The notes under the pieces are model-generated. The model was not told the origin of the DNA. It searched no databases and saw nothing but the letters and a program-made list of their open reading frames with translations. Made by a program: the position numbers and the translations under genes. 64,000 bases of DNA from Pseudomonadota bacterium. GTDB taxonomy: Bacteria; Desulfobacterota; Desulfovibrionia; Desulfovibrionales; Desulfomicrobiaceae. The stretch spans positions 1 through 64,000 of the forward strand of contig JAHIQM010000009.1 in assembly GCA_018902545.1 (NCBI GenBank). Direction: 5' to 3'. Of the stretch, positions 1-64,000 are shown in pieces (positions within the stretch are counted from its first letter, which is position 1; every line of letters starts with the position of its first letter).

Positions 1-208
1 GTTTTTCACGCACCGCTCCATCGCCATGATCCGGATTCAACATGTCCATTTCACATCGCACAGGATTGGTGACGATGTATTCCCGGATGCGGATCATGTC
101 CCGCTGAACATGGCCGGTTTTTCACGCACCGCCCCATCGCCCTGATCCGGATGCAACCTGTCCATTTCCCATCGGACAGGATTGGTGACGATGTATTCCC
201 GGATGCGG
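1..208. repeat. Direct duplication of the RAYT 3' coding end (copies 1-92 and 117-208)
   Basis: Bases 1-92 and 117-208 are two direct copies at a constant offset of 116 bases, differing at only a few positions. On the minus strand the inner copy (117-208) encodes the RAYT C-terminus including the IREYIVTNP motif with the presumed catalytic tyrosine. The outer copy lies beyond the stop codon at 94-96 and could encode a very similar peptide. It may be a local tandem duplication or the tail of a second RAYT copy that continues left of the window. Confidence 0.85.
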
Positions 209-765
209 TTTAATTCCGTTTCATCGCGGACGATGTGTTCCCAATAATTGCGTTGCCATAACCGTCCCGGAAACGGTTGCCATTGATGTTGCCGGACACC
301 ACGAATATATTCATTTGTTGACATGGTTTTGAACCATTGCACCACACGACGTAGGGGCGAACCTGCGTGTTCGCCCTTCTTCGAATCTGCGTGTTCGCCC
401 TTCTTCGAACCTGCGTGTTCGCCCAATTCCGACCGACACGCAGCAGGGCGGACACATAGGTCCGCCCCTACGGAATCATCGCTTGGCCGCACAAGGCCGG
501 TGTTCATGACAATATAATGAATATGATTCGGCATGCACACCCATGCGTCACAAACAATATCGCCAAATTTTTGCGCCAATTCATTATACCAACGCGTCAC
601 CATCGTCCCCGCATCATTCAACCGCATTTCCCCATCCACCACATCACCGAACAGACACGCCCGGTCCTGCACGCAAATGGTCACGAAATACGTGCCGGGT
701 TGGGAATAATCATGATTTTGCAGCCTGATGGATCGACGATGGTGGATATTAGGGTTGTACGGCAT
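94..765 (-). CDS. REP-associated tyrosine transposase (RAYT, Y1_Tnp/IS200-like)
   Basis: A 223-residue single-strand transposase of the Y1/HUH family. RAYTs are thought to move or maintain REP palindromes rather than transpose as ordinary insertion sequences. The HUH metal-binding motif is MPNHIHYIVM (His81 and His83), and the presumed nucleophilic tyrosine is Tyr191 in IREYIVTNP. The start at 765 is chosen because AGGAGG lies 4 bases upstream; a longer frame starting at 810 has no such site. Residues about 98-139 contain an unusual insert with GEHA(G/D)SKK repeats, which is the translation of a REP pair with 24-base repeats lying inside the gene. The catalytic residues are intact, so the protein may still be active. 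The copy ends at 94 and is followed by a duplicate of its own tail. Confidence 0.9.
   Translation of the reverse strand: MPYNPNIHHRRSIRLQNHDYSQPGTYFVTICVQDRACLFGDVVDGEMRLNDAGTMVTRWYNELAQKFGDIVCDAWVCMPNHIHYIVMNTGLVRPSDDSVGADLCVRPAACRSELGEHAGSKKGEHADSKKGEHAGSPLRRVVQWFKTMSTNEYIRGVRQHQWQPFPGRLWQRNYWEHIVRDETELNRIREYIVTNPVRWEMDRLHPDQGDGAVREKPAMFSGT
351..473. repeat. Intragenic REP pair (BIME-like) with 24-bp tandem repeats inside the RAYT gene
   Basis: GTAGGGGCGAACCTGCGTGT begins the left palindrome at 351-376, with arms GGGCGAAC and GTTCGCCC. The right palindrome at 446-473 is in inverse orientation and ends in CCGCCCCTACGG. Between them, a 24-base unit reading TGCGTGTTCGCCCTTCTTCG plus four bases is present about two and a half times. 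Twenty-four is a multiple of three, so the array stays in frame and adds eight-residue repeats to the transposase. Confidence 0.85.
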
Positions 766-906
766 TTTTCCTCCTGTATGAAAACGTCGCGCATCAGGAC
801 ACCCGTTCAAGGGCGGCCATGTGCATTTGGCAACATATCACCGTTGCCCAACGTTCAAACACAGGCTTTGTGATTACCGAATAGGCGAAAAATATACGTG
901 ATTTCC

Positions 907-1122
907 GTAGGGGCGGCCCTGCGTGGCCGCCCTTCTTCAGCACCCGTGGCCGCCCTTCTTCAGCACCCGTGCCCGCCCTTCTTCAGCACCCGTGCCCGCC
1001 CTTCTTCAGCACCCGTGCCCGCCCTTCTTCAGCACCCGTGGCCACCCGTCGTCTTCCGCCGCCCCGTGGCCACCCAATCTCGTACACCGAGATTGGGCAG
1101 GCACATCGGCCTGCCCCTACGG
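907..1122. repeat. REP pair flanking five 23-bp tandem repeats
   Basis: A left REP at 907-932 begins GTAGGGGCGGCCCTGCGTGG. An inverse REP at 1095-1122 ends CTGCCCCTACGG. From 923 to 1037 there are five head-to-tail copies of a 23-base unit (GTGGCCGCCCTTCTTCAGCA plus CCC, with a G/C variant), and a degraded sixth copy follows. The layout copies the block inside the neighbouring RAYT gene, with a different repeat variant. There are no unique spacers, so this is not a CRISPR array. Confidence 0.85.
1073..1097. other. Perfect 10-bp hairpin beside the REP array
   Basis: CCCAATCTCG at 1073-1082 pairs perfectly with CGAGATTGGG at 1088-1097 around the 5-base loop TACAC. No T-run follows on either strand, so a simple terminator role is not supported. 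It adjoins the right-hand REP and may be part of the same composite element. Confidence 0.7.
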
Positions 1123-1146
1123 GTCGTGCCTCCGTGATCATGATTT

Positions 1147-2619
1147 TCATTCGGGCAAAAAATTTTTCGTCCCTCCCATGGCTTTGCCCAACCGCCGCAC
1201 CCCCTCCTCGATCACCGCTTCCGTGTTCGATGCGAAATTGAGCCGCATGAACCCTTCGCCTTGAACGGGATCGAGGAAAAAATTCCCTCCCGGCGCGAAG
1301 ACCACGCCGTCCTCGCAGGCTCTGGGCAGCAGGTCCGAGGCCTTCACCCCTTCCGGCAGATTGACCCACACGAACAGCCCGCCCTTGGGGCGCAGCCAGG
1401 AACTACCTGGGGGCAGATGCCGCTCCAGGGCCGCCAGCATGGCGTCACGGCGACGGCGGTAGAGGGCGCAGGAGCGTTGCAGATGGGCGTGGTAGCGACC
1501 CACGGACACGTAGTCCTTGAGCGCCCGCTGGATCAGGTTGCAGGTGGCCAGGTCGTGGCAGCGTTTGGAACGCAGCAGATGGGCGTAGACCGGGCCGTCG
1601 GCCACGACGAAGCCCACACGCAGGCCGGGAATGAGCATCTTGGAAAAAGTGCTCATGTAGATGACCCGGCCGTCCGGATCGAGGGACTTGAGCGTGGGCT
1701 GGGCATGTCCCTCGTAGCGAATGTCGCCGACATAGTCGTCTTCCAGGACAGGCACGTCAAAACGTCCGGCCAGACTGATCAATTGCCTGCGGCGCTGACC
1801 ACTCAGGCAGGTGCCTGTGGGGTTGTGAAAATTGGGAATGGTGTAGATGAGCCCTGGCTTGTGGCGCGCCAGAATCTCCTCCAGCTCGTCCATGTCCATC
1901 CCGTCCTCGTCCAGGCCCACGGTGTGAATCCGCAGACCTCGGGAGCGGAACACGTCCAGGGCTCCGGCATAGGTCGGCCGCTCCACGACCACGCTTGATC
2001 CGGGGGGCAGGATCAGTCCGGCGACCAGGGAAAGGGCCTGCTGGGAGCCTGCCGTTATGAGAATATTGCCAGGCCCGGTCTGGATGCCCTGACTGGCCAG
2101 GACCTGTGCCAGGGTGGCGCGCAGGGGCCCAAACCCGGCTATTTCCCCGTATTCCACCGCCGCGACCCCGTCCCGGCGCATGACCTGCCCAAGCAGCCTG
2201 CGGAACTCGTGCATGGGGAAAAGGCGCGGGTCGCAGGCCCCGCCGTCCAGGGCGATCCAATCCGTCTGCCGACTGACCTCCGGCAGATAGGCGCTCATGG
2301 CCTCGAAGCCAGCGTAGCTGAGACGGTCCTGCCACGCGGGCCAGCCTCCGGAGCGGGGAGGAATTTCCAGCTCGCCGGGGGCATGCGGCAGCACGTAATA
2401 GCCGCTACCCTGCCGCGAGGTGACGAGACCCTCGGCCATAAGTTCAGCATAGGCGCTCTCGACCGTGCCGCGACTCACGCCAAGGTTCGCGGCCAGGGTG
2501 CGCACCGCAGGCAGGCGGACTCCGGGGCGCAGGTTGTCGGCCAGGATGGCGGCGCGAAAATGGCCGCTGATCTGCGCGTAGACGGGGTGCGAAGATCGGG
2601 GGTCAAGAGCCAGACGCAT
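1147..2619 (-). CDS. MocR-type transcriptional regulator (GntR helix-turn-helix fused to aminotransferase-like domain)
   Basis: A 490-residue protein with an N-terminal winged helix of the GntR family (about residues 1-75, with [15 protein letters not shown] as the recognition region) and a C-terminal fold-type I PLP aminotransferase-like domain (about 110-480). The PLP lysine is probably that in [12 protein letters not shown]. MocR proteins usually use PLP or an amino-acid adduct as effector and regulate a neighbouring gene, often divergently. Here the divergent neighbour is an EamA transporter, 111 bases away. AGAGGA lies 6-8 bases before the ATG. The target metabolite cannot be deduced from sequence. 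Confidence 0.93.
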
Positions 2620-2660
2620 AACACGCTTCCTCTCAGATTGGACTAGTCGATTTGGTTTAA

Positions 2661-2686
2661 AATTGCCCCTTTCAAAGGGGACAATT
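2661..2686. promoter_or_regulatory. Palindromic candidate operator between the MocR gene and the EamA gene
   Basis: AATTGCCCCTTTCAAAGGGG at 2661-2680 is followed by ACAATT, forming a near-perfect 26-base palindrome with half-site AATTGNCCCCTTT. It lies in the 111-base divergent intergenic space, the expected position for an operator serving both genes. A short GACTAGTC palindrome at 2641-2648 is nearby. Binding by the adjacent MocR protein is inferred from position only. Confidence 0.6.
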
Positions 2687-2730
2687 CTGCTCTAGATGAC
2701 CTGCACGTCCAGCGCAAGAAGGAGAACTTT

Positions 2731-3681
2731 ATGGCCATGTCCCGTTCCGCCCAAGGCTACAGCGCCGCACTCGCCAGTGCGATATTTCTGTCCACGACCG
2801 CGATCTTTATCCGCCATCTGGTCGTGAACTTCGACATGCCGCCCCTGATCCTGGCCTTCTGGCGCAACGCCTTCGTGGTCGCGGCCCTGCTGCCGGTGAT
2901 GCTTGTGGTCAGCCCTCGCCTGCTGCGCGTACCCAGGGTGCACCTTCCCTTCCTGGCCTTTTTCGGGCTCATACTGGCTGGCCTCAACGGCCTGTGGGTC
3001 ATTTCCGTGGCCAACAACGGCGCAGCCGTGGCCACAGTCATGATTTATTGCTCCGTAGCCTATACCGCCATCCTGGGCTGGAAATTCCTGGGCGAGAGTC
3101 TGGGGGCGATCAAGATCGCGGCCATCATCCTGTGTCTTGGCGGGTGCGCCCTCATTTCCGGGGCCCTTGACGCGTCGAACTGGCAGGCCAATTTTCTGGG
3201 CGTGGTGGCGGGACTGCTGACGGGCCTGTGCTACACAGCCTACAGCCTCATGGGGCGGATGACCTCGGAGCGCGGCATCTCTCCCTGGACCACGCTACTC
3301 TACATTTTCGCCTTCGCGGGTTTTTTCCTCTTTCTCATCAATCTGACGGGCGGGCTCGTTCCCGGCTCGGCGACCACCATGGCGGACATGCTCTGGCTCG
3401 GCGACAGATGGGAGGGTTGGATCGTTCTGGCCCTGCTGGGAGCCATCCCCACGGTGGGCGGCTACGGATTCTACAATGTCAGCCTGACCCTGATGGACGC
3501 GAGCGTCGCCAACATCATCGTCTCCCTGGAACCTTTCTTCACCGCCATCTTCGCCTTCTTCATTTTGGGAGAAATCCTGACCCCAGTGCAGATGCTGGGC
3601 AGCGCCCTGCTGCTTTCGGGCGTGGCGGCCATCAAGCTCGCAGACCTGCGCCGGCCGCTGCCCGTGCCGCAGGAAGCATGA
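2731..3681 (+). CDS. DMT-superfamily (EamA) membrane transporter
   Basis: A 316-residue inner-membrane protein with about ten hydrophobic segments arranged as two EamA repeats. The second repeat contains the typical VSLEPFFTAIFAFFILGE stretch. EamA proteins are mostly exporters of amino acids or other small metabolites. AAGGAG lies 7 bases before the ATG. It is divergent from a MocR-type regulator that probably controls it, which hints at a substrate linked to amino-acid or PLP metabolism, but the sequence does not give the substrate. A 13-bp hairpin overlaps its stop codon. Confidence 0.92.
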   Translation: MAMSRSAQGYSAALASAIFLSTTAIFIRHLVVNFDMPPLILAFWRNAFVVAALLPVMLVVSPRLLRVPRVHLPFLAFFGLILAGLNGLWVISVANNGAAVATVMIYCSVAYTAILGWKFLGESLGAIKIAAIILCLGGCALISGALDASNWQANFLGVVAGLLTGLCYTAYSLMGRMTSERGISPWTTLLYIFAFAGFFLFLINLTGGLVPGSATTMADMLWLGDRWEGWIVLALLGAIPTVGGYGFYNVSLTLMDASVANIIVSLEPFFTAIFAFFILGEILTPVQMLGSALLLSGVAAIKLADLRRPLPVPQEA

Positions 3682-3708
3682 AGCCCCGGGGATAGCGGGG
3701 CTTCATGC
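3676..3708 (+). terminator. Terminator hairpin overlapping the EamA stop codon
   Basis: GCATGAAGCCCCG (3676-3688) and CGGGGCTTCATGC (3696-3708) form a perfect 13-bp stem with a 7-base loop. The TGA stop (3679-3681) is in the left arm. The T-content downstream is weak (GGGTTCAAATTCC), so the hairpin may act as a terminator or as a 3'-end stabiliser. Confidence 0.6.
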
Positions 3709-3752
3709 GGGTTCAAATTCCATGACCCGGAGTACGCAAAACCGACGACAGG

Positions 3753-4388
3753 CTACCGCTCCTCGGCTTCCTTGCGGACCATGCGGATGAGGTCGGCCAT
3801 GTTGGTCACGTCCGTTACCTTCCAGTACCCTTCGGGCTGAAACGTAAGGCCGAGCAGCACGGGATAGTTCCGCTCGCTGCCGTGGTCATACAGCGTTGCC
3901 TGCGCTGAAGTCCTGTCGCCGCGGGGCGGCTGAACCCGCACATGGCGCAGCTCCTTGCGGGCCGTGGAGGCGTCGGCAAAAAGAACGGACAAAATGCCGC
4001 CGTCCGGCAATACGGCACCCTGGGTCGGACGCCCGGAGAAGCTGCCCGAAGCCACGCCCCGAACCACGAATTTACGCGCCTCCTCCACGAGCATCAGCTT
4101 CATGGTCTGACCCGCCGCCGACCCGGATTCTCTCGCCAGCCCTCCCGAGAGCATCTCCATCAGCGGATCGCCTTCGCCTCCCGGGGGGTTGGCTGCGTAA
4201 TCGGCGACGAACTGATCCACTCCGCGGGCGATGATGCCGCGCAGGTCGATGTATTTTTCAAGCAATGCATGGTCGTTGCCGTCAACGGCCCGCTGGATGT
4301 TGGCCAGGCTCGCAGCCGGGGGTTCGACGGCCCAGGCAGGGGCGAAGCATAAGACGAGCGCCAGGACAAAAATGTATCTCAGACCCAT
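3753..4388 (-). CDS. Exported protein of unknown function, DUF2939-like
   Basis: A 211-residue protein with a clear Sec signal peptide (MGLRYIFVLALVLCFAPAWA, cleavage near residue 20). The mature part begins with an helical stretch resembling the start of DUF2939 proteins (IQRAVDGNDHALLEKYIDLR), followed by a mixed alpha/beta region ending in GYWKVTDVTNMADLIRM, like small NTF2/lumazine-type lipid or ligand-binding folds. AAGGAGG lies 8 bases before the ATG. It faces the EamA gene convergently and has no close partner. The DUF2939 assignment is a pattern impression, not a proven match. Confidence 0.65.
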   Translation of the reverse strand: MGLRYIFVLALVLCFAPAWAVEPPAASLANIQRAVDGNDHALLEKYIDLRGIIARGVDQFVADYAANPPGGEGDPLMEMLSGGLARESGSAAGQTMKLMLVEEARKFVVRGVASGSFSGRPTQGAVLPDGGILSVLFADASTARKELRHVRVQPPRGDRTSAQATLYDHGSERNYPVLLGLTFQPEGYWKVTDVTNMADLIRMVRKEAEER

Positions 4389-4644
4389 GAGGTTTCCTCC
4401 TTGTGTTGTGTCGCATCTATGCCAAGCATAACCCAGGCGTCCACAACCAGGTACGGAAAAAAACTGGAAATCTTCCTCTTCGAGCGATCAAGCCTGCCTG
4501 ACGCCCTTTTGGTCGGGCAGCGGAATGCAAAAAACCCCCACACAGGCACTGTCGGCGCGGAGGCTTCCATCTGGCTATCGACGACACCCGACCGCTCCGT
4601 GGCCTGACACGCTTCAATTGCAAGGCATCCCGCGGAACAAACGT

Positions 4645-4884
4645 TCAGACTTTCTTGACCTCCAGGGCATCCTCGAAAAACGCGGTCAGCACGAAATTGT
4701 TGCCGCCGATGTTGACCGTCTCCTCCTGGCCGGGAAAAAGCTCCATGGTTGCGTCGAAGCTGCTGCCTATGAAAATGGCCTTGGCTTCGCCGTTGCTTTC
4801 CCAGCGGACTTCGTTGCCGTCACTGAGGACCAGCATCTCACCGTCGTGCAGCCGAACCGGCAGATCCTTTTCTGAATACTGCAT
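4645..4884 (-). CDS. Small conserved-looking hypothetical protein
   Basis: A 79-residue acidic protein starting MQYSEKDLPVRLHDGEMLVL. The start at 4884 is preferred because GGAGG sits 7 bases upstream; a longer frame to 4935 lacks a site. The predicted pattern is a compact all-beta fold with repeated hydrophobic strands (RWESNGEAKAIFIG, NNFVLTAFFEDALEV). No cysteines, signal peptide or membrane segment. I do not recognise the family. It is transcribed away from prfC. Confidence 0.6.
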   Translation of the reverse strand: MQYSEKDLPVRLHDGEMLVLSDGNEVRWESNGEAKAIFIGSSFDATMELFPGQEETVNIGGNNFVLTAFFEDALEVKKV

Positions 4885-5076
4885 TAAGCACCTCCATAAC
4901 TGATTGAATGGCCGGACACTATTTTCTTCAAGCATACCAGAGCAGGAGGCAGGGTCAAGGGCACCGCCGAAATTTTACCAAGTTGAACGCAACCGGGGGT
5001 TCCTTGACTGTTACCGTGATCACGCCTACTGCCTCCTTGGTCTTCAAGGTAAGGTTACACGGCATTGGGAGAGGTT

Positions 5077-6672
<1,596 letters not shown>

Positions 6673-6685
6673 CATCAGGAGAGCG

Positions 6686-7576
6686 ATGGCTGTATTACTG
6701 GCTGTAATTTTTCTACTCCTGCTCCCCGGCGAAGCGCTGGCCTGGGGGCCGGGGGTGCACATGGCCATCGGCAACAACGTGCTGGCCCATCTGCACCTTT
6801 TCGCACCGGCCCTGGCCGCCGCATTGGCGGCCCACCCGGAGCAGTATCTCTACGGCTGCCTTTCGGCGGACATCTTCATCGGCAAGGGGTGCAAGTACAC
6901 GCCGACCCACTCCCACAACTGGGACACGGGCCGCGCCCTGCTGCGCCAGGCCGAGGACCCCGAGTCCCGGGCCTACGCCTACGGCTACCTGTCCCACCTG
7001 GCCGCCGACGTCATCGCCCACAATTATCTGGTCCCCAACGTCCTCGGCTTCTCCGCCGGGCGGGGGAAATTCTCCCATACCTACGTGGAAATGCTCGCCG
7101 ACCTGCAGGTCGAATGTCCGCGCAAGCAGGCCTCGCGCATCTTTCGCATCCCGCGCCCGGAATCCGACGACTCTCTGGTGCTGACCATGGGCCAGAAAAA
7201 GTTGCCTTTCAGCATCAAAAAACGCATCTTCACTGAGAGCCTGCGGCTGGTCGAGAAGCGGTCCTACAAAAGTTCCCTGCGCGTCTTTCGGGATCTGCTG
7301 CCCTTTGCACGCAAGGAAGTGTTCATGGCCGAAGCCATCTCCTACGCCCAGGACATGGTCCTGGACCTGCTCCAGAACCCGATGCGCTCGCCGGTCATGG
7401 AATGCGACCCCATCGGCAGTTCGAACCTGAGCCAGGTGCGCCACTTCCAGCGCAAGCAGCGCTCCTACTACAGCAACCGTGGCGAAGGCATAATCTTCCC
7501 CCTGGACACCCGTCTTGAACCCTGTCTGCAAGCTTTCGGAGAGCCCAATGACCGATTTTCTCAATTTCCTGCGTGA
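6686..7576 (+). CDS. Zinc-dependent phospholipase C family protein
   Basis: A 296-residue protein with an N-terminal signal-like hydrophobic segment (MAVLLAVIFLLLLPGEALAW). The invariant Trp just after it, the WGPGVHMAIG start, the HSHNWDTG block and YGYLSHLAADVIAHN give the pattern of histidine and aspartate zinc ligands of the bacterial zinc-dependent phospholipase C fold (pfam00882). Many members of this family in deltaproteobacteria are uncharacterised, so enzyme activity is not shown. CAGGAGAG lies 5 bases before the ATG at 6686. It is 13 bases downstream of prfC, and its last 29 bases overlap the next gene. Confidence 0.85.
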   Translation: MAVLLAVIFLLLLPGEALAWGPGVHMAIGNNVLAHLHLFAPALAAALAAHPEQYLYGCLSADIFIGKGCKYTPTHSHNWDTGRALLRQAEDPESRAYAYGYLSHLAADVIAHNYLVPNVLGFSAGRGKFSHTYVEMLADLQVECPRKQASRIFRIPRPESDDSLVLTMGQKKLPFSIKKRIFTESLRLVEKRSYKSSLRVFRDLLPFARKEVFMAEAISYAQDMVLDLLQNPMRSPVMECDPIGSSNLSQVRHFQRKQRSYYSNRGEGIIFPLDTRLEPCLQAFGEPNDRFSQFPA

Positions 7577-7904
7577 CCGGATTCGCCAGGTGCGCGACAT
7601 CGAGAACACGGCCCACGACCTGCTGCACAACGCTGCGGATGAGGCCGGGTACCGAGCGGCCATGCAGCGCAAGGCGGAGTTGCTGGCCGGACTGCCCGCC
7701 GAAGCCGCTCCCCTGCTGGACGCCATGAGCCTTGAACGCCGCCCCATGATCGAACACAGGCTGGACATGTTCTCCCAGAGCGCCAGGCGTAGCCTGGACG
7801 TCGGCAGCGTCTTCTACATGTCCGCCCTGCTGTACCCCGACGACCACAAACCAGGCGAGCCCAACACGCTTGAAACCTGGCTCACGGAACTCGAACGGCC
7901 CTGA
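7548..7904 (+). CDS. Conserved hypothetical helical protein
   Basis: A 118-residue soluble protein, mostly helical by composition (MTDFLNFLRDRIRQVRDIEN at the start). It overlaps the preceding gene by 29 bases in another frame. The start at 7548 is favoured by GGAGAG just upstream; an alternative at 7515 has no site. No motif, cysteine or membrane segment is visible. It lies between a phospholipase C-like gene and an FKBP isomerase in a tight run, so translation is probably coupled. Function unknown. Confidence 0.75.
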   Translation: MTDFLNFLRDRIRQVRDIENTAHDLLHNAADEAGYRAAMQRKAELLAGLPAEAAPLLDAMSLERRPMIEHRLDMFSQSARRSLDVGSVFYMSALLYPDDHKPGEPNTLETWLTELERP

Positions 7905-7935
7905 TTACATCCAACCTTCATCCACAGGAACAAAC

Positions 7936-8361
7936 ATGTCACTCGCAGCGGGAACCAGGGTTCTGGTTCATTACACCGGCACCCTCGACGACGGCACCAA
8001 ATTCGACTCCTCCCGGGAACGCGAACCCCTGGAGGTCATTCTCGGCCAGGACATGGTCATTCCCGGCTTCGAGAAAGCCATCCTCGGCCTTGAACCCGGC
8101 CAGTCCGTCACCGTAGCCATCCCCGAAGAGGAGGCCTACGGCCCGCACAACGAGGAGCTTGTCATCCGCGTCCCCAGGACTTCCTTTCCTGCGGAAATCA
8201 AGCCGAACGTGGGCGAGCAACTCATCCTGCGCTCTCCCGACGGAAACGAGATTCCGGCGCTGATCGTGGACGAGGACGAAGACGAGGTCACCCTGGACGC
8301 CAACCACCCCCTGGCCGGCTTCGAGCTGACCTTCGAGATCGAACTGATCAGCGTGGGTTGA
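7936..8361 (+). CDS. FKBP-type peptidyl-prolyl isomerase, SlyD-like
   Basis: A 141-residue cytoplasmic FKBP-type prolyl isomerase/chaperone. It starts VLVHYTGTLDDGTKFDSS, the FKBP core signature, followed by DMVIPGFEKAILGLEPG. The FKBP core is split by an inserted flap domain (about residues 65-118, VTVAIPEEEAYGPHNEELV onward), as in SlyD-type proteins, and it closes with LAGFELTFEIELI. There is no histidine-rich metal-binding tail. An AGGA site lies 5 bases before the ATG at 7936. It is the last gene of the prfC run and is followed by a long hairpin. Confidence 0.93.
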   Translation: MSLAAGTRVLVHYTGTLDDGTKFDSSREREPLEVILGQDMVIPGFEKAILGLEPGQSVTVAIPEEEAYGPHNEELVIRVPRTSFPAEIKPNVGEQLILRSPDGNEIPALIVDEDEDEVTLDANHPLAGFELTFEIELISVG

Positions 8362-8385
8362 TCCGACCCGCCACAATCATTCTGT

Positions 8386-8428
8386 GCGGCAGGGCGGGTA
8401 TGGAAGCGAACCATGCCCGCCCTGCCGC
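8386..8428 (+). terminator. 18-bp GC-rich hairpin after the FKBP gene
   Basis: GCGGCAGGGCGGGTATGG (8386-8403) pairs with CCATGCCCGCCCTGCCGC (8411-8428) over 18 positions with one T-G wobble and a 7-base loop AAGCGAA. It starts 25 bases after the FKBP stop. No T-run follows, so it may act with Rho or as a 3'-end protector rather than as a classical intrinsic terminator. Confidence 0.6.
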
Positions 8429-8502
8429 GTCAAAGACTCCTCGCAATGGCTTTGAAGTATGCATCAAGCCGGTCCAAACGTCCCATTCTCAACACCGCCC
8501 GA

Positions 8503-8676
8503 GCGTTCCGGGCTGGTTCCGGGCAAGGGCCGCCGACTGTCTGACTGAACCAGACATCGTTTGTTGAATCGTTGCCTGACACGCCGTCCTAAATTTCCGT
8601 CCTGCACGCAACGATTCAACTCTACGAGGCCGGTGAAGGAGTTTCGGCGGCCCTTGCCCGGACCAGTCCGGGACGC
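8503..8676. ncRNA. Candidate structured RNA or MITE-like element: nested hairpin with 33-bp outer stem
   Basis: TCCGGGCAAGGGCCGCCGA (8518-8536) is perfectly inverted at 8644-8662. The stem extends outwards from 8516/8663 by 14 more pairs (two wobbles) after one bulged T at 8517. Inside, GTTGAATCGTTGC (8563-8575) is perfectly inverted at 8608-8620 and closes a 32-base apical loop. TGTCTG/CAGACA (8538-8556) forms a side hairpin at the junction. On the plus strand a transcript would run into the terminator at 8777; on the minus strand the layout loosely recalls a 6S-like rod with a bubble. Orientation, transcription and identity are not known. Confidence 0.5.
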
Positions 8677-8740
8677 GGCCGCACCCAGATGCCTTTCATC
8701 CTTCATGCAAACATCCATAACTCCCCTTCAGACCACGACA

Positions 8741-8777
8741 AAAAAGGGATTTCGGCCACATGTCGAAATCCCTTTTT
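8741..8777. terminator. Bidirectional intrinsic terminator between the structured region and relA
   Basis: AAAAAGGGATTTCG (8741-8754) and CGAAATCCCTTTTT (8764-8777) form a 14-bp stem with a 9-base loop. The A-run on one side and T-run on the other let it work in both directions. It lies 40 bases after the relA stop on the minus strand and would also end any plus-strand transcript from the upstream structured region. Confidence 0.9.
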
Positions 8778-8817
8778 CACTTCACTGACGCCATAAGCGT
8801 CTCTCAAGTACCCGCTT

Positions 8818-10965
8818 TCACCCCGCCGAAGAGCGGGTCACTTCCTGAACAGCATCAAGCTTGCGCAGCTGTTCGATGATGCCGTAAAGTTGGGTCGTAG
8901 TCTTGACCTCGATGACAAAATCAAGCTCCGACATGCCGTCCACCCCCGAGGTGAACTGGCCGGAGTCGATATTGATCCCTTCCTTGGCCAGCAAACTGCT
9001 GACCATGCCCAGAACCCCGCGCTGATTCTTGCAGACCACCTTGATGCGCGCGGGCAGAGCCTTGGATTCCTCCTCCCCGCCCCAGCTCACGTCGAGCAGG
9101 CGCTCGATCTCCATATTGGCCACATTGGGACAGTCCTGGGTGTGCACTGTCACGCCCAGGCCCCGGCTGATGTAGCCGATGATGGGGTCGCCGGGCAGAG
9201 GGTTGCAGCACTGGGCGTAGCGGATGAGCACCCCGTCCACGCCCTTTATGCTGATGGAGTCAGGATCTTGCGGCTTGGTCTGGGCCGCGCCCGTACCGGC
9301 CACCTTGCGTTCCTCGTGCTTCTGCTCCTCCTTGGGCAGGAGTTTGCGGAGCACCTGGCGAGCAGTGATGCGGCCATGGCCCACGGCGGAGAAAAGGTCG
9401 TCGATCTGGCGGAAGGAAAATTCCTTGACCACGGGGTCGAAATCCCCGTTCTTGATGGCCTTGCCCACGTTTATGCCCATGCGCCGCCCTTCCTTTTCCA
9501 GAAGTTCCTTGGCCAGGGCCAGGCTGCGCGTGCGTTCCTCGGTGCCGATCCAGTGTTTGATGCGCGACCGGGCCTTGCCGGACTTGACGAACTGCAACCA
9601 GTCGCGACTGGGATTACGGGAGGCGTCGGTGATGATCTCCACCGTGTCGCCGTTCTTGAGCGCGGTATTGAGAGGAACTATGCGCCCGTTGACCTTGGCC
9701 CCGGCGCAGCGGTTCCCGACCTCCGTGTGGATGGTGTAGGCGAAATCCACGGGAGTCGCGCCCTCGGGCAGTTCCTTGACCTGGCCGCGCGGCGTGAAGA
9801 CGTAGACCTCGTCCTGGAACAGATCCATACTCAAGGTGGACATGAAGTCCCTGGAATCCTTCAGATCCCCCTGCCAGTCCAGAATCTGGCGCAGCCAGCT
9901 GAAACGGTCGCCCTCCTGAGCCTTCTTGCTGCCGTGCTCCTTGTAGGACCAGTGCGCGGCCACACCGTTCTCGGCCAGTTGATGCATCTCTTCCGTACGG
10001 ATCTGAATCTCTATGCGCTCGCCCTCGGGGCCGATGACCGTGGAGTGCAGACTCTGGTACATGTTGGCCTTGGGCATGGAGATGTAATCCTTGAACTTGC
10101 CCGGCACCGGCTTCCAGAGCGAGTGCACCAGTCCCAGCGCGGTATAGCATTCACGCAGATTGGTCACGATGACCCTGAAGGCGATCATGTCGAAGATCTG
10201 ATCCAGGGTCAGGCCGCGCTGCTTCATCTTGTGATAGATGGAATAGACGTGCTTGATGCGCCCCTTGACCCGGCCATGGATGTCGTTTTCGAGCAGCACG
10301 TCCTGAATCATGGTGCTGACCTTGTCGATGTAGGCCTGCCCCTGATCCTGGTAGCGGTTGATGCCCTCGGAAATCTGGGCGTACACGTCGGGCTTTAAAT
10401 ACTTGATCCCATAGTTCTCAAGCTGGACCTTCACGCGGTAAAGGCCCAGTCGATTGGCCAGAGGGGCGTAGATTCCGAGCGTCTCCTGGGCGATGGCGCG
10501 CTGCTTGTACTCCTTCTGAAACTCCAGGGTGGAGATGTTATGCAGCCGGTCGGCGAGCTTGACGAGGATGACCCGGATGTCATCGGCCATGGCCAGAATC
10601 ATCTTGCGGATGTTCTCGGCCTGAGCCTGCTCCTTGGACTCGAAATTCATCTTGCTGATCTTGGTCACGCCCTCGACGATGGCACCGACTTCCGGCCCGA
10701 ACAGTTCGATGATCTGCGGGACGGAGGCTTCGGTATCCTCCACCGTGTCATGCAGCAGCCCCGCCACGATGGTCGCCGCGTCCAGTCGCAGGTCAACGAG
10801 TATGTTGCTGACTTCCAGAGGGTGGGAGAGGTAGGGTTCGCCGGAAAGCCGAATCTGTCCGGCATGGGCGGCAGCGGAAAAGACATACGCCTTCTGGATC
10901 AACGCCACGTCCGTTGGAGGAAGATAGGTGGACGCCTGGTCCAGAATGTCTGTAATGCGAATCAT
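8818..10965 (-). CDS. Bifunctional (p)ppGpp synthetase/hydrolase (RelA/SpoT family)
   Basis: A 715-residue stringent-response enzyme. The N-terminal HD hydrolase domain is intact (HAGQIRLSGEPYLSHPLEV and GLLHDTVEDT), so hydrolysis is expected. It is followed by the synthetase domain (GRVKGRIKHVYSIYHKM to IEIQIRTEEMHQLAENGVAA), a TGS domain (VYVFTPRGQVKELPEGATP) and a C-terminal ACT domain (about 640-715). This is the single long Rel/SpoT type usual in deltaproteobacteria. The ATG at 10965 is preceded by AGGA at 6 bases and is preferred over an upstream frame start at 10998. It stands alone with its own terminator. Confidence 0.96.
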   Translation of the reverse strand: MIRITDILDQASTYLPPTDVALIQKAYVFSAAAHAGQIRLSGEPYLSHPLEVSNILVDLRLDAATIVAGLLHDTVEDTEASVPQIIELFGPEVGAIVEGVTKISKMNFESKEQAQAENIRKMILAMADDIRVILVKLADRLHNISTLEFQKEYKQRAIAQETLGIYAPLANRLGLYRVKVQLENYGIKYLKPDVYAQISEGINRYQDQGQAYIDKVSTMIQDVLLENDIHGRVKGRIKHVYSIYHKMKQRGLTLDQIFDMIAFRVIVTNLRECYTALGLVHSLWKPVPGKFKDYISMPKANMYQSLHSTVIGPEGERIEIQIRTEEMHQLAENGVAAHWSYKEHGSKKAQEGDRFSWLRQILDWQGDLKDSRDFMSTLSMDLFQDEVYVFTPRGQVKELPEGATPVDFAYTIHTEVGNRCAGAKVNGRIVPLNTALKNGDTVEIITDASRNPSRDWLQFVKSGKARSRIKHWIGTEERTRSLALAKELLEKEGRRMGINVGKAIKNGDFDPVVKEFSFRQIDDLFSAVGHGRITARQVLRKLLPKEEQKHEERKVAGTGAAQTKPQDPDSISIKGVDGVLIRYAQCCNPLPGDPIIGYISRGLGVTVHTQDCPNVANMEIERLLDVSWGGEEESKALPARIKVVCKNQRGVLGMVSSLLAKEGINIDSGQFTSGVDGMSELDFVIEVKTTTQLYGIIEQLRKLDAVQEVTRSSAG

Positions 10966-11460
10966 GTTTTTCCTGTAGCCCCGGGGGTATGGAACCAAAT
11001 CCAGCCTGAAATTGGCCTTCGGGCCTCAAAATGTCAACTTCTCTTTGGCAGGACCGCCGTTCATTCGTGAACGCCAAGCGACAAAAAAGCCCGCTCCCGG
11101 CCTTTGCTCGCCAGGCCGGGACCGTGAATACGCCGCGAAACTTCTCGCGCGCCAAACCCAACTTGGGTAGACATACACATGGATTATCCCATGATAATAT
11201 GTCATACATCTTCATCGGGAAAAGACCTCAATTCTGACTGATTTTGTCAAATTTCTCGCGACAACTGAATAAGTTAGAGGTGTTCTGGCAAATTTCAAAA
11301 AGATCATTCCCAAATTGACCCAGCTCTTGATTAAGAATTCTGATTTGTTTAAATGGTTCAATTGCGCCTCGCCGCACTACGCATCATAAGCGCTCCCGAG
11401 TGCAGGCAGAGCTCTGATCATTCCACCGCCAAGCGGTTTTTACGGAGATAACCCTAAAAA
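10966..11460. other. Divergent intergenic region between relA and the SNF2 helicase gene
   Basis: A 495-base gap with no gene I can support. Base composition falls toward AT between about 11160 and 11370. An imperfect inverted repeat lies at 11177-11202 (ACATGGATTATC and GATAATATGT). A possible plus-strand promoter is TTGATT at 11327-11332 with TTAAAT about 16 bases on, upstream of the helicase gene, but it is weak. The region probably contains the promoters of both divergent genes. Confidence 0.5.
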
Positions 11461-14400
11461 ATGTCCCATTCCGACGAAGCACGCATTCAACGCATCGTGC
11501 ACAATTTTCTGTCTGACAATATCCCGGAGCATATCCGCGACGGGGCGCAATACCTCATTGCCGACGGCGGTATACAGAAGATCGACATCCGCCGGGGAGA
11601 AGAAGCCTGGGACGTCGAAGGCCAGATCCAGGGTGACGATTTCCAGACCTACTCGTCGGAACTTGGCATCAACCTCGACCAGGGCAGCGTCCATTGCTAC
11701 TGCAACTGCGAGGATTCCTTTTCCGGCATCTGCCGTCATGTCGCAGCCACGGCGCTGGGCCTTCTCTCCAAGCTCGACGTCAAGCGTGAAGTGGAGTCAC
11801 AGCCCATCAAGTCCGAGTGGAAGCAGAGCTTCCGCTATTTCTTCTCCACCGCGCTTGAACCGGAACCAGGGCACCACTATTTCATCTACCGATTCTTCAC
11901 CGAGCCGGGCCGGTTGCAGATGGAGTTCTTTCGCGCGCGCCAGAACAAGTCCGGCCTGTCCACGGTCCAGAATCCCGTGACCCTGGAGCAGATCATCCGC
12001 AACCCGGACTGGTGTGAAATCTCACCGGAACTGCCCAAGGTCTGTGAGCAGATCGGACAGTACCTGGACTATTACGGACACCGGGTGGAGATCCCCTTCG
12101 GCCTCATGACCTGGTTCTTCTGGGCCATCAAGAACGAGTACTACAAGCTCTGGGAAGAGACTGAGCAGCCCGTGCGCATCGAGAGCACGCCCATGCGCCT
12201 GCAGCTGCGGCCCAAGTTCACGGACGAGGGACTGTCGTTTGACGTCATGCTTGGTCGCGAGGGCAAGGTGCCCTTCTCCATTTTGAACCAGAACGTGTCC
12301 TTCTACGGACACCTGCCCCTGTGGGTCTGCCTCAAGCACAGCTTCTACCCCGTGCAGACGGGCCTGCGCCCGACGCTGATCCAGGAGCTCGTGGGCTCGC
12401 CGCCCATCATCCCGCACGCCGACATCTCCGAATTTCTGGACCGCGTCTGGACCCAGATCCCGGCCTCGGACCTGCACGGTCAGGACGAATTTCTGGAGCG
12501 CATGCAGCCCATCTTCGTTCCCGCGAACTACAATCCCAAGCTCTTCCTCAACGAAGAAGGCAGCCTGCTGACGCTTGAGATCCAGAACATTTACGAGACC
12601 GAGCACGGCGACATTTCTCTGCCCGGCCCCAACCAGGACCTGCAGACCGGCAGCTACCAGTTCGAGGGCAAGTCATTCCTCATCCGCCGCGACCAAGAGG
12701 AAGAGGAAGCGCTCCTGACCACGCTCATGGACATGAACTTCCAGCCCAGGAGCAGCGCCATCTGGTTCTTGGAACCCGAAGAGGCCATCACCTTCCTGCT
12801 CGACGCCTACCCCAAGCTGGTGGAGGCCTACCGCGTCTACGGCGAAAAGGATCTGGCCCGCTACAAGGTCCGCCTGACCCCGCCCAACGTCGTGGCCACG
12901 GTGGAGACACAGGAAGAGGACAAGTGGTTCAACCTGGAGATAAGCGTCGAGTACGACGACATCTCCGTGCCCATAGACAAGATCTGGAAAGCCTGGACCC
13001 AGGGCAAGCGCTATGTGCAACTCAAAGACGGCTCCTATACCAGCCTGCCCGAAGCCTGGCTCGAAAAGCTCGGCCACAAGCTCATCGCCCTTGGCCTTGA
13101 TCCGGAAAAGCCGCCCAAGAAGCGCTTCGAGAATTTCGAGGCCCCGGTCCTGGACAAGATCCTCGAAGACATCCCCGAGACCACGTCCGACGGATTCTGG
13201 GACACCCTGCGCGACAAGATCAACGACTTTCAGGAGATCAAGCAGGTCGAAAAACCCAAGGGCCTGGACGCAACCCTGCGCCCCTATCAGTTGCAGGGCG
13301 TGAGCTATCTCAACTTCCTGCGCGAATACCACTTTGGTGGCATCCTGGCCGACGAGATGGGCCTGGGCAAGACCATCCAGACCCTGACCTTTTTGCAGTA
13401 CATGAAGGAACATGGGCACAAAGGCCCCAACCTCATCATCGTGCCCACCTCGGTCCTGCCCAACTGGGAACGCGAGGCCCAGAAATTCGTGCCGGACATG
13501 AAGCGCCTGGTCATCTACGGAGCACGGCGCGAGAACCTGTTCAAAAAGATCGAGGACTCGGAACTCATCATCACCACCTATGCGCTCCTGCGCCGCGATC
13601 TGGACGAGCTTCTCAAATTCGAGTTCAACGCCGTCATTCTGGACGAAGCCCAGAACATCAAGAACCCGAACACCATAACGGCCCGCAGCGTCCGCAAGAT
13701 GCAGGCCCGCTTCCGCCTGTGCCTGTCGGGCACGCCCATCGAGAACACGCTCCTTGAGCTGTGGTCCCTGTTCGAGTTTCTCATGCCTGGTTTCCTGGGC
13801 TCCCAGGCTTCCTTCCAGAAGGGCTTCGTCAAACCCATCAAGGACGGCGACGAAGACAGCCTGGGCTACCTCAAAGCGCGCGTCAAACCGTTCATCCTGC
13901 GCCGCACCAAGAACGAAGTGGCCAAGGACCTGCCGCCCAAGGTCGAGAACATCTACTACTCCGCCCTGCTCGACGAGCAGCGTGACCTCTACTCCGCTCT
14001 GGCCAAGAAGCTCAGAGAACAGGTCCTGCAGGACGTTGACGAGAGGGGTATCGGTCAAAGCCAGATCTCCATCCTCGACGCGCTTTTAAAGCTGCGCCAG
14101 ATCTGTTGCCACCCCAGGCTGTTAAAGCTCGACATGCCCGGCTTCAACGCCAACCTGCCCTCGGGCAAGTTCGAGGCCTTCAAGGACCTTGTGACCTCCA
14201 TCATCGATGACGGCCACAAGGTGCTCGTCTTCTCGCAGTTCGTGCAGATGCTGCATATCATCCGCAATTGGCTGCACTTGGTGGAGATTCCCTTCTGCTA
14301 TCTCGACGGCACCTCGAAAGACCGCTTCGATCAGGTCGACAAGTTCAATAACACGCCCGAGATCCCCATCTTCCTCATTTCGCTCAAGGCGGGCGGAACG

Positions 14401-14667
14401 GGCCTGAACCTGACCTCTGCCGATTACGTCATCCACTACGACCCATGGTGGAACCCGGCCGTGGAGGACCAGGCCACGGACCGCACGCACCGTATCGGCC
14501 AGACCCGTCAGGTCTTTGCCTACAAGATGATCTGCGAGAACACGGTCGAGGAAAAGATTTTGAAACTTCAGGAGTCCAAGAAAGGCATCGCCGATTCCAT
14601 CATCCCCGGCCAGTCGGCCTGGAAGAGTCTGACACGCTCGGATCTGGAAATGCTCTTCGAAATCTAG
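11461..14667 (+). CDS. SWIM zinc-finger SNF2-family helicase/ATPase
   Basis: A 1068-residue protein. The N-terminal SWIM motif is CxCx7CxH (Cys81, Cys83, Cys91, His93), a DNA- or protein-binding zinc site. A long middle region follows, and from about residue 605 there is a complete SNF2 motor: RPYQLQGVSYL, Walker A ADEMGLGKT (about 638), LDEAQNIKN as the DEAQ box, LSGTPIENTL, and the C-terminal lobe with SLKAGGTGLNLTSAD and DRTHRIGQTRQV. Such proteins translocate on double-stranded DNA or remodel DNA-bound RNA polymerase (RapA/HepA kin). It stands alone, with no restriction or defence partners. The GGAG upstream is 13 bases away, so the site is weak. Confidence 0.92.
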   Translation: MSHSDEARIQRIVHNFLSDNIPEHIRDGAQYLIADGGIQKIDIRRGEEAWDVEGQIQGDDFQTYSSELGINLDQGSVHCYCNCEDSFSGICRHVAATALGLLSKLDVKREVESQPIKSEWKQSFRYFFSTALEPEPGHHYFIYRFFTEPGRLQMEFFRARQNKSGLSTVQNPVTLEQIIRNPDWCEISPELPKVCEQIGQYLDYYGHRVEIPFGLMTWFFWAIKNEYYKLWEETEQPVRIESTPMRLQLRPKFTDEGLSFDVMLGREGKVPFSILNQNVSFYGHLPLWVCLKHSFYPVQTGLRPTLIQELVGSPPIIPHADISEFLDRVWTQIPASDLHGQDEFLERMQPIFVPANYNPKLFLNEEGSLLTLEIQNIYETEHGDISLPGPNQDLQTGSYQFEGKSFLIRRDQEEEEALLTTLMDMNFQPRSSAIWFLEPEEAITFLLDAYPKLVEAYRVYGEKDLARYKVRLTPPNVVATVETQEEDKWFNLEISVEYDDISVPIDKIWKAWTQGKRYVQLKDGSYTSLPEAWLEKLGHKLIALGLDPEKPPKKRFENFEAPVLDKILEDIPETTSDGFWDTLRDKINDFQEIKQVEKPKGLDATLRPYQLQGVSYLNFLREYHFGGILADEMGLGKTIQTLTFLQYMKEHGHKGPNLIIVPTSVLPNWEREAQKFVPDMKRLVIYGARRENLFKKIEDSELIITTYALLRRDLDELLKFEFNAVILDEAQNIKNPNTITARSVRKMQARFRLCLSGTPIENTLLELWSLFEFLMPGFLGSQASFQKGFVKPIKDGDEDSLGYLKARVKPFILRRTKNEVAKDLPPKVENIYYSALLDEQRDLYSALAKKLREQVLQDVDERGIGQSQISILDALLKLRQICCHPRLLKLDMPGFNANLPSGKFEAFKDLVTSIIDDGHKVLVFSQFVQMLHIIRNWLHLVEIPFCYLDGTSKDRFDQVDKFNNTPEIPIFLISLKAGGTGLNLTSADYVIHYDPWWNPAVEDQATDRTHRIGQTRQVFAYKMICENTVEEKILKLQESKKGIADSIIPGQSAWKSLTRSDLEMLFEI

Positions 14668-14668
14668 A

Positions 14669-14704
14669 CAACTCGCGGGGAAAGGCAACTTTCCCCGCTA
14701 GTTG
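14669..14704 (+). terminator. Hairpin terminator after the SNF2 gene
   Basis: CAACTCGCGGGGAAAG (14669-14684) pairs with CTTTCCCCGCTAGTTG (14689-14704), 15 of 16 positions, around a 4-base GCAA loop. It lies directly after the helicase stop. The right arm ends 12 bases before the next gene's ATG and no T-run follows, so partial read-through is likely. Confidence 0.65.
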
Positions 14705-14716
14705 GACAAGGTCCTC

Positions 14717-15094
14717 ATGGCCTACCACCTGGCCGCCAGCGCGGTTCTTCTCCTGCATCTGCTTTTTATCTGTCTGGTCATGCTCGGCGGCCTGCTCGTG
14801 TTGCGCTGGCCGCGCTTCGCCATGGTCCATGTGCCGGCCGCCATATGGGGCATGTTGGTGGAGGCCATGGGCTGGTATTGCCCGCTGACGGACCTCGAGA
14901 ATGCCCTGCTCGCCCTGGCCGGGCAGGCTGGGTACGCGGGAGGCTTCATAGAGCGCTACCTGCTTGCGGTGATCTATCCTGAAGGCCTGACCCGCGAAAC
15001 GCAGATCTGGCTTGCGGGTGTGGTCGTTGTTGTCAACGCGGCAATATACGGCTGGGTATTGAAAAAAAGGTGGAAGCGAAAAGAGAATGATTGA
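14717..15094 (+). CDS. DUF2784 family membrane protein
   Basis: A 125-residue inner-membrane protein with three or four hydrophobic helices. The signature blocks LLHLLFICLVMLGGLLVLRW, HVPAAIWGMLVEAMGW, CPLTDLEN and GGFIERYLLAVIYPEGLTRE match DUF2784 closely across the full length. The ATG at 14717 is preferred, with AAGG upstream, over a TTG at 14702 inside the terminator arm. Function of the family is unknown. It ends 6 bases from the convergent NlpC/P60 gene. Confidence 0.88.
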   Translation: MAYHLAASAVLLLHLLFICLVMLGGLLVLRWPRFAMVHVPAAIWGMLVEAMGWYCPLTDLENALLALAGQAGYAGGFIERYLLAVIYPEGLTRETQIWLAGVVVVVNAAIYGWVLKKRWKRKEND

Positions 15095-15100
15095 AAACGA

Positions 15101-15586
15101 TCAGGAGAGAACGCGCTGCACGCGCTTGAGTCTGGGCGACCAGTAGCCGTCAAGGGTGGACAGGATCACGCCCTGGCTCGCCGAAGCATGCATGAACGTC
15201 CTGTCGGACACGACCACGCCGATGTGGTCGCCCCTCTTGTCCAGAAAATACAGCAGGTCTCCGGGCCGGATATCCCGGCTATCAACCGGTTGGCCCACCC
15301 GGCTTTGCGCACGGGAAGTCCGGGGCAGGTCCACCTGAAAGGCTTCCCGGAAAACGACCTGCACCAACCCCGAACAATCCACCCCCTTCCGATCCGTTCC
15401 ACCGACGCGATGGCGCACTCCTTTCCAGGCCCGGAACTGGGACAACAGAATTTCTGAAACCGAAGATTCAATGGTGGAGCTTTGCGGAGGCGAAGTTGTG
15501 GGAGACTGGATCACGACCTTGGGTGCGCAGCCGACACCAAGGAAGAGCAGGCACGCAAAAGCCAGAACGGACAGATTCATGGCCAT
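15101..15586 (-). CDS. NlpC/P60 family lipoprotein (downstream paralogue)
   Basis: A lipoprotein of about 161 residues and putative cell-wall peptidase. The lipobox is LGVGC after a short hydrophobic segment. The NlpC/P60 domain has catalytic Cys in DCSGLVQ, His in GDHIGVVV and a downstream HAS motif. It is clearly a paralogue of the adjacent upstream gene (shared GGTD, GVDCSGLVQ, LPRTSR, PGDL and W(S/K)PRLKRV blocks). The start is uncertain: an ATG at 15622 is also possible, but neither has a strong ribosome site; 15586 gives a classical lipoprotein signal. Confidence 0.85.
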   Translation of the reverse strand: MAMNLSVLAFACLLFLGVGCAPKVVIQSPTTSPPQSSTIESSVSEILLSQFRAWKGVRHRVGGTDRKGVDCSGLVQVVFREAFQVDLPRTSRAQSRVGQPVDSRDIRPGDLLYFLDKRGDHIGVVVSDRTFMHASASQGVILSTLDGYWSPRLKRVQRVLS

Positions 15587-15677
15587 CCGGCCTGGCTGTT
15601 CAGTATTTTCGCGGACACTCATAGTTGCGATTTCGCGCGGATCGTGCGCCGAAGCCCGAAGGCCAAGGCTTACGGTC

Positions 15678-16400
15678 TCAGCCACCGTTCGGGCGGGGCA
15701 CCACGATCTCGGTTTCGTCCAGAATGCGACGCACACGCTTCAGGCGCGGTTTCCAGTACTTGTCGAACTTGGACAGGATTACGCCCTTTTTGCGCGAAGC
15801 GTGCAGAAATTCATACTCGTTCACGGCCACGCCAACATGATTGCGGCCGCGATCGATGAAATACACCAGGTCGCCGGGCTGGATATCGCTCTGCTTCACG
15901 GCCTCGCCGAGATTGGCCTGTTCCCGGGACGTGCGGGGCAATTCCACCTCGAACGCGTCACGGAAGATCGCCTGCACCAGCCCCGAGCAATCGACTCCGC
16001 GATAGTCAGTGCCGCCAGTGCGATAGCGCACGCCATGCCAATCTTCATATTGGGCCAGAACTATGTCCTTGATGGAAGGAACCGGCTCGATGTCATCCAG
16101 CCCCTCGGAAAGCGAAGTGTCCTGGCCGTGCTCAAGGGTGGATGTTGTGAAATAATCATTGTCGCGGGTCAGCAGAGAGGAATAGTCGAATTCGCGATGC
16201 CGCAGGGTCTGCGTCTCGCAAGCCTGCCGCTCTTCGGGCTGAACTGCGGTTTCCTGCACGGCAGCCGGAAGAGCGGAAGAGGTTTCCACGCGCTTGGACG
16301 AGCATCCACCCATGGAAAACAGAACACAAAAAATTATGACGTATCGCAGCTGTCCTGAAAACTTTCGTCGAGGGCCTTGCCCACTCTGCGGAAAATCCAT
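15678..16400 (-). CDS. NlpC/P60 family lipoprotein (upstream paralogue)
   Basis: A 240-residue lipoprotein with lipobox SMGGC near residue 33, an extended linker of about 90 residues, then the NlpC/P60 domain (Cys in GVDCSGLVQ, His in RNHVGVAV, HAS further on). These enzymes usually cleave peptide bonds in peptidoglycan stems. AGGAGG lies 8 bases before the ATG, settling the start at 16400. It is followed by a shorter paralogue in the same direction, probably from a tandem duplication. The linker is absent from the second copy, so the two may reach different layers of the wall. Confidence 0.92.
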   Translation of the reverse strand: MDFPQSGQGPRRKFSGQLRYVIIFCVLFSMGGCSSKRVETSSALPAAVQETAVQPEERQACETQTLRHREFDYSSLLTRDNDYFTTSTLEHGQDTSLSEGLDDIEPVPSIKDIVLAQYEDWHGVRYRTGGTDYRGVDCSGLVQAIFRDAFEVELPRTSREQANLGEAVKQSDIQPGDLVYFIDRGRNHVGVAVNEYEFLHASRKKGVILSKFDKYWKPRLKRVRRILDETEIVVPRPNGG

Positions 16401-16568
16401 ACTTTTTCCTCCTGTGCCTGTTTTTTCAGCGCCACCTCTACACCAAAAATTACCCTGCGTCAAAACGCGTGTCGCCGGGATTCCTCGCCGGCTCCAATAC
16501 GCCGGCGCTCCCGCAAACAATCGTCAGGCCGGACCGAAAAAAGACGCTACAAAACAAGGAGATAGGTC

Positions 16569-17015
16569 ATGAAATACTCAACAGCCCGCCAGGGCCGCAT
16601 TTTCGTCATCCGCCTCGAAGATGGGGACATCGTGCACGAAGAGATCGAACGTCTGGCGCTGGAGGAAAAAGTCAGGGCGGGGTTTCTGGTCATTCTCGGC
16701 GGTGCGGACAGCGGAAGCTCACTGGTGGTCGGCCCCGAAAAAAGCCGGGGCGTCTCACCTGCCACGCCCATGATGCATGTCCTGGATGACACCCATGAAG
16801 TGGCGGGAACCGGGACGATCTTTCCGGATGACACGGGCCGCCCGGTGCTGCACATGCACATGGCCTGTGGCCGCAAAACTGACACTGTGACCGGCTGCAT
16901 CAGGGGCGGGGTCAAGGTCTGGCACGTCATGGAGGCCGTGCTGGTCGAACTGCTCGACACAGCCGCCGTAAGGGTTCTCGACCCCGCGACCGGCTTCAAG
17001 CTTCTGCGGCCCTGA
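16569..17015 (+). CDS. PPC domain protein (DUF296), putative DNA-binding
   Basis: A 148-residue protein covering a single plants-and-prokaryotes conserved (PPC, DUF296) domain. Diagnostic blocks are RIFVIRLEDGDIV near the start, AGFLVILGGADSG, and HMHMACGRKTDTVTGCIRGG with the conserved histidines that form a metal site in bacterial homologues. Bacterial members form trimers, and their function is unproven. AAGGAG lies 8 bases before the ATG. It is divergent from the NlpC/P60 pair and convergent with alr. Confidence 0.88.
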   Translation: MKYSTARQGRIFVIRLEDGDIVHEEIERLALEEKVRAGFLVILGGADSGSSLVVGPEKSRGVSPATPMMHVLDDTHEVAGTGTIFPDDTGRPVLHMHMACGRKTDTVTGCIRGGVKVWHVMEAVLVELLDTAAVRVLDPATGFKLLRP

Positions 17016-17076
17016 TCCACGGCAGCCCGGAAGCCGGATTCACGCCAAACCAGGGAACCGATGTAGCAGCCTCGGC

Positions 17077-18201
17077 TCAATCGACGTATGTGCGCGGGTT
17101 TTGCCCGAGAAGGCAGAACACCTCGTAGGTGATGGTCCCCCACCAGGCGGCGAGTTCATCGGCGCTGATGGATTGGGGGCCCGCGCCGCCAAGCAGGAAT
17201 ACCTCGTCTCCCACCGCCGCCTCCGGCACGCCGGTCAGGTCCACGGCCGTGAGCTGCATGCATACCCGGCCAAGCACCGGCACGCGCCGGCCATGAAGAA
17301 GCATTTGCGCCTTGGCCGAAAGCCCGCGCGAATAGTTGTCCGCATACCCGACAGCGACGATCCCGACGCGCATCCCGGCGGGGGCGGTGAAGGTGCGCCC
17401 GTAGCTGACACTCTGCCCGGCCGCGATGGTCCGCACCTGCACCAGCCTGCTCGAAACCTGCATGGCCTGCCGCAAACCACGCCCTTTTTCTTCCCAGGCT
17501 GTGCCAAAAAAGGGATTGCCGCCGTAGAGGGCGATGCCCGGGCGCTGCAGGTCGTGATGCAGCCCGGGGTGGCCGAAGATGGCTCCGGAGTTGGCCAGGC
17601 TGGCCCGCACGTCCAGCCCCCGTGCGTGCAGGGTGCCCACGATGCGCTCAAATTTTTCTCCCTGCTCGCGTGCATATCCGGCCTGCTCCGGATCATCGGC
17701 CGTGGCCAGGTGGGAACAGACCATCGTCGCCCGGACATGCTCCAGCCCGTCCAGGGTGTCGGCCACCCCGGCCGCTTCGACCGCGTCAAACCCCAGGCGA
17801 GCCATGCCCGTGTCGAACTTGAGGGCGACCCGGACCGTAGTCCCGACCCGGCCCGCCGCCTCTTCGAGGAGGAGGAGTTGCTCGGTGCTGCCCACGAAGG
17901 CCACGATGTCGCGCTCGCACACGCACTCATAATCCGCTGCATCAAGGGGCCCGAGCAGGGAGATGACCTCGGCCTCGGGCACGGTGTCCTTCAGGACCGC
18001 GGCCTCCCCGACGGTCCCGGCAGCCAGGGTCCGCGCTCCGGCCTCGAAAAGGGCCCGGGCCACCTGAGGAAGCCCGTGCCCATAGGCATCGGACTTGATG
18101 ATCGGCGCAGGATTGGCGGCTCGCGCGCGGATCAGCCTGAAATTATCGACCAACGCGTGCAGGCGAATGCCTGCACGCACGTGATTGTACCAGATGCTCA
18201 T
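17077..18201 (-). CDS. alr: Alanine racemase
   Basis: A 374-residue PLP enzyme making D-alanine for peptidoglycan. The PLP lysine is in PIIKSDAYGHG (about residue 36), and the second catalytic residue is probably the Tyr in VSYGRTF. The blocks ALKFDTGMARLGF and GYADNYSRGL and the C-terminal GRVCMQLTAVDLT are typical, as is length. AAGGAG lies 5 bases before the ATG. It is the last gene of a minus-strand run Hsp20-HtrA-alr, 24 bases after the HtrA stop, so the three may be co-transcribed and linked to envelope upkeep. Confidence 0.97.
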   Translation of the reverse strand: MSIWYNHVRAGIRLHALVDNFRLIRARAANPAPIIKSDAYGHGLPQVARALFEAGARTLAAGTVGEAAVLKDTVPEAEVISLLGPLDAADYECVCERDIVAFVGSTEQLLLLEEAAGRVGTTVRVALKFDTGMARLGFDAVEAAGVADTLDGLEHVRATMVCSHLATADDPEQAGYAREQGEKFERIVGTLHARGLDVRASLANSGAIFGHPGLHHDLQRPGIALYGGNPFFGTAWEEKGRGLRQAMQVSSRLVQVRTIAAGQSVSYGRTFTAPAGMRVGIVAVGYADNYSRGLSAKAQMLLHGRRVPVLGRVCMQLTAVDLTGVPEAAVGDEVFLLGGAGPQSISADELAAWWGTITYEVFCLLGQNPRTYVD

Positions 18202-18225
18202 GAAATCTCCTTGAGGATAGCCGCT

Positions 18226-19560
18226 TCAGACCCGCAGACGCACATGGTAGCCACGCCCGTCGCGGCCCACGAGCAGAAGCACGGTGTTGGCCATGCGATA
18301 GCGCTTGAAAGCCCGGGCGTAGTCATCCAGAGAGACTTGTGCGTCTCCGGCCACCTTGAACAGAAGGTCTCCATTCTTGAGCCCCAGCTTCTGGGCAGGG
18401 CTGCCCGGCCGCACTTCGCTGATGACCAGATTTCGTCCCCGGGGCGCCACGATCATGCCCCAGCGCCGTCCGGCCATGTCCAGGGCCTTTTCATTGGTAA
18501 AGGATTGCAGTTTGACGGTGACGTTGCGCCTGCCCCCCTGCCCGGCCACCTCCAGCCGCACATCCTGACCCAGAGTGAAGTTTCTGAGGATGCGCTGGTA
18601 ATGGTTGCGGTCTTCCACTCCCACCCCGTTCACGGTCCTGATCACGTCCCCGGTCTCAAGGCCCGCCTTTTGCGTGGCCGCCTCGTGAATCTGGGTCACG
18701 AGCATCCCCCGCGTGGTATCAAGACCCAGATACCGGGCGATGCGCTCGTCCACGTCCTGCCCTTCAAGCCCCAGCCACACGGCCTGCACACGGCCAAAAC
18801 TGACCAGTTCGTCCACAACCCGCTTGGCCTTGTTGATGGGGATGGCAAAACCGATGCCTTCCGCCTCGGCATAAATGGCCGTGTTGATGCCGACCAGTTC
18901 GCCGGCCAGGTTCATGAGCGGCCCGCCGCTGTTGCCGGGGTTGATGGCCGCGTCGGTCTGGATGAAATCCGTGAAGGTGCCCTGCCGGGTCTCGATGGTC
19001 CGCTCCAGGGCGGAGACCACGCCCGTGGTCACGGTATTGCCGAACCCGAAGGGGTTGCCGATGGCGATGACCGTTTCGCCGATCATCATGTCCGAGGAGT
19101 CGCCCATGGTGGCCTGAGGCAGGTTCTGTGCATCTTTGAGGTGCAGGATGGCCAGATCGAAATCCGGGTCGGAACCGACCAGTTCACCGTCAAACTCGCG
19201 CCCGTCAAGCAGGCGCACCCGGATGGAGGATGCGCCCTCGATGACGTGGGCATTGGTCAGCACCAGATTCTTGCTGCCGTCGATGATCACCCCCGACCCC
19301 AGACTGCGCTGCTCGAAGCGCCGCGTCAGGTCCTGGGAACCGAAAAAATGGCGGAACAGGGTATCGTCGAACATGGATCCAAAAGGGTTGAGCTCCTGTT
19401 CGACGATGCGCGCGGTGTGGATGTTGACCACCGCGGGGGCGACGCTTTGCACGGTGCGCACCACCGGCGTCATGCGGATGCCCTTGTCGGAGGCGTAAGA
19501 AAAATGGGCGCTCAGGAGCGCCCAGAAAAACACTGCAAAAACCATCTTGTAAAATTTCAC
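18226..19560 (-). CDS. Periplasmic Do-type serine protease (DegP/HtrA family)
   Basis: A 444-residue protease/chaperone for misfolded envelope proteins. The signal peptide MKFYKMVFAVFFWALLSA is followed by a trypsin-like domain with His in NAHVIEG, Asp in DFDLAIL and Ser in GNSGGPL, then two PDZ domains (about 255-345 and 360-440). I choose the GTG at 19560, which has AAGGAG at 6 bases' spacing. The ATG at 19566 abuts the same site without a spacer and would be poorly used. Unlike E. coli DegP it lacks a long Q-linker insert. It sits directly downstream of an Hsp20 gene. Confidence 0.94.
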   Translation of the reverse strand: MKFYKMVFAVFFWALLSAHFSYASDKGIRMTPVVRTVQSVAPAVVNIHTARIVEQELNPFGSMFDDTLFRHFFGSQDLTRRFEQRSLGSGVIIDGSKNLVLTNAHVIEGASSIRVRLLDGREFDGELVGSDPDFDLAILHLKDAQNLPQATMGDSSDMMIGETVIAIGNPFGFGNTVTTGVVSALERTIETRQGTFTDFIQTDAAINPGNSGGPLMNLAGELVGINTAIYAEAEGIGFAIPINKAKRVVDELVSFGRVQAVWLGLEGQDVDERIARYLGLDTTRGMLVTQIHEAATQKAGLETGDVIRTVNGVGVEDRNHYQRILRNFTLGQDVRLEVAGQGGRRNVTVKLQSFTNEKALDMAGRRWGMIVAPRGRNLVISEVRPGSPAQKLGLKNGDLLFKVAGDAQVSLDDYARAFKRYRMANTVLLLVGRDGRGYHVRLRV

Positions 19561-19632
19561 GCACATCTCCTTCACACATCCTGTCCGGTCGCCCCGGTCA
19601 CCTGTGCAACGCGGACGCGTCCGAGACGTCAA

Positions 19633-20091
19633 TCATTCATCGACAGTTACGGGGATGGTTCTGTTCTGATTTCGCCGGGCGCGCTTGGGAACCCGCACAT
19701 GCAGAAGTCCCGATTTCATGCTCGCGGTCACGGCCAGGGGATCGATGTCTTCCGGCAACTCGAAGCGGCGGGAAAAGCATCCGTAGGAACGCTCCATGGC
19801 CTGAAAGACCGTGCCTTCGAGATTCACAGGCGGCTTGCGTTCACCGAAAACAGCCAGTTCGTTGCCATGCGCCTCAAGCCGGACATCATCACGCTCGAGT
19901 CCCGGCAATTCCACGAGAACAAAGAACGCATCCTCGGCCTCAATGACATCGGCCACGGGCCTGAACCGTGCAATCCTTCGCCCGCTGTCCACAAACGGGG
20001 ACGGACAGGACGAATCCTCGATCAAGCGCTGCATCTCTTCCGTAAAATCTTCCATTTTCGTCCAGGAATTCCAGGGAAAAAGCTTTGCCAT
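19633..20091 (-). CDS. Small heat-shock protein, Hsp20/alpha-crystallin family
   Basis: A 152-residue holdase chaperone. The alpha-crystallin domain (about residues 40-138) shows RPVADVIEAEDAFFVLVELPG, ERSYGCFSRRFELPEDID and the consensus MKSGLLHVRVPK close to the C-terminus. It lacks a clear C-terminal IXI motif; the tail is RTIPVTVDE, where IPV may serve. The ATG at 20091 has GGTGG upstream. It lies between a zinc-ribbon protein and HtrA on the same strand. No heat-shock promoter could be recognised with confidence. Confidence 0.92.
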   Translation of the reverse strand: MAKLFPWNSWTKMEDFTEEMQRLIEDSSCPSPFVDSGRRIARFRPVADVIEAEDAFFVLVELPGLERDDVRLEAHGNELAVFGERKPPVNLEGTVFQAMERSYGCFSRRFELPEDIDPLAVTASMKSGLLHVRVPKRARRNQNRTIPVTVDE

Positions 20092-20167
20092 ACACCACCA
20101 ATCTTCACATGTTTTGAAACCAGCGGCAGCCCTCCCGCCGCATCGACAAAGCGGGCCGCGCCGAAGC

Positions 20168-20623
20168 TTATAATAGCAGGTACGCGCCAAGGGCCGCAAG
20201 CACGACCAGGATCAGCGCAATCCATATCTTGCTCTGTTCTTTGTCCACGAACATGGCGCTGCCAATCTGCGAACTGCGGATGTCCTCATCCTGAATCTGG
20301 GCCAGGCGGCGCATCTCCTCCGCCTCGGCTTCGGCCTGCAACTCCTGACCCCGGCCTTTGCGGCGAATCTCCTCCATGGCCAGGGCGTAGACAACACCGC
20401 ACTTGGGACATTCGAAGGGTGAGGCGTATTTATCGTCTCCGGATTGTCTTTCGTACAGGCATTTGGGGCACTTATCCAGCCGCAGTTTGAGATTTGCCGG
20501 AATGACCACGGGCTCGTCCGCCAGCGGACCTCCGGGCGCATGTGTGTCGTCGCCGGGTTCGGACGGTTTCGCCTGTTCGCCCAGTTCTTCAAAAATCTCT
20601 TTCTTCTCGATTTTGTCTTCCAT
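20168..20623 (-). CDS. Zinc-ribbon protein with C-terminal membrane anchor
   Basis: A 151-residue protein of unknown function. Two CPKC motifs (KCPKCLYER and ECPKCGVVYA, about residues 52-80) form a zinc ribbon. A charged helical region follows, probably coiled coil, rich in Glu and Ala. A single C-terminal membrane helix (IWIALILVVLAALGAYLLL) suggests tail anchoring with the ribbon in the cytoplasm. It starts 5 bases after the stop of the GAF-PilB ATPase gene and is surely in the same transcript, so it may be a membrane partner of that ATPase. Confidence 0.8.
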   Translation of the reverse strand: MEDKIEKKEIFEELGEQAKPSEPGDDTHAPGGPLADEPVVIPANLKLRLDKCPKCLYERQSGDDKYASPFECPKCGVVYALAMEEIRRKGRGQELQAEAEAEEMRRLAQIQDEDIRSSQIGSAMFVDKEQSKIWIALILVVLAALGAYLLL

Positions 20624-20628
20624 TCAGA

Positions 20629-22938
20629 TCACTCGGATGTCGTCACTTTTTGCAGTTGCAGGATATCGATATCCCCCTTGAATATTTTCGCAATTCCATC
20701 CTGATAAAGGGTACGCATGCCTTGCTCGATGCCCATAAGGGCCACATCTTCCGAGGGCTGCTTTCGTGCGATGGCCTTACGGATTTCCGGTGTCGCCACC
20801 AGCAACTCGTGAATCCCCGTCCGCCCCCTGTAGCCGGTTTGCGAACAGCGCCCGCAACCCTTGGCCCTGTATATTTTCGCATCGGAGCGACCGATGCCCA
20901 GTTCCGGAAAAAACCGCTCCCCGTATTGGTTCAGAAGATAGCCCCACTCCTCGTCGGAAGGGGCGTAGGCTTCACGACACTGCGCGCAAAGGGTCTTGAC
21001 CAGACGCTGGGCCAAAACTCCATGCAAAGCTTCTGAGAAGTTAAGAGATTCTATGCCCATGTCCAGAAGGCGGGTCACAGTTTCCGCTGCGGAATTTGTG
21101 TGCAGGGTCGAAAAAACCATGTGGCCGGTCAGGGAGGCCTCCACGCCGATCTGCGCGGTCTGGAGATCGCGCATCTCGCCGACAAGGATGACGTCGGGGT
21201 CCGCACGCAGAAAAGCACGCATGATGCGGGGAAAATCGAGCCCGATGGAGCTCTCGACCTGAACCTGCTGCAATCCGGGCTGCGTGATCTCGACCGGATC
21301 CTCGACAGTCCAGATTTTCTTATCCGGCGTGTTGATGCGTGCCAGGATGGAGTGCAGGGTCGTGGTCTTGCCGGAACCCGTGGGGCCGACAACCAGAAAA
21401 ATCCCGTGAGGTTTTAACATGAGCCGCTCGATCTGCTCTTTGTTGGCCTCGCTCAAGTTGAGCTTGTCAAAGGGCAGGGCCTTGCCGGAAGTGAGCATGC
21501 GCAGCACCGCGCTTTCCCCGTGCACCGTAGGCAGCGTGGCCACGCGAAGCTCAAGCTCGCGCCCCTTGAAACGCACCTTGGCCTTGCCGTCCTGGGGCAG
21601 GCGCCTTTCAGAAATGTTCAGGTTGGAGAGAATCTTGATACGGGAAACCACCGGTTTGATGATGCTCTCCGGAACAGCCAGAACCCTTTCGCAGGTCCCG
21701 TCAATGCGCATGCGCACCACTCCCGGACGCCCTGGGCGGGACGGCTCGATGTGAATGTCCGAAGCACCACTCTTGTGGGCGTGCATGATGATCTTGTTCA
21801 CAAAACGCACCGCGAGCTGCCGGCTCTCCTGGGAGATGTCCTCCTCTTCGATCTGCGAGACTTCGAAACCTTCTTCCGTCGCCTCTTCGAGATCGGCCAG
21901 GGCCTCGGAAAGATCCTCCCCGGAATCGTAGCCGTCGAATTCCTCGTGTTCCGCTTCGTCCGCCTCGTGGAAGGCTTCGGCCATTCCCTTGCCGCCACCG
22001 GAGCCCTTGGGCAACTGGCTGCGGTCCCCAAGGAAGGCCAGAATCTCCTCGGGCAGCCCCACCCGGAACTCGTATTCCTGTGCGTTCAAAATCCGCCTGA
22101 TCTCCTCAATCTTCTCCGAATCGTGGGGATTGTGGAGCAGGACCACGATCTTTTCGCCCCTGGCCTGGATGGGCACCCACAGATTGTTGATCAGGTACTG
22201 GCGATTGATCCCTTTGAGCATCTGCTCGGATACCGGATTCTCCTGAAAACGGACAAACGGGGTCTGGTAATAGATCTCTAAGGATCCGCCGATATCGTCC
22301 GGGCTCACCCCGTAATCGAGCTGCAACAGGCGCGACGTGGAAACCCCTCTCTTGGCCGACCGCGATGTGGCGTCGTCAAGCTGCTGCCGGGTCAGGACGC
22401 CCTGGAAAACAAGATTCTCATACGGCCCCTTGGGCAGACTGCGTTCCTCGAACATCCTTTGCCCCATGATGCTCACGATCAGGCGGCAGAAGGCCTCGTC
22501 CTCGCGGGAGAAAACACCCTGCTGTTTGTTCAGGAGCTGCAGCACGCCAAGCAGCTCGTTATCATGCTGAATGGGCATGGAGATGGCGTTTTTCGTTTCG
22601 AAACCGACAAGCTGGTCATACTGTCGATCAAAACGCAAATTCGGGTGAATGGCCGCAAGCTCCCCCGCGTCCAGACTCTTCAGAATAAACGGTAGCTGCG
22701 ACATGGCCGTATAACCGGCAAGGCTCGATGACGAAACGGGCATACGCACTTCCCGCGGCCTGCCGTCCTTTAGCACCAGGGCAAAGAGCTCGGCATGCTG
22801 GGTGTCGTATTTGTAGAGCCGGATCTGCTCGACCTCAAAAAGCGCCTTCAGATCCGGCAGGCACTTGTTCCAGGCCATTTCAAAGGCCTGCGCCTCCTGA
22901 AAAATATTCTTGATATCGATGAGCTTGGACTTGAGCAT
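20629..22938 (-). CDS. GAF domain-containing PilB/GspE family secretion or pilus ATPase
   Basis: A 769-residue protein. Residues about 20-160 form a GAF-like sensor domain (RLYKYDTQHAELFALVL, NAISMPIQHDNELLGVLQLLNK). Residues about 170-290 form the GspE/MshE-type N-domain, which in some relatives binds c-di-GMP. The hexameric ATPase follows: Walker A VVGPTGSGKTTTLH (about 512-525), the Asp box DPDVILVGEMRD, the His box STLHTNSA, and a C4 zinc site (CAQC and CGRC). There are no pilin, PilC or GspF genes beside it. GAGGG lies upstream of the ATG. It is downstream of a phosphorelay and separated from it by a terminator-like hairpin. Confidence 0.9.
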   Translation of the reverse strand: MLKSKLIDIKNIFQEAQAFEMAWNKCLPDLKALFEVEQIRLYKYDTQHAELFALVLKDGRPREVRMPVSSSSLAGYTAMSQLPFILKSLDAGELAAIHPNLRFDRQYDQLVGFETKNAISMPIQHDNELLGVLQLLNKQQGVFSREDEAFCRLIVSIMGQRMFEERSLPKGPYENLVFQGVLTRQQLDDATSRSAKRGVSTSRLLQLDYGVSPDDIGGSLEIYYQTPFVRFQENPVSEQMLKGINRQYLINNLWVPIQARGEKIVVLLHNPHDSEKIEEIRRILNAQEYEFRVGLPEEILAFLGDRSQLPKGSGGGKGMAEAFHEADEAEHEEFDGYDSGEDLSEALADLEEATEEGFEVSQIEEEDISQESRQLAVRFVNKIIMHAHKSGASDIHIEPSRPGRPGVVRMRIDGTCERVLAVPESIIKPVVSRIKILSNLNISERRLPQDGKAKVRFKGRELELRVATLPTVHGESAVLRMLTSGKALPFDKLNLSEANKEQIERLMLKPHGIFLVVGPTGSGKTTTLHSILARINTPDKKIWTVEDPVEITQPGLQQVQVESSIGLDFPRIMRAFLRADPDVILVGEMRDLQTAQIGVEASLTGHMVFSTLHTNSAAETVTRLLDMGIESLNFSEALHGVLAQRLVKTLCAQCREAYAPSDEEWGYLLNQYGERFFPELGIGRSDAKIYRAKGCGRCSQTGYRGRTGIHELLVATPEIRKAIARKQPSEDVALMGIEQGMRTLYQDGIAKIFKGDIDILQLQKVTTSE

Positions 22939-22981
22939 ACACCCTCGCTTTCCTGGCCTTTCAGTGCGTTGTGAACAAGAA

Positions 22982-23008
22982 ACGGGACCGGGAAATTTCC
23001 GGCCCCGT
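22982..23008 (-). terminator. Hairpin after the response regulator gene
   Basis: ACGGGACCGG (22982-22991) pairs with CCGGCCCCGT (22999-23008) with one mismatch around a 7-base loop. Read on the minus strand it is followed by TTTCTT, a modest T-run. It could terminate or attenuate transcription between the phosphorelay genes and the GAF-PilB gene. Confidence 0.55.
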
Positions 23009-23033
23009 CAAGCTAAAGCCTTTTGCCATGCGA

Positions 23034-23552
23034 TCAGTCCAGATACGGGGAGGAATAGCCGTCGCCGTTCTGGCCGGACATGGCTCTGAGCTTCATGATC
23101 AGTTCATCGCGCTGCTGCTTGAAGATGTAGCGTTCTGAGTGGCAACGGATGCGGGCGATAAGATCGATCTTGTCCGGCAATTTGACCATGTAGTCATTGG
23201 CCCCCAGGGCAATGGCCTTTTTCTTCAATTCCGGCTCTTCACGGGCCGAGAGAACGATGAGCGGCACCTCTCGAAAATCCTCGCTGCTCTTGAAAAATTT
23301 GACCATGGTCAATCCGTTCACGCCGGGCATGACAAGATCGAGCATGATCACCGTGGGCTGGACGCCAATGGCAGTCTCCAGGGCCTTGTCGGGCTCCTTG
23401 CAGTAGTTGAAGATGATATCCGTTTCCGCGGAGAGCTTGATGCGCATGGCCTCCCCGATCAGAAACTCATCGTCGATCAGCAGCACCGAGATCGGCATCC
23501 TTGTCACATATTGATCCGCAATGGACTCGACGTCTTGATTGAACATGCTCAT
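23034..23552 (-). CDS. Response regulator, receiver-only
   Basis: A 172-residue protein with a complete receiver domain (about residues 20-140): acidic pocket LLIDDEF, phosphoacceptor Asp in VIMLDLVMPG, Ser in IVLSARE and Lys in DYMVKLPDK. A short helical tail (SERYIFKQQRDELIMKLRAM) follows, with no DNA-binding or enzymatic output domain. Its ATG overlaps the kinase stop codon (ATGA at 23549-23552), so translation is coupled; MFNQ at 23546 is an alternative start. It is the likely terminal or intermediate receiver for the three-HPt kinase. Confidence 0.92.
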   Translation of the reverse strand: MSMFNQDVESIADQYVTRMPISVLLIDDEFLIGEAMRIKLSAETDIIFNYCKEPDKALETAIGVQPTVIMLDLVMPGVNGLTMVKFFKSSEDFREVPLIVLSAREEPELKKKAIALGANDYMVKLPDKIDLIARIRCHSERYIFKQQRDELIMKLRAMSGQNGDGYSSPYLD

Positions 23553-26500
23553 CCTTTCCGCTCCACGATATGAACTTTTTCGAGATACGAGTTCATGATT
23601 TTCAGCAATTTCCCCACTTCATCCACATCTTTCTGCATGCCTGCCGTTTCGATCCTGTATCCGATATGGCTCAGGTAATCAAAGCCGTAAGTACTGCCGA
23701 GACCCTTTTGACTGTGTCCGTGACGGCAGATCACATCAAAATTTTTCTCCGGCAATGCCTCCTGCATCTCAACGACATTCGAGCGCATGGTGTCCATAAA
23801 GAGAGGCACAAGCTCATACAACTCCGCATCGACCTCCACCGTATAGTCCTGCACTTCTTCGGGGATTTCCTCGGGAACCGTGGAAGCCGGAACGGGAGGC
23901 TCGGCCTCCTGCTCCATCAGGTCGGCTTTTATGTCGTAAACGATGTCCACCCGTTCCAGGTAATTGCCCAGCGCCAGCAGCAGATCGGCGAGCTTTTCGG
24001 GCTCGCGGGCCTCGGCGACAGTCTGGATCTTCCGCCCGACCACGCTGATGAAGTCGAACCCGTACGTGCTGCCGAAGCCCTTGTGGCTGTGTCCGAAACG
24101 GCGCAGGGTCGGATAGTCCTTCTGGGCCAGGGCCTTGCCCATGAGCTCCAGGTCTTTCTGCATGGCGTCCATGAGAAATGGGATGAGTTCGGACATTTCC
24201 GGCGCAACGTGAACCACGTAGCGCCCCCCCACCGGTTCGGGCAGGGTTTCTCCGTCCTCCGTTTCATGGGACTCAAGGGTGGTCTGGATCTTCTGAGTCG
24301 TCCCCGTATTCATGAACACGGCCAGGTGATTGGCCGCTTCGACAATGACCGGCAAATGCCTGCTCTTGGCCGCGCTTTCGATGATCTTGCCGGACTGGCT
24401 GATCTCGTCCACGGCATAGGTACTGCCCAGACCTTTGAGGCTGTGGCCGCAACGCTGCATGGTGCCAAAATCCTGGGAGGTGATGGCGTCGGCGATCTGA
24501 GCCTGAAAATCGCGGACCGTGCGCAGGAAGAGAGGCCGCAGGTCCTGCAACTCGGGATCGATTTGCACCGGGGAATCCTGTTCTTCGTAGACGGGCGTCA
24601 CTTCGGTCACGAGCAGGGGCTCGGGCTGCGCGACCAGCGATTCACGCTGACCTGCGAAGAGATCAATGATGTTGATGAGCGCCTGCTTTTTGATGGGCTT
24701 GGCCAGGAACTCCGTGCATCCGGCATCCATGGTCTTCTGCCTGTGCTCCTGGAAGGCGTGGGCGGTGAGGGCGATGATGGGAGTCTTGAACTCCCGCTTG
24801 TCCTGCTCCCAGGCGCGGATGCGGCGTGTGGCCTCCAGCCCGTCCATGACCGGCATCTCCATGTCCATGAGCACCAGATCGAAATGTTCGTCCGTGAATT
24901 TCTCCACCGCTATCTTGCCGTTCTCGGCGTGAACTATGGAGACGTTGCTGCTCTTGAGGAACAGTTCCACAACCCGCCTGTTGGCCTCCACATCGTCGAC
25001 CAGCAGAATCTTCCAGCCCTTGTGCTGAAAATCCGTCATGCGCTGGCGCTGCGACTCGGACACGACCTCGTGGATCTTGTCGTGCAGCACCGCGTCCCGC
25101 TCACTCTTGAGGATGTAGGACAGCGGGCCGAAGTCCGATGCCTTGGGCAGCAGCACAAGCTCTTCGGCGGTATCCACCGCCAGGACCAGGTTGGCCACGG
25201 GAATGCCCTGGCCGACCAGCAACTGAACGATCTCGATGCCCGGCAGCCTGTCGACAACGGAATCAATGAGGATGGCCTGGAAGGCGAAATCCTTCTTGTG
25301 GGCATTCAAGGCGTCCACCGCCTTGGCCGCCGATGTGCATGAGATGGGAACAAGCCCCCAGCCGCGCACCAGGGAAGAAATGCTGCGCCGGTTCTCGGGC
25401 TGGTCCTCGACGATCAGCAAATGCGTGTCAGATGGAATTTTCAGGCGGAATTCAGGGACCTGGGTCTGCAGATCCGCAGTGAGGGGCAGTTTGAACAAAA
25501 AGGTCGTGCCCTGCCCAGGCTCGCTCTCGACCCAGATCCGCCCGCCCATGAGTTCGACAAGCTTCTTGGAAATGGCCAGGCCAAGTCCGGTGCCCCCGAA
25601 TTCGCGGGTCGTGGAGGAATCGGCCTGGGCGAAGCTCTCAAACACGGCGTCCAGCTTGGACTTTGGAATCCCAATGCCCGTATCCTTGACCGCAAAAATG
25701 CAGCAGGGCGCCCCGTCATCCATGACCGACTCGTTCACGGACATGGTCACGCCACCGGTGCTGGTAAATTTGAGCGCGTTGCCGACCAGATTGATGATGA
25801 TCTGCCGGATTCGGGTCGGATCACCGATGTAGCGCTGCGCCAATCCTTCGGAAACCTGCTGCTCCAGCTTGAGCGATTTTTCCTCCGCCCGATAGACAAA
25901 GAGCTTGTTAACATCGTCCACAAGCTCCCGCAGGTTGAACGGGATGGATTCGAGCTTGATCTGCCCGACCTCGATCTTGGAAAAGTCGAGGATGTCGTTG
26001 ATGATGCCGAGCAGAAGCTCGCCGGCTGAACTGAAGGTCTTGACGTATTCCTGCTGATCCTCGTTGAGGCTCGTCTCCTGCAGCATCTCGGCCATGCCGA
26101 GGATCGCGTTCATGGGGGTGCGGATCTCATGGCTCATCCTGGCCAGAAATTCGCTCTTGGAACGGGTGGCCTTGTCGGCCTGGTCCTTGGCCACGCGCAG
26201 GTCCTCGGCGTGCTGCCGCAACAGTTCACTGGCCTTCTTGCGATCGGAGATGTCCTCGATGACAAAAATGACGCCCCGGTTCAGGTCCTGCGGGTCGATG
26301 GCCTTGGCCGAGACCTGGCTCCAGAACACGCTGCCGTCCTTTCTGCGAAACTGGTATTCGAGCTGGGTTATTTCCCGCTCGCCCATACGGCCAAAGAACT
26401 TATCCATGAAATCGTCGAAATTCCTGGCCGTGACGTGCAGCTTGTCGGGTCCGACCAGCGGCATTTCTTCGGGCCGGTACCCGAAAATGGTCGCAAAGCG

Positions 26501-27331
26501 CCTGTTTGCCCTGATCACTTTATGATCGGAACTCAGGACCGATATGCCGACAAGGGAGTTATCGAAAATGGCTTGCAACTCATGGTAGGCGTTGTTCAGA
26601 TCTTCCGTGCGGGCGTCGACCTTTTCCTCAAGGCTCTTGTAGAGTTCTTTGAGGCTGTGGCTCATGATGTTGAAACCGTGGGCCAACACCCCGAGCTCGT
26701 CCCGACGACGGTCCAGATTCGTGGTTACGAACTCGCCGCGAGAAAGGCTTTGCGTGAGCACGGACAGATTGACCACGGGAAGAATGAGCAGGCGGTTCAA
26801 AAAGACATACAGGAAAAGCGCGATCAGGCCGAGCACCACGGCAAAGGCCGCAATGAGACGGATGGTCGTCGCCTGCACCTGCTGCCGCGCCTTGTCGATG
26901 AACAGGCCGAGCTTGACCTGACCGATGGTCCTTCCGCCTGCCGTGATGTCGCGGGTGACCACGGTCACATCCCTGGCGCTGTACGCGCTCATGAGATCGT
27001 CCCTGGTCAGCCCGATCCGGACTTCGCCCTTTAAGAACGATTTTCCAACCGGGTCGACGATTTGGCAATAGGCCACAAGGGGCGAATATTCAGCCTTGGT
27101 CGCCAGCTCCTCAAGCAGGTAGATGCTTTCACGCTGGATGGGGTTCACGCTCGCGTCAGCCACCATCCCCGCCTGCTCCGCCCCTTGCCTGCGGATGTCG
27201 TTGATGAGGAAGTCGAGCTGGGTGACATAGATGAAATAGCCCAGCGCAAAAAAACAGATGGCCAGAATGAACTGGATCCCCAGATGAATCTTGAACTGAA
27301 GCAGATTGAAAAACGATTTTTTTCTTTCCAT
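23549..27331 (-). CDS. Hybrid sensor histidine kinase with PAS, two receivers and three HPt domains
   Basis: A 1260-residue inner-membrane kinase. Order: TM1 (about 18-36), periplasmic sensor region of about 120 residues, TM2 (158-179), HAMP (180-235), PAS (250-365), HisKA with phosphoacceptor His401 in MSHEIRTPMNAILG, HATPase (about 500-620), a weak receiver (about 635-750), a strong receiver (LLVDDVEANRR, LVLMDMEMPVMDG), then three HPt domains with His963, His1081 and His1206, each in HS(L/H/Q)KG(L/F)GSTY. Three tandem HPt domains are unusual. It lies between two receiver-only regulators in the same transcript, giving several possible phosphate exits. Confidence 0.93.
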   Translation of the reverse strand: MERKKSFFNLLQFKIHLGIQFILAICFFALGYFIYVTQLDFLINDIRRQGAEQAGMVADASVNPIQRESIYLLEELATKAEYSPLVAYCQIVDPVGKSFLKGEVRIGLTRDDLMSAYSARDVTVVTRDITAGGRTIGQVKLGLFIDKARQQVQATTIRLIAAFAVVLGLIALFLYVFLNRLLILPVVNLSVLTQSLSRGEFVTTNLDRRRDELGVLAHGFNIMSHSLKELYKSLEEKVDARTEDLNNAYHELQAIFDNSLVGISVLSSDHKVIRANRRFATIFGYRPEEMPLVGPDKLHVTARNFDDFMDKFFGRMGEREITQLEYQFRRKDGSVFWSQVSAKAIDPQDLNRGVIFVIEDISDRKKASELLRQHAEDLRVAKDQADKATRSKSEFLARMSHEIRTPMNAILGMAEMLQETSLNEDQQEYVKTFSSAGELLLGIINDILDFSKIEVGQIKLESIPFNLRELVDDVNKLFVYRAEEKSLKLEQQVSEGLAQRYIGDPTRIRQIIINLVGNALKFTSTGGVTMSVNESVMDDGAPCCIFAVKDTGIGIPKSKLDAVFESFAQADSSTTREFGGTGLGLAISKKLVELMGGRIWVESEPGQGTTFLFKLPLTADLQTQVPEFRLKIPSDTHLLIVEDQPENRRSISSLVRGWGLVPISCTSAAKAVDALNAHKKDFAFQAILIDSVVDRLPGIEIVQLLVGQGIPVANLVLAVDTAEELVLLPKASDFGPLSYILKSERDAVLHDKIHEVVSESQRQRMTDFQHKGWKILLVDDVEANRRVVELFLKSSNVSIVHAENGKIAVEKFTDEHFDLVLMDMEMPVMDGLEATRRIRAWEQDKREFKTPIIALTAHAFQEHRQKTMDAGCTEFLAKPIKKQALINIIDLFAGQRESLVAQPEPLLVTEVTPVYEEQDSPVQIDPELQDLRPLFLRTVRDFQAQIADAITSQDFGTMQRCGHSLKGLGSTYAVDEISQSGKIIESAAKSRHLPVIVEAANHLAVFMNTGTTQKIQTTLESHETEDGETLPEPVGGRYVVHVAPEMSELIPFLMDAMQKDLELMGKALAQKDYPTLRRFGHSHKGFGSTYGFDFISVVGRKIQTVAEAREPEKLADLLLALGNYLERVDIVYDIKADLMEQEAEPPVPASTVPEEIPEEVQDYTVEVDAELYELVPLFMDTMRSNVVEMQEALPEKNFDVICRHGHSQKGLGSTYGFDYLSHIGYRIETAGMQKDVDEVGKLLKIMNSYLEKVHIVERKG

Positions 27332-27393
27332 ATCCTACTCGTGCAGCGGCCGGTGGCGGCAAGGGTTCATGTGATGTTACAGGAAGGAAGACG

Positions 27394-27813
27394 TTACGGC
27401 AGGGCCAGCACAGCCTGGACCGCGGCAAGCAGATCCTCGCGCTTGATGGGCTTGCTCAGACACTGCTTGGCGCCCATGAGCCGCGCCCACTTCAAATAAT
27501 CCGTCGCACCGCCTCTGCCCCCGGCGGACATGGCGATAATGCGAATCTGGCTGTTTTCCTTGCGCAGTTCGCGGATGATCTGAATTCCTTCCTTGTCCGG
27601 CATGATGAGGTCGGTGATGACCAGGTCGAAATGCTGAGTCCGGTACAATTTGAGCCCCTCCTCACCGTCGCAGGCCTGAACGACATTGTAGCCTGCGGAA
27701 GCCAGAATCTTGGCCAATGCCAGACACATGAGCTTGTCATCGTCGATGACGAGGATATTCTGCTGGACGCCGTCGTGTCCGGCACCGGAATTATGGGAAT
27801 GGATTTGCGTCAT
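27394..27813 (-). CDS. Response regulator, receiver-only (upstream of the hybrid kinase)
   Basis: A 139-residue single-domain receiver: acidic pocket VIDDDKL, phosphoacceptor Asp in VITDLIMPD, Ser in AMSAGG and Lys in LSKPIKR. It has a short N-terminal extension rich in His, Ser and Gly before the first strand. Its ATG overlaps the stop of the PstS-OmpA gene (ATGA at 27810-27813). With the hybrid kinase 62 bases downstream it forms a four-gene signalling block. It has no output domain and probably acts by protein contact, as CheY-like or Spo0F-like receivers do. Confidence 0.92.
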   Translation of the reverse strand: MTQIHSHNSGAGHDGVQQNILVIDDDKLMCLALAKILASAGYNVVQACDGEEGLKLYRTQHFDLVITDLIMPDKEGIQIIRELRKENSQIRIIAMSAGGRGGATDYLKWARLMGAKQCLSKPIKREDLLAAVQAVLALP

Positions 27814-29573
27814 TTGAGCCAGATCTCCACACGCCGGTTCTTTTCCCGGCCGGTACGTATATCGTTGCGTTCGATGGCACCCTCTTCGCCTGCGGCCAGA
27901 ATGAGGACATCCTGTACTCCTCTCTTTCTGAGCGTTTCGGCTACAGCCTCCGCCCTCTTGCGGGACACGGCCAGATTGGACGCATAGGGTCCGACCGAGT
28001 CCGAAAATCCGGCCACAACGACCATCTTTCCTGAATGTTTCGGCTCCCGCATCAGGGCCGCGATTCGGGCCACATCCCTGAGCGCCTGCTCGTCCAAATC
28101 CAGGCTTCCGGATTCGAATCGAAACACCAAAGGCAGCTTCTCCGCCCCGTAAACGCCGTCGTGGTACTCCTGTAAAACCTCTCTGCGTACAGCCTCGGGC
28201 ACCGCCTCCCCGTCGTACTGGACCAAGGGGGGCAAGACGCCAAGGGCTGGTGCCTTAAGCACGGGAGGCGCCTCCTGGTCGAACACGGAGGCGGAAGAAG
28301 CAGCCATGTCACCAAACGATGCGTCACCGCTCGCGTCCTCCGCCACCGCCAGGATCTCGCTGTTTTTCACAAATCCGAATTTCCTGACGACCTCCTGCCC
28401 CGGACCGCCCAGGGCGACGCGAACAAAGTCTCGTGCGTACACGTTGTCGGTCGTGGCCTTGAGGTACAAGTAAAGATTGCGGCTGGCTGGATAGGTTTGC
28501 GCGGCGATGGACTGGGGCGAAGGCAAAACAGCCTCGGAATCGGGGCTGACCTTGAGCGGCACCTCCCGACACTGGTTGGCCATGGTCAGACTGCAAAAGC
28601 CGATGGCCCAGGGATCCTGGGAAACAAGTTCCGGCAGCAGGTCATGCGCATCAACAACTTGGGCCGAGGCGGCAAAGCTTTTGCCGCGCATGAAAAAATC
28701 CTCGACAAAGCGGCGGGTCCCGAAATTTTCATGCAGGATAAAAATCTTGATGGGCGCGGACGGTCCCCCGACCTGATCCCAGTTGGAAATCTCCCCGGCA
28801 AAAATGCCGCCAACCTGTTCCAGGGTCAGGGCGGGCACGGGATTGTCCTTGTGCACCACCACCGAAACGGCGTCCATTCCCAGCCTGAGCTCGCTCTGAG
28901 CAGTGATCACACCGGGGCCGAAAATCTTGGCGTCAGCCATGGAGAGCCGCTGCGTGGCCATGGCCACATCACTGGTTCCGTCCTTGAGGGCTGAAAATCC
29001 GGAGGCGGTGCCCCGGCCCTCTATCTGGATCGACCGGATCTCCATGGCGGCATAAAAAATACCCTCCACGGAATATTCGTCAGCAGTGCTTCCTGGAACT
29101 GTCCTGACCTCGTTGGCGCCGATGCTGGTCAGATAAAGGGCGGCCAGCTCGGGAGCAAGACGGTTGGCCACGGTGCTCGCCCCGGCCAGAGTCAGGATGG
29201 TCTGCATGGAAAACTGCGCGGGTTTGTACACGCCCTCCACCGCGACATTCATCTGATCCTTGCCGATCACCACCGGGGACGGAGTCTCCCAGCCGGGAAC
29301 GGGCTTGAATTCGACGCGAAAGAGATTCGCCGCCTCGCGAAACTCGCCGGATCCCTGCCATTGCCCGACCATCCGCCACTGCGCCCCTTCGGAAGCGGCC
29401 TCCTGCGGCAGAATTCTCACGCTCTGCACCGGTGTTGGCGAAAAGAGGGAAAGGGGAATCAGATCCGGCCGAAAAAAGAACGTTGCCGCCGCACCCACGG
29501 CGGCAACAAACAGCAGGGCCAGAAAAAAAACGAAAAACTTGCCCGACGACCCAGATTCATCCATGTCAGCCAT
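27810..29573 (-). CDS. Membrane-anchored PstS-like substrate-binding domain fused to an OmpA-like domain
   Basis: A 587-residue protein. A single N-terminal membrane helix (FFVFFLALLFVAAVGAAATFF) anchors it to the inner membrane. Residues about 125-400 match PstS-type phosphate-binding folds (ILTLAGASTVANRLAPEL, GRGTASGFSALKDGTSDVAM, HKDNPVPALTLEQVGGIFAG). The C-terminal OmpA-like domain (about 480-587) has VVVAGFSDSVGPYASNLAVS and GREKNRRVEIWLK and should bind peptidoglycan. No Pst transport genes are near. The setting before a receiver and hybrid kinase suggests a sensing rather than transport role. AGGAG lies 8 bases before the ATG. Confidence 0.88.
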   Translation of the reverse strand: MADMDESGSSGKFFVFFLALLFVAAVGAAATFFFRPDLIPLSLFSPTPVQSVRILPQEAASEGAQWRMVGQWQGSGEFREAANLFRVEFKPVPGWETPSPVVIGKDQMNVAVEGVYKPAQFSMQTILTLAGASTVANRLAPELAALYLTSIGANEVRTVPGSTADEYSVEGIFYAAMEIRSIQIEGRGTASGFSALKDGTSDVAMATQRLSMADAKIFGPGVITAQSELRLGMDAVSVVVHKDNPVPALTLEQVGGIFAGEISNWDQVGGPSAPIKIFILHENFGTRRFVEDFFMRGKSFAASAQVVDAHDLLPELVSQDPWAIGFCSLTMANQCREVPLKVSPDSEAVLPSPQSIAAQTYPASRNLYLYLKATTDNVYARDFVRVALGGPGQEVVRKFGFVKNSEILAVAEDASGDASFGDMAASSASVFDQEAPPVLKAPALGVLPPLVQYDGEAVPEAVRREVLQEYHDGVYGAEKLPLVFRFESGSLDLDEQALRDVARIAALMREPKHSGKMVVVAGFSDSVGPYASNLAVSRKRAEAVAETLRKRGVQDVLILAAGEEGAIERNDIRTGREKNRRVEIWLK

Positions 29574-29610
29574 GCAAACCGCTCCTCTTCTCCATCACAT
29601 TGATTTGAAA

Positions 29611-30102
29611 CTATTGAGGAAGAATGTACTTACCGAGAATTTTGTCAAAACCTTTCTCGTCCAGAAAAACAGCGCCTACCCTTGACCCGCGAATAGATTC
29701 GATCGAAATTTTTTTCTCGATCCTGGAGTTCGCTTCATCGTCCAAAATAAATCGTACAACCAAAATTGAACCGACATTAAAATCGCATTTATTGCATTCG
29801 AACCCAATACCTGTCAAAGATATATCATTTATAATCACATCTCCAACTGGATCAATCGACTCAAAAGAATCAAAAAGAAGCCCATGAAAGTACGTTTCTT
29901 TTCTATAATATTTTCGAAAATTGAATGATACTTTAAATTTATGAGCACAGCGACGGCATGTCGCATTTACATTCCAATGATAGACATCTTTAATCCGCTC
30001 CACGCCAATCTCTTTTTCCAACTTACACAGCGGACACGCAAAAGAAACCACCATCTTGTTATGCACAAAAACTTCAACATCTGATGTTTTTTCGTCGCTC
30101 AT
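29611..30102 (-). CDS. PilZ domain protein with N-terminal zinc-ribbon-like motif
   Basis: A 163-residue protein. An N-terminal CPLC...CRRC set (about residues 23-53) suggests a zinc ribbon. The PilZ domain carries the two c-di-GMP-binding motifs: RKYYR (RxxxR) and NDISLTG (DxSxxG), so binding is expected. The gene is clearly richer in A and T than its neighbours and has only a weak ribosome site (AAAAG), hinting at acquisition or at low expression. It lies 37 bases upstream of the PstS-OmpA gene on the same strand, so it may be the first gene of that operon. Confidence 0.87.
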   Translation of the reverse strand: MSDEKTSDVEVFVHNKMVVSFACPLCKLEKEIGVERIKDVYHWNVNATCRRCAHKFKVSFNFRKYYRKETYFHGLLFDSFESIDPVGDVIINDISLTGIGFECNKCDFNVGSILVVRFILDDEANSRIEKKISIESIRGSRVGAVFLDEKGFDKILGKYILPQ

Positions 30103-30718
30103 GTTTTTTACTTTTGTTAAAATTATTGCACTATAAAAAACGGTCTCTTGTTCAGAGCCATGTCATACCCGTCCAAGGTCCGAAAGAAAACACAAAACAA
30201 AACATGACCCGAACTGTTCGTGCGAAATGACACGCACAGCCGCTTGTTTCAAGTGAAAATTCTCATTTAAAGCATCACGAATGAAAATTGATTCAGGGGT
30301 CCGTGGAAGGATTTCCGCAAACAAAGTTCCCTGTTCACCGGTCCGAACGCGTCATCCTGTGCCTGACCGATTTTCGCCCCGCGGGAATCACGGACCGTCG
30401 GCACTGAACTGTTGCGCGACCGGCAATTGAAAAAACAGAAAAAACATTGTTATTTTTCAAATATCATTACAAATTCGAGTTGATAATGCAATCCATATGA
30501 TTAAATTGGCTCTGCCAATCATGGACTGCATGGAGTGGACATCCTGCTGACAAAACATGCGTCCCAGGCACGAAGCAATGACCCGTCGTTATAGTCGAGA
30601 CAGCCGGACCGGACACGCAGCTGAATCAACGAGTGACTCCGGTTCGTGAAGGGAAGCCCCGCCAGGCGCGGCGGCCGGGACAGGCGATACCAACCTTTTT
30701 TACCAAGGAAACGCAGTT
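30103..30718. other. Divergent intergenic region between PilZ and photolyase genes
   Basis: A 616-base gap without a gene I can support. It is AT-rich to about 30560, then becomes GC-rich from 30600. The AT part has A/T tracts and near-repeats of TGAAAATT (about 30256 and 30283). The GC part upstream of the photolyase can form small hairpins around 30655-30685 but matches no riboswitch I know. It must hold the promoters of both divergent genes; I could not place convincing -35/-10 pairs. Confidence 0.5.
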
Positions 30719-32077
30719 ATGAACCCCCAACGTGTGCACATCCTCAGAAACGCCGAAACCACCCCAGGGCCTGTTCTATATTGGATGCACCGGGATTTTC
30801 GCGCCCGGGACAACTGGGGCCTGACCCACGCCCGGCTGCAGGCCCTGAGCAGCGGGCAACCCCTGGCCGTGGTCTCCTGCCTGGCACCCGCCTTTGCAGA
30901 AGCGACGTCGGTTCATTTCGAATTTTTAATCCAGGGACTCAAGGAGACGGCGCGGGCGCTCAAGCGGGAAAACATCCCCCTCTTCGTTCTGCACGGGGAA
31001 CCGGGAACCCGGGTGGCCCGCTTTGCCCGCGACCACAAGATCGCCCTTGTGGTCACGGACTTCGATCCATTGCGCATAAAAATCCGCTGGATTCATGACT
31101 TGCTGCAGTCCTGCGACCAGCCCGTGCATGAAGTCGATTCGCGCAACATCGCGCCCGCGCGGATCGTTTCCAGCAAGCGCGAGTTTATGGCCCGGACCAT
31201 TCGGCCCAAAATCAAGCGGCTGCTGCCCGAATTCCTCGACGAGTTCCCGGTTTTTTCGCCGCACCCGCACCCATGGCCCACGGTCTGCCCACCACCGGAT
31301 TTTTCGGTCCCAAAGGCCGCCCAGGGTGACAACGCAAGGCCGCAGGCCCTGATCGTCGAACCGGGAGAACAGGCAGCCAGGGCTGTACTCGAAAAATTTC
31401 TCCGCGATAAACTGCCCCGCTACATGGATCGCAACGACCCCAATGAGGATGTCTGCTCAAACCTTTCCGCCCACCTGCATTTCGGCATGATCTCCGCGCA
31501 GCGCGTGGCGCTTGAAATCCTGGCCCACGGCCACTCCGGGGAGCAGGCCGACTCCTTTTTAGAAGAGCTCATCATCCGACGCGAGCTTGCCGACAATTTC
31601 TGCCTCCACACCCCGGACTACGACAGCGTGGCGGGCTTCTCGGCCTGGGCCGAGGAGAGTCTGCACAAACACCTGAGCGATCCGCGCCCGGCCATCTACT
31701 CCCCGGAAGAATTCGAAAATGCACAAACCCATGATCCGCTCTGGAACGCCGCCCAGATGCAGATGCTGCGCACCGGCAGGATGCACGGCTACCTGCGCAT
31801 GTACTGGGCCAAAAAAATCCTGGAATGGTCACCAAGCGCCGCCGACGCGCTGCGCACCGCCATTCGCCTCAATGATCGCTACAGTCTCGATGGCCGTGAC
31901 AGCAATGGTTACGCAGGCATTGCCTGGTCCATTGGCGGAGTACACGACCGTGGCTGGACCGAACGCCCGATTTTCGGCAAGATCAGGTACATGAACCTAG
32001 CGGGCGCACGGCGCAAGTTCGATGTGGACCGCTACGTCCGGCGCTGGACCGCCGCCCCGGACGACGAATCAACCTGA
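30719..32077 (+). CDS. phr: Class II CPD deoxyribodipyrimidine photolyase
   Basis: A 452-residue light-driven DNA repair enzyme that splits cyclobutane pyrimidine dimers using FAD. Class II features are GPVLYWMHRDFRARDNWGL at the N-terminus, the helical FAD domain with TGRMHGYLRMYWAKKILEW, and the C-terminal block GGVHDRGWTERPIFGKIRYM. Length fits class II (about 450). AAGGAAA precedes the ATG by 8-9 bases. It starts a plus-strand run with tamA 14 bases downstream, although a functional link between them is not obvious. Confidence 0.95.
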   Translation: MNPQRVHILRNAETTPGPVLYWMHRDFRARDNWGLTHARLQALSSGQPLAVVSCLAPAFAEATSVHFEFLIQGLKETARALKRENIPLFVLHGEPGTRVARFARDHKIALVVTDFDPLRIKIRWIHDLLQSCDQPVHEVDSRNIAPARIVSSKREFMARTIRPKIKRLLPEFLDEFPVFSPHPHPWPTVCPPPDFSVPKAAQGDNARPQALIVEPGEQAARAVLEKFLRDKLPRYMDRNDPNEDVCSNLSAHLHFGMISAQRVALEILAHGHSGEQADSFLEELIIRRELADNFCLHTPDYDSVAGFSAWAEESLHKHLSDPRPAIYSPEEFENAQTHDPLWNAAQMQMLRTGRMHGYLRMYWAKKILEWSPSAADALRTAIRLNDRYSLDGRDSNGYAGIAWSIGGVHDRGWTERPIFGKIRYMNLAGARRKFDVDRYVRRWTAAPDDEST

Positions 32078-32091
32078 CCCAGGAACCGCAG

Positions 32092-33867
32092 ATGCCCGTT
32101 TTACAGACCCGTATCCCACTCATTATATTGCTTGCCCTGGCCGTGTTCATCCTCCCGGCTCAAGGCCACGGAGCTGCCATTGAATATGTGGTGGAAATTC
32201 CGGCTCTGCCTGACGGTCTCACGCCCCTGCTCTCTTCCGTCTCGGACAGTGTCGGTCTCAAGAACAATCCCCCCGACAGCCCCGGCTTGCTGCGCAGACG
32301 CATGGCGGGCGATATTGAGACCTTTGTCGATGCGCTCAAGGCCAGAGGCTATTTCAAGGCTGAAGTCGCCGGCGAAGTGGACACCACTGTCACCCCACAG
32401 ACCGTTCGGTTCATGATCGAGCCGGGCCCGCGCTTTGTGTTCGACAGACCCCGACTCATCCTGAAACCCGATGACCCCATGTTGCAAGACCGCTTGCGTG
32501 ACACCCTCGGCAGCTTGAAATCAGGCGATAAATATTCGTCGAGCACGATTCTGGACGTGGAGACGGCCCTGCTGGAACGCTTGAAGGAACAAGGGCGTCC
32601 CTCGCCCGCCACTCTCGAAAGAAAGGTCGTCGCCGATCATGCCACGGAAAGGGTCGAGGTGGAATTCACCATTAGTCCCGGTCCTGCGGCCACATTTGGC
32701 GCCACCGAAATTCTGGGGCTTGAAGATGTCTCCGAAGAAGCCGTCAACCCGGAATTGGCCTGGAAGAATGGTACCCCCTATGACCGGCGCCAAGTTGACA
32801 AAACCCGCGAACAACTCATCCGCACCGGGCTCTTCCGCTCGGTGCGCATAGACATGGACCATGCAGACGGTTCGGACACCGTGAATATGCGCATCAGCCT
32901 GCTCGAAGCCCCTCACCGCAGCGTGCGTGCGGGGCTGTGGTTCTTTTCCGACCTGGGGCTTGGAGTCACCGCAGGCTGGACCCATCGCAACATCTTGGGC
33001 GCGGGCCAGGAACTGCGGCTGGACACGGAGGTCTCAGAAAACCTGCAGCGCGCCAATTCCGAACTGATCCTGCCGCGCATGTGGCATCCCCGTCAAAACC
33101 TCGGTCTGTCAGCCCAGTACGTACACGATCTCACCGACAGTTACGAAGCCACCAACCTGTCCCTGTCGGCCATAGCACGCAGACCCGTCTCCGACGTGCA
33201 GGTGGGTTATGGGCTGGCCTATCGCCTGTCAGAAGTGGACAAGGATGACTCACGCCGGTTCAACCTCTTTTCCGTCCCCCTCCTCGCCGAGTATTCGAAT
33301 GCCGACCACCTGTTGGACCCCTCCAGCGGAATAGCCCTCACCTCGCGCATTGAGCCCTTCACCGACATTGGAAACAGGGAGACATCCTTTGTGCTGTGGA
33401 GCCTCACGGGCCGCCACTATCTGCCCCTCAACAGGGACAAAACCATGGTCCTGGCTACACGCGGGCGATACAGCCTGCTGGCCGGGTCAAGCCGGGAAAG
33501 CATCCCCGAAGACATGCTCCTTTACGCCGGCGGCGGAGGCTCGGTGCGCGGCTACGCTCACCAGTACGCGGGCGAACTCGACGAGGACGACGATCCCCTG
33601 GGCGGCGTGAGCGCGGTGGATTTTTCCGCAGAATTGCGTTTCCGGATAAACAGGGAGTACGGATTCGTCCTTTTCGCGGACGGCGGGGGCGCGTTCTCCG
33701 GCAGGAATCCATCGGAAAGGGAGGAATATTTCTGGGGCGTTGGCACTGGGCTGCGCTATTTCACCCCCATCGGCCCCATCCGGCTGGATGTGGCCGTCCC
33801 GCTTGACCGGCGCAGCGGCGTGGATGACCTTTTCCAGGTGTATGTCAGCCTGGGGCAGGCTTTCTGA
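32092..33867 (+). CDS. tamA: TamA, outer-membrane translocation and assembly protein (Omp85 family)
   Basis: A 591-residue outer-membrane barrel protein. The signal peptide (to about residue 25) is followed by POTRA-like domains (about 30-270, e.g. FVDALKARGYFKAEVAGEV and GTPYDRRQVDKTREQLIRTG) and a C-terminal 16-strand barrel with the Omp85 signature VRGYAHQYAG, ending in Phe (LGQAF) as barrel proteins do. CAGGAA lies 6 bases before the ATG. It works with TamB, whose ATG overlaps this stop codon by one base (TGATG), for insertion of outer-membrane proteins and possibly lipid transport. Confidence 0.94.
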   Translation: MPVLQTRIPLIILLALAVFILPAQGHGAAIEYVVEIPALPDGLTPLLSSVSDSVGLKNNPPDSPGLLRRRMAGDIETFVDALKARGYFKAEVAGEVDTTVTPQTVRFMIEPGPRFVFDRPRLILKPDDPMLQDRLRDTLGSLKSGDKYSSSTILDVETALLERLKEQGRPSPATLERKVVADHATERVEVEFTISPGPAATFGATEILGLEDVSEEAVNPELAWKNGTPYDRRQVDKTREQLIRTGLFRSVRIDMDHADGSDTVNMRISLLEAPHRSVRAGLWFFSDLGLGVTAGWTHRNILGAGQELRLDTEVSENLQRANSELILPRMWHPRQNLGLSAQYVHDLTDSYEATNLSLSAIARRPVSDVQVGYGLAYRLSEVDKDDSRRFNLFSVPLLAEYSNADHLLDPSSGIALTSRIEPFTDIGNRETSFVLWSLTGRHYLPLNRDKTMVLATRGRYSLLAGSSRESIPEDMLLYAGGGGSVRGYAHQYAGELDEDDDPLGGVSAVDFSAELRFRINREYGFVLFADGGGAFSGRNPSEREEYFWGVGTGLRYFTPIGPIRLDVAVPLDRRSGVDDLFQVYVSLGQAF

Positions 33868-36800
33868 TGGACCATCCCACGAAGAGACGCATACGGCTCA
33901 CCCTCCTTATTCTCCTTGCCGGTCTGACCCTTGCCGCGACATGCCTGGGCCTGATCCTGGGCACGGAAAAAGGTCGGCAAGGCCTTCTGGACACCATCGT
34001 CTGGGCGACCGCCGGTCCCGACTTCGCGCTACGGATGGAAGGGCTGCACCTTGGCAAAACGTGGAGCCTCGAACGTGTCACGGTCAGCGACGCTTCCGGG
34101 CCCTGGCTTGACGCCGAGAACCTGCGCGTGCGGCCCGTGCTTGCGGACCTGCTGCGCGGCAGGCTCTCGCTGCTGCACGCGAGTGTCGCACGTCTTGAAA
34201 TCACGCGCCTGCCCGAGTCCCCCGAGGAACCGCAAGACACGCAAAGTTCCGCTTTGCCGCCCTTGCGCATCCAGGCCCTGGACATCGACCATCTGCTTAT
34301 CGGCCCGAACGTCGTGGGACACGAAGCCCTGCTCTCCCTGCACGGCAGTCTGGCCATGGACTCGCACGAACCCCGCGCCACCTTGCGCGTGGCCCGGCTG
34401 GACAGGACCGAAGACGTGCTGGAGCTCGACGCCCGTCTGCGCATTTCCGAGAACACCCTGGACCTGCGCCTGGATCTCCACGAGGGGCCACAGGGATTGC
34501 TCCATGCCGCCCTCGGCGTGAATGGCACCCAGGGAATCTCGGTCACAGCCTTGGGGCATGGGCCGCTGGAGGCGTGGGACCTTGAAATCCAGTCTTCGCT
34601 TTCCGATGTCGCGAACCTGACCGGCAACGCGACCCTTGCCCTGAACGAAAACCCGGGCGCACAACTGCACGCGCTGATCACTCCCGGACCCGCCTGGAGC
34701 CTTTTCACGGGACTGCCACAGGCCGAAACGGCCATCCTGGCCCAGGGCCAGTGGCGCGAATCCGTTCTGCACATCAGCCGTCTGGACCTGCGCAGCCCCC
34801 TCGGAACCCTGGAAGGCAACGCCACCTGGGATTTCGCGAATAACTTCCTGGAATCCGAAGCCCGCGCAGAGGACGTCGATCTGGCCTGGCTCATGCCCGA
34901 AGACGTGAAAACCGGCCTGCTCAATGCTTCCGCTTCCCTGCGCCGGGACGCCGAGGGCCTGCACACCAAGGGAATGGTCCAACTGCGCGACACGATTGTT
35001 TCCGGATACTCCGTGCCCGAGGCCGAGGCGATGCTGGTCCTGGACATACCCGCTGAAGCGGACTCGTGGCGGGCCCGGGCGCAGCTGGAAACGCGCCTCC
35101 CGGACCTGCCCGAAGGATTGCGGTCGTGGACGGCAAACGCCACCCTGAGCCAGGACGGGGATTCTTTCGTCGTGGACACGCTGCGTCTTGAATCAGAGCG
35201 CCTTGGATTGGCAGCCAACGGCACGCTGGGCTCCCTCGTGAACGTGGATGCGCGATTTGATGTCCGCGAATTCCCCCTTGACGCAGCGCAACAGCCCCTG
35301 TCCGCAACTGTGGACACCACGGTCAGGGGACGACTGGACCTCGCGGCATCGAGCTTGAACGCCAGCCTTGAGGCGACCGCAGTGCGCATCGACGGTCTCC
35401 CGGCCGTGGTCATGGAGCTGCTCGGTCAGCAGGCTCGGGTGCTGGCCGAACTCAGCCTTTCCCCGGAACTCATACGCATCCACGAGGCGTCGCTGCTCTC
35501 CCGCACCACGGCAAACGCCGAAGCGGAGTTCGACCTGCGCAAAAACTCGTTCGCAGGACGCCTGGACGCCACTTTCCCGCAAATCAGCGTCGACGCCATG
35601 GACGTGGGTGAGGGTGCCACATTGCAGGCTTCGGCCGCGGGCACCCCGGAATCTTTCGACCTCGATTTGACTGCCGCCGCTGGAAAAATCAGCTGGCAGG
35701 ACATGGCCCTTGACACATTCACCGCGACAATCACGGCCAAAGGCCTGCCCGGCGGCCCGGTCGCCACCGTGCGAGCCGGGGCCATGGCCGGACAGGAACC
35801 GGTCAGTCTGGACCTGCGGGTCGAGCCGGTACAAAGCAAGCTGCGCTTTGCTGAAGCACTCCTGCAACTCCCTGACACGTCCCTGAGTTTCTCCGGAGAT
35901 CTGGACCTGGACACGCTGCTTCTTGTCGGCGACGCCAATTTCCAGAGCACTGACCTTGGCACTCTCGGCCGGATCCTTGAAATGGAACTTGGCGGGGAAT
36001 TTTCCCTGCAAGCCCGACTGGATGCCATGCAGGGAAGGCAACGGGCCAGCCTCAAGGGCCAGGGAAAGTCGCTGCTTGCCGAAAACATCGGCGTCGGCGC
36101 GGCAACCATTGGCGGCACCCTGGCTGACCCTGGCCTGCCGGGCGGGACTGATGTCGAGATTGAACTGCGCGCGGTGGGCTTTGCGGGCATTTTGGCTGAT
36201 CAGGTCACTGCACGCCTTCGGGGCGTGGAGACAGGCTTGGGGTTCACGGTCGGCCTCGCCCACAGCCCGTCCCAAACCCGCCTCACCACCAGCGGGACGC
36301 TTTCCTCAGACCTGGCCCGCCTGGTGATCGAAGATCTTGAAGGCACGCTCCTGCAACAGGACGTGCGCCTGCTGTCCCCCATCGACGTGACCACCTCCTC
36401 TGCCGGCGCGACGTGGCGGGAAACAGGGCTGAGCTTTGGACCAGCCACATTGCAGACCCGGGGGGACGTGTCCCGCGAACGCGCCGACATCAGCGCCGAT
36501 CTGGTCGATTTCGACCTGGCCCTGCTGCGGCCGTTGCTGCCAAATCTGCCCGACGCCAACGTAAGCGCCCAGCTCAACGTCCAGGGCGCACCCACGGAAC
36601 CGGACGCGCATCTGCGGGTACAGGCTCAGGCGATCCGCCTGGACACCGCGGACATCGATCAACTTCCGCCCCTTGACGCCACGGCCGACCTGCGTCTGCG
36701 CCGGGGCGTCCTGGAAGCACAGGCAAATCTGACCTCGAAAAGCGGAATCGAACTGGACGCACGCCTTTTCAGCCCCATGCCCATGAACCTCCTTTCGCCT

Positions 36801-38090
36801 CAGCTCCAGACCGACGCGCCACTTTCGGGGCAGCTCACAGGCAGTGCGAAGCTCCTGCTGCTGCCCCGCCTGCTGCGTCTTGACGACCAGTCCCTCGACG
36901 GAGATTACGATCTTGATTTCCGCTTCTCAGGAACCTGGGAAAAACCGGCGCTCATGGGCACGGCCCAGGTTCGCGATGCGCGCTACGAAAACTTTCGCAG
37001 CGGCACCATCCTCCAGCGGGTGAACATGGATGCAACGGCTGATGGCTCAACCCTGACACTGAAACTGAGCGCCACAGATGGGGGCGCGGGTAAGGCCGAA
37101 GCCGTGGGCCAGGTCTACCTGCTCACCTTCAGGTACATTTTCGACGTGCTCTTCGACAAATTCCAGCTGCTGCGCCAGGATCTGGTCCAAAGCACAGCCA
37201 AAGGCGGCCTGCGCCTGGAGGGCAACCTGGAGGGGAGCGAGCTGCGCGGCAACATTACCCTCGACCCAACCACGATCAGGCTTCCCAAGAAAGTCTCCGC
37301 TGATCTGGCCCAGATCGAGGTCCATGAGATCAACACCAAAAGACCTCCCCCAAGCCAGGATGATGACAAGACCCCAAACTTCCTCCTCGACCTTGACCTG
37401 AAGGTGGCGATTCCGGCCCGCATGACGGTGGAGGGCCGGGGCCTTGAATCGGAATGGACCGGCAACCTCCACATCGGCGGCAATCACGTCCAGCCCGTCA
37501 TCAGTGGCGAGATGAACCTGCTGCGCGGCAAGTTCGAGTTCCTGGATCGCACCTTCGACCTGGCCAAGGGCACTGTCTCGCTAAACGGCGAGAATCCCCC
37601 CAACCCCTTTCTGGAGGTGCTGGGCGAAACCCATATTCAGGAAAACCTCATCCAGGTCCGCATCAGCGGTCCGCTCAGGGATTTTCGGCTCAGCCTGAAC
37701 TCTGTCCCGGCGCTGCCTCAGGATGAACTCCTGTCCATGATCCTGTTCGGCCGTTCCCTGCGCCAGATATCCCCTCTGCAGGCCGTGCGTCTGGCCCAGG
37801 CGGCCGCCGAAATGACCGGCCTCGGCGGCGCGACGCCGGACTTTCTGGACTCCATCAAGTCAAGCCTCGGGCTGCAGGAAGTAGACGTGACCAGAGATGA
37901 CCAGGACAATACAGCCGTGGGCATCGGCGGCTACGTCGGGGGAAAATATTACATCCGCACGCAAAGCAGCGTTTCCGGACAGGACCGGACCAGAGTCGAG
38001 ATTCAGATCACGCCCAAGATCAGCGTGGAAACCGAGGTCGGAAGCGACTCCAGACAGGGCGGGGGAGTGATGTGGAAACACGACTACTGA
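33867..38090 (+). CDS. tamB: TamB, inner-membrane translocation and assembly protein (AsmA-like/DUF490)
   Basis: A 1407-residue protein with one N-terminal membrane helix (LTLLILLAGLTLAATCLGLI), a very long periplasmic region of repeated beta strands forming the lipid-conducting groove of the AsmA-like bridge family, and the C-terminal DUF490/TamB domain (about 1050-1407; INLLRGKFEFLDRTFDLAKG-like and FLEVLGETHIQENLIQVRISG). The final blocks PQDELLSMILFGRSL and TPKISVETEVGSDS are typical. Length is near E. coli TamB (about 1260) but longer. Translation is probably coupled to tamA by the TGATG overlap. Confidence 0.94.
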   Translation: MDHPTKRRIRLTLLILLAGLTLAATCLGLILGTEKGRQGLLDTIVWATAGPDFALRMEGLHLGKTWSLERVTVSDASGPWLDAENLRVRPVLADLLRGRLSLLHASVARLEITRLPESPEEPQDTQSSALPPLRIQALDIDHLLIGPNVVGHEALLSLHGSLAMDSHEPRATLRVARLDRTEDVLELDARLRISENTLDLRLDLHEGPQGLLHAALGVNGTQGISVTALGHGPLEAWDLEIQSSLSDVANLTGNATLALNENPGAQLHALITPGPAWSLFTGLPQAETAILAQGQWRESVLHISRLDLRSPLGTLEGNATWDFANNFLESEARAEDVDLAWLMPEDVKTGLLNASASLRRDAEGLHTKGMVQLRDTIVSGYSVPEAEAMLVLDIPAEADSWRARAQLETRLPDLPEGLRSWTANATLSQDGDSFVVDTLRLESERLGLAANGTLGSLVNVDARFDVREFPLDAAQQPLSATVDTTVRGRLDLAASSLNASLEATAVRIDGLPAVVMELLGQQARVLAELSLSPELIRIHEASLLSRTTANAEAEFDLRKNSFAGRLDATFPQISVDAMDVGEGATLQASAAGTPESFDLDLTAAAGKISWQDMALDTFTATITAKGLPGGPVATVRAGAMAGQEPVSLDLRVEPVQSKLRFAEALLQLPDTSLSFSGDLDLDTLLLVGDANFQSTDLGTLGRILEMELGGEFSLQARLDAMQGRQRASLKGQGKSLLAENIGVGAATIGGTLADPGLPGGTDVEIELRAVGFAGILADQVTARLRGVETGLGFTVGLAHSPSQTRLTTSGTLSSDLARLVIEDLEGTLLQQDVRLLSPIDVTTSSAGATWRETGLSFGPATLQTRGDVSRERADISADLVDFDLALLRPLLPNLPDANVSAQLNVQGAPTEPDAHLRVQAQAIRLDTADIDQLPPLDATADLRLRRGVLEAQANLTSKSGIELDARLFSPMPMNLLSPQLQTDAPLSGQLTGSAKLLLLPRLLRLDDQSLDGDYDLDFRFSGTWEKPALMGTAQVRDARYENFRSGTILQRVNMDATADGSTLTLKLSATDGGAGKAEAVGQVYLLTFRYIFDVLFDKFQLLRQDLVQSTAKGGLRLEGNLEGSELRGNITLDPTTIRLPKKVSADLAQIEVHEINTKRPPPSQDDDKTPNFLLDLDLKVAIPARMTVEGRGLESEWTGNLHIGGNHVQPVISGEMNLLRGKFEFLDRTFDLAKGTVSLNGENPPNPFLEVLGETHIQENLIQVRISGPLRDFRLSLNSVPALPQDELLSMILFGRSLRQISPLQAVRLAQAAAEMTGLGGATPDFLDSIKSSLGLQEVDVTRDDQDNTAVGIGGYVGGKYYIRTQSSVSGQDRTRVEIQITPKISVETEVGSDSRQGGGVMWKHDY

Positions 38091-38145
38091 GCTGTGAGGG
38101 GACAGTGCTACGAGCGCGTCGGACGAAAAGTCCTGCGGGGAAAGG

Positions 38146-38397
38146 CTAAAATTCCTCTTCGCCGTCGGAAGAGGTCGGCGCGGCCTTGATGGTCAGGGTC
38201 AGGACATCATGGAGCACTTTGCCGCGCTCCTGGGCCAGCTGCTTCCATTTCTTCTTTTCCTTTTTCACGGCCTCGATGGTTTGCAGCAGATCCTGGATGG
38301 TGTGGGCGGGGTATCCGTACTTGCCATGCTTGCCCTTGCGCAGTTCTTCGTCGTTGCGCTCCTTGAGGGCCCGGAGTTGGCTGGAAGAAAGTATCAT
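38146..38397 (-). CDS. Small charged coiled-coil protein, unknown
   Basis: An 83-residue, lysine- and glutamate-rich protein, mostly helical, with a likely coiled coil around IQDLLQTIEAVKKEKKKWKQLAQE. It starts 3 bases after the stop of the TPR-PilB ATPase gene, so the two are certainly on one transcript. No signal, cysteine or membrane helix. I do not recognise the family. Its placement parallels the zinc-ribbon gene that follows the other PilB-like ATPase. Confidence 0.7.
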   Translation of the reverse strand: MILSSSQLRALKERNDEELRKGKHGKYGYPAHTIQDLLQTIEAVKKEKKKWKQLAQERGKVLHDVLTLTIKAAPTSSDGEEEF

Positions 38398-38400
38398 CGG

Positions 38401-40509
38401 CTAACCGCTCGCGGCCCGGACCTGGTCCATGTCGGTCAGGCCCATCATGACCTTCATCATGCCGTCCTGCTTGAGGCTGAGCATGCCTTCAGTCACGGCC
38501 TGGGCCCGGATCTCTTCGGTGGGCTTGCGGCGCTTGATCTGGTTCTTGATGCCAGGGGAGTTCACCATGAGCTCATGCACGCCGACCCGGCCCTTGTAGC
38601 CACCAACGCACTGCCCGCAGCCGACCTTGCGGTAAAGGGTCGGCTTGCCCTGCAGAAATTCCTTGGCCTGAACTTCCCAGCCCGGCCCAAACTCGATGCC
38701 CATCTCCTCCAGTTCCTTGGCGTCGGGAGTGTAGGCCTGCTTGCAGTTCGGGCACAGGGTCTTGACCAGCCTCTGGGCCAGAACGCACAGCAGCGAATCG
38801 GCGAAGTTGAAGGGGTCCAGATCCATGTCCAGCAGGCGGGTCACTGTTTCGGGGGCGGAGTTGGTGTGTAGAGTTGAAAAGACCAGATGGCCGGTCAGGG
38901 ATGACTCAACACCTATGTGCGCGGTTTCCTTGTCGCGCATCTCGCCGATCATAATGACGTCGGGGTCAGCGCGCAGGAACGAACGCAGGGCCGAGGCAAA
39001 AGTCAGACCGATCTTGGGGTTGACCTGCACCTGGCGCAGTCCTTCCTGGGTGATCTCTACCGGATCCTCGGCGGTCCAGATCTTGCGCTCGGGAGTGTTG
39101 ATGTAGCTGACCGCCGAGTGCAGGGTCGTGGTCTTGCCCGACCCCGTGGGGCCAACCACGAGAATCAGGCCGTAGGGCTTGTAAATGAGCTTCTCGAAGG
39201 CCGCCTTGCTCTGCGCCAGCAGCCCAAGCTTGTCCAGCGGCAGGGGCTTGCCCGAGGCCAGCACGCGCAGGACCACATCTTCCATGCCCTCCAGGGTGGG
39301 AATGGTGGCCATGCGGTATTCCACAACCTTGTTGCGGTCGGGCAGCTTGATCTTGATCTTGCCGTCCTGAGGCAGGCGGCGTTCGGCAATGTCCAGGCTG
39401 GCCATGATCTTGAGGCGCGAGACGATGGGCCGGGCCAGGGGCAGGCGAACCTTGCGAAATTCGTAGCAGGTCCCGTCCAGACGGAAGCGGAACATGCAGT
39501 AGCGGGAGGCCGGGTTGGGCTCGATGTGGATGTCGGACACGTTCTTGCGCCAGGCCTCGACCAGCAGGGCGTTGACCATGCGCACGACCTCGCTGTCCGT
39601 GTCGCTCAACTCGGAGTCGGTCTCCTCGTTCGCGGAGACGACGTCCGCCGACTCCACGTCCTCGTCAAAGGCCGCAGCCAGATCCTCCCCCCCACCGAAC
39701 TGCTTGTAGAATTGTTCGATGTACTGCTCGATGTCCCCGGCCAGCGTGACCTTGGCCTCGACACTAGACGTGCCGTAGATGAAACGGATCTCGTCCAGTC
39801 GTCCGAGGTCGAAGGGGTTGGTCATGAGCACGGTTATGGTGTTACCCTCCTGGGAAAAAGGCAGCCAACCATACCGTTTGAGAAAATCCGGATCAAGGCG
39901 GCGCTTTTCGAAAAGCTCGAAGGGCGGCTCCTTGCTTGCAGAAAAAGGGACGAATTCCGTGCCGTAGAATCGGGCCAGGCTCTCGCCCAGCTCCTTCTTG
40001 GGGACCTTGTAATCCTTGAGCAGCAGGGTGTCGGAGTCCTTGCCATCCCTGGACAGGACGTTCGAGAGCTGATCGGCGTTGATGAGGCCCTTTTCCAGCA
40101 GATAGGAATAGCGACTGCTGCTCGAAGAGACGGGACGGGGAGTCAGGGCTTTGATGCGCTGTTCGATACCCGGAAAGTCGGGATCAAGGATGCGCACCTT
40201 TTCGAAGATGGAGCGGGCTTCCTGGTGGTTGTCCTGATGCAGGTAGATAAGCCCGGCCCGGAAATAGAGCTTGGCGGCGACTTTGGGGGGATAATCGTTT
40301 TCGCCCAGAACCTTGAGCGTGAACTCGGCCTGCTCCTGCACCTTGCCGAGCTTGTTCAGGCTGTCGAGCATGAGTCGGACCATGTCGTAGCTGCGCACGC
40401 CATGGGCGTAACCGCTCCGACAGATGTTCAGAACACCGGCGTAGTCGTCCTTAGCGAACAGATTCCAGGCCTGGGAGAGAAGTTGTTCCTCGCTCTGCGG
40501 ATTATCCAT
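38401..40509 (-). CDS. PilB/GspE family ATPase with N-terminal TPR-like domain
   Basis: A 702-residue protein. Residues about 5-120 form helical TPR-like repeats (LLSQAWNLFAKDDYAGVLNI, KLYFRAGLIYLHQDNHQEA). A GspE/MshE-like N-domain follows (about 130-270), then the ATPase: Walker A VVGPTGSGKTTTLH (about residue 455), Asp box ADPDVIMIGEMRD, His box FSTLHTNSAPETV and a C4 zinc motif (CPNC and CGQC). It is related to the GAF-PilB ATPase at 20629-22938, differing in the sensor module. No pilin or secretin genes are near. It is downstream of ilvC; the ribosome site (GAGAAG) is weak. Confidence 0.9.
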   Translation of the reverse strand: MDNPQSEEQLLSQAWNLFAKDDYAGVLNICRSGYAHGVRSYDMVRLMLDSLNKLGKVQEQAEFTLKVLGENDYPPKVAAKLYFRAGLIYLHQDNHQEARSIFEKVRILDPDFPGIEQRIKALTPRPVSSSSSRYSYLLEKGLINADQLSNVLSRDGKDSDTLLLKDYKVPKKELGESLARFYGTEFVPFSASKEPPFELFEKRRLDPDFLKRYGWLPFSQEGNTITVLMTNPFDLGRLDEIRFIYGTSSVEAKVTLAGDIEQYIEQFYKQFGGGEDLAAAFDEDVESADVVSANEETDSELSDTDSEVVRMVNALLVEAWRKNVSDIHIEPNPASRYCMFRFRLDGTCYEFRKVRLPLARPIVSRLKIMASLDIAERRLPQDGKIKIKLPDRNKVVEYRMATIPTLEGMEDVVLRVLASGKPLPLDKLGLLAQSKAAFEKLIYKPYGLILVVGPTGSGKTTTLHSAVSYINTPERKIWTAEDPVEITQEGLRQVQVNPKIGLTFASALRSFLRADPDVIMIGEMRDKETAHIGVESSLTGHLVFSTLHTNSAPETVTRLLDMDLDPFNFADSLLCVLAQRLVKTLCPNCKQAYTPDAKELEEMGIEFGPGWEVQAKEFLQGKPTLYRKVGCGQCVGGYKGRVGVHELMVNSPGIKNQIKRRKPTEEIRAQAVTEGMLSLKQDGMMKVMMGLTDMDQVRAASG

Positions 40510-40568
40510 GCTTCTCGCTCACACGTTGGTCCGGATTCGGGCGGCCGGGAGTCGGCCGCCCGGAGGGA

Positions 40569-41558
40569 TTATTTCTGCAGCCAAGCCATCATCGAACGCA
40601 GGTTGTCGCCGACCTGTTCGACCTGATGCTCGTGGCTCTGACGCCTTCTGGCCAGGAAGAAAGGCAGGTCAGCCTTGTTTTCCAGAATCCAGTTGCGGGC
40701 GAAAGTGCCGTCCTGAATCTCTTCGAGCACCTTCTGCATGGCCTTTCGGGACTCTTCGTTGATGACCCGGGGGCCAGTCACGTAGTCGCCGTACTCGGCC
40801 GTGTCGCTGATGGAGTGATGCATCTTCTTGAATCCGCCCTCATAGAGCAGATCGACGATGAGCTTTAATTCATGCATGCACTCGAAGAAGGCGATTTCGG
40901 GCTGGTATCCGGCCTTGGTCAGGGTCTCAAAACCGGCGCGGATGAGCTCGCTCACGCCGCCGCAGAGCACGGCCTGTTCGCCGAAGAGGTCCGTTTCGGT
41001 CTCTTCGCGAAACGTGGTCTCAAGCACGCCGGAACGGGTTCCACCCACACCGGCGGCATAGGCCAGGGCCTTGGACAGGGCCTGCCCCGTGGCGTCCTGA
41101 TGCACGGCGACCAGGCACGGCACTCCGCCGCCCTTCTCGAACTCGCGGCGCACGAGGTGGCCGGGTCCCTTGGGTGCGATCATGACCACATCCACATCCT
41201 TGGGCGGGATGATCTGGTTGTAATGGATGTTGAAGCCGTGACCGAAAACCAGAGTCTTGCCCGGGGCCAGGTTGGGCAGAATCTCTTCCTGGTAGACCTT
41301 GGGCTGGTACTGGTCCTGGACCAGGATCTGGATCAGGTCCGCCTTCTTGGCCGCCTCGGCCGCGCTGACGGGCTCGAAGCCGTGTTCCCGCGCCAGCTGC
41401 CAGTTCGGTCCGCCCGGGCGCTGGCCGATAATGACCTGCACGCCGGAGTCGCGCAGGTTCTGCGCATGGGCGTGCCCCTGGCTGCCGTACCCGATAATGG
41501 CCACGATCTTGTCTTTGAGTATATTCAGATCGGCGTCTTTGTCGTAATAAATTTTCAT
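40569..41558 (-). CDS. ilvC: Ketol-acid reductoisomerase
   Basis: A 329-residue class I enzyme of valine, leucine and isoleucine synthesis, converting acetolactate or acetohydroxybutyrate to dihydroxy acids. The Rossmann motif is [19 protein letters not shown] and the loop GQRPGGPNW supports NADPH use. [25 protein letters not shown] and [12 protein letters not shown] are conserved. The ATG at 41558 follows AGAAGGAG; a longer upstream frame is not supported. It is third in an ilvB-ilvN-ilvC operon, 58 bases after ilvN. Confidence 0.97.
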
Positions 41559-41616
41559 GTTTTCTCCTTCTTCGTGAATCTTGATACCCTGTAGCGGGCC
41601 CTCAGCCAAATGGTCA

Positions 41617-42105
41617 TCAGTCGACAAGCTGCATGCTGCGGCGCATGGCCACTGTGCCGGCGCGGATGAACTCCTTGACGCCGAAGCGCTGCAACAGCGC
41701 CACAACGGCCTTTATTTTGCCTTGATCACCGGTGATTTCAAGGGTCAACTCATCGGGGCTGACGTCAACCACCTTACATCTGAAAATATCCGCGATGCGC
41801 AGCACCTCGGCGCGCTTGGCATCCTCCGCCCCGACCTTCATGAGCACGATCTCCCGCTCAACGGCCTGCAAGTGGGTCAGGTCCACGACCTTGATGACGG
41901 TAATGAGCTTGTGCAGCTGCTTCATGATCTGCTCGATGATCTGCTCGTCACCGCTGGTGCAGATAGTGATATGGGAAACCCCGTTCTCCAGGGTCGGACC
42001 GACGTTCAGGGATTCGATGTTGAATCCCCGGCCGCTGAAAAGGCCGACCACGCGGGAAAGAACTCCGGGTTCGTTCTCTACAAGTATGGATAAGACATGT
42101 CTCAT
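41617..42105 (-). CDS. ilvN: Acetolactate synthase small (regulatory) subunit
   Basis: A 162-residue regulatory subunit. The N-terminal ACT domain ([33 protein letters not shown]) binds valine for feedback control, and the C-terminal domain (about 85-162) activates the large subunit. Length matches IlvH/IlvN of the long type. AGGAGG lies 7 bases before the ATG. It starts 9 bases after the ilvB stop. The symbol ilvN or ilvH would both be defensible. Confidence 0.96.
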
Positions 42106-42114
42106 GGCGGCCTC

Positions 42115-43803
42115 CTAAACCAGCAACATTTCCGACAGGGCAGCGCCTGCCGGGACCATGGGCGCGACGTTTTCCTCGGGCTCGACACGCACATCGACAA
42201 TGACCGGACCCGGATGATCGAAGGCGGCCCGCAGGGTCGCCTCCAGGTCTTCTGCCTTTTCGACCAGGAAGCCTTCAGCTCCGTAGGCCTTGGCCAGGGC
42301 CACGAAATCGGGGTTGGTGTGTAGGCAGGTGGCGCAGTAGTTCTTCTTGTAGAAGAGCTCCTGCCACTGCCGGACCATGCCCAGGTAGCCGTTGTTCAAA
42401 ATGACGATCTTGACTGGCACGTTGTAGCTGACCGCCGTGGCCAGTTCCTGAATGTTCATCTGAATGGAGCCGTCGCCGGCGATGTCGACCACCAGCTTGT
42501 CAGGGAAGGCAAGCTGCGCGCCGATGGCCGCCGGAAAACCGTAGCCCATGGTGCCGAGGCCGCCGGAGGTCAGCAGGGTGCGCGGCTTGCGATAGGTGTA
42601 GAACTGCGCGGCCCACATCTGGTTCTGGCCCACTTCGGTGGCGATGATGGCCTCCCCTTTGGAAAGCTCGTGAATCTTCTCTACCACCCACTGCGGCTTG
42701 ATGGCCCCGCCGTTCTTGGCGTAGCCGAGGGGGTGGGCGGCGCGCATCTCGGTCAGGGAAGCGTTCCAGTCCTCGTGCTTGGCCTGCCACTGAACGCCCG
42801 CGATCTTGTCCAGTTCCTCGATGAGCCCCGAGAGGCCCTGCTTGCAGTCCGCGACAATGGGCACGTCCACGACCACGTTCTTACTGATGGAGGTGGGATC
42901 GACGTCGATATGGATGATCTTGGCCCGCGCGGCAAAGGCGTTGATGCGGCCCGTGACCCGGTCGTCGAAACGTGCGCCCACGGAAAGCAGCAGATCGCAG
43001 TTGTTGACGGCCATGTTGGCCGTGTACGTGCCGTGCATGCCGAGCATGCCGAGCCAGCCGGAGTGATCGCCCGGAAAGGCGCCCAGACCCATGAGGGTGG
43101 TGGTGACCGGCAGATGAAACTTTTCGGCCAGCGCCCTGAGCTCATCCGAGCTGTCGGAGGAGACGACGCCGCCCCCGGCATAGATCACGGGCTGTTTGCT
43201 GTGAGCAATGAGCTCCGCGGCCTTGCGCAGCTGCTTGCGGTTGGGGCTGACATTGGGGTTGTAGCTGCGAATGCCGATTGCTTCGGGATAGGAAAATTTG
43301 GTTTTGGCGTTGACCACGTCCTTGGGCAGGTCGATGAGGACAGGCCCCGGCCTGCCTGTCCTGGCGATGTAAAATGCCTGCTTGATGGTCAAGGCCAGGT
43401 CGGCCACGTTCTTGACCAGATAGTTGTGCTTGGTGCAGGGCCGGGTGATGCCCACGATGTCGGCTTCCTGAAAGGCGTCGTTGCCGATCAGGTGCGTGGG
43501 CACCTGCCCCGTGATCACGACAATGGGAATGGAATCCATGTAGGCCGTGGCGATTCCGGTTACGGTGTTGGTCGCACCGGGCCCGGAGGTTACCAGACAT
43601 ACGCCCACCTTGCCCGATGCCCTGGCGAAACCGTCGGCTGCGTGGACCGCAGCCTGTTCGTGACGGACCAGAATGTGCTTGATCGGGTGCTTGGGGAGTT
43701 CGTCATAAATGTCGATGACCGCACCCCCGGGAAACCCGAAAATGAGATCAACCCCTTCCCGTTTCAAGCACTCCATGAGTATCTGGGCACCGGTGAGAAC
43801 CAT
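42115..43803 (-). CDS. ilvB: Acetolactate synthase large (catalytic) subunit
   Basis: A 562-residue ThDP-dependent enzyme condensing pyruvate with pyruvate or 2-oxobutyrate. The catalytic Glu is in [16 protein letters not shown], the ThDP/Mg site is GDGSIQMN...NN, and the FAD-binding middle domain carries [12 protein letters not shown]. Length and C-terminus are typical. AGGAGG-like sequence precedes the ATG. It is the first of ilvB-ilvN-ilvC; no leader peptide or attenuator was seen upstream, where a DUF465 gene ends only 6 bases away. Confidence 0.97.
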
Positions 43804-43809
43804 GGCTTC

Positions 43810-44040
43810 CTATCCCTCCTGACGTTTGTATTTCTCGAGCAAAGCCTGGATCCGGGTCTTGCCGGCCAGCTTTTTCTTCTTGTATTCCTTCACTTCCAGA
43901 TCTTCAGCCGGGGAAAGCACTGTTTTTCCCGAATAGCGCTCCAGGATCTTTTCGAATCCCACATGGTCCTCCCACAGACTCTTGAGTTCCTCGTCGTGAC
44001 CCATGTGAGCCGCAATCAGTTCGAGGTCTTGCTGTTCCAT
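43810..44040 (-). CDS. DUF465 family protein (YdcH-like)
   Basis: A 76-residue helical hairpin protein of the DUF465/YdcH family: LAGKTRIQALLEKYKRQ near the C-terminus with preceding EYKKKKL is typical. AAGGAG lies 7 bases before the ATG at 44040, so the longer frame to 44073 is dropped. It ends 6 bases before ilvB and starts 29 bases after the DUF167 gene, all on one strand. Family function is unknown. Confidence 0.85.
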   Translation of the reverse strand: MEQQDLELIAAHMGHDEELKSLWEDHVGFEKILERYSGKTVLSPAEDLEVKEYKKKKLAGKTRIQALLEKYKRQEG

Positions 44041-44069
44041 AGGATGTCTCCTTAGCGTTATGGTTTTGC

Positions 44070-44378
44070 TCATGCCCGTACCGAAAAAACTTTCCAGTCG
44101 GGCTCTTCCTCCACGTTCAGCAGCAGGTTCTTCTGCCGGGACGCGTGCCCGGACTCCATGACCACCTGCGAAGTCTTGATTCCCAAAATCCCGGCTATGA
44201 ACACGAGAAGCGCGTTGTTGGCCTTGTTGTCAACCGCCGGGGCCTGCAGCCGGATCTTCAGGTAGTCCCCGTGCATGCCCACAATCTGCGTTCTCTTCGC
44301 GCCGGGCTGAACCCAGATCCTGAGCACCCAACCGCCCTTTGAGGCCGTTGCGGCGTAATCAGGAAGATCCGCGCCCAT
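44070..44378 (-). CDS. DUF167 family protein (YggU-like)
   Basis: A 102-residue protein covering one DUF167 domain: VLRIWVQPGAKRTQIVG, LKIRLQAPAVDNKANNALLVF and VMESGHASRQKNLLL. The ATG at 44378 is preferred because it gives the usual family length and begins just before the domain; the ribosome site is weak and translation may be coupled to yggT, whose stop is only 5 bases upstream. YggT-YggU adjacency is common in proteobacteria. Confidence 0.88.
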   Translation of the reverse strand: MGADLPDYAATASKGGWVLRIWVQPGAKRTQIVGMHGDYLKIRLQAPAVDNKANNALLVFIAGILGIKTSQVVMESGHASRQKNLLLNVEEEPDWKVFSVRA

Positions 44379-44383
44379 GTGAA

Positions 44384-44677
44384 CTAGAACATCATCTGCG
44401 ACATCAGTCGAGCTAAAAATACCTGCACGAACTTGATGCCCAGAACCACGAGAAACGGTGAAAAATCTATCCCGCTGATATACGTGAACGGCAACCATTT
44501 GCGAATACGGTAAAAAACAGGTTCGGTCAGGGTCCGGATCCCGCGCACGATGGGGTTGTAAGGATCGGGATTGACCCAGGACATGACCACGGCGGCGATG
44601 ACTACCCAGAAATACAGGGACAGGATACTGTCGATCACATAATATATCGCCGCAAAAAGACTCGAAAAAACAGGCAT
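44384..44677 (-). CDS. YggT family membrane protein
   Basis: A 97-residue inner-membrane protein with two hydrophobic segments (IDSILSLYFWVVIAAVVMSW and FLVVLGIKFVQVFLARLM) and the signature WVNPDPYNPIVRGIRTLTEP. YggT (Ycf19-like) proteins are linked to osmotic or cell-division phenotypes in other species. AAGGGG lies 8-9 bases before the ATG. It lies between a HAD phosphatase and the yggU-like gene. Confidence 0.9.
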   Translation of the reverse strand: MPVFSSLFAAIYYVIDSILSLYFWVVIAAVVMSWVNPDPYNPIVRGIRTLTEPVFYRIRKWLPFTYISGIDFSPFLVVLGIKFVQVFLARLMSQMMF

Positions 44678-44731
44678 CTGGAATTCCCCTTCAAAGGCGC
44701 GGACGCTTTGCTCCGGCGCCGTGTTTTCAGG

Positions 44732-45406
44732 CTAATCGATTATCTCGCAAAAACCCGTCTCAAACCATTGCCGCAGTTCATGAAAACTGTCCACATGGAG
44801 TTGGGCCCTCAAATCCGGGCTCCGATAGGCCCAGAACGGGACCCCTGCACGGACCGTGGTTTCCTGATCCACTGACGAATCGCCGAGGTAGGACATCTCC
44901 TGGGCGGAAAATCCCCAATCCTCGACAATGCGCCGCAGGCCTTCGGGGTCCGGCTTGGGACGGGCCACCTTGGCGGCGGTCATGACCGGATGGAAGAAGC
45001 GGGTCAGTTCGAACCGCTTGAGAACCATCTCCATGGAATTCTTGCGATTGGTGTTCACCGCCATACGCACGCCCATGCCCTCCAGAACGCGGAGCAGCTC
45101 GAAAAGTCCCGGCTCCGGCACCATGCGGTCGATGAAGTCATCGTAGTTCCAGTTCCCCTGCACTTCAGCAGCCCTCGACCGGAGGTCCACAGGGATGATC
45201 CGGGCCAGGGATGCGTCCACGGTATGCATGAACGAGTACTCCTCATCCTCCGGGCTCATGGGCGCAAGGCCCAGGGCCAGGAGAATGTGATTGTAGTAAT
45301 AACGGTTCAAGTCCCGCGAATCAAAAAGTACCCCGTCACAGTCAAAGACCACACCGCGAATGCGGCGCAGGTCCAAACGGCGGGTCCGGCCGGTGTCAGC
45401 AGTCAT
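44732..45406 (-). CDS. HAD-family hydrolase (phosphatase-like)
   Basis: A 224-residue cytoplasmic HAD hydrolase. Motif I is VVFDCDGVLFDS (nucleophile and acid/base Asp), motif II is NTNRK, motif III Lys is in ARPKPDPEGL and motif IV YLGDSSVDQ. A C1 cap of about 70 residues follows motif I, as in phosphoglycolate phosphatase-like enzymes. Substrate unknown. It starts 2 bases after the acyl-CoA synthetase stop, with GGAG 5 bases upstream of its ATG, so it is co-transcribed. Confidence 0.9.
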   Translation of the reverse strand: MTADTGRTRRLDLRRIRGVVFDCDGVLFDSRDLNRYYYNHILLALGLAPMSPEDEEYSFMHTVDASLARIIPVDLRSRAAEVQGNWNYDDFIDRMVPEPGLFELLRVLEGMGVRMAVNTNRKNSMEMVLKRFELTRFFHPVMTAAKVARPKPDPEGLRRIVEDWGFSAQEMSYLGDSSVDQETTVRAGVPFWAYRSPDLRAQLHVDSFHELRQWFETGFCEIID

Positions 45407-45408
45407 GT

Positions 45409-47061
45409 CTACTCCATGGCCTCCGGAAAATAATGCCCGGCCAGGTCGCGCAGCTTGAACTTCTGGATCTTGCCACTCGCCGTCATGGGATATTCGTCCA
45501 AGAAGACCACATACTTGGGAATCTTGTAGCGCGAGATCTGCCCGCGACAGAAGTCATGGATGTCCTCGGTGGCATAATCAAAGCCTTCCTTGAGGATGAC
45601 AAAAGCGCCGACCTCTTCGCCATACTTGCGACTTGGCACGCCGACCACCTGCACGTCTTTTATGCCCTCCATGCGGTACAGGAATTCCTCGATCTCACGC
45701 GGGTAGACGTTCTCTCCGCCGCGAATGATCATGTCCTTCAGTCGCCCGGTGATGCTCAGGTACCCGTCCTCGTCCATGACGCCCAGGTCCCCGGAATGCA
45801 TCCAGCCGTCGGGGTCGATGGCCTGGGCCGTGGCGTCGGAGTTGTTGTAGTAGCCCTTCATGACGTTGTAGCCCCGGCAGCAGACCTCGCCCTGCACGCC
45901 GGAGGCGACAGGCTCACCCGTCTCCGGGTCGACAACGCGCACCTCGATCTCGGGCATGGCCCGGCCCACGGTGCGCGTGCGCTGCTCGATGGTGTCGTTG
46001 ACCCGGGTCTGGGTCATGACCGGAGAGGTCTCGGTCAGGCCGTAACAGATGGTGATGTCCTTCATGTTCATGACGTCCATGACCTTCTCCATGACCGGCA
46101 CCGGGCATGGCGAGCCGGCCATGATGCCCGTACGCAGGGAGGACAGATCATAGCGCGGGAAGGAGCGATGCTCGAGGACGGCGATGAACATGGTCGGCAC
46201 CCCGTAGAGGGCGGTGCATTTCTCCTCCTCCACCGCGGCCAGAACCAGCAAGGGGTTGAAGCCTTCGAGGATGACCAGGGTGGCGGCGTGGCTCACGGCG
46301 GCCAGAACGCCCAGCACGCAGCCGAAACAGTGGAACAGGGGCACGGGCAGGCAGATCCGGTCCTGGTGGGTGAACTTCTGGTTCTCACCGATCCAGAACC
46401 CGTTGTTGCCGATGTTGTAGTGGGTCAGCATGACGCCCTTCGGGAACCCGGTGGTGCCGGAGGTGTACTGCATGTTGACCACGTCGTGCGGATTGAGGGA
46501 GGCCTGCCGGGCGCGATAGTCCTCTTCGGAAGTAACGCGGCTCAAAGCCAGCAGCTCGGGCATGGAGTACATGCCCCGGTGCTTCTCCTGCCCCATGAAG
46601 AACACGCGTTTGAGATCGGGAAATTTTTCGGTGCGCAGGTAGCCCCGCTCCTGGGTCTTGAGCTCGGGAACCAGGTCGTACACCGTCTGCACGTAATCGG
46701 TGTCCCGGAAGGAATCGATGAGCAGCAGGTTTTCGCACTCGGACTGCTTGAGCAGGTATTCCAGTTCGGCCCTCTTGTAGAAGGTGTTGACCGTGAGCAG
46801 TACCGCCCCGATCTTGGCCGTGGCGAACTGAAAGGCCACCCAGTAGGGCACGTTGGTCGCCCAGATGGCCACCTTCTCGCCCTTCTGCACGCCCATGGCC
46901 ATGAGCCCCTTGGCCAGATTGTCGACCAGCTCCCCGAATTCCCGGTAGGTCATGCGGAAATTGCGGTCCACATAGATTACGGCTTCATTGTCCGGGTGCT
47001 GCATGATGGCTTCATCAAGCATCTGTCCCAAGGTTATTTCTCGCAACGCAGGCTTGTCCAT
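45409..47061 (-). CDS. AMP-binding acyl-CoA synthetase (fatty-acid CoA ligase-like)
   Basis: A 550-residue adenylate-forming enzyme activating a carboxylic acid to its CoA thioester. The P-loop is YTSGTTGFPKGVMLTH; the A8/A10 region has GWMHSGDLGVMDEDGYLSI, GRLKDMIIRGGENVYP and a catalytic Lys in TASGKIQKFKLRD. It resembles medium/long-chain fatty acid or other acyl ligases; substrate is not clear. GGGGGAG lies 4 bases before the ATG at 47061. It begins 25 bases after an XRE-cupin regulator in the same direction, a pairing repeatedly seen in deltaproteobacteria. Confidence 0.92.
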   Translation of the reverse strand: MDKPALREITLGQMLDEAIMQHPDNEAVIYVDRNFRMTYREFGELVDNLAKGLMAMGVQKGEKVAIWATNVPYWVAFQFATAKIGAVLLTVNTFYKRAELEYLLKQSECENLLLIDSFRDTDYVQTVYDLVPELKTQERGYLRTEKFPDLKRVFFMGQEKHRGMYSMPELLALSRVTSEEDYRARQASLNPHDVVNMQYTSGTTGFPKGVMLTHYNIGNNGFWIGENQKFTHQDRICLPVPLFHCFGCVLGVLAAVSHAATLVILEGFNPLLVLAAVEEEKCTALYGVPTMFIAVLEHRSFPRYDLSSLRTGIMAGSPCPVPVMEKVMDVMNMKDITICYGLTETSPVMTQTRVNDTIEQRTRTVGRAMPEIEVRVVDPETGEPVASGVQGEVCCRGYNVMKGYYNNSDATAQAIDPDGWMHSGDLGVMDEDGYLSITGRLKDMIIRGGENVYPREIEEFLYRMEGIKDVQVVGVPSRKYGEEVGAFVILKEGFDYATEDIHDFCRGQISRYKIPKYVVFLDEYPMTASGKIQKFKLRDLAGHYFPEAME

Positions 47062-47086
47062 GACTCCCCCTTTGGATGGCACCGGA

Positions 47087-47656
47087 CTATTCCGGAAAAT
47101 AGAGCACCGCATAGATACAGGCCGGGGCGTTCCCGGCGGCCGTCACGTGATGCGGAACGATGGAATTGAGATATATGGAATCACCCTTGCCCAGAGTCAG
47201 CACGTCGCGTCCGTAGGTGACCTCGATGCAGCCCTCGTGCACGACGATGAATTCCTCGCCCTCGTGGCTGGACAGCTTCTTTTCTCCGCAGGCCACGGGC
47301 ATCAGTTCGACAAAAAACGGCTCCATGTGCCGGTCAGTCTTGCCCTTGCCCAGGGAGTAGAATTTCATGTCCACCGAGCAGTCCTTGCCGCCGAGCATGC
47401 TCAGGCCCTCTTCCCTCTCTCCGAGACGAACGATGAGCGGATCCTGGCCCAACTCGTCATCCAGAAACGTGCCCATACGCACGCCAAGGCCGCGCGCGAC
47501 CTTGAGCAAGGGGCCAAGGGACGGATAGACCGAATCGTCTTCCAGAGATCCAATGAAGGAAATATCCAGACCTGTGCGCTGGGCCAGGTCTTCCAAGCTG
47601 ATTTCGTTCAACTCTCGGAATCGTTTGATACGTTTGCCGAGTTGCTCTTTGCTCAT
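47087..47656 (-). CDS. XRE-family regulator with C-terminal cupin domain
   Basis: A 189-residue regulator. The N-terminal HTH_3 domain (LGKRIKRFRELNEISLEDLA, LDISFIGSLEDDSVYPSL) binds DNA. The C-terminal cupin (about 110-185) has HEGEEFIVVHEGCIEVTYG and LGKGDSIYLNSIVPHHVTA, the two conserved cupin motifs, probably sensing a small ligand or metal. It lies just upstream of the acyl-CoA synthetase it probably controls. The ribosome site (GAGAA) is weak. It follows an unknown gene with a 16-base gap. Confidence 0.9.
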   Translation of the reverse strand: MSKEQLGKRIKRFRELNEISLEDLAQRTGLDISFIGSLEDDSVYPSLGPLLKVARGLGVRMGTFLDDELGQDPLIVRLGEREEGLSMLGGKDCSVDMKFYSLGKGKTDRHMEPFFVELMPVACGEKKLSSHEGEEFIVVHEGCIEVTYGRDVLTLGKGDSIYLNSIVPHHVTAAGNAPACIYAVLYFPE

Positions 47657-47672
47657 AAACCGTTCTCACTGG

Positions 47673-48437
47673 TTAAGGGTTCAGGGGGCGGGCCACAAGA
47701 GTGACGGGCACGGGCAGATCCACCGGGCGGCCGCAGATGCGCTCCGCCGCTGCGGAATCAAGCTGGCAGCAGACCAAGGTGTCTAGATCATCCGCGCACG
47801 GTGAAAAATCAAGATCAAGAGCCATAAGTTCGCACAGCACCTCGTCGTCGGAGACAAAAAGTCGCGCGCCGGGAGGCAGGAACAGCAGCAGGCAGGGCAG
47901 CAGACTCTTCCACGGCAGTTCAACGCCGGCCCTCGGAAAAAGCGCCTCGTCCGGAACGCCGATCTGCGCAAAACTTTCCTCGTCATCAAGGCCCAGCACT
48001 TCGGCAAAGCCATGCCGCGCCGTTTCAAAACGGCCTTCCTGCTCGCGCATGGCAATGAACTGCTCCTCGCGGTACAGGGCCATGGCCAGCAGCAGCTGGG
48101 CCTGTCGCCGCAGATCCGCCGGGTCCACCTCTTTGGGGGTGTCCATGCCGGTCAGCTGCGATTTGATGTCCATGGTCGTGTCGGTATAAAAATTATCGAG
48201 CCCGGCGGCCTGGTAGGCCTTCATGTCCGAAGAGCGTGGAAAGCGTTCCCCGAACTCCATGTAACTCCGGAGCATGGCCCGGACTTCCGCGGGTGAACAG
48301 GGCAGATCGGTCGGGCGCCAGCGGATGAGTTCCGTGGGCAAATCCACACCCGGATCAAAGAATACGGTGCCGTCCGGAAGAGGCCCGCGGCCCAGCTTAG
48401 GATTCAGCCAGGGAAAATGCACCACCATCTCATTCAT
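47673..48437 (-). CDS. Conserved hypothetical protein, unknown
   Basis: A 254-residue soluble protein starting MNEMVVHFPWLNPKLGRGPL. AAGGAG lies 6 bases before the ATG at 48437, which rules out the longer frame to 48467. It is acidic and mostly helical in the middle (LLLAMALYREEQFIAMREQE) with strand-rich ends (GARLFVSDDEVLCELM). No signal, membrane helix or catalytic motif is recognised. Its start overlaps the stop of the Cys-rich upstream gene by 8 bases, so the two are translated as a pair. Confidence 0.72.
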   Translation of the reverse strand: MNEMVVHFPWLNPKLGRGPLPDGTVFFDPGVDLPTELIRWRPTDLPCSPAEVRAMLRSYMEFGERFPRSSDMKAYQAAGLDNFYTDTTMDIKSQLTGMDTPKEVDPADLRRQAQLLLAMALYREEQFIAMREQEGRFETARHGFAEVLGLDDEESFAQIGVPDEALFPRAGVELPWKSLLPCLLLFLPPGARLFVSDDEVLCELMALDLDFSPCADDLDTLVCCQLDSAAAERICGRPVDLPVPVTLVARPLNP

Positions 48438-48897
48438 ACCCATCTCCTTGTTCACTGACAGACCCACTTAAAAGTTCGTAGCGTCGGCATCGTCCCGGAC
48501 AGCAGGGCATGCGCAAGAGACAAACGCCTTCGATGAAATGAAGGCACATAACTTCCCCGCCATCGTCCCGCAGAGGAGTGAAGTTTGCACAGTCCCAGCC
48601 AATGTTCAAGGCTTGAGCCATGCGCTGCTCCCAGATGCGCCCGGCCTGTTCGCAGGAAATTCCCAGAATTTCGCCGCGGACCACGAATTCGTCGAAACGC
48701 CCTTCAAGTGTGGCCAGCACGGTGCAGGCGAATTCCCGTCGCAAACCCGGGTTGATGGATTCTTCGTACAGACATCGACCGGCGGCCCAGAAACGGCAGC
48801 CTTCGCCCGGCAAGCGCAGCACCGATGTCACCCCCGCTGCTGCACGGAGCCCGGCCCTGCCCCGTGAAAGCCGGGAGCGGCTATTTGACAAATACAT
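48430..48897 (-). CDS. Cysteine-rich protein of unknown function
   Basis: A 155-residue basic protein with about ten cysteines, clustered in two places: CRFWAAGRCLYEESINPG with a further Cys downstream (resembling a CCCH-like metal site) and a C-terminal CLHFIEGVCLLRMPCCPGRC. Metal or Fe-S binding is plausible but unproven. The ATG at 48897 has GAAGGGATGGG just upstream. It is divergent from tatA and overlaps the next gene by 8 bases. I do not recognise the family. Confidence 0.68.
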   Translation of the reverse strand: MYLSNSRSRLSRGRAGLRAAAGVTSVLRLPGEGCRFWAAGRCLYEESINPGLRREFACTVLATLEGRFDEFVVRGEILGISCEQAGRIWEQRMAQALNIGWDCANFTPLRDDGGEVMCLHFIEGVCLLRMPCCPGRCRRYELLSGSVSEQGDGYE

Positions 48898-48940
48898 CCC
48901 ATCCCTTCGGAAACCAAGGTTTTTCTTCCCCAAGGAAGAG

Positions 48941-48970
48941 TTGACCAGTCCGAAGCGCTATGTGTATATG
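48941..48970 (+). promoter_or_regulatory. Candidate sigma-70 promoter of tatA
   Basis: TTGACC at 48941-48946 and TATATG at 48965-48970 are separated by 18 bases and lie 29 bases upstream of the tatA ATG. The -35 box differs from consensus at one base, and the -10 box (TATATG) matches four of six. It overlaps the 5' side of the divergent Cys-rich gene, so the two genes may affect each other. Confidence 0.55.
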
Positions 48971-48998
48971 AGGCGCAATCATCTCCGAGGAGGCATAC

Positions 48999-49196
48999 AT
49001 GTTTGGCATTGGTATCCCTGAGCTTCTCATAATCCTGGTCATAGTCTTGGTCATTTTCGGGGCCAACAAGTTGCCTGAAATCGGATCAGGCATGGGCCGG
49101 GCCATTAAAAACTTCAGAAAAGCGACCAGCGAACCCGAAGAAATCGACGTCACCCCAAAATCCGAATCCAAGGACGCGTCCGACAAAAAAGATTAA
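48999..49196 (+). CDS. tatA: Twin-arginine translocase TatA/TatE family subunit
   Basis: A 65-residue inner-membrane protein that forms the Tat export pore for folded proteins, in sulfate reducers often periplasmic hydrogenases and other redox enzymes. One N-terminal membrane helix ([16 protein letters not shown]), the hinge with the [20 protein letters not shown] signature, an amphipathic helix and a charged tail. GAGGAGG lies 6 bases before the ATG. It stands alone, without tatB or tatC, and is followed by a strong terminator. Confidence 0.95.
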
Positions 49197-49214
49197 ATTT
49201 TCCGCTTTTCCACG

Positions 49215-49248
49215 AAAAAAATCCCGGCCCCGACCGGGATTTTTTTTT
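49215..49248. terminator. Strong bidirectional intrinsic terminator
   Basis: AAAAAAATCCCGG (49215-49227) and CCGGGATTTTTTTTT (49234-49248) form a GC core of 5 pairs extended by A-T pairs around a 6-base loop, with a run of nine T on the plus strand and seven on the minus. It serves tatA and the convergent gene at 49258-50136. Confidence 0.95.
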
Positions 49249-49257
49249 CGCATCGTC

Positions 49258-50136
49258 CTACCTGATTTCCACGGTCAGGCCCTGCGCTTTGGCCGCACCT
49301 GCAAGACGCTTGGTCAACGCATCCCTGGAGCGGGTCTGCACCCTCCAGACACCGACCATCCCCGGTCCATCCATTTCCACGCCTACCAGAGTCTTGTGCT
49401 GGACTTCCTCGCGCCAGGAATCCATGAGCCGGTCGAATTCCATGGGTCCCATGCTGGACAGCCACCCCGAGACACGCACCAGCAGGCCCGATTCGCCCTG
49501 CACCGCCAATCCGGGACGAGAAAAATAGTCTTTCCATACCGCAAGCCAGACCTCGTCCAGGGTCTTGGCCGTATGGGAGGAGCGCCATTCGCCCAGGGTC
49601 AGCACCGCGCTCCAGGCACCCAGCTGCGAAAGGGTGAGCACCGGCGTGTCCTGTCCACCCGCCGGAGTCGGCGCGAGGCCCGACAGCTCCTGCAAAGCGC
49701 CCAGGCGCATGGTGCGCGAGGGCTCCACTCCCGAAAGCTGCAGCACATACGGCGATGAAGCCCGGGCCGTGAACATGACCCCCAGGTCGCGCAGACGGTT
49801 CCTGAGGCCTGCCCCATCGATGCGCACGACCAGGGTGCGGGTAGCCTCCGTGGCGTTGACCGCTTCTGCGCCAGCCGCCGTGGAGGCTTCGCTGTAACCC
49901 AGGATCAAGATATCGCGCTCGCGGCCGAGGATCTCCATGAGAGACTTCGTTCGAGACGGCGCAAGGCTCGTCCCCAAAACGGCCTCAATCTCCTGCGCAA
50001 GGGCCGCATCAAAGGCCCTGTCCAGAAATGGCGGCTGGCCTTCGCCACCATCCACGGCCATTTCGACACGCTGGTCCGCAAACACGGGCAGTGCGCAGCA
50101 CAGCATCAGGATCAAACAAAACACGCATCTGCGCAT
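49258..50136 (-). CDS. Exported protein of unknown function
   Basis: A 292-residue periplasmic protein with signal peptide MRRCVFCLILMLCCALPVFA (cleavage near residue 20). The rest is rich in alternating strands and helices, loosely like DUF2066 proteins. It contains no cysteine beyond the signal and no catalytic motif I can name. The ATG at 50136 is chosen because AGGAG lies 6 bases upstream; an ATG at 50142 abuts that site. It lies 64 bases downstream of miaA on the same strand, possibly at the end of that operon. Confidence 0.7.
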   Translation of the reverse strand: MRRCVFCLILMLCCALPVFADQRVEMAVDGGEGQPPFLDRAFDAALAQEIEAVLGTSLAPSRTKSLMEILGRERDILILGYSEASTAAGAEAVNATEATRTLVVRIDGAGLRNRLRDLGVMFTARASSPYVLQLSGVEPSRTMRLGALQELSGLAPTPAGGQDTPVLTLSQLGAWSAVLTLGEWRSSHTAKTLDEVWLAVWKDYFSRPGLAVQGESGLLVRVSGWLSSMGPMEFDRLMDSWREEVQHKTLVGVEMDGPGMVGVWRVQTRSRDALTKRLAGAAKAQGLTVEIR

Positions 50137-50200
50137 GGGCATCTCCTAAAAAAATTCTAACGTGGGGCACGGCGGACCGCAACCTGATTACAAGCAGGAT

Positions 50201-51130
50201 TCAAACTGCGGAAGGCCCGTCCACAAACTGCCGAGCCCTGATCACCATGCCATCCGTATCCTCAGGATGGTGCCAGAAAATCCCATCATCCTTTTGAAAC
50301 CAGGTCAATTGGCGCTTGGCGTAGGCCCGGGTGCTGCGCAGCCAGTCCCGCCGGGCCAGCTCCAGGCTCATGCCGTCCAGCAGGACAGACAGGAGCTCGG
50401 GGCAGCCGATACCGGAAAAACCCGGCGCGAAACGGTCCGGGCAGCTTTCGTAGGCCTGACGAACTTCCTGTTGCGCACCGGCTTCAAGCATCAGATCGAT
50501 GCGCCGGGCAAGCCGTGGGGTCAGGGCGGTCAGATCAGCCTCAAGGCCGATCTTGAGCACCCGCAAACCCTCGGGACGGCGGGTCTGGCCATGCCACCAG
50601 GTCAGGGTCCGGCCCGTTGCCGTGAACACTTCCAGGGCGCGACAGATGCGCTGAGGGTCATTGGGATGAATCCTCGCGGCATAATCGGGATCAATGCCCT
50701 GCAAACGGCCGTGCAGCACCTGCGAACCATGGGCGCGGCACTCCCGGACAACATCCGCGCGCACTTGGGGATCGATATCGGGAATGGGTGCCAGACCGTC
50801 GACAAGGCTTTTGAGGTACAGACCGGTGCCGCCGACAAGGATGGGCACAAGCCCTTGTTCCCGGTACATCCGGGCCTGGCGCAGTATCTCGCCCGAAAAG
50901 GCCCCGGCCCGCACCGGCGTGTCGAGGGACAGGTAGCCGTACAGGGCATGGGGACAGATGGCGCGCTCCGCCGCGGTGGGCTGGGCCGTGACCACGTCCA
51001 GCCCCCTGTAGACCTGCCGGGAGTCGAAATTGACCACCCCGCCGCCAAGCTGTGTGGCCAGGGCCAGGGCCGCAGCGGTCTTGCCCGTACCCGTAGCGCC
51101 GACCAGGCAAACAAGCGACAGCTCACTCAT
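50201..51130 (-). CDS. miaA: tRNA dimethylallyltransferase
   Basis: A 309-residue enzyme adding the dimethylallyl group to A37 of tRNAs reading UNN codons. Walker A is GATGTGKT, with the DSRQVYRGLDV and PILVGGTGLYLKSL blocks and the C-terminal YAKRQLTWFQKD block. Length matches the family. Its ATG overlaps the coaD stop codon (ATGA at 51127-51130), giving translational coupling in the rsmD-coaD-miaA run. Confidence 0.97.
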   Translation of the reverse strand: MSELSLVCLVGATGTGKTAAALALATQLGGGVVNFDSRQVYRGLDVVTAQPTAAERAICPHALYGYLSLDTPVRAGAFSGEILRQARMYREQGLVPILVGGTGLYLKSLVDGLAPIPDIDPQVRADVVRECRAHGSQVLHGRLQGIDPDYAARIHPNDPQRICRALEVFTATGRTLTWWHGQTRRPEGLRVLKIGLEADLTALTPRLARRIDLMLEAGAQQEVRQAYESCPDRFAPGFSGIGCPELLSVLLDGMSLELARRDWLRSTRAYAKRQLTWFQKDDGIFWHHPEDTDGMVIRARQFVDGPSAV

Positions 51131-51669
51131 GTCCGATCCGGCGCTCCGGCGTCAGGCATGGCCGCATTCCCCCGCATTTCGTCCACGCGCGCGGTCACGC
51201 GGGCCAGGACGCTTTCGGGCACAAGGCCCTCGATGTCGCCGCCGAGCCTAGCCACATCCTTGATGATGGTCGAGCTGATGTAAAGCCAACGGTAATCCGT
51301 CATCATGAACACGGTGTGGATGCTGGGCTTGAGTTTGCGGTTCATGAGAGCCATCTGGAATTCGTACTCGAAATCCGAGACGGCCCTCAGTCCGCGCAGG
51401 ATCGTGTTGGATCCCTTGCTTGGCGCGTATTCGACCAGCAGGCCGGAAAAGCCCTCCACCTCCACACGAAGCTGCCCGCGAAACACCTCGCGGATCATCT
51501 CCACCCTCTCCTCAAGACTGAAAAGAGGATTCTTGCCCGAATCCCTGGCCACGCCCACGATGACCTTGTCGAAGACTTCCAGCCCGCGGCGCACCAGGCT
51601 CAGATGCCCGTTGGTGAAGGGGTCGAAGGTACCCGGATAGACGGCCACGCGTTCTAATTTCTGCGCCAT
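51127..51669 (-). CDS. coaD: Phosphopantetheine adenylyltransferase
   Basis: A 180-residue enzyme of coenzyme A synthesis, transferring AMP to 4'-phosphopantetheine. The nucleotidyltransferase motif is YPGTFDPFTNGH and the second is YISSTIIKDVA. Length is slightly longer than typical (about 160), with a C-terminal extension ending APDRT. AAGGA lies 8 bases before the ATG at 51669, which is preferred to a TTG at 51675. Its 5' end overlaps the rsmD 3' end by 16 bases; rsmD-coaD pairing is very common in bacteria. Confidence 0.97.
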   Translation of the reverse strand: MAQKLERVAVYPGTFDPFTNGHLSLVRRGLEVFDKVIVGVARDSGKNPLFSLEERVEMIREVFRGQLRVEVEGFSGLLVEYAPSKGSNTILRGLRAVSDFEYEFQMALMNRKLKPSIHTVFMMTDYRWLYISSTIIKDVARLGGDIEGLVPESVLARVTARVDEMRGNAAMPDAGAPDRT

Positions 51670-52211
51670 ACGCAAATCCTTGTTTGCCCGTAGAGTTTAT
51701 CTCGAAGAAGAACCAGGTCCGGCCTGGGCGGGTTGTCGAACGCAAGTCCCGCTTCCACCTCGGCGCAGATCAGACCGTCCGGTGCAAGTCCCTGCCGGTC
51801 CAGAAGCAGCCCTAAGGCAGGCAGCAGCAGCTCCTTTCCATAAGGAGGATCGATGAAAACAAGTCCGAATGGCCCACGCCCGCCGTCAAGCCAGCGCAGG
51901 GCGTCGGCCTTGACCACGGAGTAGCGCCCCCGCTCCACGCCGAGCGCCTCCAGGTTGGAGCGGATGAGGGCCGCGGCCTGGGGAGCCTTTTCCACGAAGA
52001 CGGCATCACGCCCCCCCCGGCTCAGGGCCTCGATGCCCAGGGAGCCGCTGCCCGCGAAGATGTCCGCCACACGTGTTGCATCCCACTCCACGCCAAGGGA
52101 CTCGAGCATGGAAAACAGGGACTCCCGCACCTTGCCCGTGGCGGGCCGGTAGCCCGGCCCCTCGGTGGTGCGGATTCGCCTGCCCCGGTATTCACCGGCA
52201 ATGATGCGCAC
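51654..52211 (-). CDS. rsmD: 16S rRNA (guanine(966)-N2)-methyltransferase
   Basis: A 185-residue SAM-dependent methyltransferase modifying G966 of 16S rRNA. Blocks MRIIAGEYRGRRI, GKVRESLFSML, DIFAGSGSLGIEALSRG (SAM site) and the catalytic FIDPPYG are diagnostic. It uses a GTG start at 52211, with AAGGA 8 bases upstream. The start is 3 bases after the beta-CASP gene stop, so they are co-transcribed. Confidence 0.96.
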   Translation of the reverse strand: MRIIAGEYRGRRIRTTEGPGYRPATGKVRESLFSMLESLGVEWDATRVADIFAGSGSLGIEALSRGGRDAVFVEKAPQAAALIRSNLEALGVERGRYSVVKADALRWLDGGRGPFGLVFIDPPYGKELLLPALGLLLDRQGLAPDGLICAEVEAGLAFDNPPRPDLVLLRDKLYGQTRICVWRRN

Positions 52212-52214
52212 CGC

Positions 52215-53858
52215 CTAATCCTTGCTGACCTTCTGCTTCTGCTCGAACACCAGCTCCGACATAATCGAGCTCAAGCGCGAGTTGATAGCCAGCAGGCTGC
52301 CGCGGATCTCCACCTGGTTGGTCATGCCCATGCGCTGCAGGTAGTCGACCCGCTCCCGGACCTGGCCGAGCTTGCCGGACGTCTCTTCCAACAGGTAATC
52401 CCAATCGATGCGCGGGGCGGCCAGGGAAGGCCTGGCGGTCAGCTCGAAGCGTCCGCCCTTCTCCAGCAGGCATTCGTCCAGATAATCGGGGATGTGCACG
52501 GTCAGGTTGAACTTCTCCCGGATCAGCTCGGCCAGGACTTTTTGTCCCGAATGCTCGCCATGAACCAGATAAACCTGCACTTCCGGACTACGGAAATGGG
52601 ACAGCCAGTCCAGAATCTGGGTCTGACCGGCGTGGCCCGAAAAGCCGCCGATGGTGAAAACCTTGGCCTTGACCGACAACTCTTCGCCCAGAATCCGGAT
52701 GCTCTTGGCCCCATCGACAATGCGACGGCCCGGCGTGCCTTCGGCCTGAAAACCCACAAAGACAATGGATGCGCCCGGTTTCCAGATGTTGTGGCGCAGG
52801 TGGTGCTTGATGCGCCCCGCGTTGGCCATGCCACTGCCCGCGATGACGATGGCAGATTCCTGGGACACGTTGATGGCCCGCGACTCGTCAGGGGTCAGCG
52901 TGAAGCGCAGATTGGGCAAATCCAGGGGATTCTGGCCGTTCTTGACCAACTCCTTGGTCTGCTGGTCGTAATAGTCCCAATGGCGCCTGAAGATTTCCGT
53001 GGCCTTGATGGCCAGCGGACTATCCAAATATACGGGCATATCCGCCGGTAGCCGTCCTTCCTGAAGCAGAAGGTGGAGGGTATAGAGCAACTCCTGGGTG
53101 CGCTCCACGGCAAAGGCGGGAATGATGACCTTCTCTCCGCGCTGGTAGCTGTAGGCGATGGCCTCGGCCAGCTCATTACGGCTCTGGGTCTCGTTTTTGT
53201 GGTTGCGAGCCCCATAGGTCGATTCCAGGAAAAGGAAATCGGCGGACTCAACGGTCTCGGGGTTCGGGACGAGCAACTGGTTGGGACGGCCGAGGTCGCC
53301 GGAAAAAACCAGCTTGGTTTCTTCGTCGCCCTCCTTGACCCACAGCTCGATGAAGGCCGAGCCCAGAATGTGTCCGGCGTTGTTGAAGATGACCCGGACG
53401 CCCGGAGCCGGCTCGAAGACCTGGTTGTATTCCTGGGTTTTGATCTGCTGCAGGGCCTTCTGGGCGTCCTCTACCTTGTACAGGGGCTCCACTGGGGGAT
53501 CGCCGACCCTCTGCTTCTTGGTGCTGCGCCACTGGGCCTCGGTCTCCTGGATGCGGGCGCTGTCCTCGAGCATGATCCCGAGCAGATCCTTGGTCGGGGC
53601 AGTGGTGTGAACCAGGCCCTTGAAGCCTTGAGACACCAGACGCGGAAGCAGGCCGGAGTGATCGATATGCGCGTGTGTCAGCAGGATGAAGTCGAGAGCC
53701 CCCGGGCGGTACATTCCGTTTTCATCCCAGTTCCGGGCTTCAATGCCCCTGTTGCCCTGATGCATGCCGCAATCTATGGCGAAACGGGCGTGCTCGCAGT
53801 CCACCACATAACAGGAGCCGGTGACGGTGCGCGCCGCGCCAAGAAAAGTTATCTTCAT
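52215..53858 (-). CDS. Metallo-beta-lactamase fold RNA nuclease (beta-CASP/CPSF73-like)
   Basis: A 547-residue protein. The MBL domain carries THAHIDHSG (HxHxDH) and the FSGDLGRP metal Asp. The beta-CASP domain follows (about 205-360; IPAFAVERTQELLYTLHLLL), then GSGMANAGRIKHHL, KVFTIGGFSGHAGQTQILDWL and YLVHGEHSGQ, the RMMBL block. Such proteins are RNA endo/exonucleases of the CPSF73/TTHA0252 type. A C-terminal extension of about 90 residues is helical. GGGAGA lies 6 bases before the ATG at 53858. Confidence 0.93.
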   Translation of the reverse strand: MKITFLGAARTVTGSCYVVDCEHARFAIDCGMHQGNRGIEARNWDENGMYRPGALDFILLTHAHIDHSGLLPRLVSQGFKGLVHTTAPTKDLLGIMLEDSARIQETEAQWRSTKKQRVGDPPVEPLYKVEDAQKALQQIKTQEYNQVFEPAPGVRVIFNNAGHILGSAFIELWVKEGDEETKLVFSGDLGRPNQLLVPNPETVESADFLFLESTYGARNHKNETQSRNELAEAIAYSYQRGEKVIIPAFAVERTQELLYTLHLLLQEGRLPADMPVYLDSPLAIKATEIFRRHWDYYDQQTKELVKNGQNPLDLPNLRFTLTPDESRAINVSQESAIVIAGSGMANAGRIKHHLRHNIWKPGASIVFVGFQAEGTPGRRIVDGAKSIRILGEELSVKAKVFTIGGFSGHAGQTQILDWLSHFRSPEVQVYLVHGEHSGQKVLAELIREKFNLTVHIPDYLDECLLEKGGRFELTARPSLAAPRIDWDYLLEETSGKLGQVRERVDYLQRMGMTNQVEIRGSLLAINSRLSSIMSELVFEQKQKVSKD

Positions 53859-54005
53859 GAATTTCTCCCTGTATTTCAACAAGATAAAGACAAGCCAAAA
53901 TATCGGCCCATTGCCCTGCTCCGTCCGGTTGTGCTAGCGCTTCGCAGACAAGAACACATCAAGGCCCAAGGCCGTGAAACAACCCTTTTTCCCCAAGACC
54001 CAAGC

Positions 54006-54857
54006 ATGATCAATCTGGACAAACTCAGCGACCGCGACCTGCCACCCTTGAAACCAATGGTCCTCCGGCTCTGGCAGTTGCTTAACGCCCCGAATACACG
54101 GCTTCAGGACATCGTCGAAGCCATGAGCGCGGAGCCCGTGCTATGCGCTCGGATCATGGCCATTTCCAACTCTCCCCTGTATCGGGGGCTGGATGAAATC
54201 AACAGCCCGCAAAAGGCGCTGGTCCGGCTGGGCTTAAACGAGGTCAAGGGGATCGTCTACTACCTTACCCTCTCGGATTCTGTGCGCCAGAATGCCTTCC
54301 CGCCCTCTTTTTCCGTGCGCAGGTTCTGGACCCACAGCCTCAGTACGGCCCTGCTGTGCAAAAAACTGGCCCAATTCTACCCGCACCTCTTTCCCATGCC
54401 CCCGGAAGAGCAGGATAGCACCTACCTGGCCGGGCTGCTGCACGACATCGGCTATGTGGTCATGGCCTCGCTCATGCCGGGGGAATTCACGACCATGACC
54501 AGGCTCTGGGAAGCGGGGGGCAATCCGCCGCTTGAAATCGAAGACGAGCTGTTCGGCGTCAGCCACCCGATCCTCAGCGCCAAGGCGCTCAAATTGTGGA
54601 AATTCCCGAAAAATGTCCAGCTTGCTGTCTATGCTCACCACCGCACTATTTCCGACGATTCCCCGCCACCGGCCATCATGCTTTTGAAGCTCGCCGACTA
54701 TCTGTCCACGGAATCCGGGTACCATTTCAACCCCATGTTTTCGGCACAGCTCAAACGCTTGACCCTTCCCATCTTTCTTCTTGAGAACGACTTCCAACCG
54801 ATCGTGGAGGAAGTGGCGCTGAAAGTGGAAATGCTTGTCAGTCAAGCCTTTGATTGA
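54006..54857 (+). CDS. HDOD domain protein
   Basis: A 283-residue signalling protein made of one HDOD domain: LPPLKPMVLRLWQLLNAP at the start, AEPVLCARIMAISNSPLYRG, SPQKALVRLGLNEVKGIVYYL and YLAGLLHDIGYVVMASL. HDOD proteins act in motility, stress and DNA-uptake regulation and usually lack phosphohydrolase activity. The ATG at 54006 fits the domain boundary but the ribosome site is poor, so the start is uncertain. It faces the inactive REC/GGDEF gene convergently with a 3-base gap. Confidence 0.88.
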   Translation: MINLDKLSDRDLPPLKPMVLRLWQLLNAPNTRLQDIVEAMSAEPVLCARIMAISNSPLYRGLDEINSPQKALVRLGLNEVKGIVYYLTLSDSVRQNAFPPSFSVRRFWTHSLSTALLCKKLAQFYPHLFPMPPEEQDSTYLAGLLHDIGYVVMASLMPGEFTTMTRLWEAGGNPPLEIEDELFGVSHPILSAKALKLWKFPKNVQLAVYAHHRTISDDSPPPAIMLLKLADYLSTESGYHFNPMFSAQLKRLTLPIFLLENDFQPIVEEVALKVEMLVSQAFD

Positions 54858-54860
54858 GAA

Positions 54861-55841
54861 TCATTTTTTCTGAAAGAGAGTCGCAGCCACCTGAAGATTG
54901 AGGTCAACGGTGCCGGTGTAGCCCATGATTCCCTCGGGCATGGGCTCGGCCATCTTCTCGCGCAGCCATCCCCAAAGCACATCCCCGGTTCGCCCGAACT
55001 GCCTGTAATCCCCGCGCACCCGCACGCACAGATACCGCGCGGCAAGACATACTTGGGTGGATGGCTCCGTGTTTTCCTGAAACTGGTACTCGCTGATGAC
55101 CGAGGCCAGGCGCGCTAGCAAAAACCGTGTCCCCTCCTCGTTCAGATCCGGCGAAATGAGGCACAGGAACCCGTTGTCCATGGAGGCCAGACGGTCGTAA
55201 TTGCGTAGCTGCCGCCTGATCGAGGACCAGATTCCGTTGGTGAACCATTCAAGCCAGGCCTCGCCATAACTGACGCGCAACCCCCCGAGACCGGGCACGG
55301 ACAGGATACTCATGGAGAGCCAACCTTCCCTGCGACCGATGCGATTGACCTCCTCGTGAAGGAACGTGCGCAATCCTTCCGGGGTCAGGAGGCCGGTGTC
55401 CGTGTCTAGCAGCCGCGACGCGCCGAATTCACGGCACAAGGTCATGGCACGCAGGGCGCGCTTGATCTTCCACTCGAGCTCAAGATCCATCCATGGACCA
55501 AGCATGTAGTCGTCAATGTCTTCAGAACTGGTAAAGACGGAGACAAGATCCTCCTCGGGACCGACCAGAATCATGTAGGCAGGGGCCAGGGAACGTCTGG
55601 CCTCCCGGGCCCGCACCAGGGCGCAGAACTCAAGGCCCGTGATATCGATGCCCCGGGAGGCGACCAGGAGGCAATCGTATTGATTGTCCTCGCTCAGGCC
55701 CACGGCCTTGAGATGGCCGCGCACATGCTCGGCCTGCACATCAAGCTTCTCAAGCACGATCATCATTTCCCGTGCGAGATCCTCATCCGGTTCGATGACC
55801 AGAAAACGAAACCGGTCCTTATCCTCGGGAGATGCCATCAT
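54861..55841 (-). CDS. Degenerate receiver plus degenerate GGDEF protein
   Basis: A 326-residue two-domain protein. The N-terminal receiver-like domain (about 1-120) begins FLVIEPDEDLAREMM but lacks the phosphoacceptor aspartate: the region usually reading DxxLLD reads DCLLVASRG. The C-terminal half resembles a diguanylate cyclase fold (DTDTGLLTPEGLRTFLHEEV, ISEYQF), but the active GG(D/E)EF loop is replaced by SMDNGFLC. It probably has neither phosphotransfer nor cyclase activity and may act by binding. The ATG at 55841 has AGGGA upstream; the longer frame to 56054 is not supported. Confidence 0.7.
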   Translation of the reverse strand: MMASPEDKDRFRFLVIEPDEDLAREMMIVLEKLDVQAEHVRGHLKAVGLSEDNQYDCLLVASRGIDITGLEFCALVRAREARRSLAPAYMILVGPEEDLVSVFTSSEDIDDYMLGPWMDLELEWKIKRALRAMTLCREFGASRLLDTDTGLLTPEGLRTFLHEEVNRIGRREGWLSMSILSVPGLGGLRVSYGEAWLEWFTNGIWSSIRRQLRNYDRLASMDNGFLCLISPDLNEEGTRFLLARLASVISEYQFQENTEPSTQVCLAARYLCVRVRGDYRQFGRTGDVLWGWLREKMAEPMPEGIMGYTGTVDLNLQVAATLFQKK

Positions 55842-56018
55842 GCTTTTTTTTCCCTGATGTGGGCGGATGTGAACGAAAAATCGCCTGGATTTGTCAAGAC
55901 TTCCGGGTAACAGACGAGCGGGCTCCTTGTCCACAAACCCGGCACGGATGCCCACCTTAAGATTTTGCCCTTGGCCGCATTTTTGTGTATGGAGCCCTGA
56001 CCATTGCGGAACCCTTGC

Positions 56019-56717
56019 ATGCATAATCCATTTAAATCCCTTGAGAAAGACCAATCACTGCGGTCCAGGCTGAAAAAAAAGCCTTCCCGCAGGAAAGACT
56101 CGCCCCCTGCCTGCGCACGTCCTGATGACAAGACACAGGAGCGTGAGTCCGAGGAAGATCTGTTTTTGCATGCCTTCTCCGACGTCGAGCCTCTGTCCAA
56201 AGGAGGTCGTGACATCGCCGGAGCGCCGCGTCCCCGGGAAACGGTTCCCCCCGCGCCGCCGTCTTTCGCCAGGTTGCTCGAAGAGAAGATCGAATTCGAA
56301 ATGGAGTACACCCACGAATTCATGACCGGGCAAGTCCGGGGTCTTGACGCCAAGATATTCCGCAAGCTCAAAAACGGGGAATTCAGCGTGCAGGGGCATC
56401 TCGACCTGCACGGCATGAACACTGACCAGGCCAGATTCGCGGTCATGGACTTTTTGCGGCGAAGCTACATGGAAAGCAGACGCTGCGTACTCATTATCCC
56501 GGGGCGCGGACGCAATTCCCCCCTTGGCCAGGCTGTGCTAAGGCAGGAGCTGACCACATGGCTGACCCAGGCCCCGCTGAAGCGCATCATCCTGGCCTTC
56601 ACCACGGCCTTGCCCAGGCACGGCGGAAGCGGAGCCGTATATCTGCTGCTGCGACAGGTGCGCAAGGACCAGGGCAAAATCGTCTGGGAAAACATCTTTA
56701 CCGATCTTGATGGCTGA
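56019..56717 (+). CDS. Smr domain protein (MutS2 C-terminal-like nuclease domain)
   Basis: A 232-residue protein. A basic, low-complexity N-terminal region of about 130 residues precedes a Smr domain (about 135-232) with LDLHGMNTDQARFAVMDFL, the conserved IIPGRGRNS, and ILAFTTALPRHGGSGAVYLLL. Smr domains bind nucleic acid and some nick DNA or cleave RNA at stalled ribosomes. The ATG at 56019 is preferred over a TTG at 56004; ribosome site weak. ftsY follows after 33 bases on the same strand. Confidence 0.88.
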   Translation: MHNPFKSLEKDQSLRSRLKKKPSRRKDSPPACARPDDKTQERESEEDLFLHAFSDVEPLSKGGRDIAGAPRPRETVPPAPPSFARLLEEKIEFEMEYTHEFMTGQVRGLDAKIFRKLKNGEFSVQGHLDLHGMNTDQARFAVMDFLRRSYMESRRCVLIIPGRGRNSPLGQAVLRQELTTWLTQAPLKRIILAFTTALPRHGGSGAVYLLLRQVRKDQGKIVWENIFTDLDG

Positions 56718-56750
56718 TTTTTCGTACATATCCACCCAAAGGACCAGAAC

Positions 56751-58349
56751 ATGGGCTTTTTCTCACGCATAAAAAAACTCTGGGGAGCTGACGCAACGCC
56801 CCAGGATTCCGCCCTGCCGCAACAGGAGCCCGCCCAGGAGCGGGCCCCGGCCGGGCAGACTGAACCGGCAGAAGTTGACCAGCCGGCAACCCCTCCTGCG
56901 CCCGCGACGACAGCCGAGGTCCTGCGCGAAGAGGCGCAGCCGCCCGCACCGCCCGAGCAGAAGGACGAGACGGCAGTCGAACCCGCGACGCCGGCGCAAG
57001 CCGCAGCCGAGGCCCCTCAGACAAACAAGGATGGGGGCTGGCGCAGGCTGTTCGGACTGGGCGGCAGATCTGAAGACACTGTACCAGCGCCACCGGCCGC
57101 GCCCGCCGAGAAAATCCTTTTCCAGGAAAAGCCGTCGGCCGGGGACGACCTCATGCCCTGGCAGAAAGCGCTGCAGCAGGCCCTCGGTGAAGCGGAGCCC
57201 AGGCTCTCGACCTGGATGGTCCATATCCTCGACGGAGTGAGCAAACGTGGGGATGTGCTGTGGGAGCGGCTACGGTTTCTCTTTGCCCAGTTGCAAGTAC
57301 CGGCGGAAGAGGCGGAGGATTTCATCCGCCGCTTCGACAAGTGGCTCCTGGACATGGAGTACGACCATGTCGACGAATTTCGCTCCGAACTCCAGTACCG
57401 CATGGCCCTGGCCCTTGAACTCGAGGACGAGGAAGACGAACGCAACCGGCTTTTCCTGAAGCTCTCCGCCGGGCTCGGCAAGACCCGCGAACAGTTGACC
57501 ATGCGCATCGATCAGCTCCTGTCCATGACCGGAAGCTACGACGACGCGTTCTGGGAAGAACTCGAAGAGATCCTGCTCATGGCCGATGTGGGCGTGAACG
57601 CCACCCAGGAGCTTTCAAAACGACTAAAGCCCAAGCTGCGCCAGGCCGGAACCCGGGACGCGGCGACCTTCAAGGCCCTGTTAAAGGAAGAGCTGGCCTC
57701 GGTGTTCATAGAGCCCAAGGCACCCACGGTGCGGCAGCCGCCAGAAGTGGTGCTCATGATCGGCGTCAACGGTGCGGGCAAGACCACGACCATCGCCAAA
57801 CTGGCCCACCGCGCCCAGATGCAGGGCCGCAAGGTTCTGGTGGCGGCCGGGGACACCTTCCGCGCAGCGGCCATCGAACAGCTGCAGGTCTGGTCCAAGC
57901 GGGTCGGGGCGGGATTCTACGCCAAGGCGCACGGCAGCGATCCGGCGGCGGTAGCTTTCGAGGCCGTGGAATACGCCATCAAGGAGGGGTACGATCTGGT
58001 CTTTGTGGACACGGCTGGACGCCTGCAGACCAAGCACAATCTCATGGAAGAACTGAAGAAAATAAACAGGGTCCTGGGCAAGAAGCTCGACGGCGCCCCG
58101 CACCGGACCATCCTGGTTCTCGATTCGACCACGGGTCAGAACGCCCTGTCCCAGGTCAAGCTCTTTTCCCAGGCTTCGCCCGTGGACGAGATCGTGCTGA
58201 CCAAACTCGACGGCACGGCCAAGGGCGGGATCATCGTGGCCATCGCCCTGGAATTTAAAATCCCCATCAGCTTTGTGGGCCTGGGTGAAAAAATGGAAGA
58301 CCTGCGCCCCTTCTCAGGCCAGGAATTCGCCAGCGCCCTTTTCGATTGA
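56751..58349 (+). CDS. ftsY: Signal recognition particle receptor FtsY
   Basis: A 532-residue SRP receptor GTPase that delivers ribosome-nascent chains to SecYEG. An acidic, Ala/Pro/Glu-rich N-terminal A-region of about 200 residues is followed by the N domain and G domain: GVNGAGKTTTIAKLAH (G1), DTAGRLQTKHNLMEEL (G3), TKLDGTAKGG (G4) and GEKMEDLRPFSGQEF at the C-terminus. AAGGA lies 7 bases before the ATG. A GAAA-loop hairpin follows the stop. Confidence 0.97.
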   Translation: MGFFSRIKKLWGADATPQDSALPQQEPAQERAPAGQTEPAEVDQPATPPAPATTAEVLREEAQPPAPPEQKDETAVEPATPAQAAAEAPQTNKDGGWRRLFGLGGRSEDTVPAPPAAPAEKILFQEKPSAGDDLMPWQKALQQALGEAEPRLSTWMVHILDGVSKRGDVLWERLRFLFAQLQVPAEEAEDFIRRFDKWLLDMEYDHVDEFRSELQYRMALALELEDEEDERNRLFLKLSAGLGKTREQLTMRIDQLLSMTGSYDDAFWEELEEILLMADVGVNATQELSKRLKPKLRQAGTRDAATFKALLKEELASVFIEPKAPTVRQPPEVVLMIGVNGAGKTTTIAKLAHRAQMQGRKVLVAAGDTFRAAAIEQLQVWSKRVGAGFYAKAHGSDPAAVAFEAVEYAIKEGYDLVFVDTAGRLQTKHNLMEELKKINRVLGKKLDGAPHRTILVLDSTTGQNALSQVKLFSQASPVDEIVLTKLDGTAKGGIIVAIALEFKIPISFVGLGEKMEDLRPFSGQEFASALFD

Positions 58350-58355
58350 ACCGGC

Positions 58356-58377
58356 GCGGGCAGGGAAACCTGCCCGC
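58356..58377 (+). terminator. GAAA-tetraloop hairpin after ftsY
   Basis: GCGGGCAGG (58356-58364) and CCTGCCCGC (58369-58377) pair perfectly around the tetraloop GAAA, 7 bases after the ftsY stop and 9 bases before the convergent gene's stop. The following bases (TTCGCG) are not T-rich, so termination may be partial. It may serve both convergent genes. Confidence 0.7.
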
Positions 58378-58386
58378 TTCGCGAGC

Positions 58387-58806
58387 CTACTTTCCAGCAT
58401 CTGTGGACCACGCCTTGCGCAACCGTTCCACCCTGCGGCGGTTCGTCCCCAGATCCCACCAGCCTGTGCGGGCCGCAGATCGAATATGAATCAAACCGCC
58501 ATCCAGCCGACATTCCAGATCATCCACAAAACCAAAGATCCGGGAACGGAAAGTTGCGTGCAGATAGCCCGCATCCTCCGCCTCGATGCTCCCACCCTGG
58601 GAGACGATGACCTCGCGTAGCCGCTCCAAGCGGTTTTCGTCCGCCGGGGCAAAGGGTGCCAGATCGGGGGCGGGGGCTTCCGAAGAGACGCAGTTGGGCG
58701 ATTTCGGGCACGGCCGCAGTCGGCCATCCTCAAGCCCGCGCGCCGTGGACACGGAACAGGAGGCGAGGCCAAGACAGAAAAGAAGGGCCAGGCAGGTTTT
58801 TTTCAT
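58387..58806 (-). CDS. DUF1499 lipoprotein
   Basis: A 139-residue lipoprotein with lipobox LASC near residue 17. The rest is a DUF1499 domain: LRPCPKSPNCVSSEAP with the conserved CPxSPNCVSS motif, and DLECRLDGGLIHIRSAARTGWWDLGTNRRRVERLR, the typical ending. GGGAAGAG lies 5-8 bases before the ATG. Family function is unknown. It is transcribed toward ftsY. Confidence 0.9.
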   Translation of the reverse strand: MKKTCLALLFCLGLASCSVSTARGLEDGRLRPCPKSPNCVSSEAPAPDLAPFAPADENRLERLREVIVSQGGSIEAEDAGYLHATFRSRIFGFVDDLECRLDGGLIHIRSAARTGWWDLGTNRRRVERLRKAWSTDAGK

Positions 58807-58860
58807 ACGCTCTTCCCGCTTTTTTTCAGGTTGGATTCAAGGCCGTGCGCCGCAAATCGG

Positions 58861-59715
58861 CTAACGATCCGGATTGGAATCAAAGACGGACAAAAGGCTC
58901 TCCGCTTGCTCGGCATGAACGCCGGGCCAGTCGGGCAGCAGCGATGCCGAAAATCCCGGCATATCGAGACGCCAGTGATGCAGAAAGAGTCCGCCGGGAT
59001 CGCCTGCACCGTAGACCGGATCGCCAACCAGCGGGTGTCCGGCGTGGGCGAGATGGGCGCGAATCTGATGCCTGCGGCCCTTGAAAATCCGCACCAGGAG
59101 CAGGGTGTTGTCGTCAATTTGGCATACGGCGCGGGCCAGGGTCCAGCGCAGAGGTTCATCCTCGTCTGCGGTCACGCGCACCACGCGGCGCTTGTCATCA
59201 AGAATCCGGCCCCGCGCCTCCAGGCGCTCCACCCGGCCCCGAACCACGGCCAGATACCATTTGCAGACCAGCCCGGCTTCCTGCCAACGTTTGTACGCCC
59301 CCGCGCCCTCCGCGTCGGCCACGCTCAGCACCAGCCCACTGGTCAGACAGTCCAGGCGGTTGAGCAGCGCCCATCCATCAAGGCCCAGACCCGGCAGACA
59401 GGCTTCAAGGCATGCTTCGCCCCGCCCTGCCACGGTGTGCAGACCGTCGGGCTTGGACAGGGCCGCGAACCGCTCTGAGCGGGCGACAAGGCGAACATCG
59501 GCGCAGACGGGGCCGTCGCCCACGGGAACGGTCACGCTGATCTGCTGGCCGGGATGGACCAACACGCCCTTGGCGCATGGGCGACCATCGACCAGGACGC
59601 GGCCCTCCTGGATCAGGAGGCGGCAGCGCCTGAGCCCGTACCCCAAGTGCCGCGCCAGGACGTTGTCCAGCCGGGCCGGCGGGTGCTCTTCGGAATAGAG
59701 AAAAGATCGGGTCAT
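58861..59715 (-). CDS. RluA-family RNA pseudouridine synthase with S4 domain
   Basis: A 284-residue enzyme. An S4 RNA-binding domain (about 15-75; RLDNVLARHLGYGLRRCRLLI) precedes the catalytic domain: LNRLDCLTSGLVLS holds the catalytic Asp (the usual HRLDxxTSGL motif with Asn in place of His), RGRILDDKRRV and IFKGRRHQIRAHLAHAGHPLVGDPVYG. It modifies uridines in 23S rRNA or tRNA, target not determined. GAAGGTG lies 5 bases before the ATG at 59715. Confidence 0.93.
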   Translation of the reverse strand: MTRSFLYSEEHPPARLDNVLARHLGYGLRRCRLLIQEGRVLVDGRPCAKGVLVHPGQQISVTVPVGDGPVCADVRLVARSERFAALSKPDGLHTVAGRGEACLEACLPGLGLDGWALLNRLDCLTSGLVLSVADAEGAGAYKRWQEAGLVCKWYLAVVRGRVERLEARGRILDDKRRVVRVTADEDEPLRWTLARAVCQIDDNTLLLVRIFKGRRHQIRAHLAHAGHPLVGDPVYGAGDPGGLFLHHWRLDMPGFSASLLPDWPGVHAEQAESLLSVFDSNPDR

Positions 59716-59802
59716 GGAAGCACCTTCAGGTCCGGCTGCGCAGCGCAGGCCCACCAGGCAGCATGGGCGCGTAAAGCACAGGTGAAAGAGGACGACAGCG
59801 CA

Positions 59803-61266
59803 TCACTGCGGGGAAAAACCGGGCCGTTCCTGCTCGACGATGGACATCCACACATCGGTCAGTTCCTTGTCCCACTGCGTACCGGCCCCCCGATCCAGCG
59901 CATACATGACCTTGGTCAAAGGCAGGGACTGGCGATAGGCACGGTTGGAGGTCATGGCCTCGTAACTGTCGGCCAGACAGATGATGCGGGCCATGAAGGG
60001 CACGGCGTCGCCCTGCAGACCGTCGGGATAGCCCTGCCCATCCATGCGTTCATGATGGTGGTAGATGATCTTGGTCACGTCGTTCATGGCCCCGACCTGA
60101 CCCAGGATTTCCCGACCCATGGAACTGTGGCGCTTCATGTTCTCATATTCGTCGTCGGTGAGGGCGCCGGGCTTGTTCAAGATATGGTCAGGAATGCCTA
60201 TCTTTCCGATATCATGCAGCATTCCGGAAATATGCAAGCGATCAAGCTCTTTGCTGCCAAGCCCCAGGTTGCGGCCCAGCCGGCAGGCATACTCGGCCAC
60301 GCGCTCCGAGTGCCCACGGGTGTAGTAATCTTTGAGTTCCACGGCCTGGGCAAAGGAGCGGATCACGTCCTGGTTCATGGTCCGCAGGCGCGAGTAGAGA
60401 TGGGAATTCTGCAGGGCCGAGGCGGTGTGGGACGCGAAAACGCCCAGCAGCTGAAGGTCCTGCTCGCAGTAAAGCTGATTCTCCCGGTCGCGGATCAAGG
60501 TGATGACGCCGATACGCTTCTGCGGAAGGTCCAAGGGCACGGCCATGACTGAATATGGAAAACCGCCGGGAAACAGAGTCGAGTTGAAGGAAGATTGCTG
60601 TAAGGTGAACTGGTCGAGAAGGTGGGACTTTCCGTGCTGCAGGATTCTGTCGCAGAGCTTGGTCACGAAGACGCGCAGAACCTGATTGGTTTCAAGCAAG
60701 TGCCCCTGCATGAGGTTAGGCCCTCGCTCCAGCATTTCGGGCAGGAGCAGGCAGATCGCATCGGGAGAGAAATTCTCGCGCAGGTGGATAAGGAACTCCT
60801 CCACCACGGCCACATGATTGAGCTGGGAGCCGAGCCGTTTGCTGAGGCCCAGCATGCGCACCACGGCAGAGAGTTTCTCCTGCTCCTGCCGGCTCCTGCG
60901 CTGTTCGAGGATGGAGCGCACCCGCAACAGCAGATGCTTGATGTCGAAGGGCTTGGCGATGTAGTCCGCCGCGCCGTTCTTCATGATATCCACGGCGGTT
61001 TCCGTGGTCCCGTAGCCGGTCATGACCAGGAAATCCACGTCCAGGTGCCGCTGGCGAATCTGACTCAGCAGGTCCCGACCGTTCATGTCGGGCATGCGCA
61101 GGTCGCTGATGATCAGGTCAAACCCCTGTCCCCCCAGCTTGCCCAAGGCGTCCTGTCCATTGGTGGCCAAAGCCACCTCGTAGCCGACGCCAGACAGCGC
61201 CTCTTCGCAGATCTCCCGGAGCGCGGGCTCGTCATCCACCACCAGCACACGAAAAGCTGTAGTCAT
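59803..61266 (-). CDS. HD-GYP domain response regulator with GAF domain (c-di-GMP phosphodiesterase candidate)
   Basis: A 487-residue protein. Receiver (about 1-120; VLVVDDEPAL, LIISDLRMPD, IAKPFDIKHL), GAF-like domain (about 150-290) and C-terminal HD-GYP domain (about 300-487) with HSERVAEYA, MLHDIGKIGIPDHIL, YHHHERMDGQGYPDG and ICLADSYEAMTS. All metal ligands and the GYP motif are present, so c-di-GMP hydrolysis is expected. The start at 61266 follows GGGTGAG; an ATG at 61278 lacks a site. It is single, 172 bases upstream of a tRNA on the opposite strand, and pairs conceptually with the PilZ protein elsewhere. Confidence 0.93.
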   Translation of the reverse strand: MTTAFRVLVVDDEPALREICEEALSGVGYEVALATNGQDALGKLGGQGFDLIISDLRMPDMNGRDLLSQIRQRHLDVDFLVMTGYGTTETAVDIMKNGAADYIAKPFDIKHLLLRVRSILEQRRSRQEQEKLSAVVRMLGLSKRLGSQLNHVAVVEEFLIHLRENFSPDAICLLLPEMLERGPNLMQGHLLETNQVLRVFVTKLCDRILQHGKSHLLDQFTLQQSSFNSTLFPGGFPYSVMAVPLDLPQKRIGVITLIRDRENQLYCEQDLQLLGVFASHTASALQNSHLYSRLRTMNQDVIRSFAQAVELKDYYTRGHSERVAEYACRLGRNLGLGSKELDRLHISGMLHDIGKIGIPDHILNKPGALTDDEYENMKRHSSMGREILGQVGAMNDVTKIIYHHHERMDGQGYPDGLQGDAVPFMARIICLADSYEAMTSNRAYRQSLPLTKVMYALDRGAGTQWDKELTDVWMSIVEQERPGFSPQ

Positions 61267-61396
61267 TTTCTCACCCATCCAGGAAAATCGCCGGGCATGA
61301 GTACGTAGATTCCCCGGAGTTCATAAATATTTGTTTACACGTCCTTTTAGTGAAAAAACAAAACTCTGACAACATGGGGAAAATTAAAAATAATCC

Positions 61397-61425
61397 TTGC
61401 CAACTAAAATCATCTTAGGTAGATG
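61397..61425 (+). promoter_or_regulatory. Weak candidate promoter of tRNA-Pro
   Basis: TTGCCA (61397-61402) and TAGATG (61420-61425) with a 17-base spacer lie 13 bases before the tRNA 5' end in an AT-rich stretch. The -35 box is good, the -10 matches only half of TATAAT. Confidence 0.35.
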
Positions 61426-61438
61426 CCATTTCCTCATT

Positions 61439-61515
61439 CGGGATGTGGCTCAGTCTGGTAGAGCGCTGCGTTCGGGACGCAGAGACCGGAGGTTCAAATC
61501 CTCTCATCCCGACCA
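61439..61515 (+). tRNA. tRNA-Pro (anticodon CGG)
   Basis: A 77-base cloverleaf. Acceptor arms CGGGATG (61439-61445) and CATCCCG (61505-61511) pair fully, with discriminator A and an encoded CCA (61513-61515). The anticodon stem CTGCG/CGCAG encloses loop TTCGGGA, giving anticodon CGG for codon CCG. The T-loop GGTTCAAATCC has the conserved TTCAAAT. It is followed by a strong terminator 12 bases on. Confidence 0.97.
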
Positions 61516-61526
61516 AATGAAAACAC

Positions 61527-61557
61527 GGGGCTAGATGTAACAATCTGGCCCCTTTTT
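61527..61557 (+). terminator. Intrinsic terminator of tRNA-Pro
   Basis: GGGGCTAGAT (61527-61536) pairs with ATCTGGCCCC (61543-61552), one T-G wobble, around a 6-base loop, followed by TTTTT (61553-61557). It lies 12 bases after the tRNA's CCA. Confidence 0.93.
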
Positions 61558-61569
61558 CGTTTTCAAAAA

Positions 61570-61857
61570 TCACTCGCCTGCGCGTAGCGCCTTGCGTACC
61601 GCTTCCGGTTCCCGGTCAATGACGGTCAGGTAAGCCCTGGCTGGCCCCTCTGGGATGCGCTTGCGCTGCTCCCAATGGCGCAGCGTTGCGAGGCGGAATC
61701 CAAAAACACAGGCAAACGCGGCCTGCGTCATGCCGAGCTTTTTCCGTATCCGCCTGACATCGATAGTTTCCGGAATGTGGACCGCGTAGTCGTTCGGGTC
61801 CGCCTCGCCCTTGGCGATGGTCAGGGCTTCGCGCGCACCCTGCACAATTCTACTCAT
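61570..61857 (-). CDS. HigA-like antitoxin, helix-turn-helix
   Basis: A 95-residue protein whose central region is a Cro/CI-type helix-turn-helix (RIRKKLGMTQAAFACVFGF, LATLRHWEQRKRIPEGPAR). It should repress its own operon and neutralise the upstream RelE/HigB-like toxin. ATG at 61857 has AAGGA at 7 bases; an in-frame ATG at 61860 overlaps the toxin stop (ATGA), so either start is possible. Placed second in the pair, it follows the HigBA order. It ends 13 bases before the terminator of the tRNA on the other strand. Confidence 0.87.
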   Translation of the reverse strand: MSRIVQGAREALTIAKGEADPNDYAVHIPETIDVRRIRKKLGMTQAAFACVFGFRLATLRHWEQRKRIPEGPARAYLTVIDREPEAVRKALRAGE

Positions 61858-62201
61858 CATTTCTTCCTTGCCATATAGGCCTCAACAATTTGCGGCATCA
61901 GGGCCTTGAGTTCGTTCCGCTCTGCCTTGGACAGATTCGCCTTTTCGTTCTTGGCAAGCAAAGCAAGGGCAAACAGAGGAATCTCTACGCTGTGGAAATA
62001 ATAGACTATCCGGTATGCTCCGCTCTTTCCTCTTCCTTGACCAGCAAAACGAACCTTGCGCACCCCGCCGGTTCCTTCCATCATCACTCCGGCTTCGGGA
62101 TAGGTAGCCAGAAAATTGACTAATTCCCGATGCTTATCCTCACTCAGATCAGCCCGCTTCACGTCTTTAAGGAATGTTGGCGTTTCCACCACAGTGATCA
62201 T
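61857..62201 (-). CDS. RelE/HigB-like toxin
   Basis: A 114-residue protein of the ribosome-dependent mRNA interferase family of toxins: ETPTFLKDVKRADLSEDKHR, the central GGVRKVRFAGQGRGKSGAYR and YRIVYYFHSVEIPLFALALL with LAKNEKANLSKAERNELKAL are typical of the RelE/HigB subgroup. AGGTGG lies 5-9 bases before the ATG at 62201; the longer frame to 62723 overlaps the rhodanese gene and is dropped. It forms a toxin-first pair with the HTH antitoxin, next to tRNA-Pro. Confidence 0.88.
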   Translation of the reverse strand: MITVVETPTFLKDVKRADLSEDKHRELVNFLATYPEAGVMMEGTGGVRKVRFAGQGRGKSGAYRIVYYFHSVEIPLFALALLAKNEKANLSKAERNELKALMPQIVEAYMARKK

Positions 62202-62357
62202 ACACCCACCTGTTTGTAATCCAATGGCGTACACAGTCAAGCCTATACATAGAGATACCTCCGAACAGGCCATGAGGTTGAAGCCTCCCGCCCACCCCGC
62301 CCTTGCCTTGCAGGGCGTGAGATCGTAGGAACACGGCCAAGCACCCAGGAGCAATAC

Positions 62358-63242
62358 ATGAAACCACCCATTTCTTTCGGCATAAAGACCGTGATCATCA
62401 TCGGCGTGTCCGTCGGGCTGGCTCTGGCCTTCAATGCCGCCAGGCCGGACAGGTTGCCGCTTATTTATGATCCGCAAATCGCGGCCCAGGTCGCGATTGA
62501 GCGTGGGGAAATATCCCTCGCCGACGCGATCACCCTTTTCCAATCCGGACAGGCTGTCTTTGTCGATGCGCGGGAAGCCGAGGAATACGCACTGGGGCAT
62601 ATCGAAGGTGCCCTGGCGCTTGATCCCCTTTCCTTCGGACAGGATTTTCCGGCGTTGCGGGAGCGGATGGAAGGGATGACGGTTGTCACCTATTGCGATG
62701 GAGAGCATTGTGAACTGAGCCATGAACTTGCCGAGCAGCTTAAAAGCATGGGCCTGCAGGATGTGCGGGTGCTCAAGAACGGCTGGTCGCTGTGGCGGGA
62801 CCAGGGTCTGCCCACCGCCACGGGAAGCCAGGCTGCACCACAGGAAGCGCCGCTTGAAACGGCAGTTGAAGAGTTGGAAGCGGATGAGGCCACGGCCAAC
62901 GCCTCCACGCCCGCCGCTCCGGAAGCGATGGAACCCACCCCCGCGATTGAGCCGATACTCCCTGAACTGCCTGAAAATACGCCTGAAGAAGCCGAGCGGA
63001 ACGGGACTATCGATCCAGGACAGATGAGTCTACCCCTGGAACTCGCCCCGCCGGACCAGCCTTCCCCGGATCCGACGACCTCGCAGCCATCGGAACCGCA
63101 GCCGGTTCCCTTGGAGCCGACACCGGACGATCTCACGCCGGCGGAACCGACGCCCCTGGAATCTGAACCCCAGGAAACGCCGGAACCGCAACTTCAAGAC
63201 GCAAACCCGCCGGTCTCTGAAACCCAGGGAGAACAATCATGA
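62358..63242 (+). CDS. Membrane-anchored rhodanese domain protein with long Pro/Glu-rich tail
   Basis: A 294-residue protein. An N-terminal membrane helix (TVIIIGVSVGLALAFNA) places the rest in the periplasm. A rhodanese domain (about 45-150) follows: VFVDAREAEEYALGHIEGAL and active-site loop VVTYCDGEHCELS, with two cysteines. Residues about 155-294 are low-complexity, rich in Pro, Glu and Thr, unusual for rhodaneses. AGGAG lies 7 bases before the ATG. It overlaps the MauE-like gene by 4 bases (ATGA), suggesting a shared sulfur-transfer or thiol-redox role. Confidence 0.88.
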   Translation: MKPPISFGIKTVIIIGVSVGLALAFNAARPDRLPLIYDPQIAAQVAIERGEISLADAITLFQSGQAVFVDAREAEEYALGHIEGALALDPLSFGQDFPALRERMEGMTVVTYCDGEHCELSHELAEQLKSMGLQDVRVLKNGWSLWRDQGLPTATGSQAAPQEAPLETAVEELEADEATANASTPAAPEAMEPTPAIEPILPELPENTPEEAERNGTIDPGQMSLPLELAPPDQPSPDPTTSQPSEPQPVPLEPTPDDLTPAEPTPLESEPQETPEPQLQDANPPVSETQGEQS

Positions 63243-63667
63243 ACGCAGCATCCCTGTCCCGGAGCTTGCGCCTGGCCCTGGCCCTGATCTTCGTGGCCGC
63301 CGCTCCGCAAAAAATCCTGGCTCCGGACGATTTTGCCGTCAGTGTTGCCAGCTATCTCATCCTCCCCGACGTGCTGGTCAACTTCACGGCCCTGACCCTG
63401 CCCTGGCTGGAAATGATCGTGGCCATCCTGCTGGTCTGCCGCGCCTGGACCGGACCGGCCCTGCTTCTGGCCAACGCCATGCTCCTGGCATTCCTCGCCG
63501 CCGTGACCAGCGCCTATGTCAGGGGCATCGACCTGAACTGCGGATGCTTCTCAAGCGCCCCCACGGCCTCGGAAGACATGGTCTTCTACATCGTCCGCGA
63601 CGTCGTCTTCGTAGCACTCGGCCTGACCGCGGCCTGGCTGCACAGCCGCGGATACGACACGGACTAG
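63239..63667 (+). CDS. MauE/DoxX-family membrane protein
   Basis: A 142-residue inner-membrane protein with four helices. MauE/DoxX features are LRLALALIFVAAAPQKILAPDDFA near the N-terminus split over the first helix, ALTLPWLEMIVAILLV, and the cysteine pair in DLNCGCFS in the third loop, typical of the MauE-like redox branch. Start ATG overlaps the preceding stop (ATGA). Its TAG stop and that of the convergent aminotransferase share the bases CTAG. It probably works with the rhodanese protein. Confidence 0.86.
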   Translation: MNAASLSRSLRLALALIFVAAAPQKILAPDDFAVSVASYLILPDVLVNFTALTLPWLEMIVAILLVCRAWTGPALLLANAMLLAFLAAVTSAYVRGIDLNCGCFSSAPTASEDMVFYIVRDVVFVALGLTAAWLHSRGYDTD

Positions 63668-64000
63668 GACGCCTCCGGCTCCACCACGACGCATTCCCGC
63701 CACCCCCGCACGGAGTTGACCAGCCACAGCTTCGTGCAGCGGGGCAGATCTTCCCTGCGCACAACCCCTTCCCTGATCCGACCTTCGTGCAGCAGACGGG
63801 CGCGCATGGTGCCAGGAAGAAGGCCGCAGGCAAGGGACGGTGTGATCAGTTCGCCATCCAGCTGGGCGACCAAGTTCGCGATGGTTGATTCCGTCACTTC
63901 CCCGTCCTCGTTCCAGAGCAGCGCATCGTCCATCCCCGGCACCTGACTTTTGGCCTTATCGTAAACCTCGCGCATGGTCGTCTTGTGAAAAAGAAAGGGG
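63664..64000 (-). CDS. C-terminal part of aminodeoxychorismate synthase/lyase-type protein (class IV aminotransferase), cut by the window edge
   Basis: The last about 112 residues of a larger protein whose N-terminal part lies beyond base 64000. The frame runs off the edge as PFLFHKTTMREVYDKA, without a start codon. Motifs ALLWNEDGEVTESTIANL and the GLLPGTMRARLL region match fold-type IV PLP aminotransferases, most like the lyase half of PabB-PabC fusion proteins that make p-aminobenzoate for folate. The fused nature is an inference from the FLFHKTT block, which is typical of those fusions; PabC alone cannot be excluded. Confidence 0.8.
   Translation of the reverse strand, partial: PFLFHKTTMREVYDKAKSQVPGMDDALLWNEDGEVTESTIANLVAQLDGELITPSLACGLLPGTMRARLLHEGRIREGVVRREDLPRCTKLWLVNSVRGWRECVVVEPEAS

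Follow-up and report, generated by a model that had tools for sequence, protein, structure and literature searches.

A dispersed structured repeat of Desulfovibrionales, with a transposon-bounded form in one genus and copies kept in place in Desulfomicrobium

Positions 8494–8685 of the window (the whole stretch of 64,000 nucleotides analysed here) belong to a family of structured, non-coding repeats, about 190 bases long, that occur dispersed in genomes of Desulfovibrionales. On balance, we favour its interpretation as a MITE-derived, ERIC-like repeat whose folded strand is kept by selection in Desulfomicrobium and which would act as RNA through a loop bound by a host protein. The family bears on the old question of whether the MITE-like repeats of bacteria are junk or working parts, as a single repeat is seen here in two states, mobile in a sister genus and vertically kept and structurally selected in Desulfomicrobium. 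These two states, together with the many loci per genome and a sharp replication polarity, allow a direct test of whether a bacterial MITE has been domesticated.

The window copy lies in a 456-base gap between the stop of an FKBP-type PPIase gene (8361; PF00254) and a convergent RelA/SpoT gene that ends at 8818. The initial annotation had placed three large hairpins in this gap, and all are found at those positions (Table 1). The central one indeed consists of 19 perfect pairs (8518–8536/8644–8662) with 14 more beyond one bulge (8503–8516/8663–8676, two of these being G·T), and the side hairpin (8538–8556) and the 13-bp apical stem with a 32-nt loop are likewise present. Its pairing exceeds chance, as had been supposed: the + strand of 8480–8700 folds at −114 kcal/mol as against −74.5 ± 4.6 for shuffled sequences (z −8.7; 0 of 200 shuffles), and the minus strand gives z −7.8. 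The view that it is no simple terminator also holds, and we rejected an intrinsic terminator as its identity, there being no U tract 3' of 8676 and no terminator common to the copies. The originally delimited extent, 8386–8777, contains the hairpins but is wider than the repeat unit (about 8494–8685), which leaves hairpin 1 and the terminator outside. The length of the unit is supported by two copies in the same genome (G000) that have a 194-bp stretch in common between unrelated flanks. Hairpin 1 is not part of the family since no second copy of it appears in the 279 kb searched from the own genome, and sequence related to the terminator-like hairpin occurs at the same place in relatives without the repeat.

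Table 1. Features of the window copy and of the gap around it (window positions)
Feature	Position	Strand	Remarks
Whole repeat element, window copy	8494..8685	+	Ends approximate; arms fray beyond 8503–8676
Outer stem P1, 5' arm	8503..8536	+	14 pairs, bulged T8517, 19 pairs; pairing conserved, sequence free
Outer stem P1, 3' arm	8644..8676	+	Pairs with 8503..8536
Internal-loop motif, 5' side	8537..8556	+	CTGTCTGACTGAACCAGACA; family CTGTCTGACTGAGCCAGGCA; invariant alignment columns
Invariant 4-bp junction helix, TCGT	8557..8560	+	99% paired, nearly invariant
Invariant 4-bp junction helix, ACGA	8624..8627	+	Partner of TCGT
Apical stem P3, 5' arm	8563..8575	+	Covarying
Apical stem P3, 3' arm	8608..8620	+	Covariation analysis
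Apical loop, 32-nt	8576..8607	+	Fastest-evolving part, by per-position divergence
Internal-loop motif, 3' side	8628..8643	+	GGCCGGTGAAGGAGTT; family GGCCNGCGAAGGAGTT; invariant columns, near-zero orthologue divergence
Hairpin 1, 18-bp, 3' of the FKBP gene	8386..8428	.	Arms 8386–8403/8411–8428, 17/18 pairs; outside the repeat family
Terminator-like hairpin in the FKBP–RelA/SpoT gap	8741..8777	.	Arms 8741–8754/8764–8777

A BLAST search with 8430–8740, of the kind that the initial annotation had proposed, gave 63 matches in the own genome, many of them 120–200 bp long at 73–87% identity, and so established that the central hairpin region is multicopy. A covariance model built on the family finds 62 matches in the same genome, of which a few weakly scoring ones may be the same palindrome on the other strand. 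Several contigs of this assembly (L012, L026, L029, L030, L035) end in or near repeat copies, so that the assembly breaks there and the true number of copies may be higher. By the same model, 11 of 16 Desulfomicrobium genomes carry the repeat, at 62 copies down to 0 per species. The covariance search of Desulfovibrionales, also proposed at the outset, detected the repeat in 25 of 247 genomes, which represent 7 of 51 genera, and brought out compensatory changes. When 395 genomes across the phylum were searched with strict filters, the own genome was the sole one to score. The repeat is thus a short, multicopy, non-coding element with inverted-repeat arms, as MITEs are defined. Among 4227 Rfam families, none matches the central hairpin convincingly even at an E-value of 10, no match listed there extending across it, and the window, the locus and the sister-genus copies are likewise without Rfam matches; a search for phage, plasmid and viral-contig homologues found none, and an open-access literature search did not find the family described. 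Some copies form direct-orientation tandem arrays with a constant unit of 270 or 328 bp including spacer (L087 in G006, L111 in G013 and G001:C7:33445–34245), and one 442-bp copy (L206, G033:C7) has its core split by an inserted stretch with more hairpins, that is, nested repeats.

The anatomy of the element emerges from an alignment of about 46 own-genome copies with their flanks. Nearly all contain CTGTCTGACTGAGCCAGGCATCGTTTG ... TACGAGGCCNGCGAAGGAGTTTCG, and the outer arms and apical stem vary in sequence from copy to copy while keeping their complementarity. In these copies, 97.4% of the cells of a structure comprising P1, P2 and P3 are paired, both sides have changed in 28 of its 42 pairs, and compensatory cells number 244 as against 67.1 ± 6.4 in shuffles; shifting the partner by a single column lowers pairing to about 41–44%. 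With other genera added, there are 342 compensatory cells (96 in shuffles). The small side hairpin P2, which is possible within 8537..8556 of the window copy, was dropped as a universal feature: other genera do not preserve its pairing, which falls to 84% when they are added, with no compensatory change. In the outer stem of the + strand, G·T outnumbers A·C by 138 to 6, and the fold under selection is therefore the one formed by the + strand of the window. Folding is possible for either strand, and by DNA parameters the + strand is slightly more stable in 27 of 33 copies, an edge that seems too small to account for the replication bias described below. The anatomy, a long rod in which a conserved internal loop stands between two freely varying stems, suggests that the loop is read in the folded strand by a protein or nucleic-acid partner.

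In Desulfomicrobium, most of the sampled copies sit at orthologous intergenic sites. Flank alignment places 17 of 20 fetched regions with copies from G015 in synteny with regions of G000 copies, and the syntenic copies are generally mutual best matches at about 72–95% identity. Over the alignment columns of 15 orthologue pairs, identity is 88% in the core, 76% in the arms and 48% in the 60-bp flanks (71% of aligned letters), and the motif positions have hardly changed while the apical loop changes fast. Among 629 pair comparisons in the core helices, 27 show compensatory changes, 25 one-sided changes that keep the pair and 23 changes that break it; 27 of the 29 double changes keep the pair, though template-switch correction of palindromes can give double changes without selection. 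Template switching is insufficient as a full account, because neither the unpaired motifs nor the G·T bias follow from it. The comparison indicates purifying selection on the folded element at fixed sites, and selection is the simplest reason for the keeping of the folded + strand.

Stability is lower for the window copy itself, which is confined to G000 and G014, with the same location in both, and is missing from seven other syntenic relatives. In the FKBP–RelA gap of relatives (L131, L132, L134, L135, L136), other REP-like inverted repeats (GGCATGGATTCCCGCCTGCGCGGGAATGAC) stand instead of the window element, and the gap is therefore a hot spot for small repeats; the GGCATGGATTCCCGCCTGCGCGGGAATGAC-type repeat has 19 near matches over 279 kb of sequence from the own genome. 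At another site, in G015, a whole copy is gone between short GTGGC repeats and one arm end is left (L014 2595–2790 against L164 2401–2405), an apparent slippage deletion of the hairpin. The alternative of taking L164 for an empty insertion site was set aside, as deletion better fits the remaining arm end.

The transposon form of the repeat is clear in a sister genus (g7) from another family of Desulfovibrionales, where CAGGGCAANNTTGTTCTCAC inverted repeats bound the same core to give elements of 250–261 bp. Six copies (L196, L203, L209, L211, L212, L213) have perfect 10-bp flanking duplications and several others match at 9/10. ISAs1 elements have ends beginning with CAGGG and 10-bp direct repeats (PMC11946415), and a 1913-bp element in G053, also of g7, has matching ends around an ISAs1-family (PF13808) transposase. 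What carries the core in g7 is an ISAs1-type MITE, recognisable by its CAGGGCA... terminal inverted repeats and by target duplications of 10 bp. The structured core is lacking in other MITEs whose ends are the same (L197 and L198) and is therefore unnecessary for movement. In G029, the group L197–L201 (L197, L198, L199, L200, L201) has CAGGGCA or similar ends and long ATCGAAATCG-type palindromes without the structured core, two of the five with perfect 10-bp target duplications; a supposed autonomous element at G029:3.477 Mb was rejected, its ends being paired by chance and its interior consisting of ordinary genes. Two ISAs1-type transposases (L215, G053:C399; L217, G033:C55) are fusions of an N-terminal DruA domain (PF14236, a Druantia protein) to DDE_Tnp_1_assoc, linking a domain of defence genes to a transposase.

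Among the genomes searched, PF13808 matches only in G033, G049 and G053, with none in Desulfomicrobium. Copies from the latter genus show no clear excess of target duplications over mismatched flanks, and none is visible at the window copy; nor are CAGGG terminal inverted repeats and 10-bp direct repeats recognisable in it or its congeners, and the window copy is therefore not filed as an ISAs1 MITE. From the common core, we infer that the Desulfomicrobium copies probably descend from such a MITE. The initial proposal of a MITE is thus supported as to origin, by the copy number and by the terminal inverted repeats and 10-bp duplications of g7, but the Desulfomicrobium copies are without clear ends or duplications.

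Alternatively, the copies could be dead MITE relics, with arms held complementary by hairpin template switching and motifs conserved only while the copies are young or homogenised. The clear MITE form in g7 and the deletion across GTGGC repeats in G015 would suit such relics, and imperfect palindromes are known to be corrected through template switching. Yet orthologues with flanks only 48% identical have almost the same loop motifs, and conversion does not explain the motifs since the P3 stems between the motif blocks stay locus-specific; the 138:6 bias of G·T over A·C also speaks against it. We regard relics of this kind as unlikely. A different mover, a RAYT (Y1) transposase acting on a REP/REPIN-like repeat, is suggested by the 2–6 RAYT genes in each carrier tested versus 0–1 in four non-carriers. 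However, the element is nearby at only 1 of 25 RAYT loci, on which ground we rejected it as the mover; the RAYTs can be accounted for by the other REP-type repeats present, and in g7 the ends of the element are of DDE type, with duplications of 10 bp. This is the most improbable of the explanations weighed. A retron ncRNA or another retroelement driven by reverse transcriptase was likewise discarded, as no RVT_1 domain occurs in the carriers G000, G006, G012, G014 and G015.

By home-made gene calls and with tandem copies included, the own-genome copies fall into convergent gaps (22), after a same-direction gene (15), into divergent gaps (3) or antisense (1). An early count had implied that the copies strongly prefer the sense orientation relative to the upstream gene; once tandem copies and orthologues were removed, only the convergent/3' placement stayed firm. 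The orientation relative to replication is strongly polar. In two complete genomes, the structured strand is directed against fork movement, which makes it the template of the leading strand, for 32 of 37 collapsed loci (G015; p 4e-6) and 32 of 41 loci (G009; p 2e-4), and the switches in repeat orientation coincide with the turning points of GC skew. Within convergent gaps alone, the same holds for about 31 of 33 by local skew, and gene direction cannot account for this since it is symmetric in convergent pairs. The g7 copies with transposon ends have the same lean (16:4, by local GC skew rather than mapped replichores) in an unbiased gene context.

Such polarity is not predicted by a role as RNA and favours a role as DNA at the fork. 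The element might work as DNA, as a hairpin or cruciform at the replication fork recognised via its conserved internal loop, the copies being polar chromosome-wide sites with a fork, segregation or nucleoid function. The strand bias in both genomes, its persistence within convergent gene pairs and the absence of any conserved unit with a promoter or a terminator all point that way. Against it, the selected strand differs from the exposed lagging-strand template, copy number ranges from 62 to 0 across species of the genus, the protein partner is purely hypothetical and G·T tolerance is most familiar from RNA, so that we rate this role as possible but doubtful. Equally tentative is a broader proposal, in which a transposon-derived hairpin has been domesticated so that about 50 chromosomal sites, polar to the fork, selected in place and with a predicted protein-binding loop, would make up a chromosome- or conflict-management system. 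If true, these polar domesticated sites would be a repeat-based system new to description.

We narrowly rank a role as RNA ahead of a role as DNA; the 3' placement and the G·T tolerance fit it, and ERIC is its best precedent. Transcription of the upstream gene would read into the element, which would then act in the manner of ERIC, as RNA, with the conserved internal loop as a putative binding site for a host protein, and its presence in the RNA may alter the 3' end, stability or termination of the upstream transcript. This RNA-level step is the least certain part of the explanation. At 8 of 29 loci a predicted intrinsic terminator separates the gene from the element, and at 2 of 29 one follows the element, so that many copies may be outside mRNA; an upstream promoter conserved among orthologues was not found (flanks 48% identical). 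The structured RNA transcribed toward the terminator that the initial annotation had envisaged is accordingly supported in its structure and + strand, by covariation in paralogues and orthologues and by the 138:6 ratio, but not by a conserved promoter, and terminators are commoner before the element than after it. Its alternatives of a structured RNA or a MITE are thus partly supported: the element is a MITE by origin and under structural selection, and its RNA is putative. An independently transcribed small RNA family, such as a protein sponge with some 60 paralogues, would share the RNA-like covariation and strand choice, and the conserved GGA in the 3' motif (AAGGAG) could serve as a candidate CsrA-like site. 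We nevertheless judge this very unlikely, with no promoter conserved upstream of orthologues, no common downstream terminator and no matching Rfam family. Weighing against our preferred account of a MITE-derived, RNA-acting repeat are the limitation of the window copy to two genomes, the lack of PF13808 and of a clear excess of target duplications in Desulfomicrobium, and the possibility of compensation by template switching.

Several known systems offer points of comparison. The rod of 6S RNA (RF00013), about 180–190 nt with an internal bubble, is similar in outline, but a 6S-like RNA on the minus strand, as had been suggested, is not supported: the element has no Rfam match even at an E-value of 10, RF00013 included, and the canonical, single-copy 6S RNA of the genome is separate from the repeat (L256, G000:C13:60489–60670). 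We know of no description of Correia/NEMIS with a conserved unpaired core and covarying arms. These elements of Neisseria are mobile palindromes whose transcripts fold and may be processed by RNase III (PMC2229807); the present repeat, likewise palindromic and in g7 mobile, differs in host and ends. The g7 copies resemble ISAs1-family MITEs in their CAGGGCAANNTTGTTCTCAC terminal inverted repeat, 10-bp duplications and, in one genome, an ISAs1-type transposase with matching ends, whereas the Desulfomicrobium copies have no recognisable terminal repeats, duplications or transposase. The closest parallel is with ERIC, also called IRU or RU-1 (enterobacterial repetitive intergenic consensus, 127 bp): both are dispersed intergenic palindromes of 100–200 bp in tens to hundreds of copies, MITE-like and with a long stable stem, ERIC acting on transcripts of the genes preceding it (PMC2229807, PMC10969869) and altering upstream-transcript stability in an orientation-dependent way (PMC2229807). 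Unlike ERIC, the repeat has no ERIC primer-site sequence (the ERIC2 site is absent with 3 mismatches allowed), its arms vary freely with the internal loop as the conserved part, and it belongs to another bacterial group and has replication polarity. The family is hence best placed as an undescribed variant of the MITE/ERIC-like repeats, unusual in its structural selection in place and in its polarity to replication.
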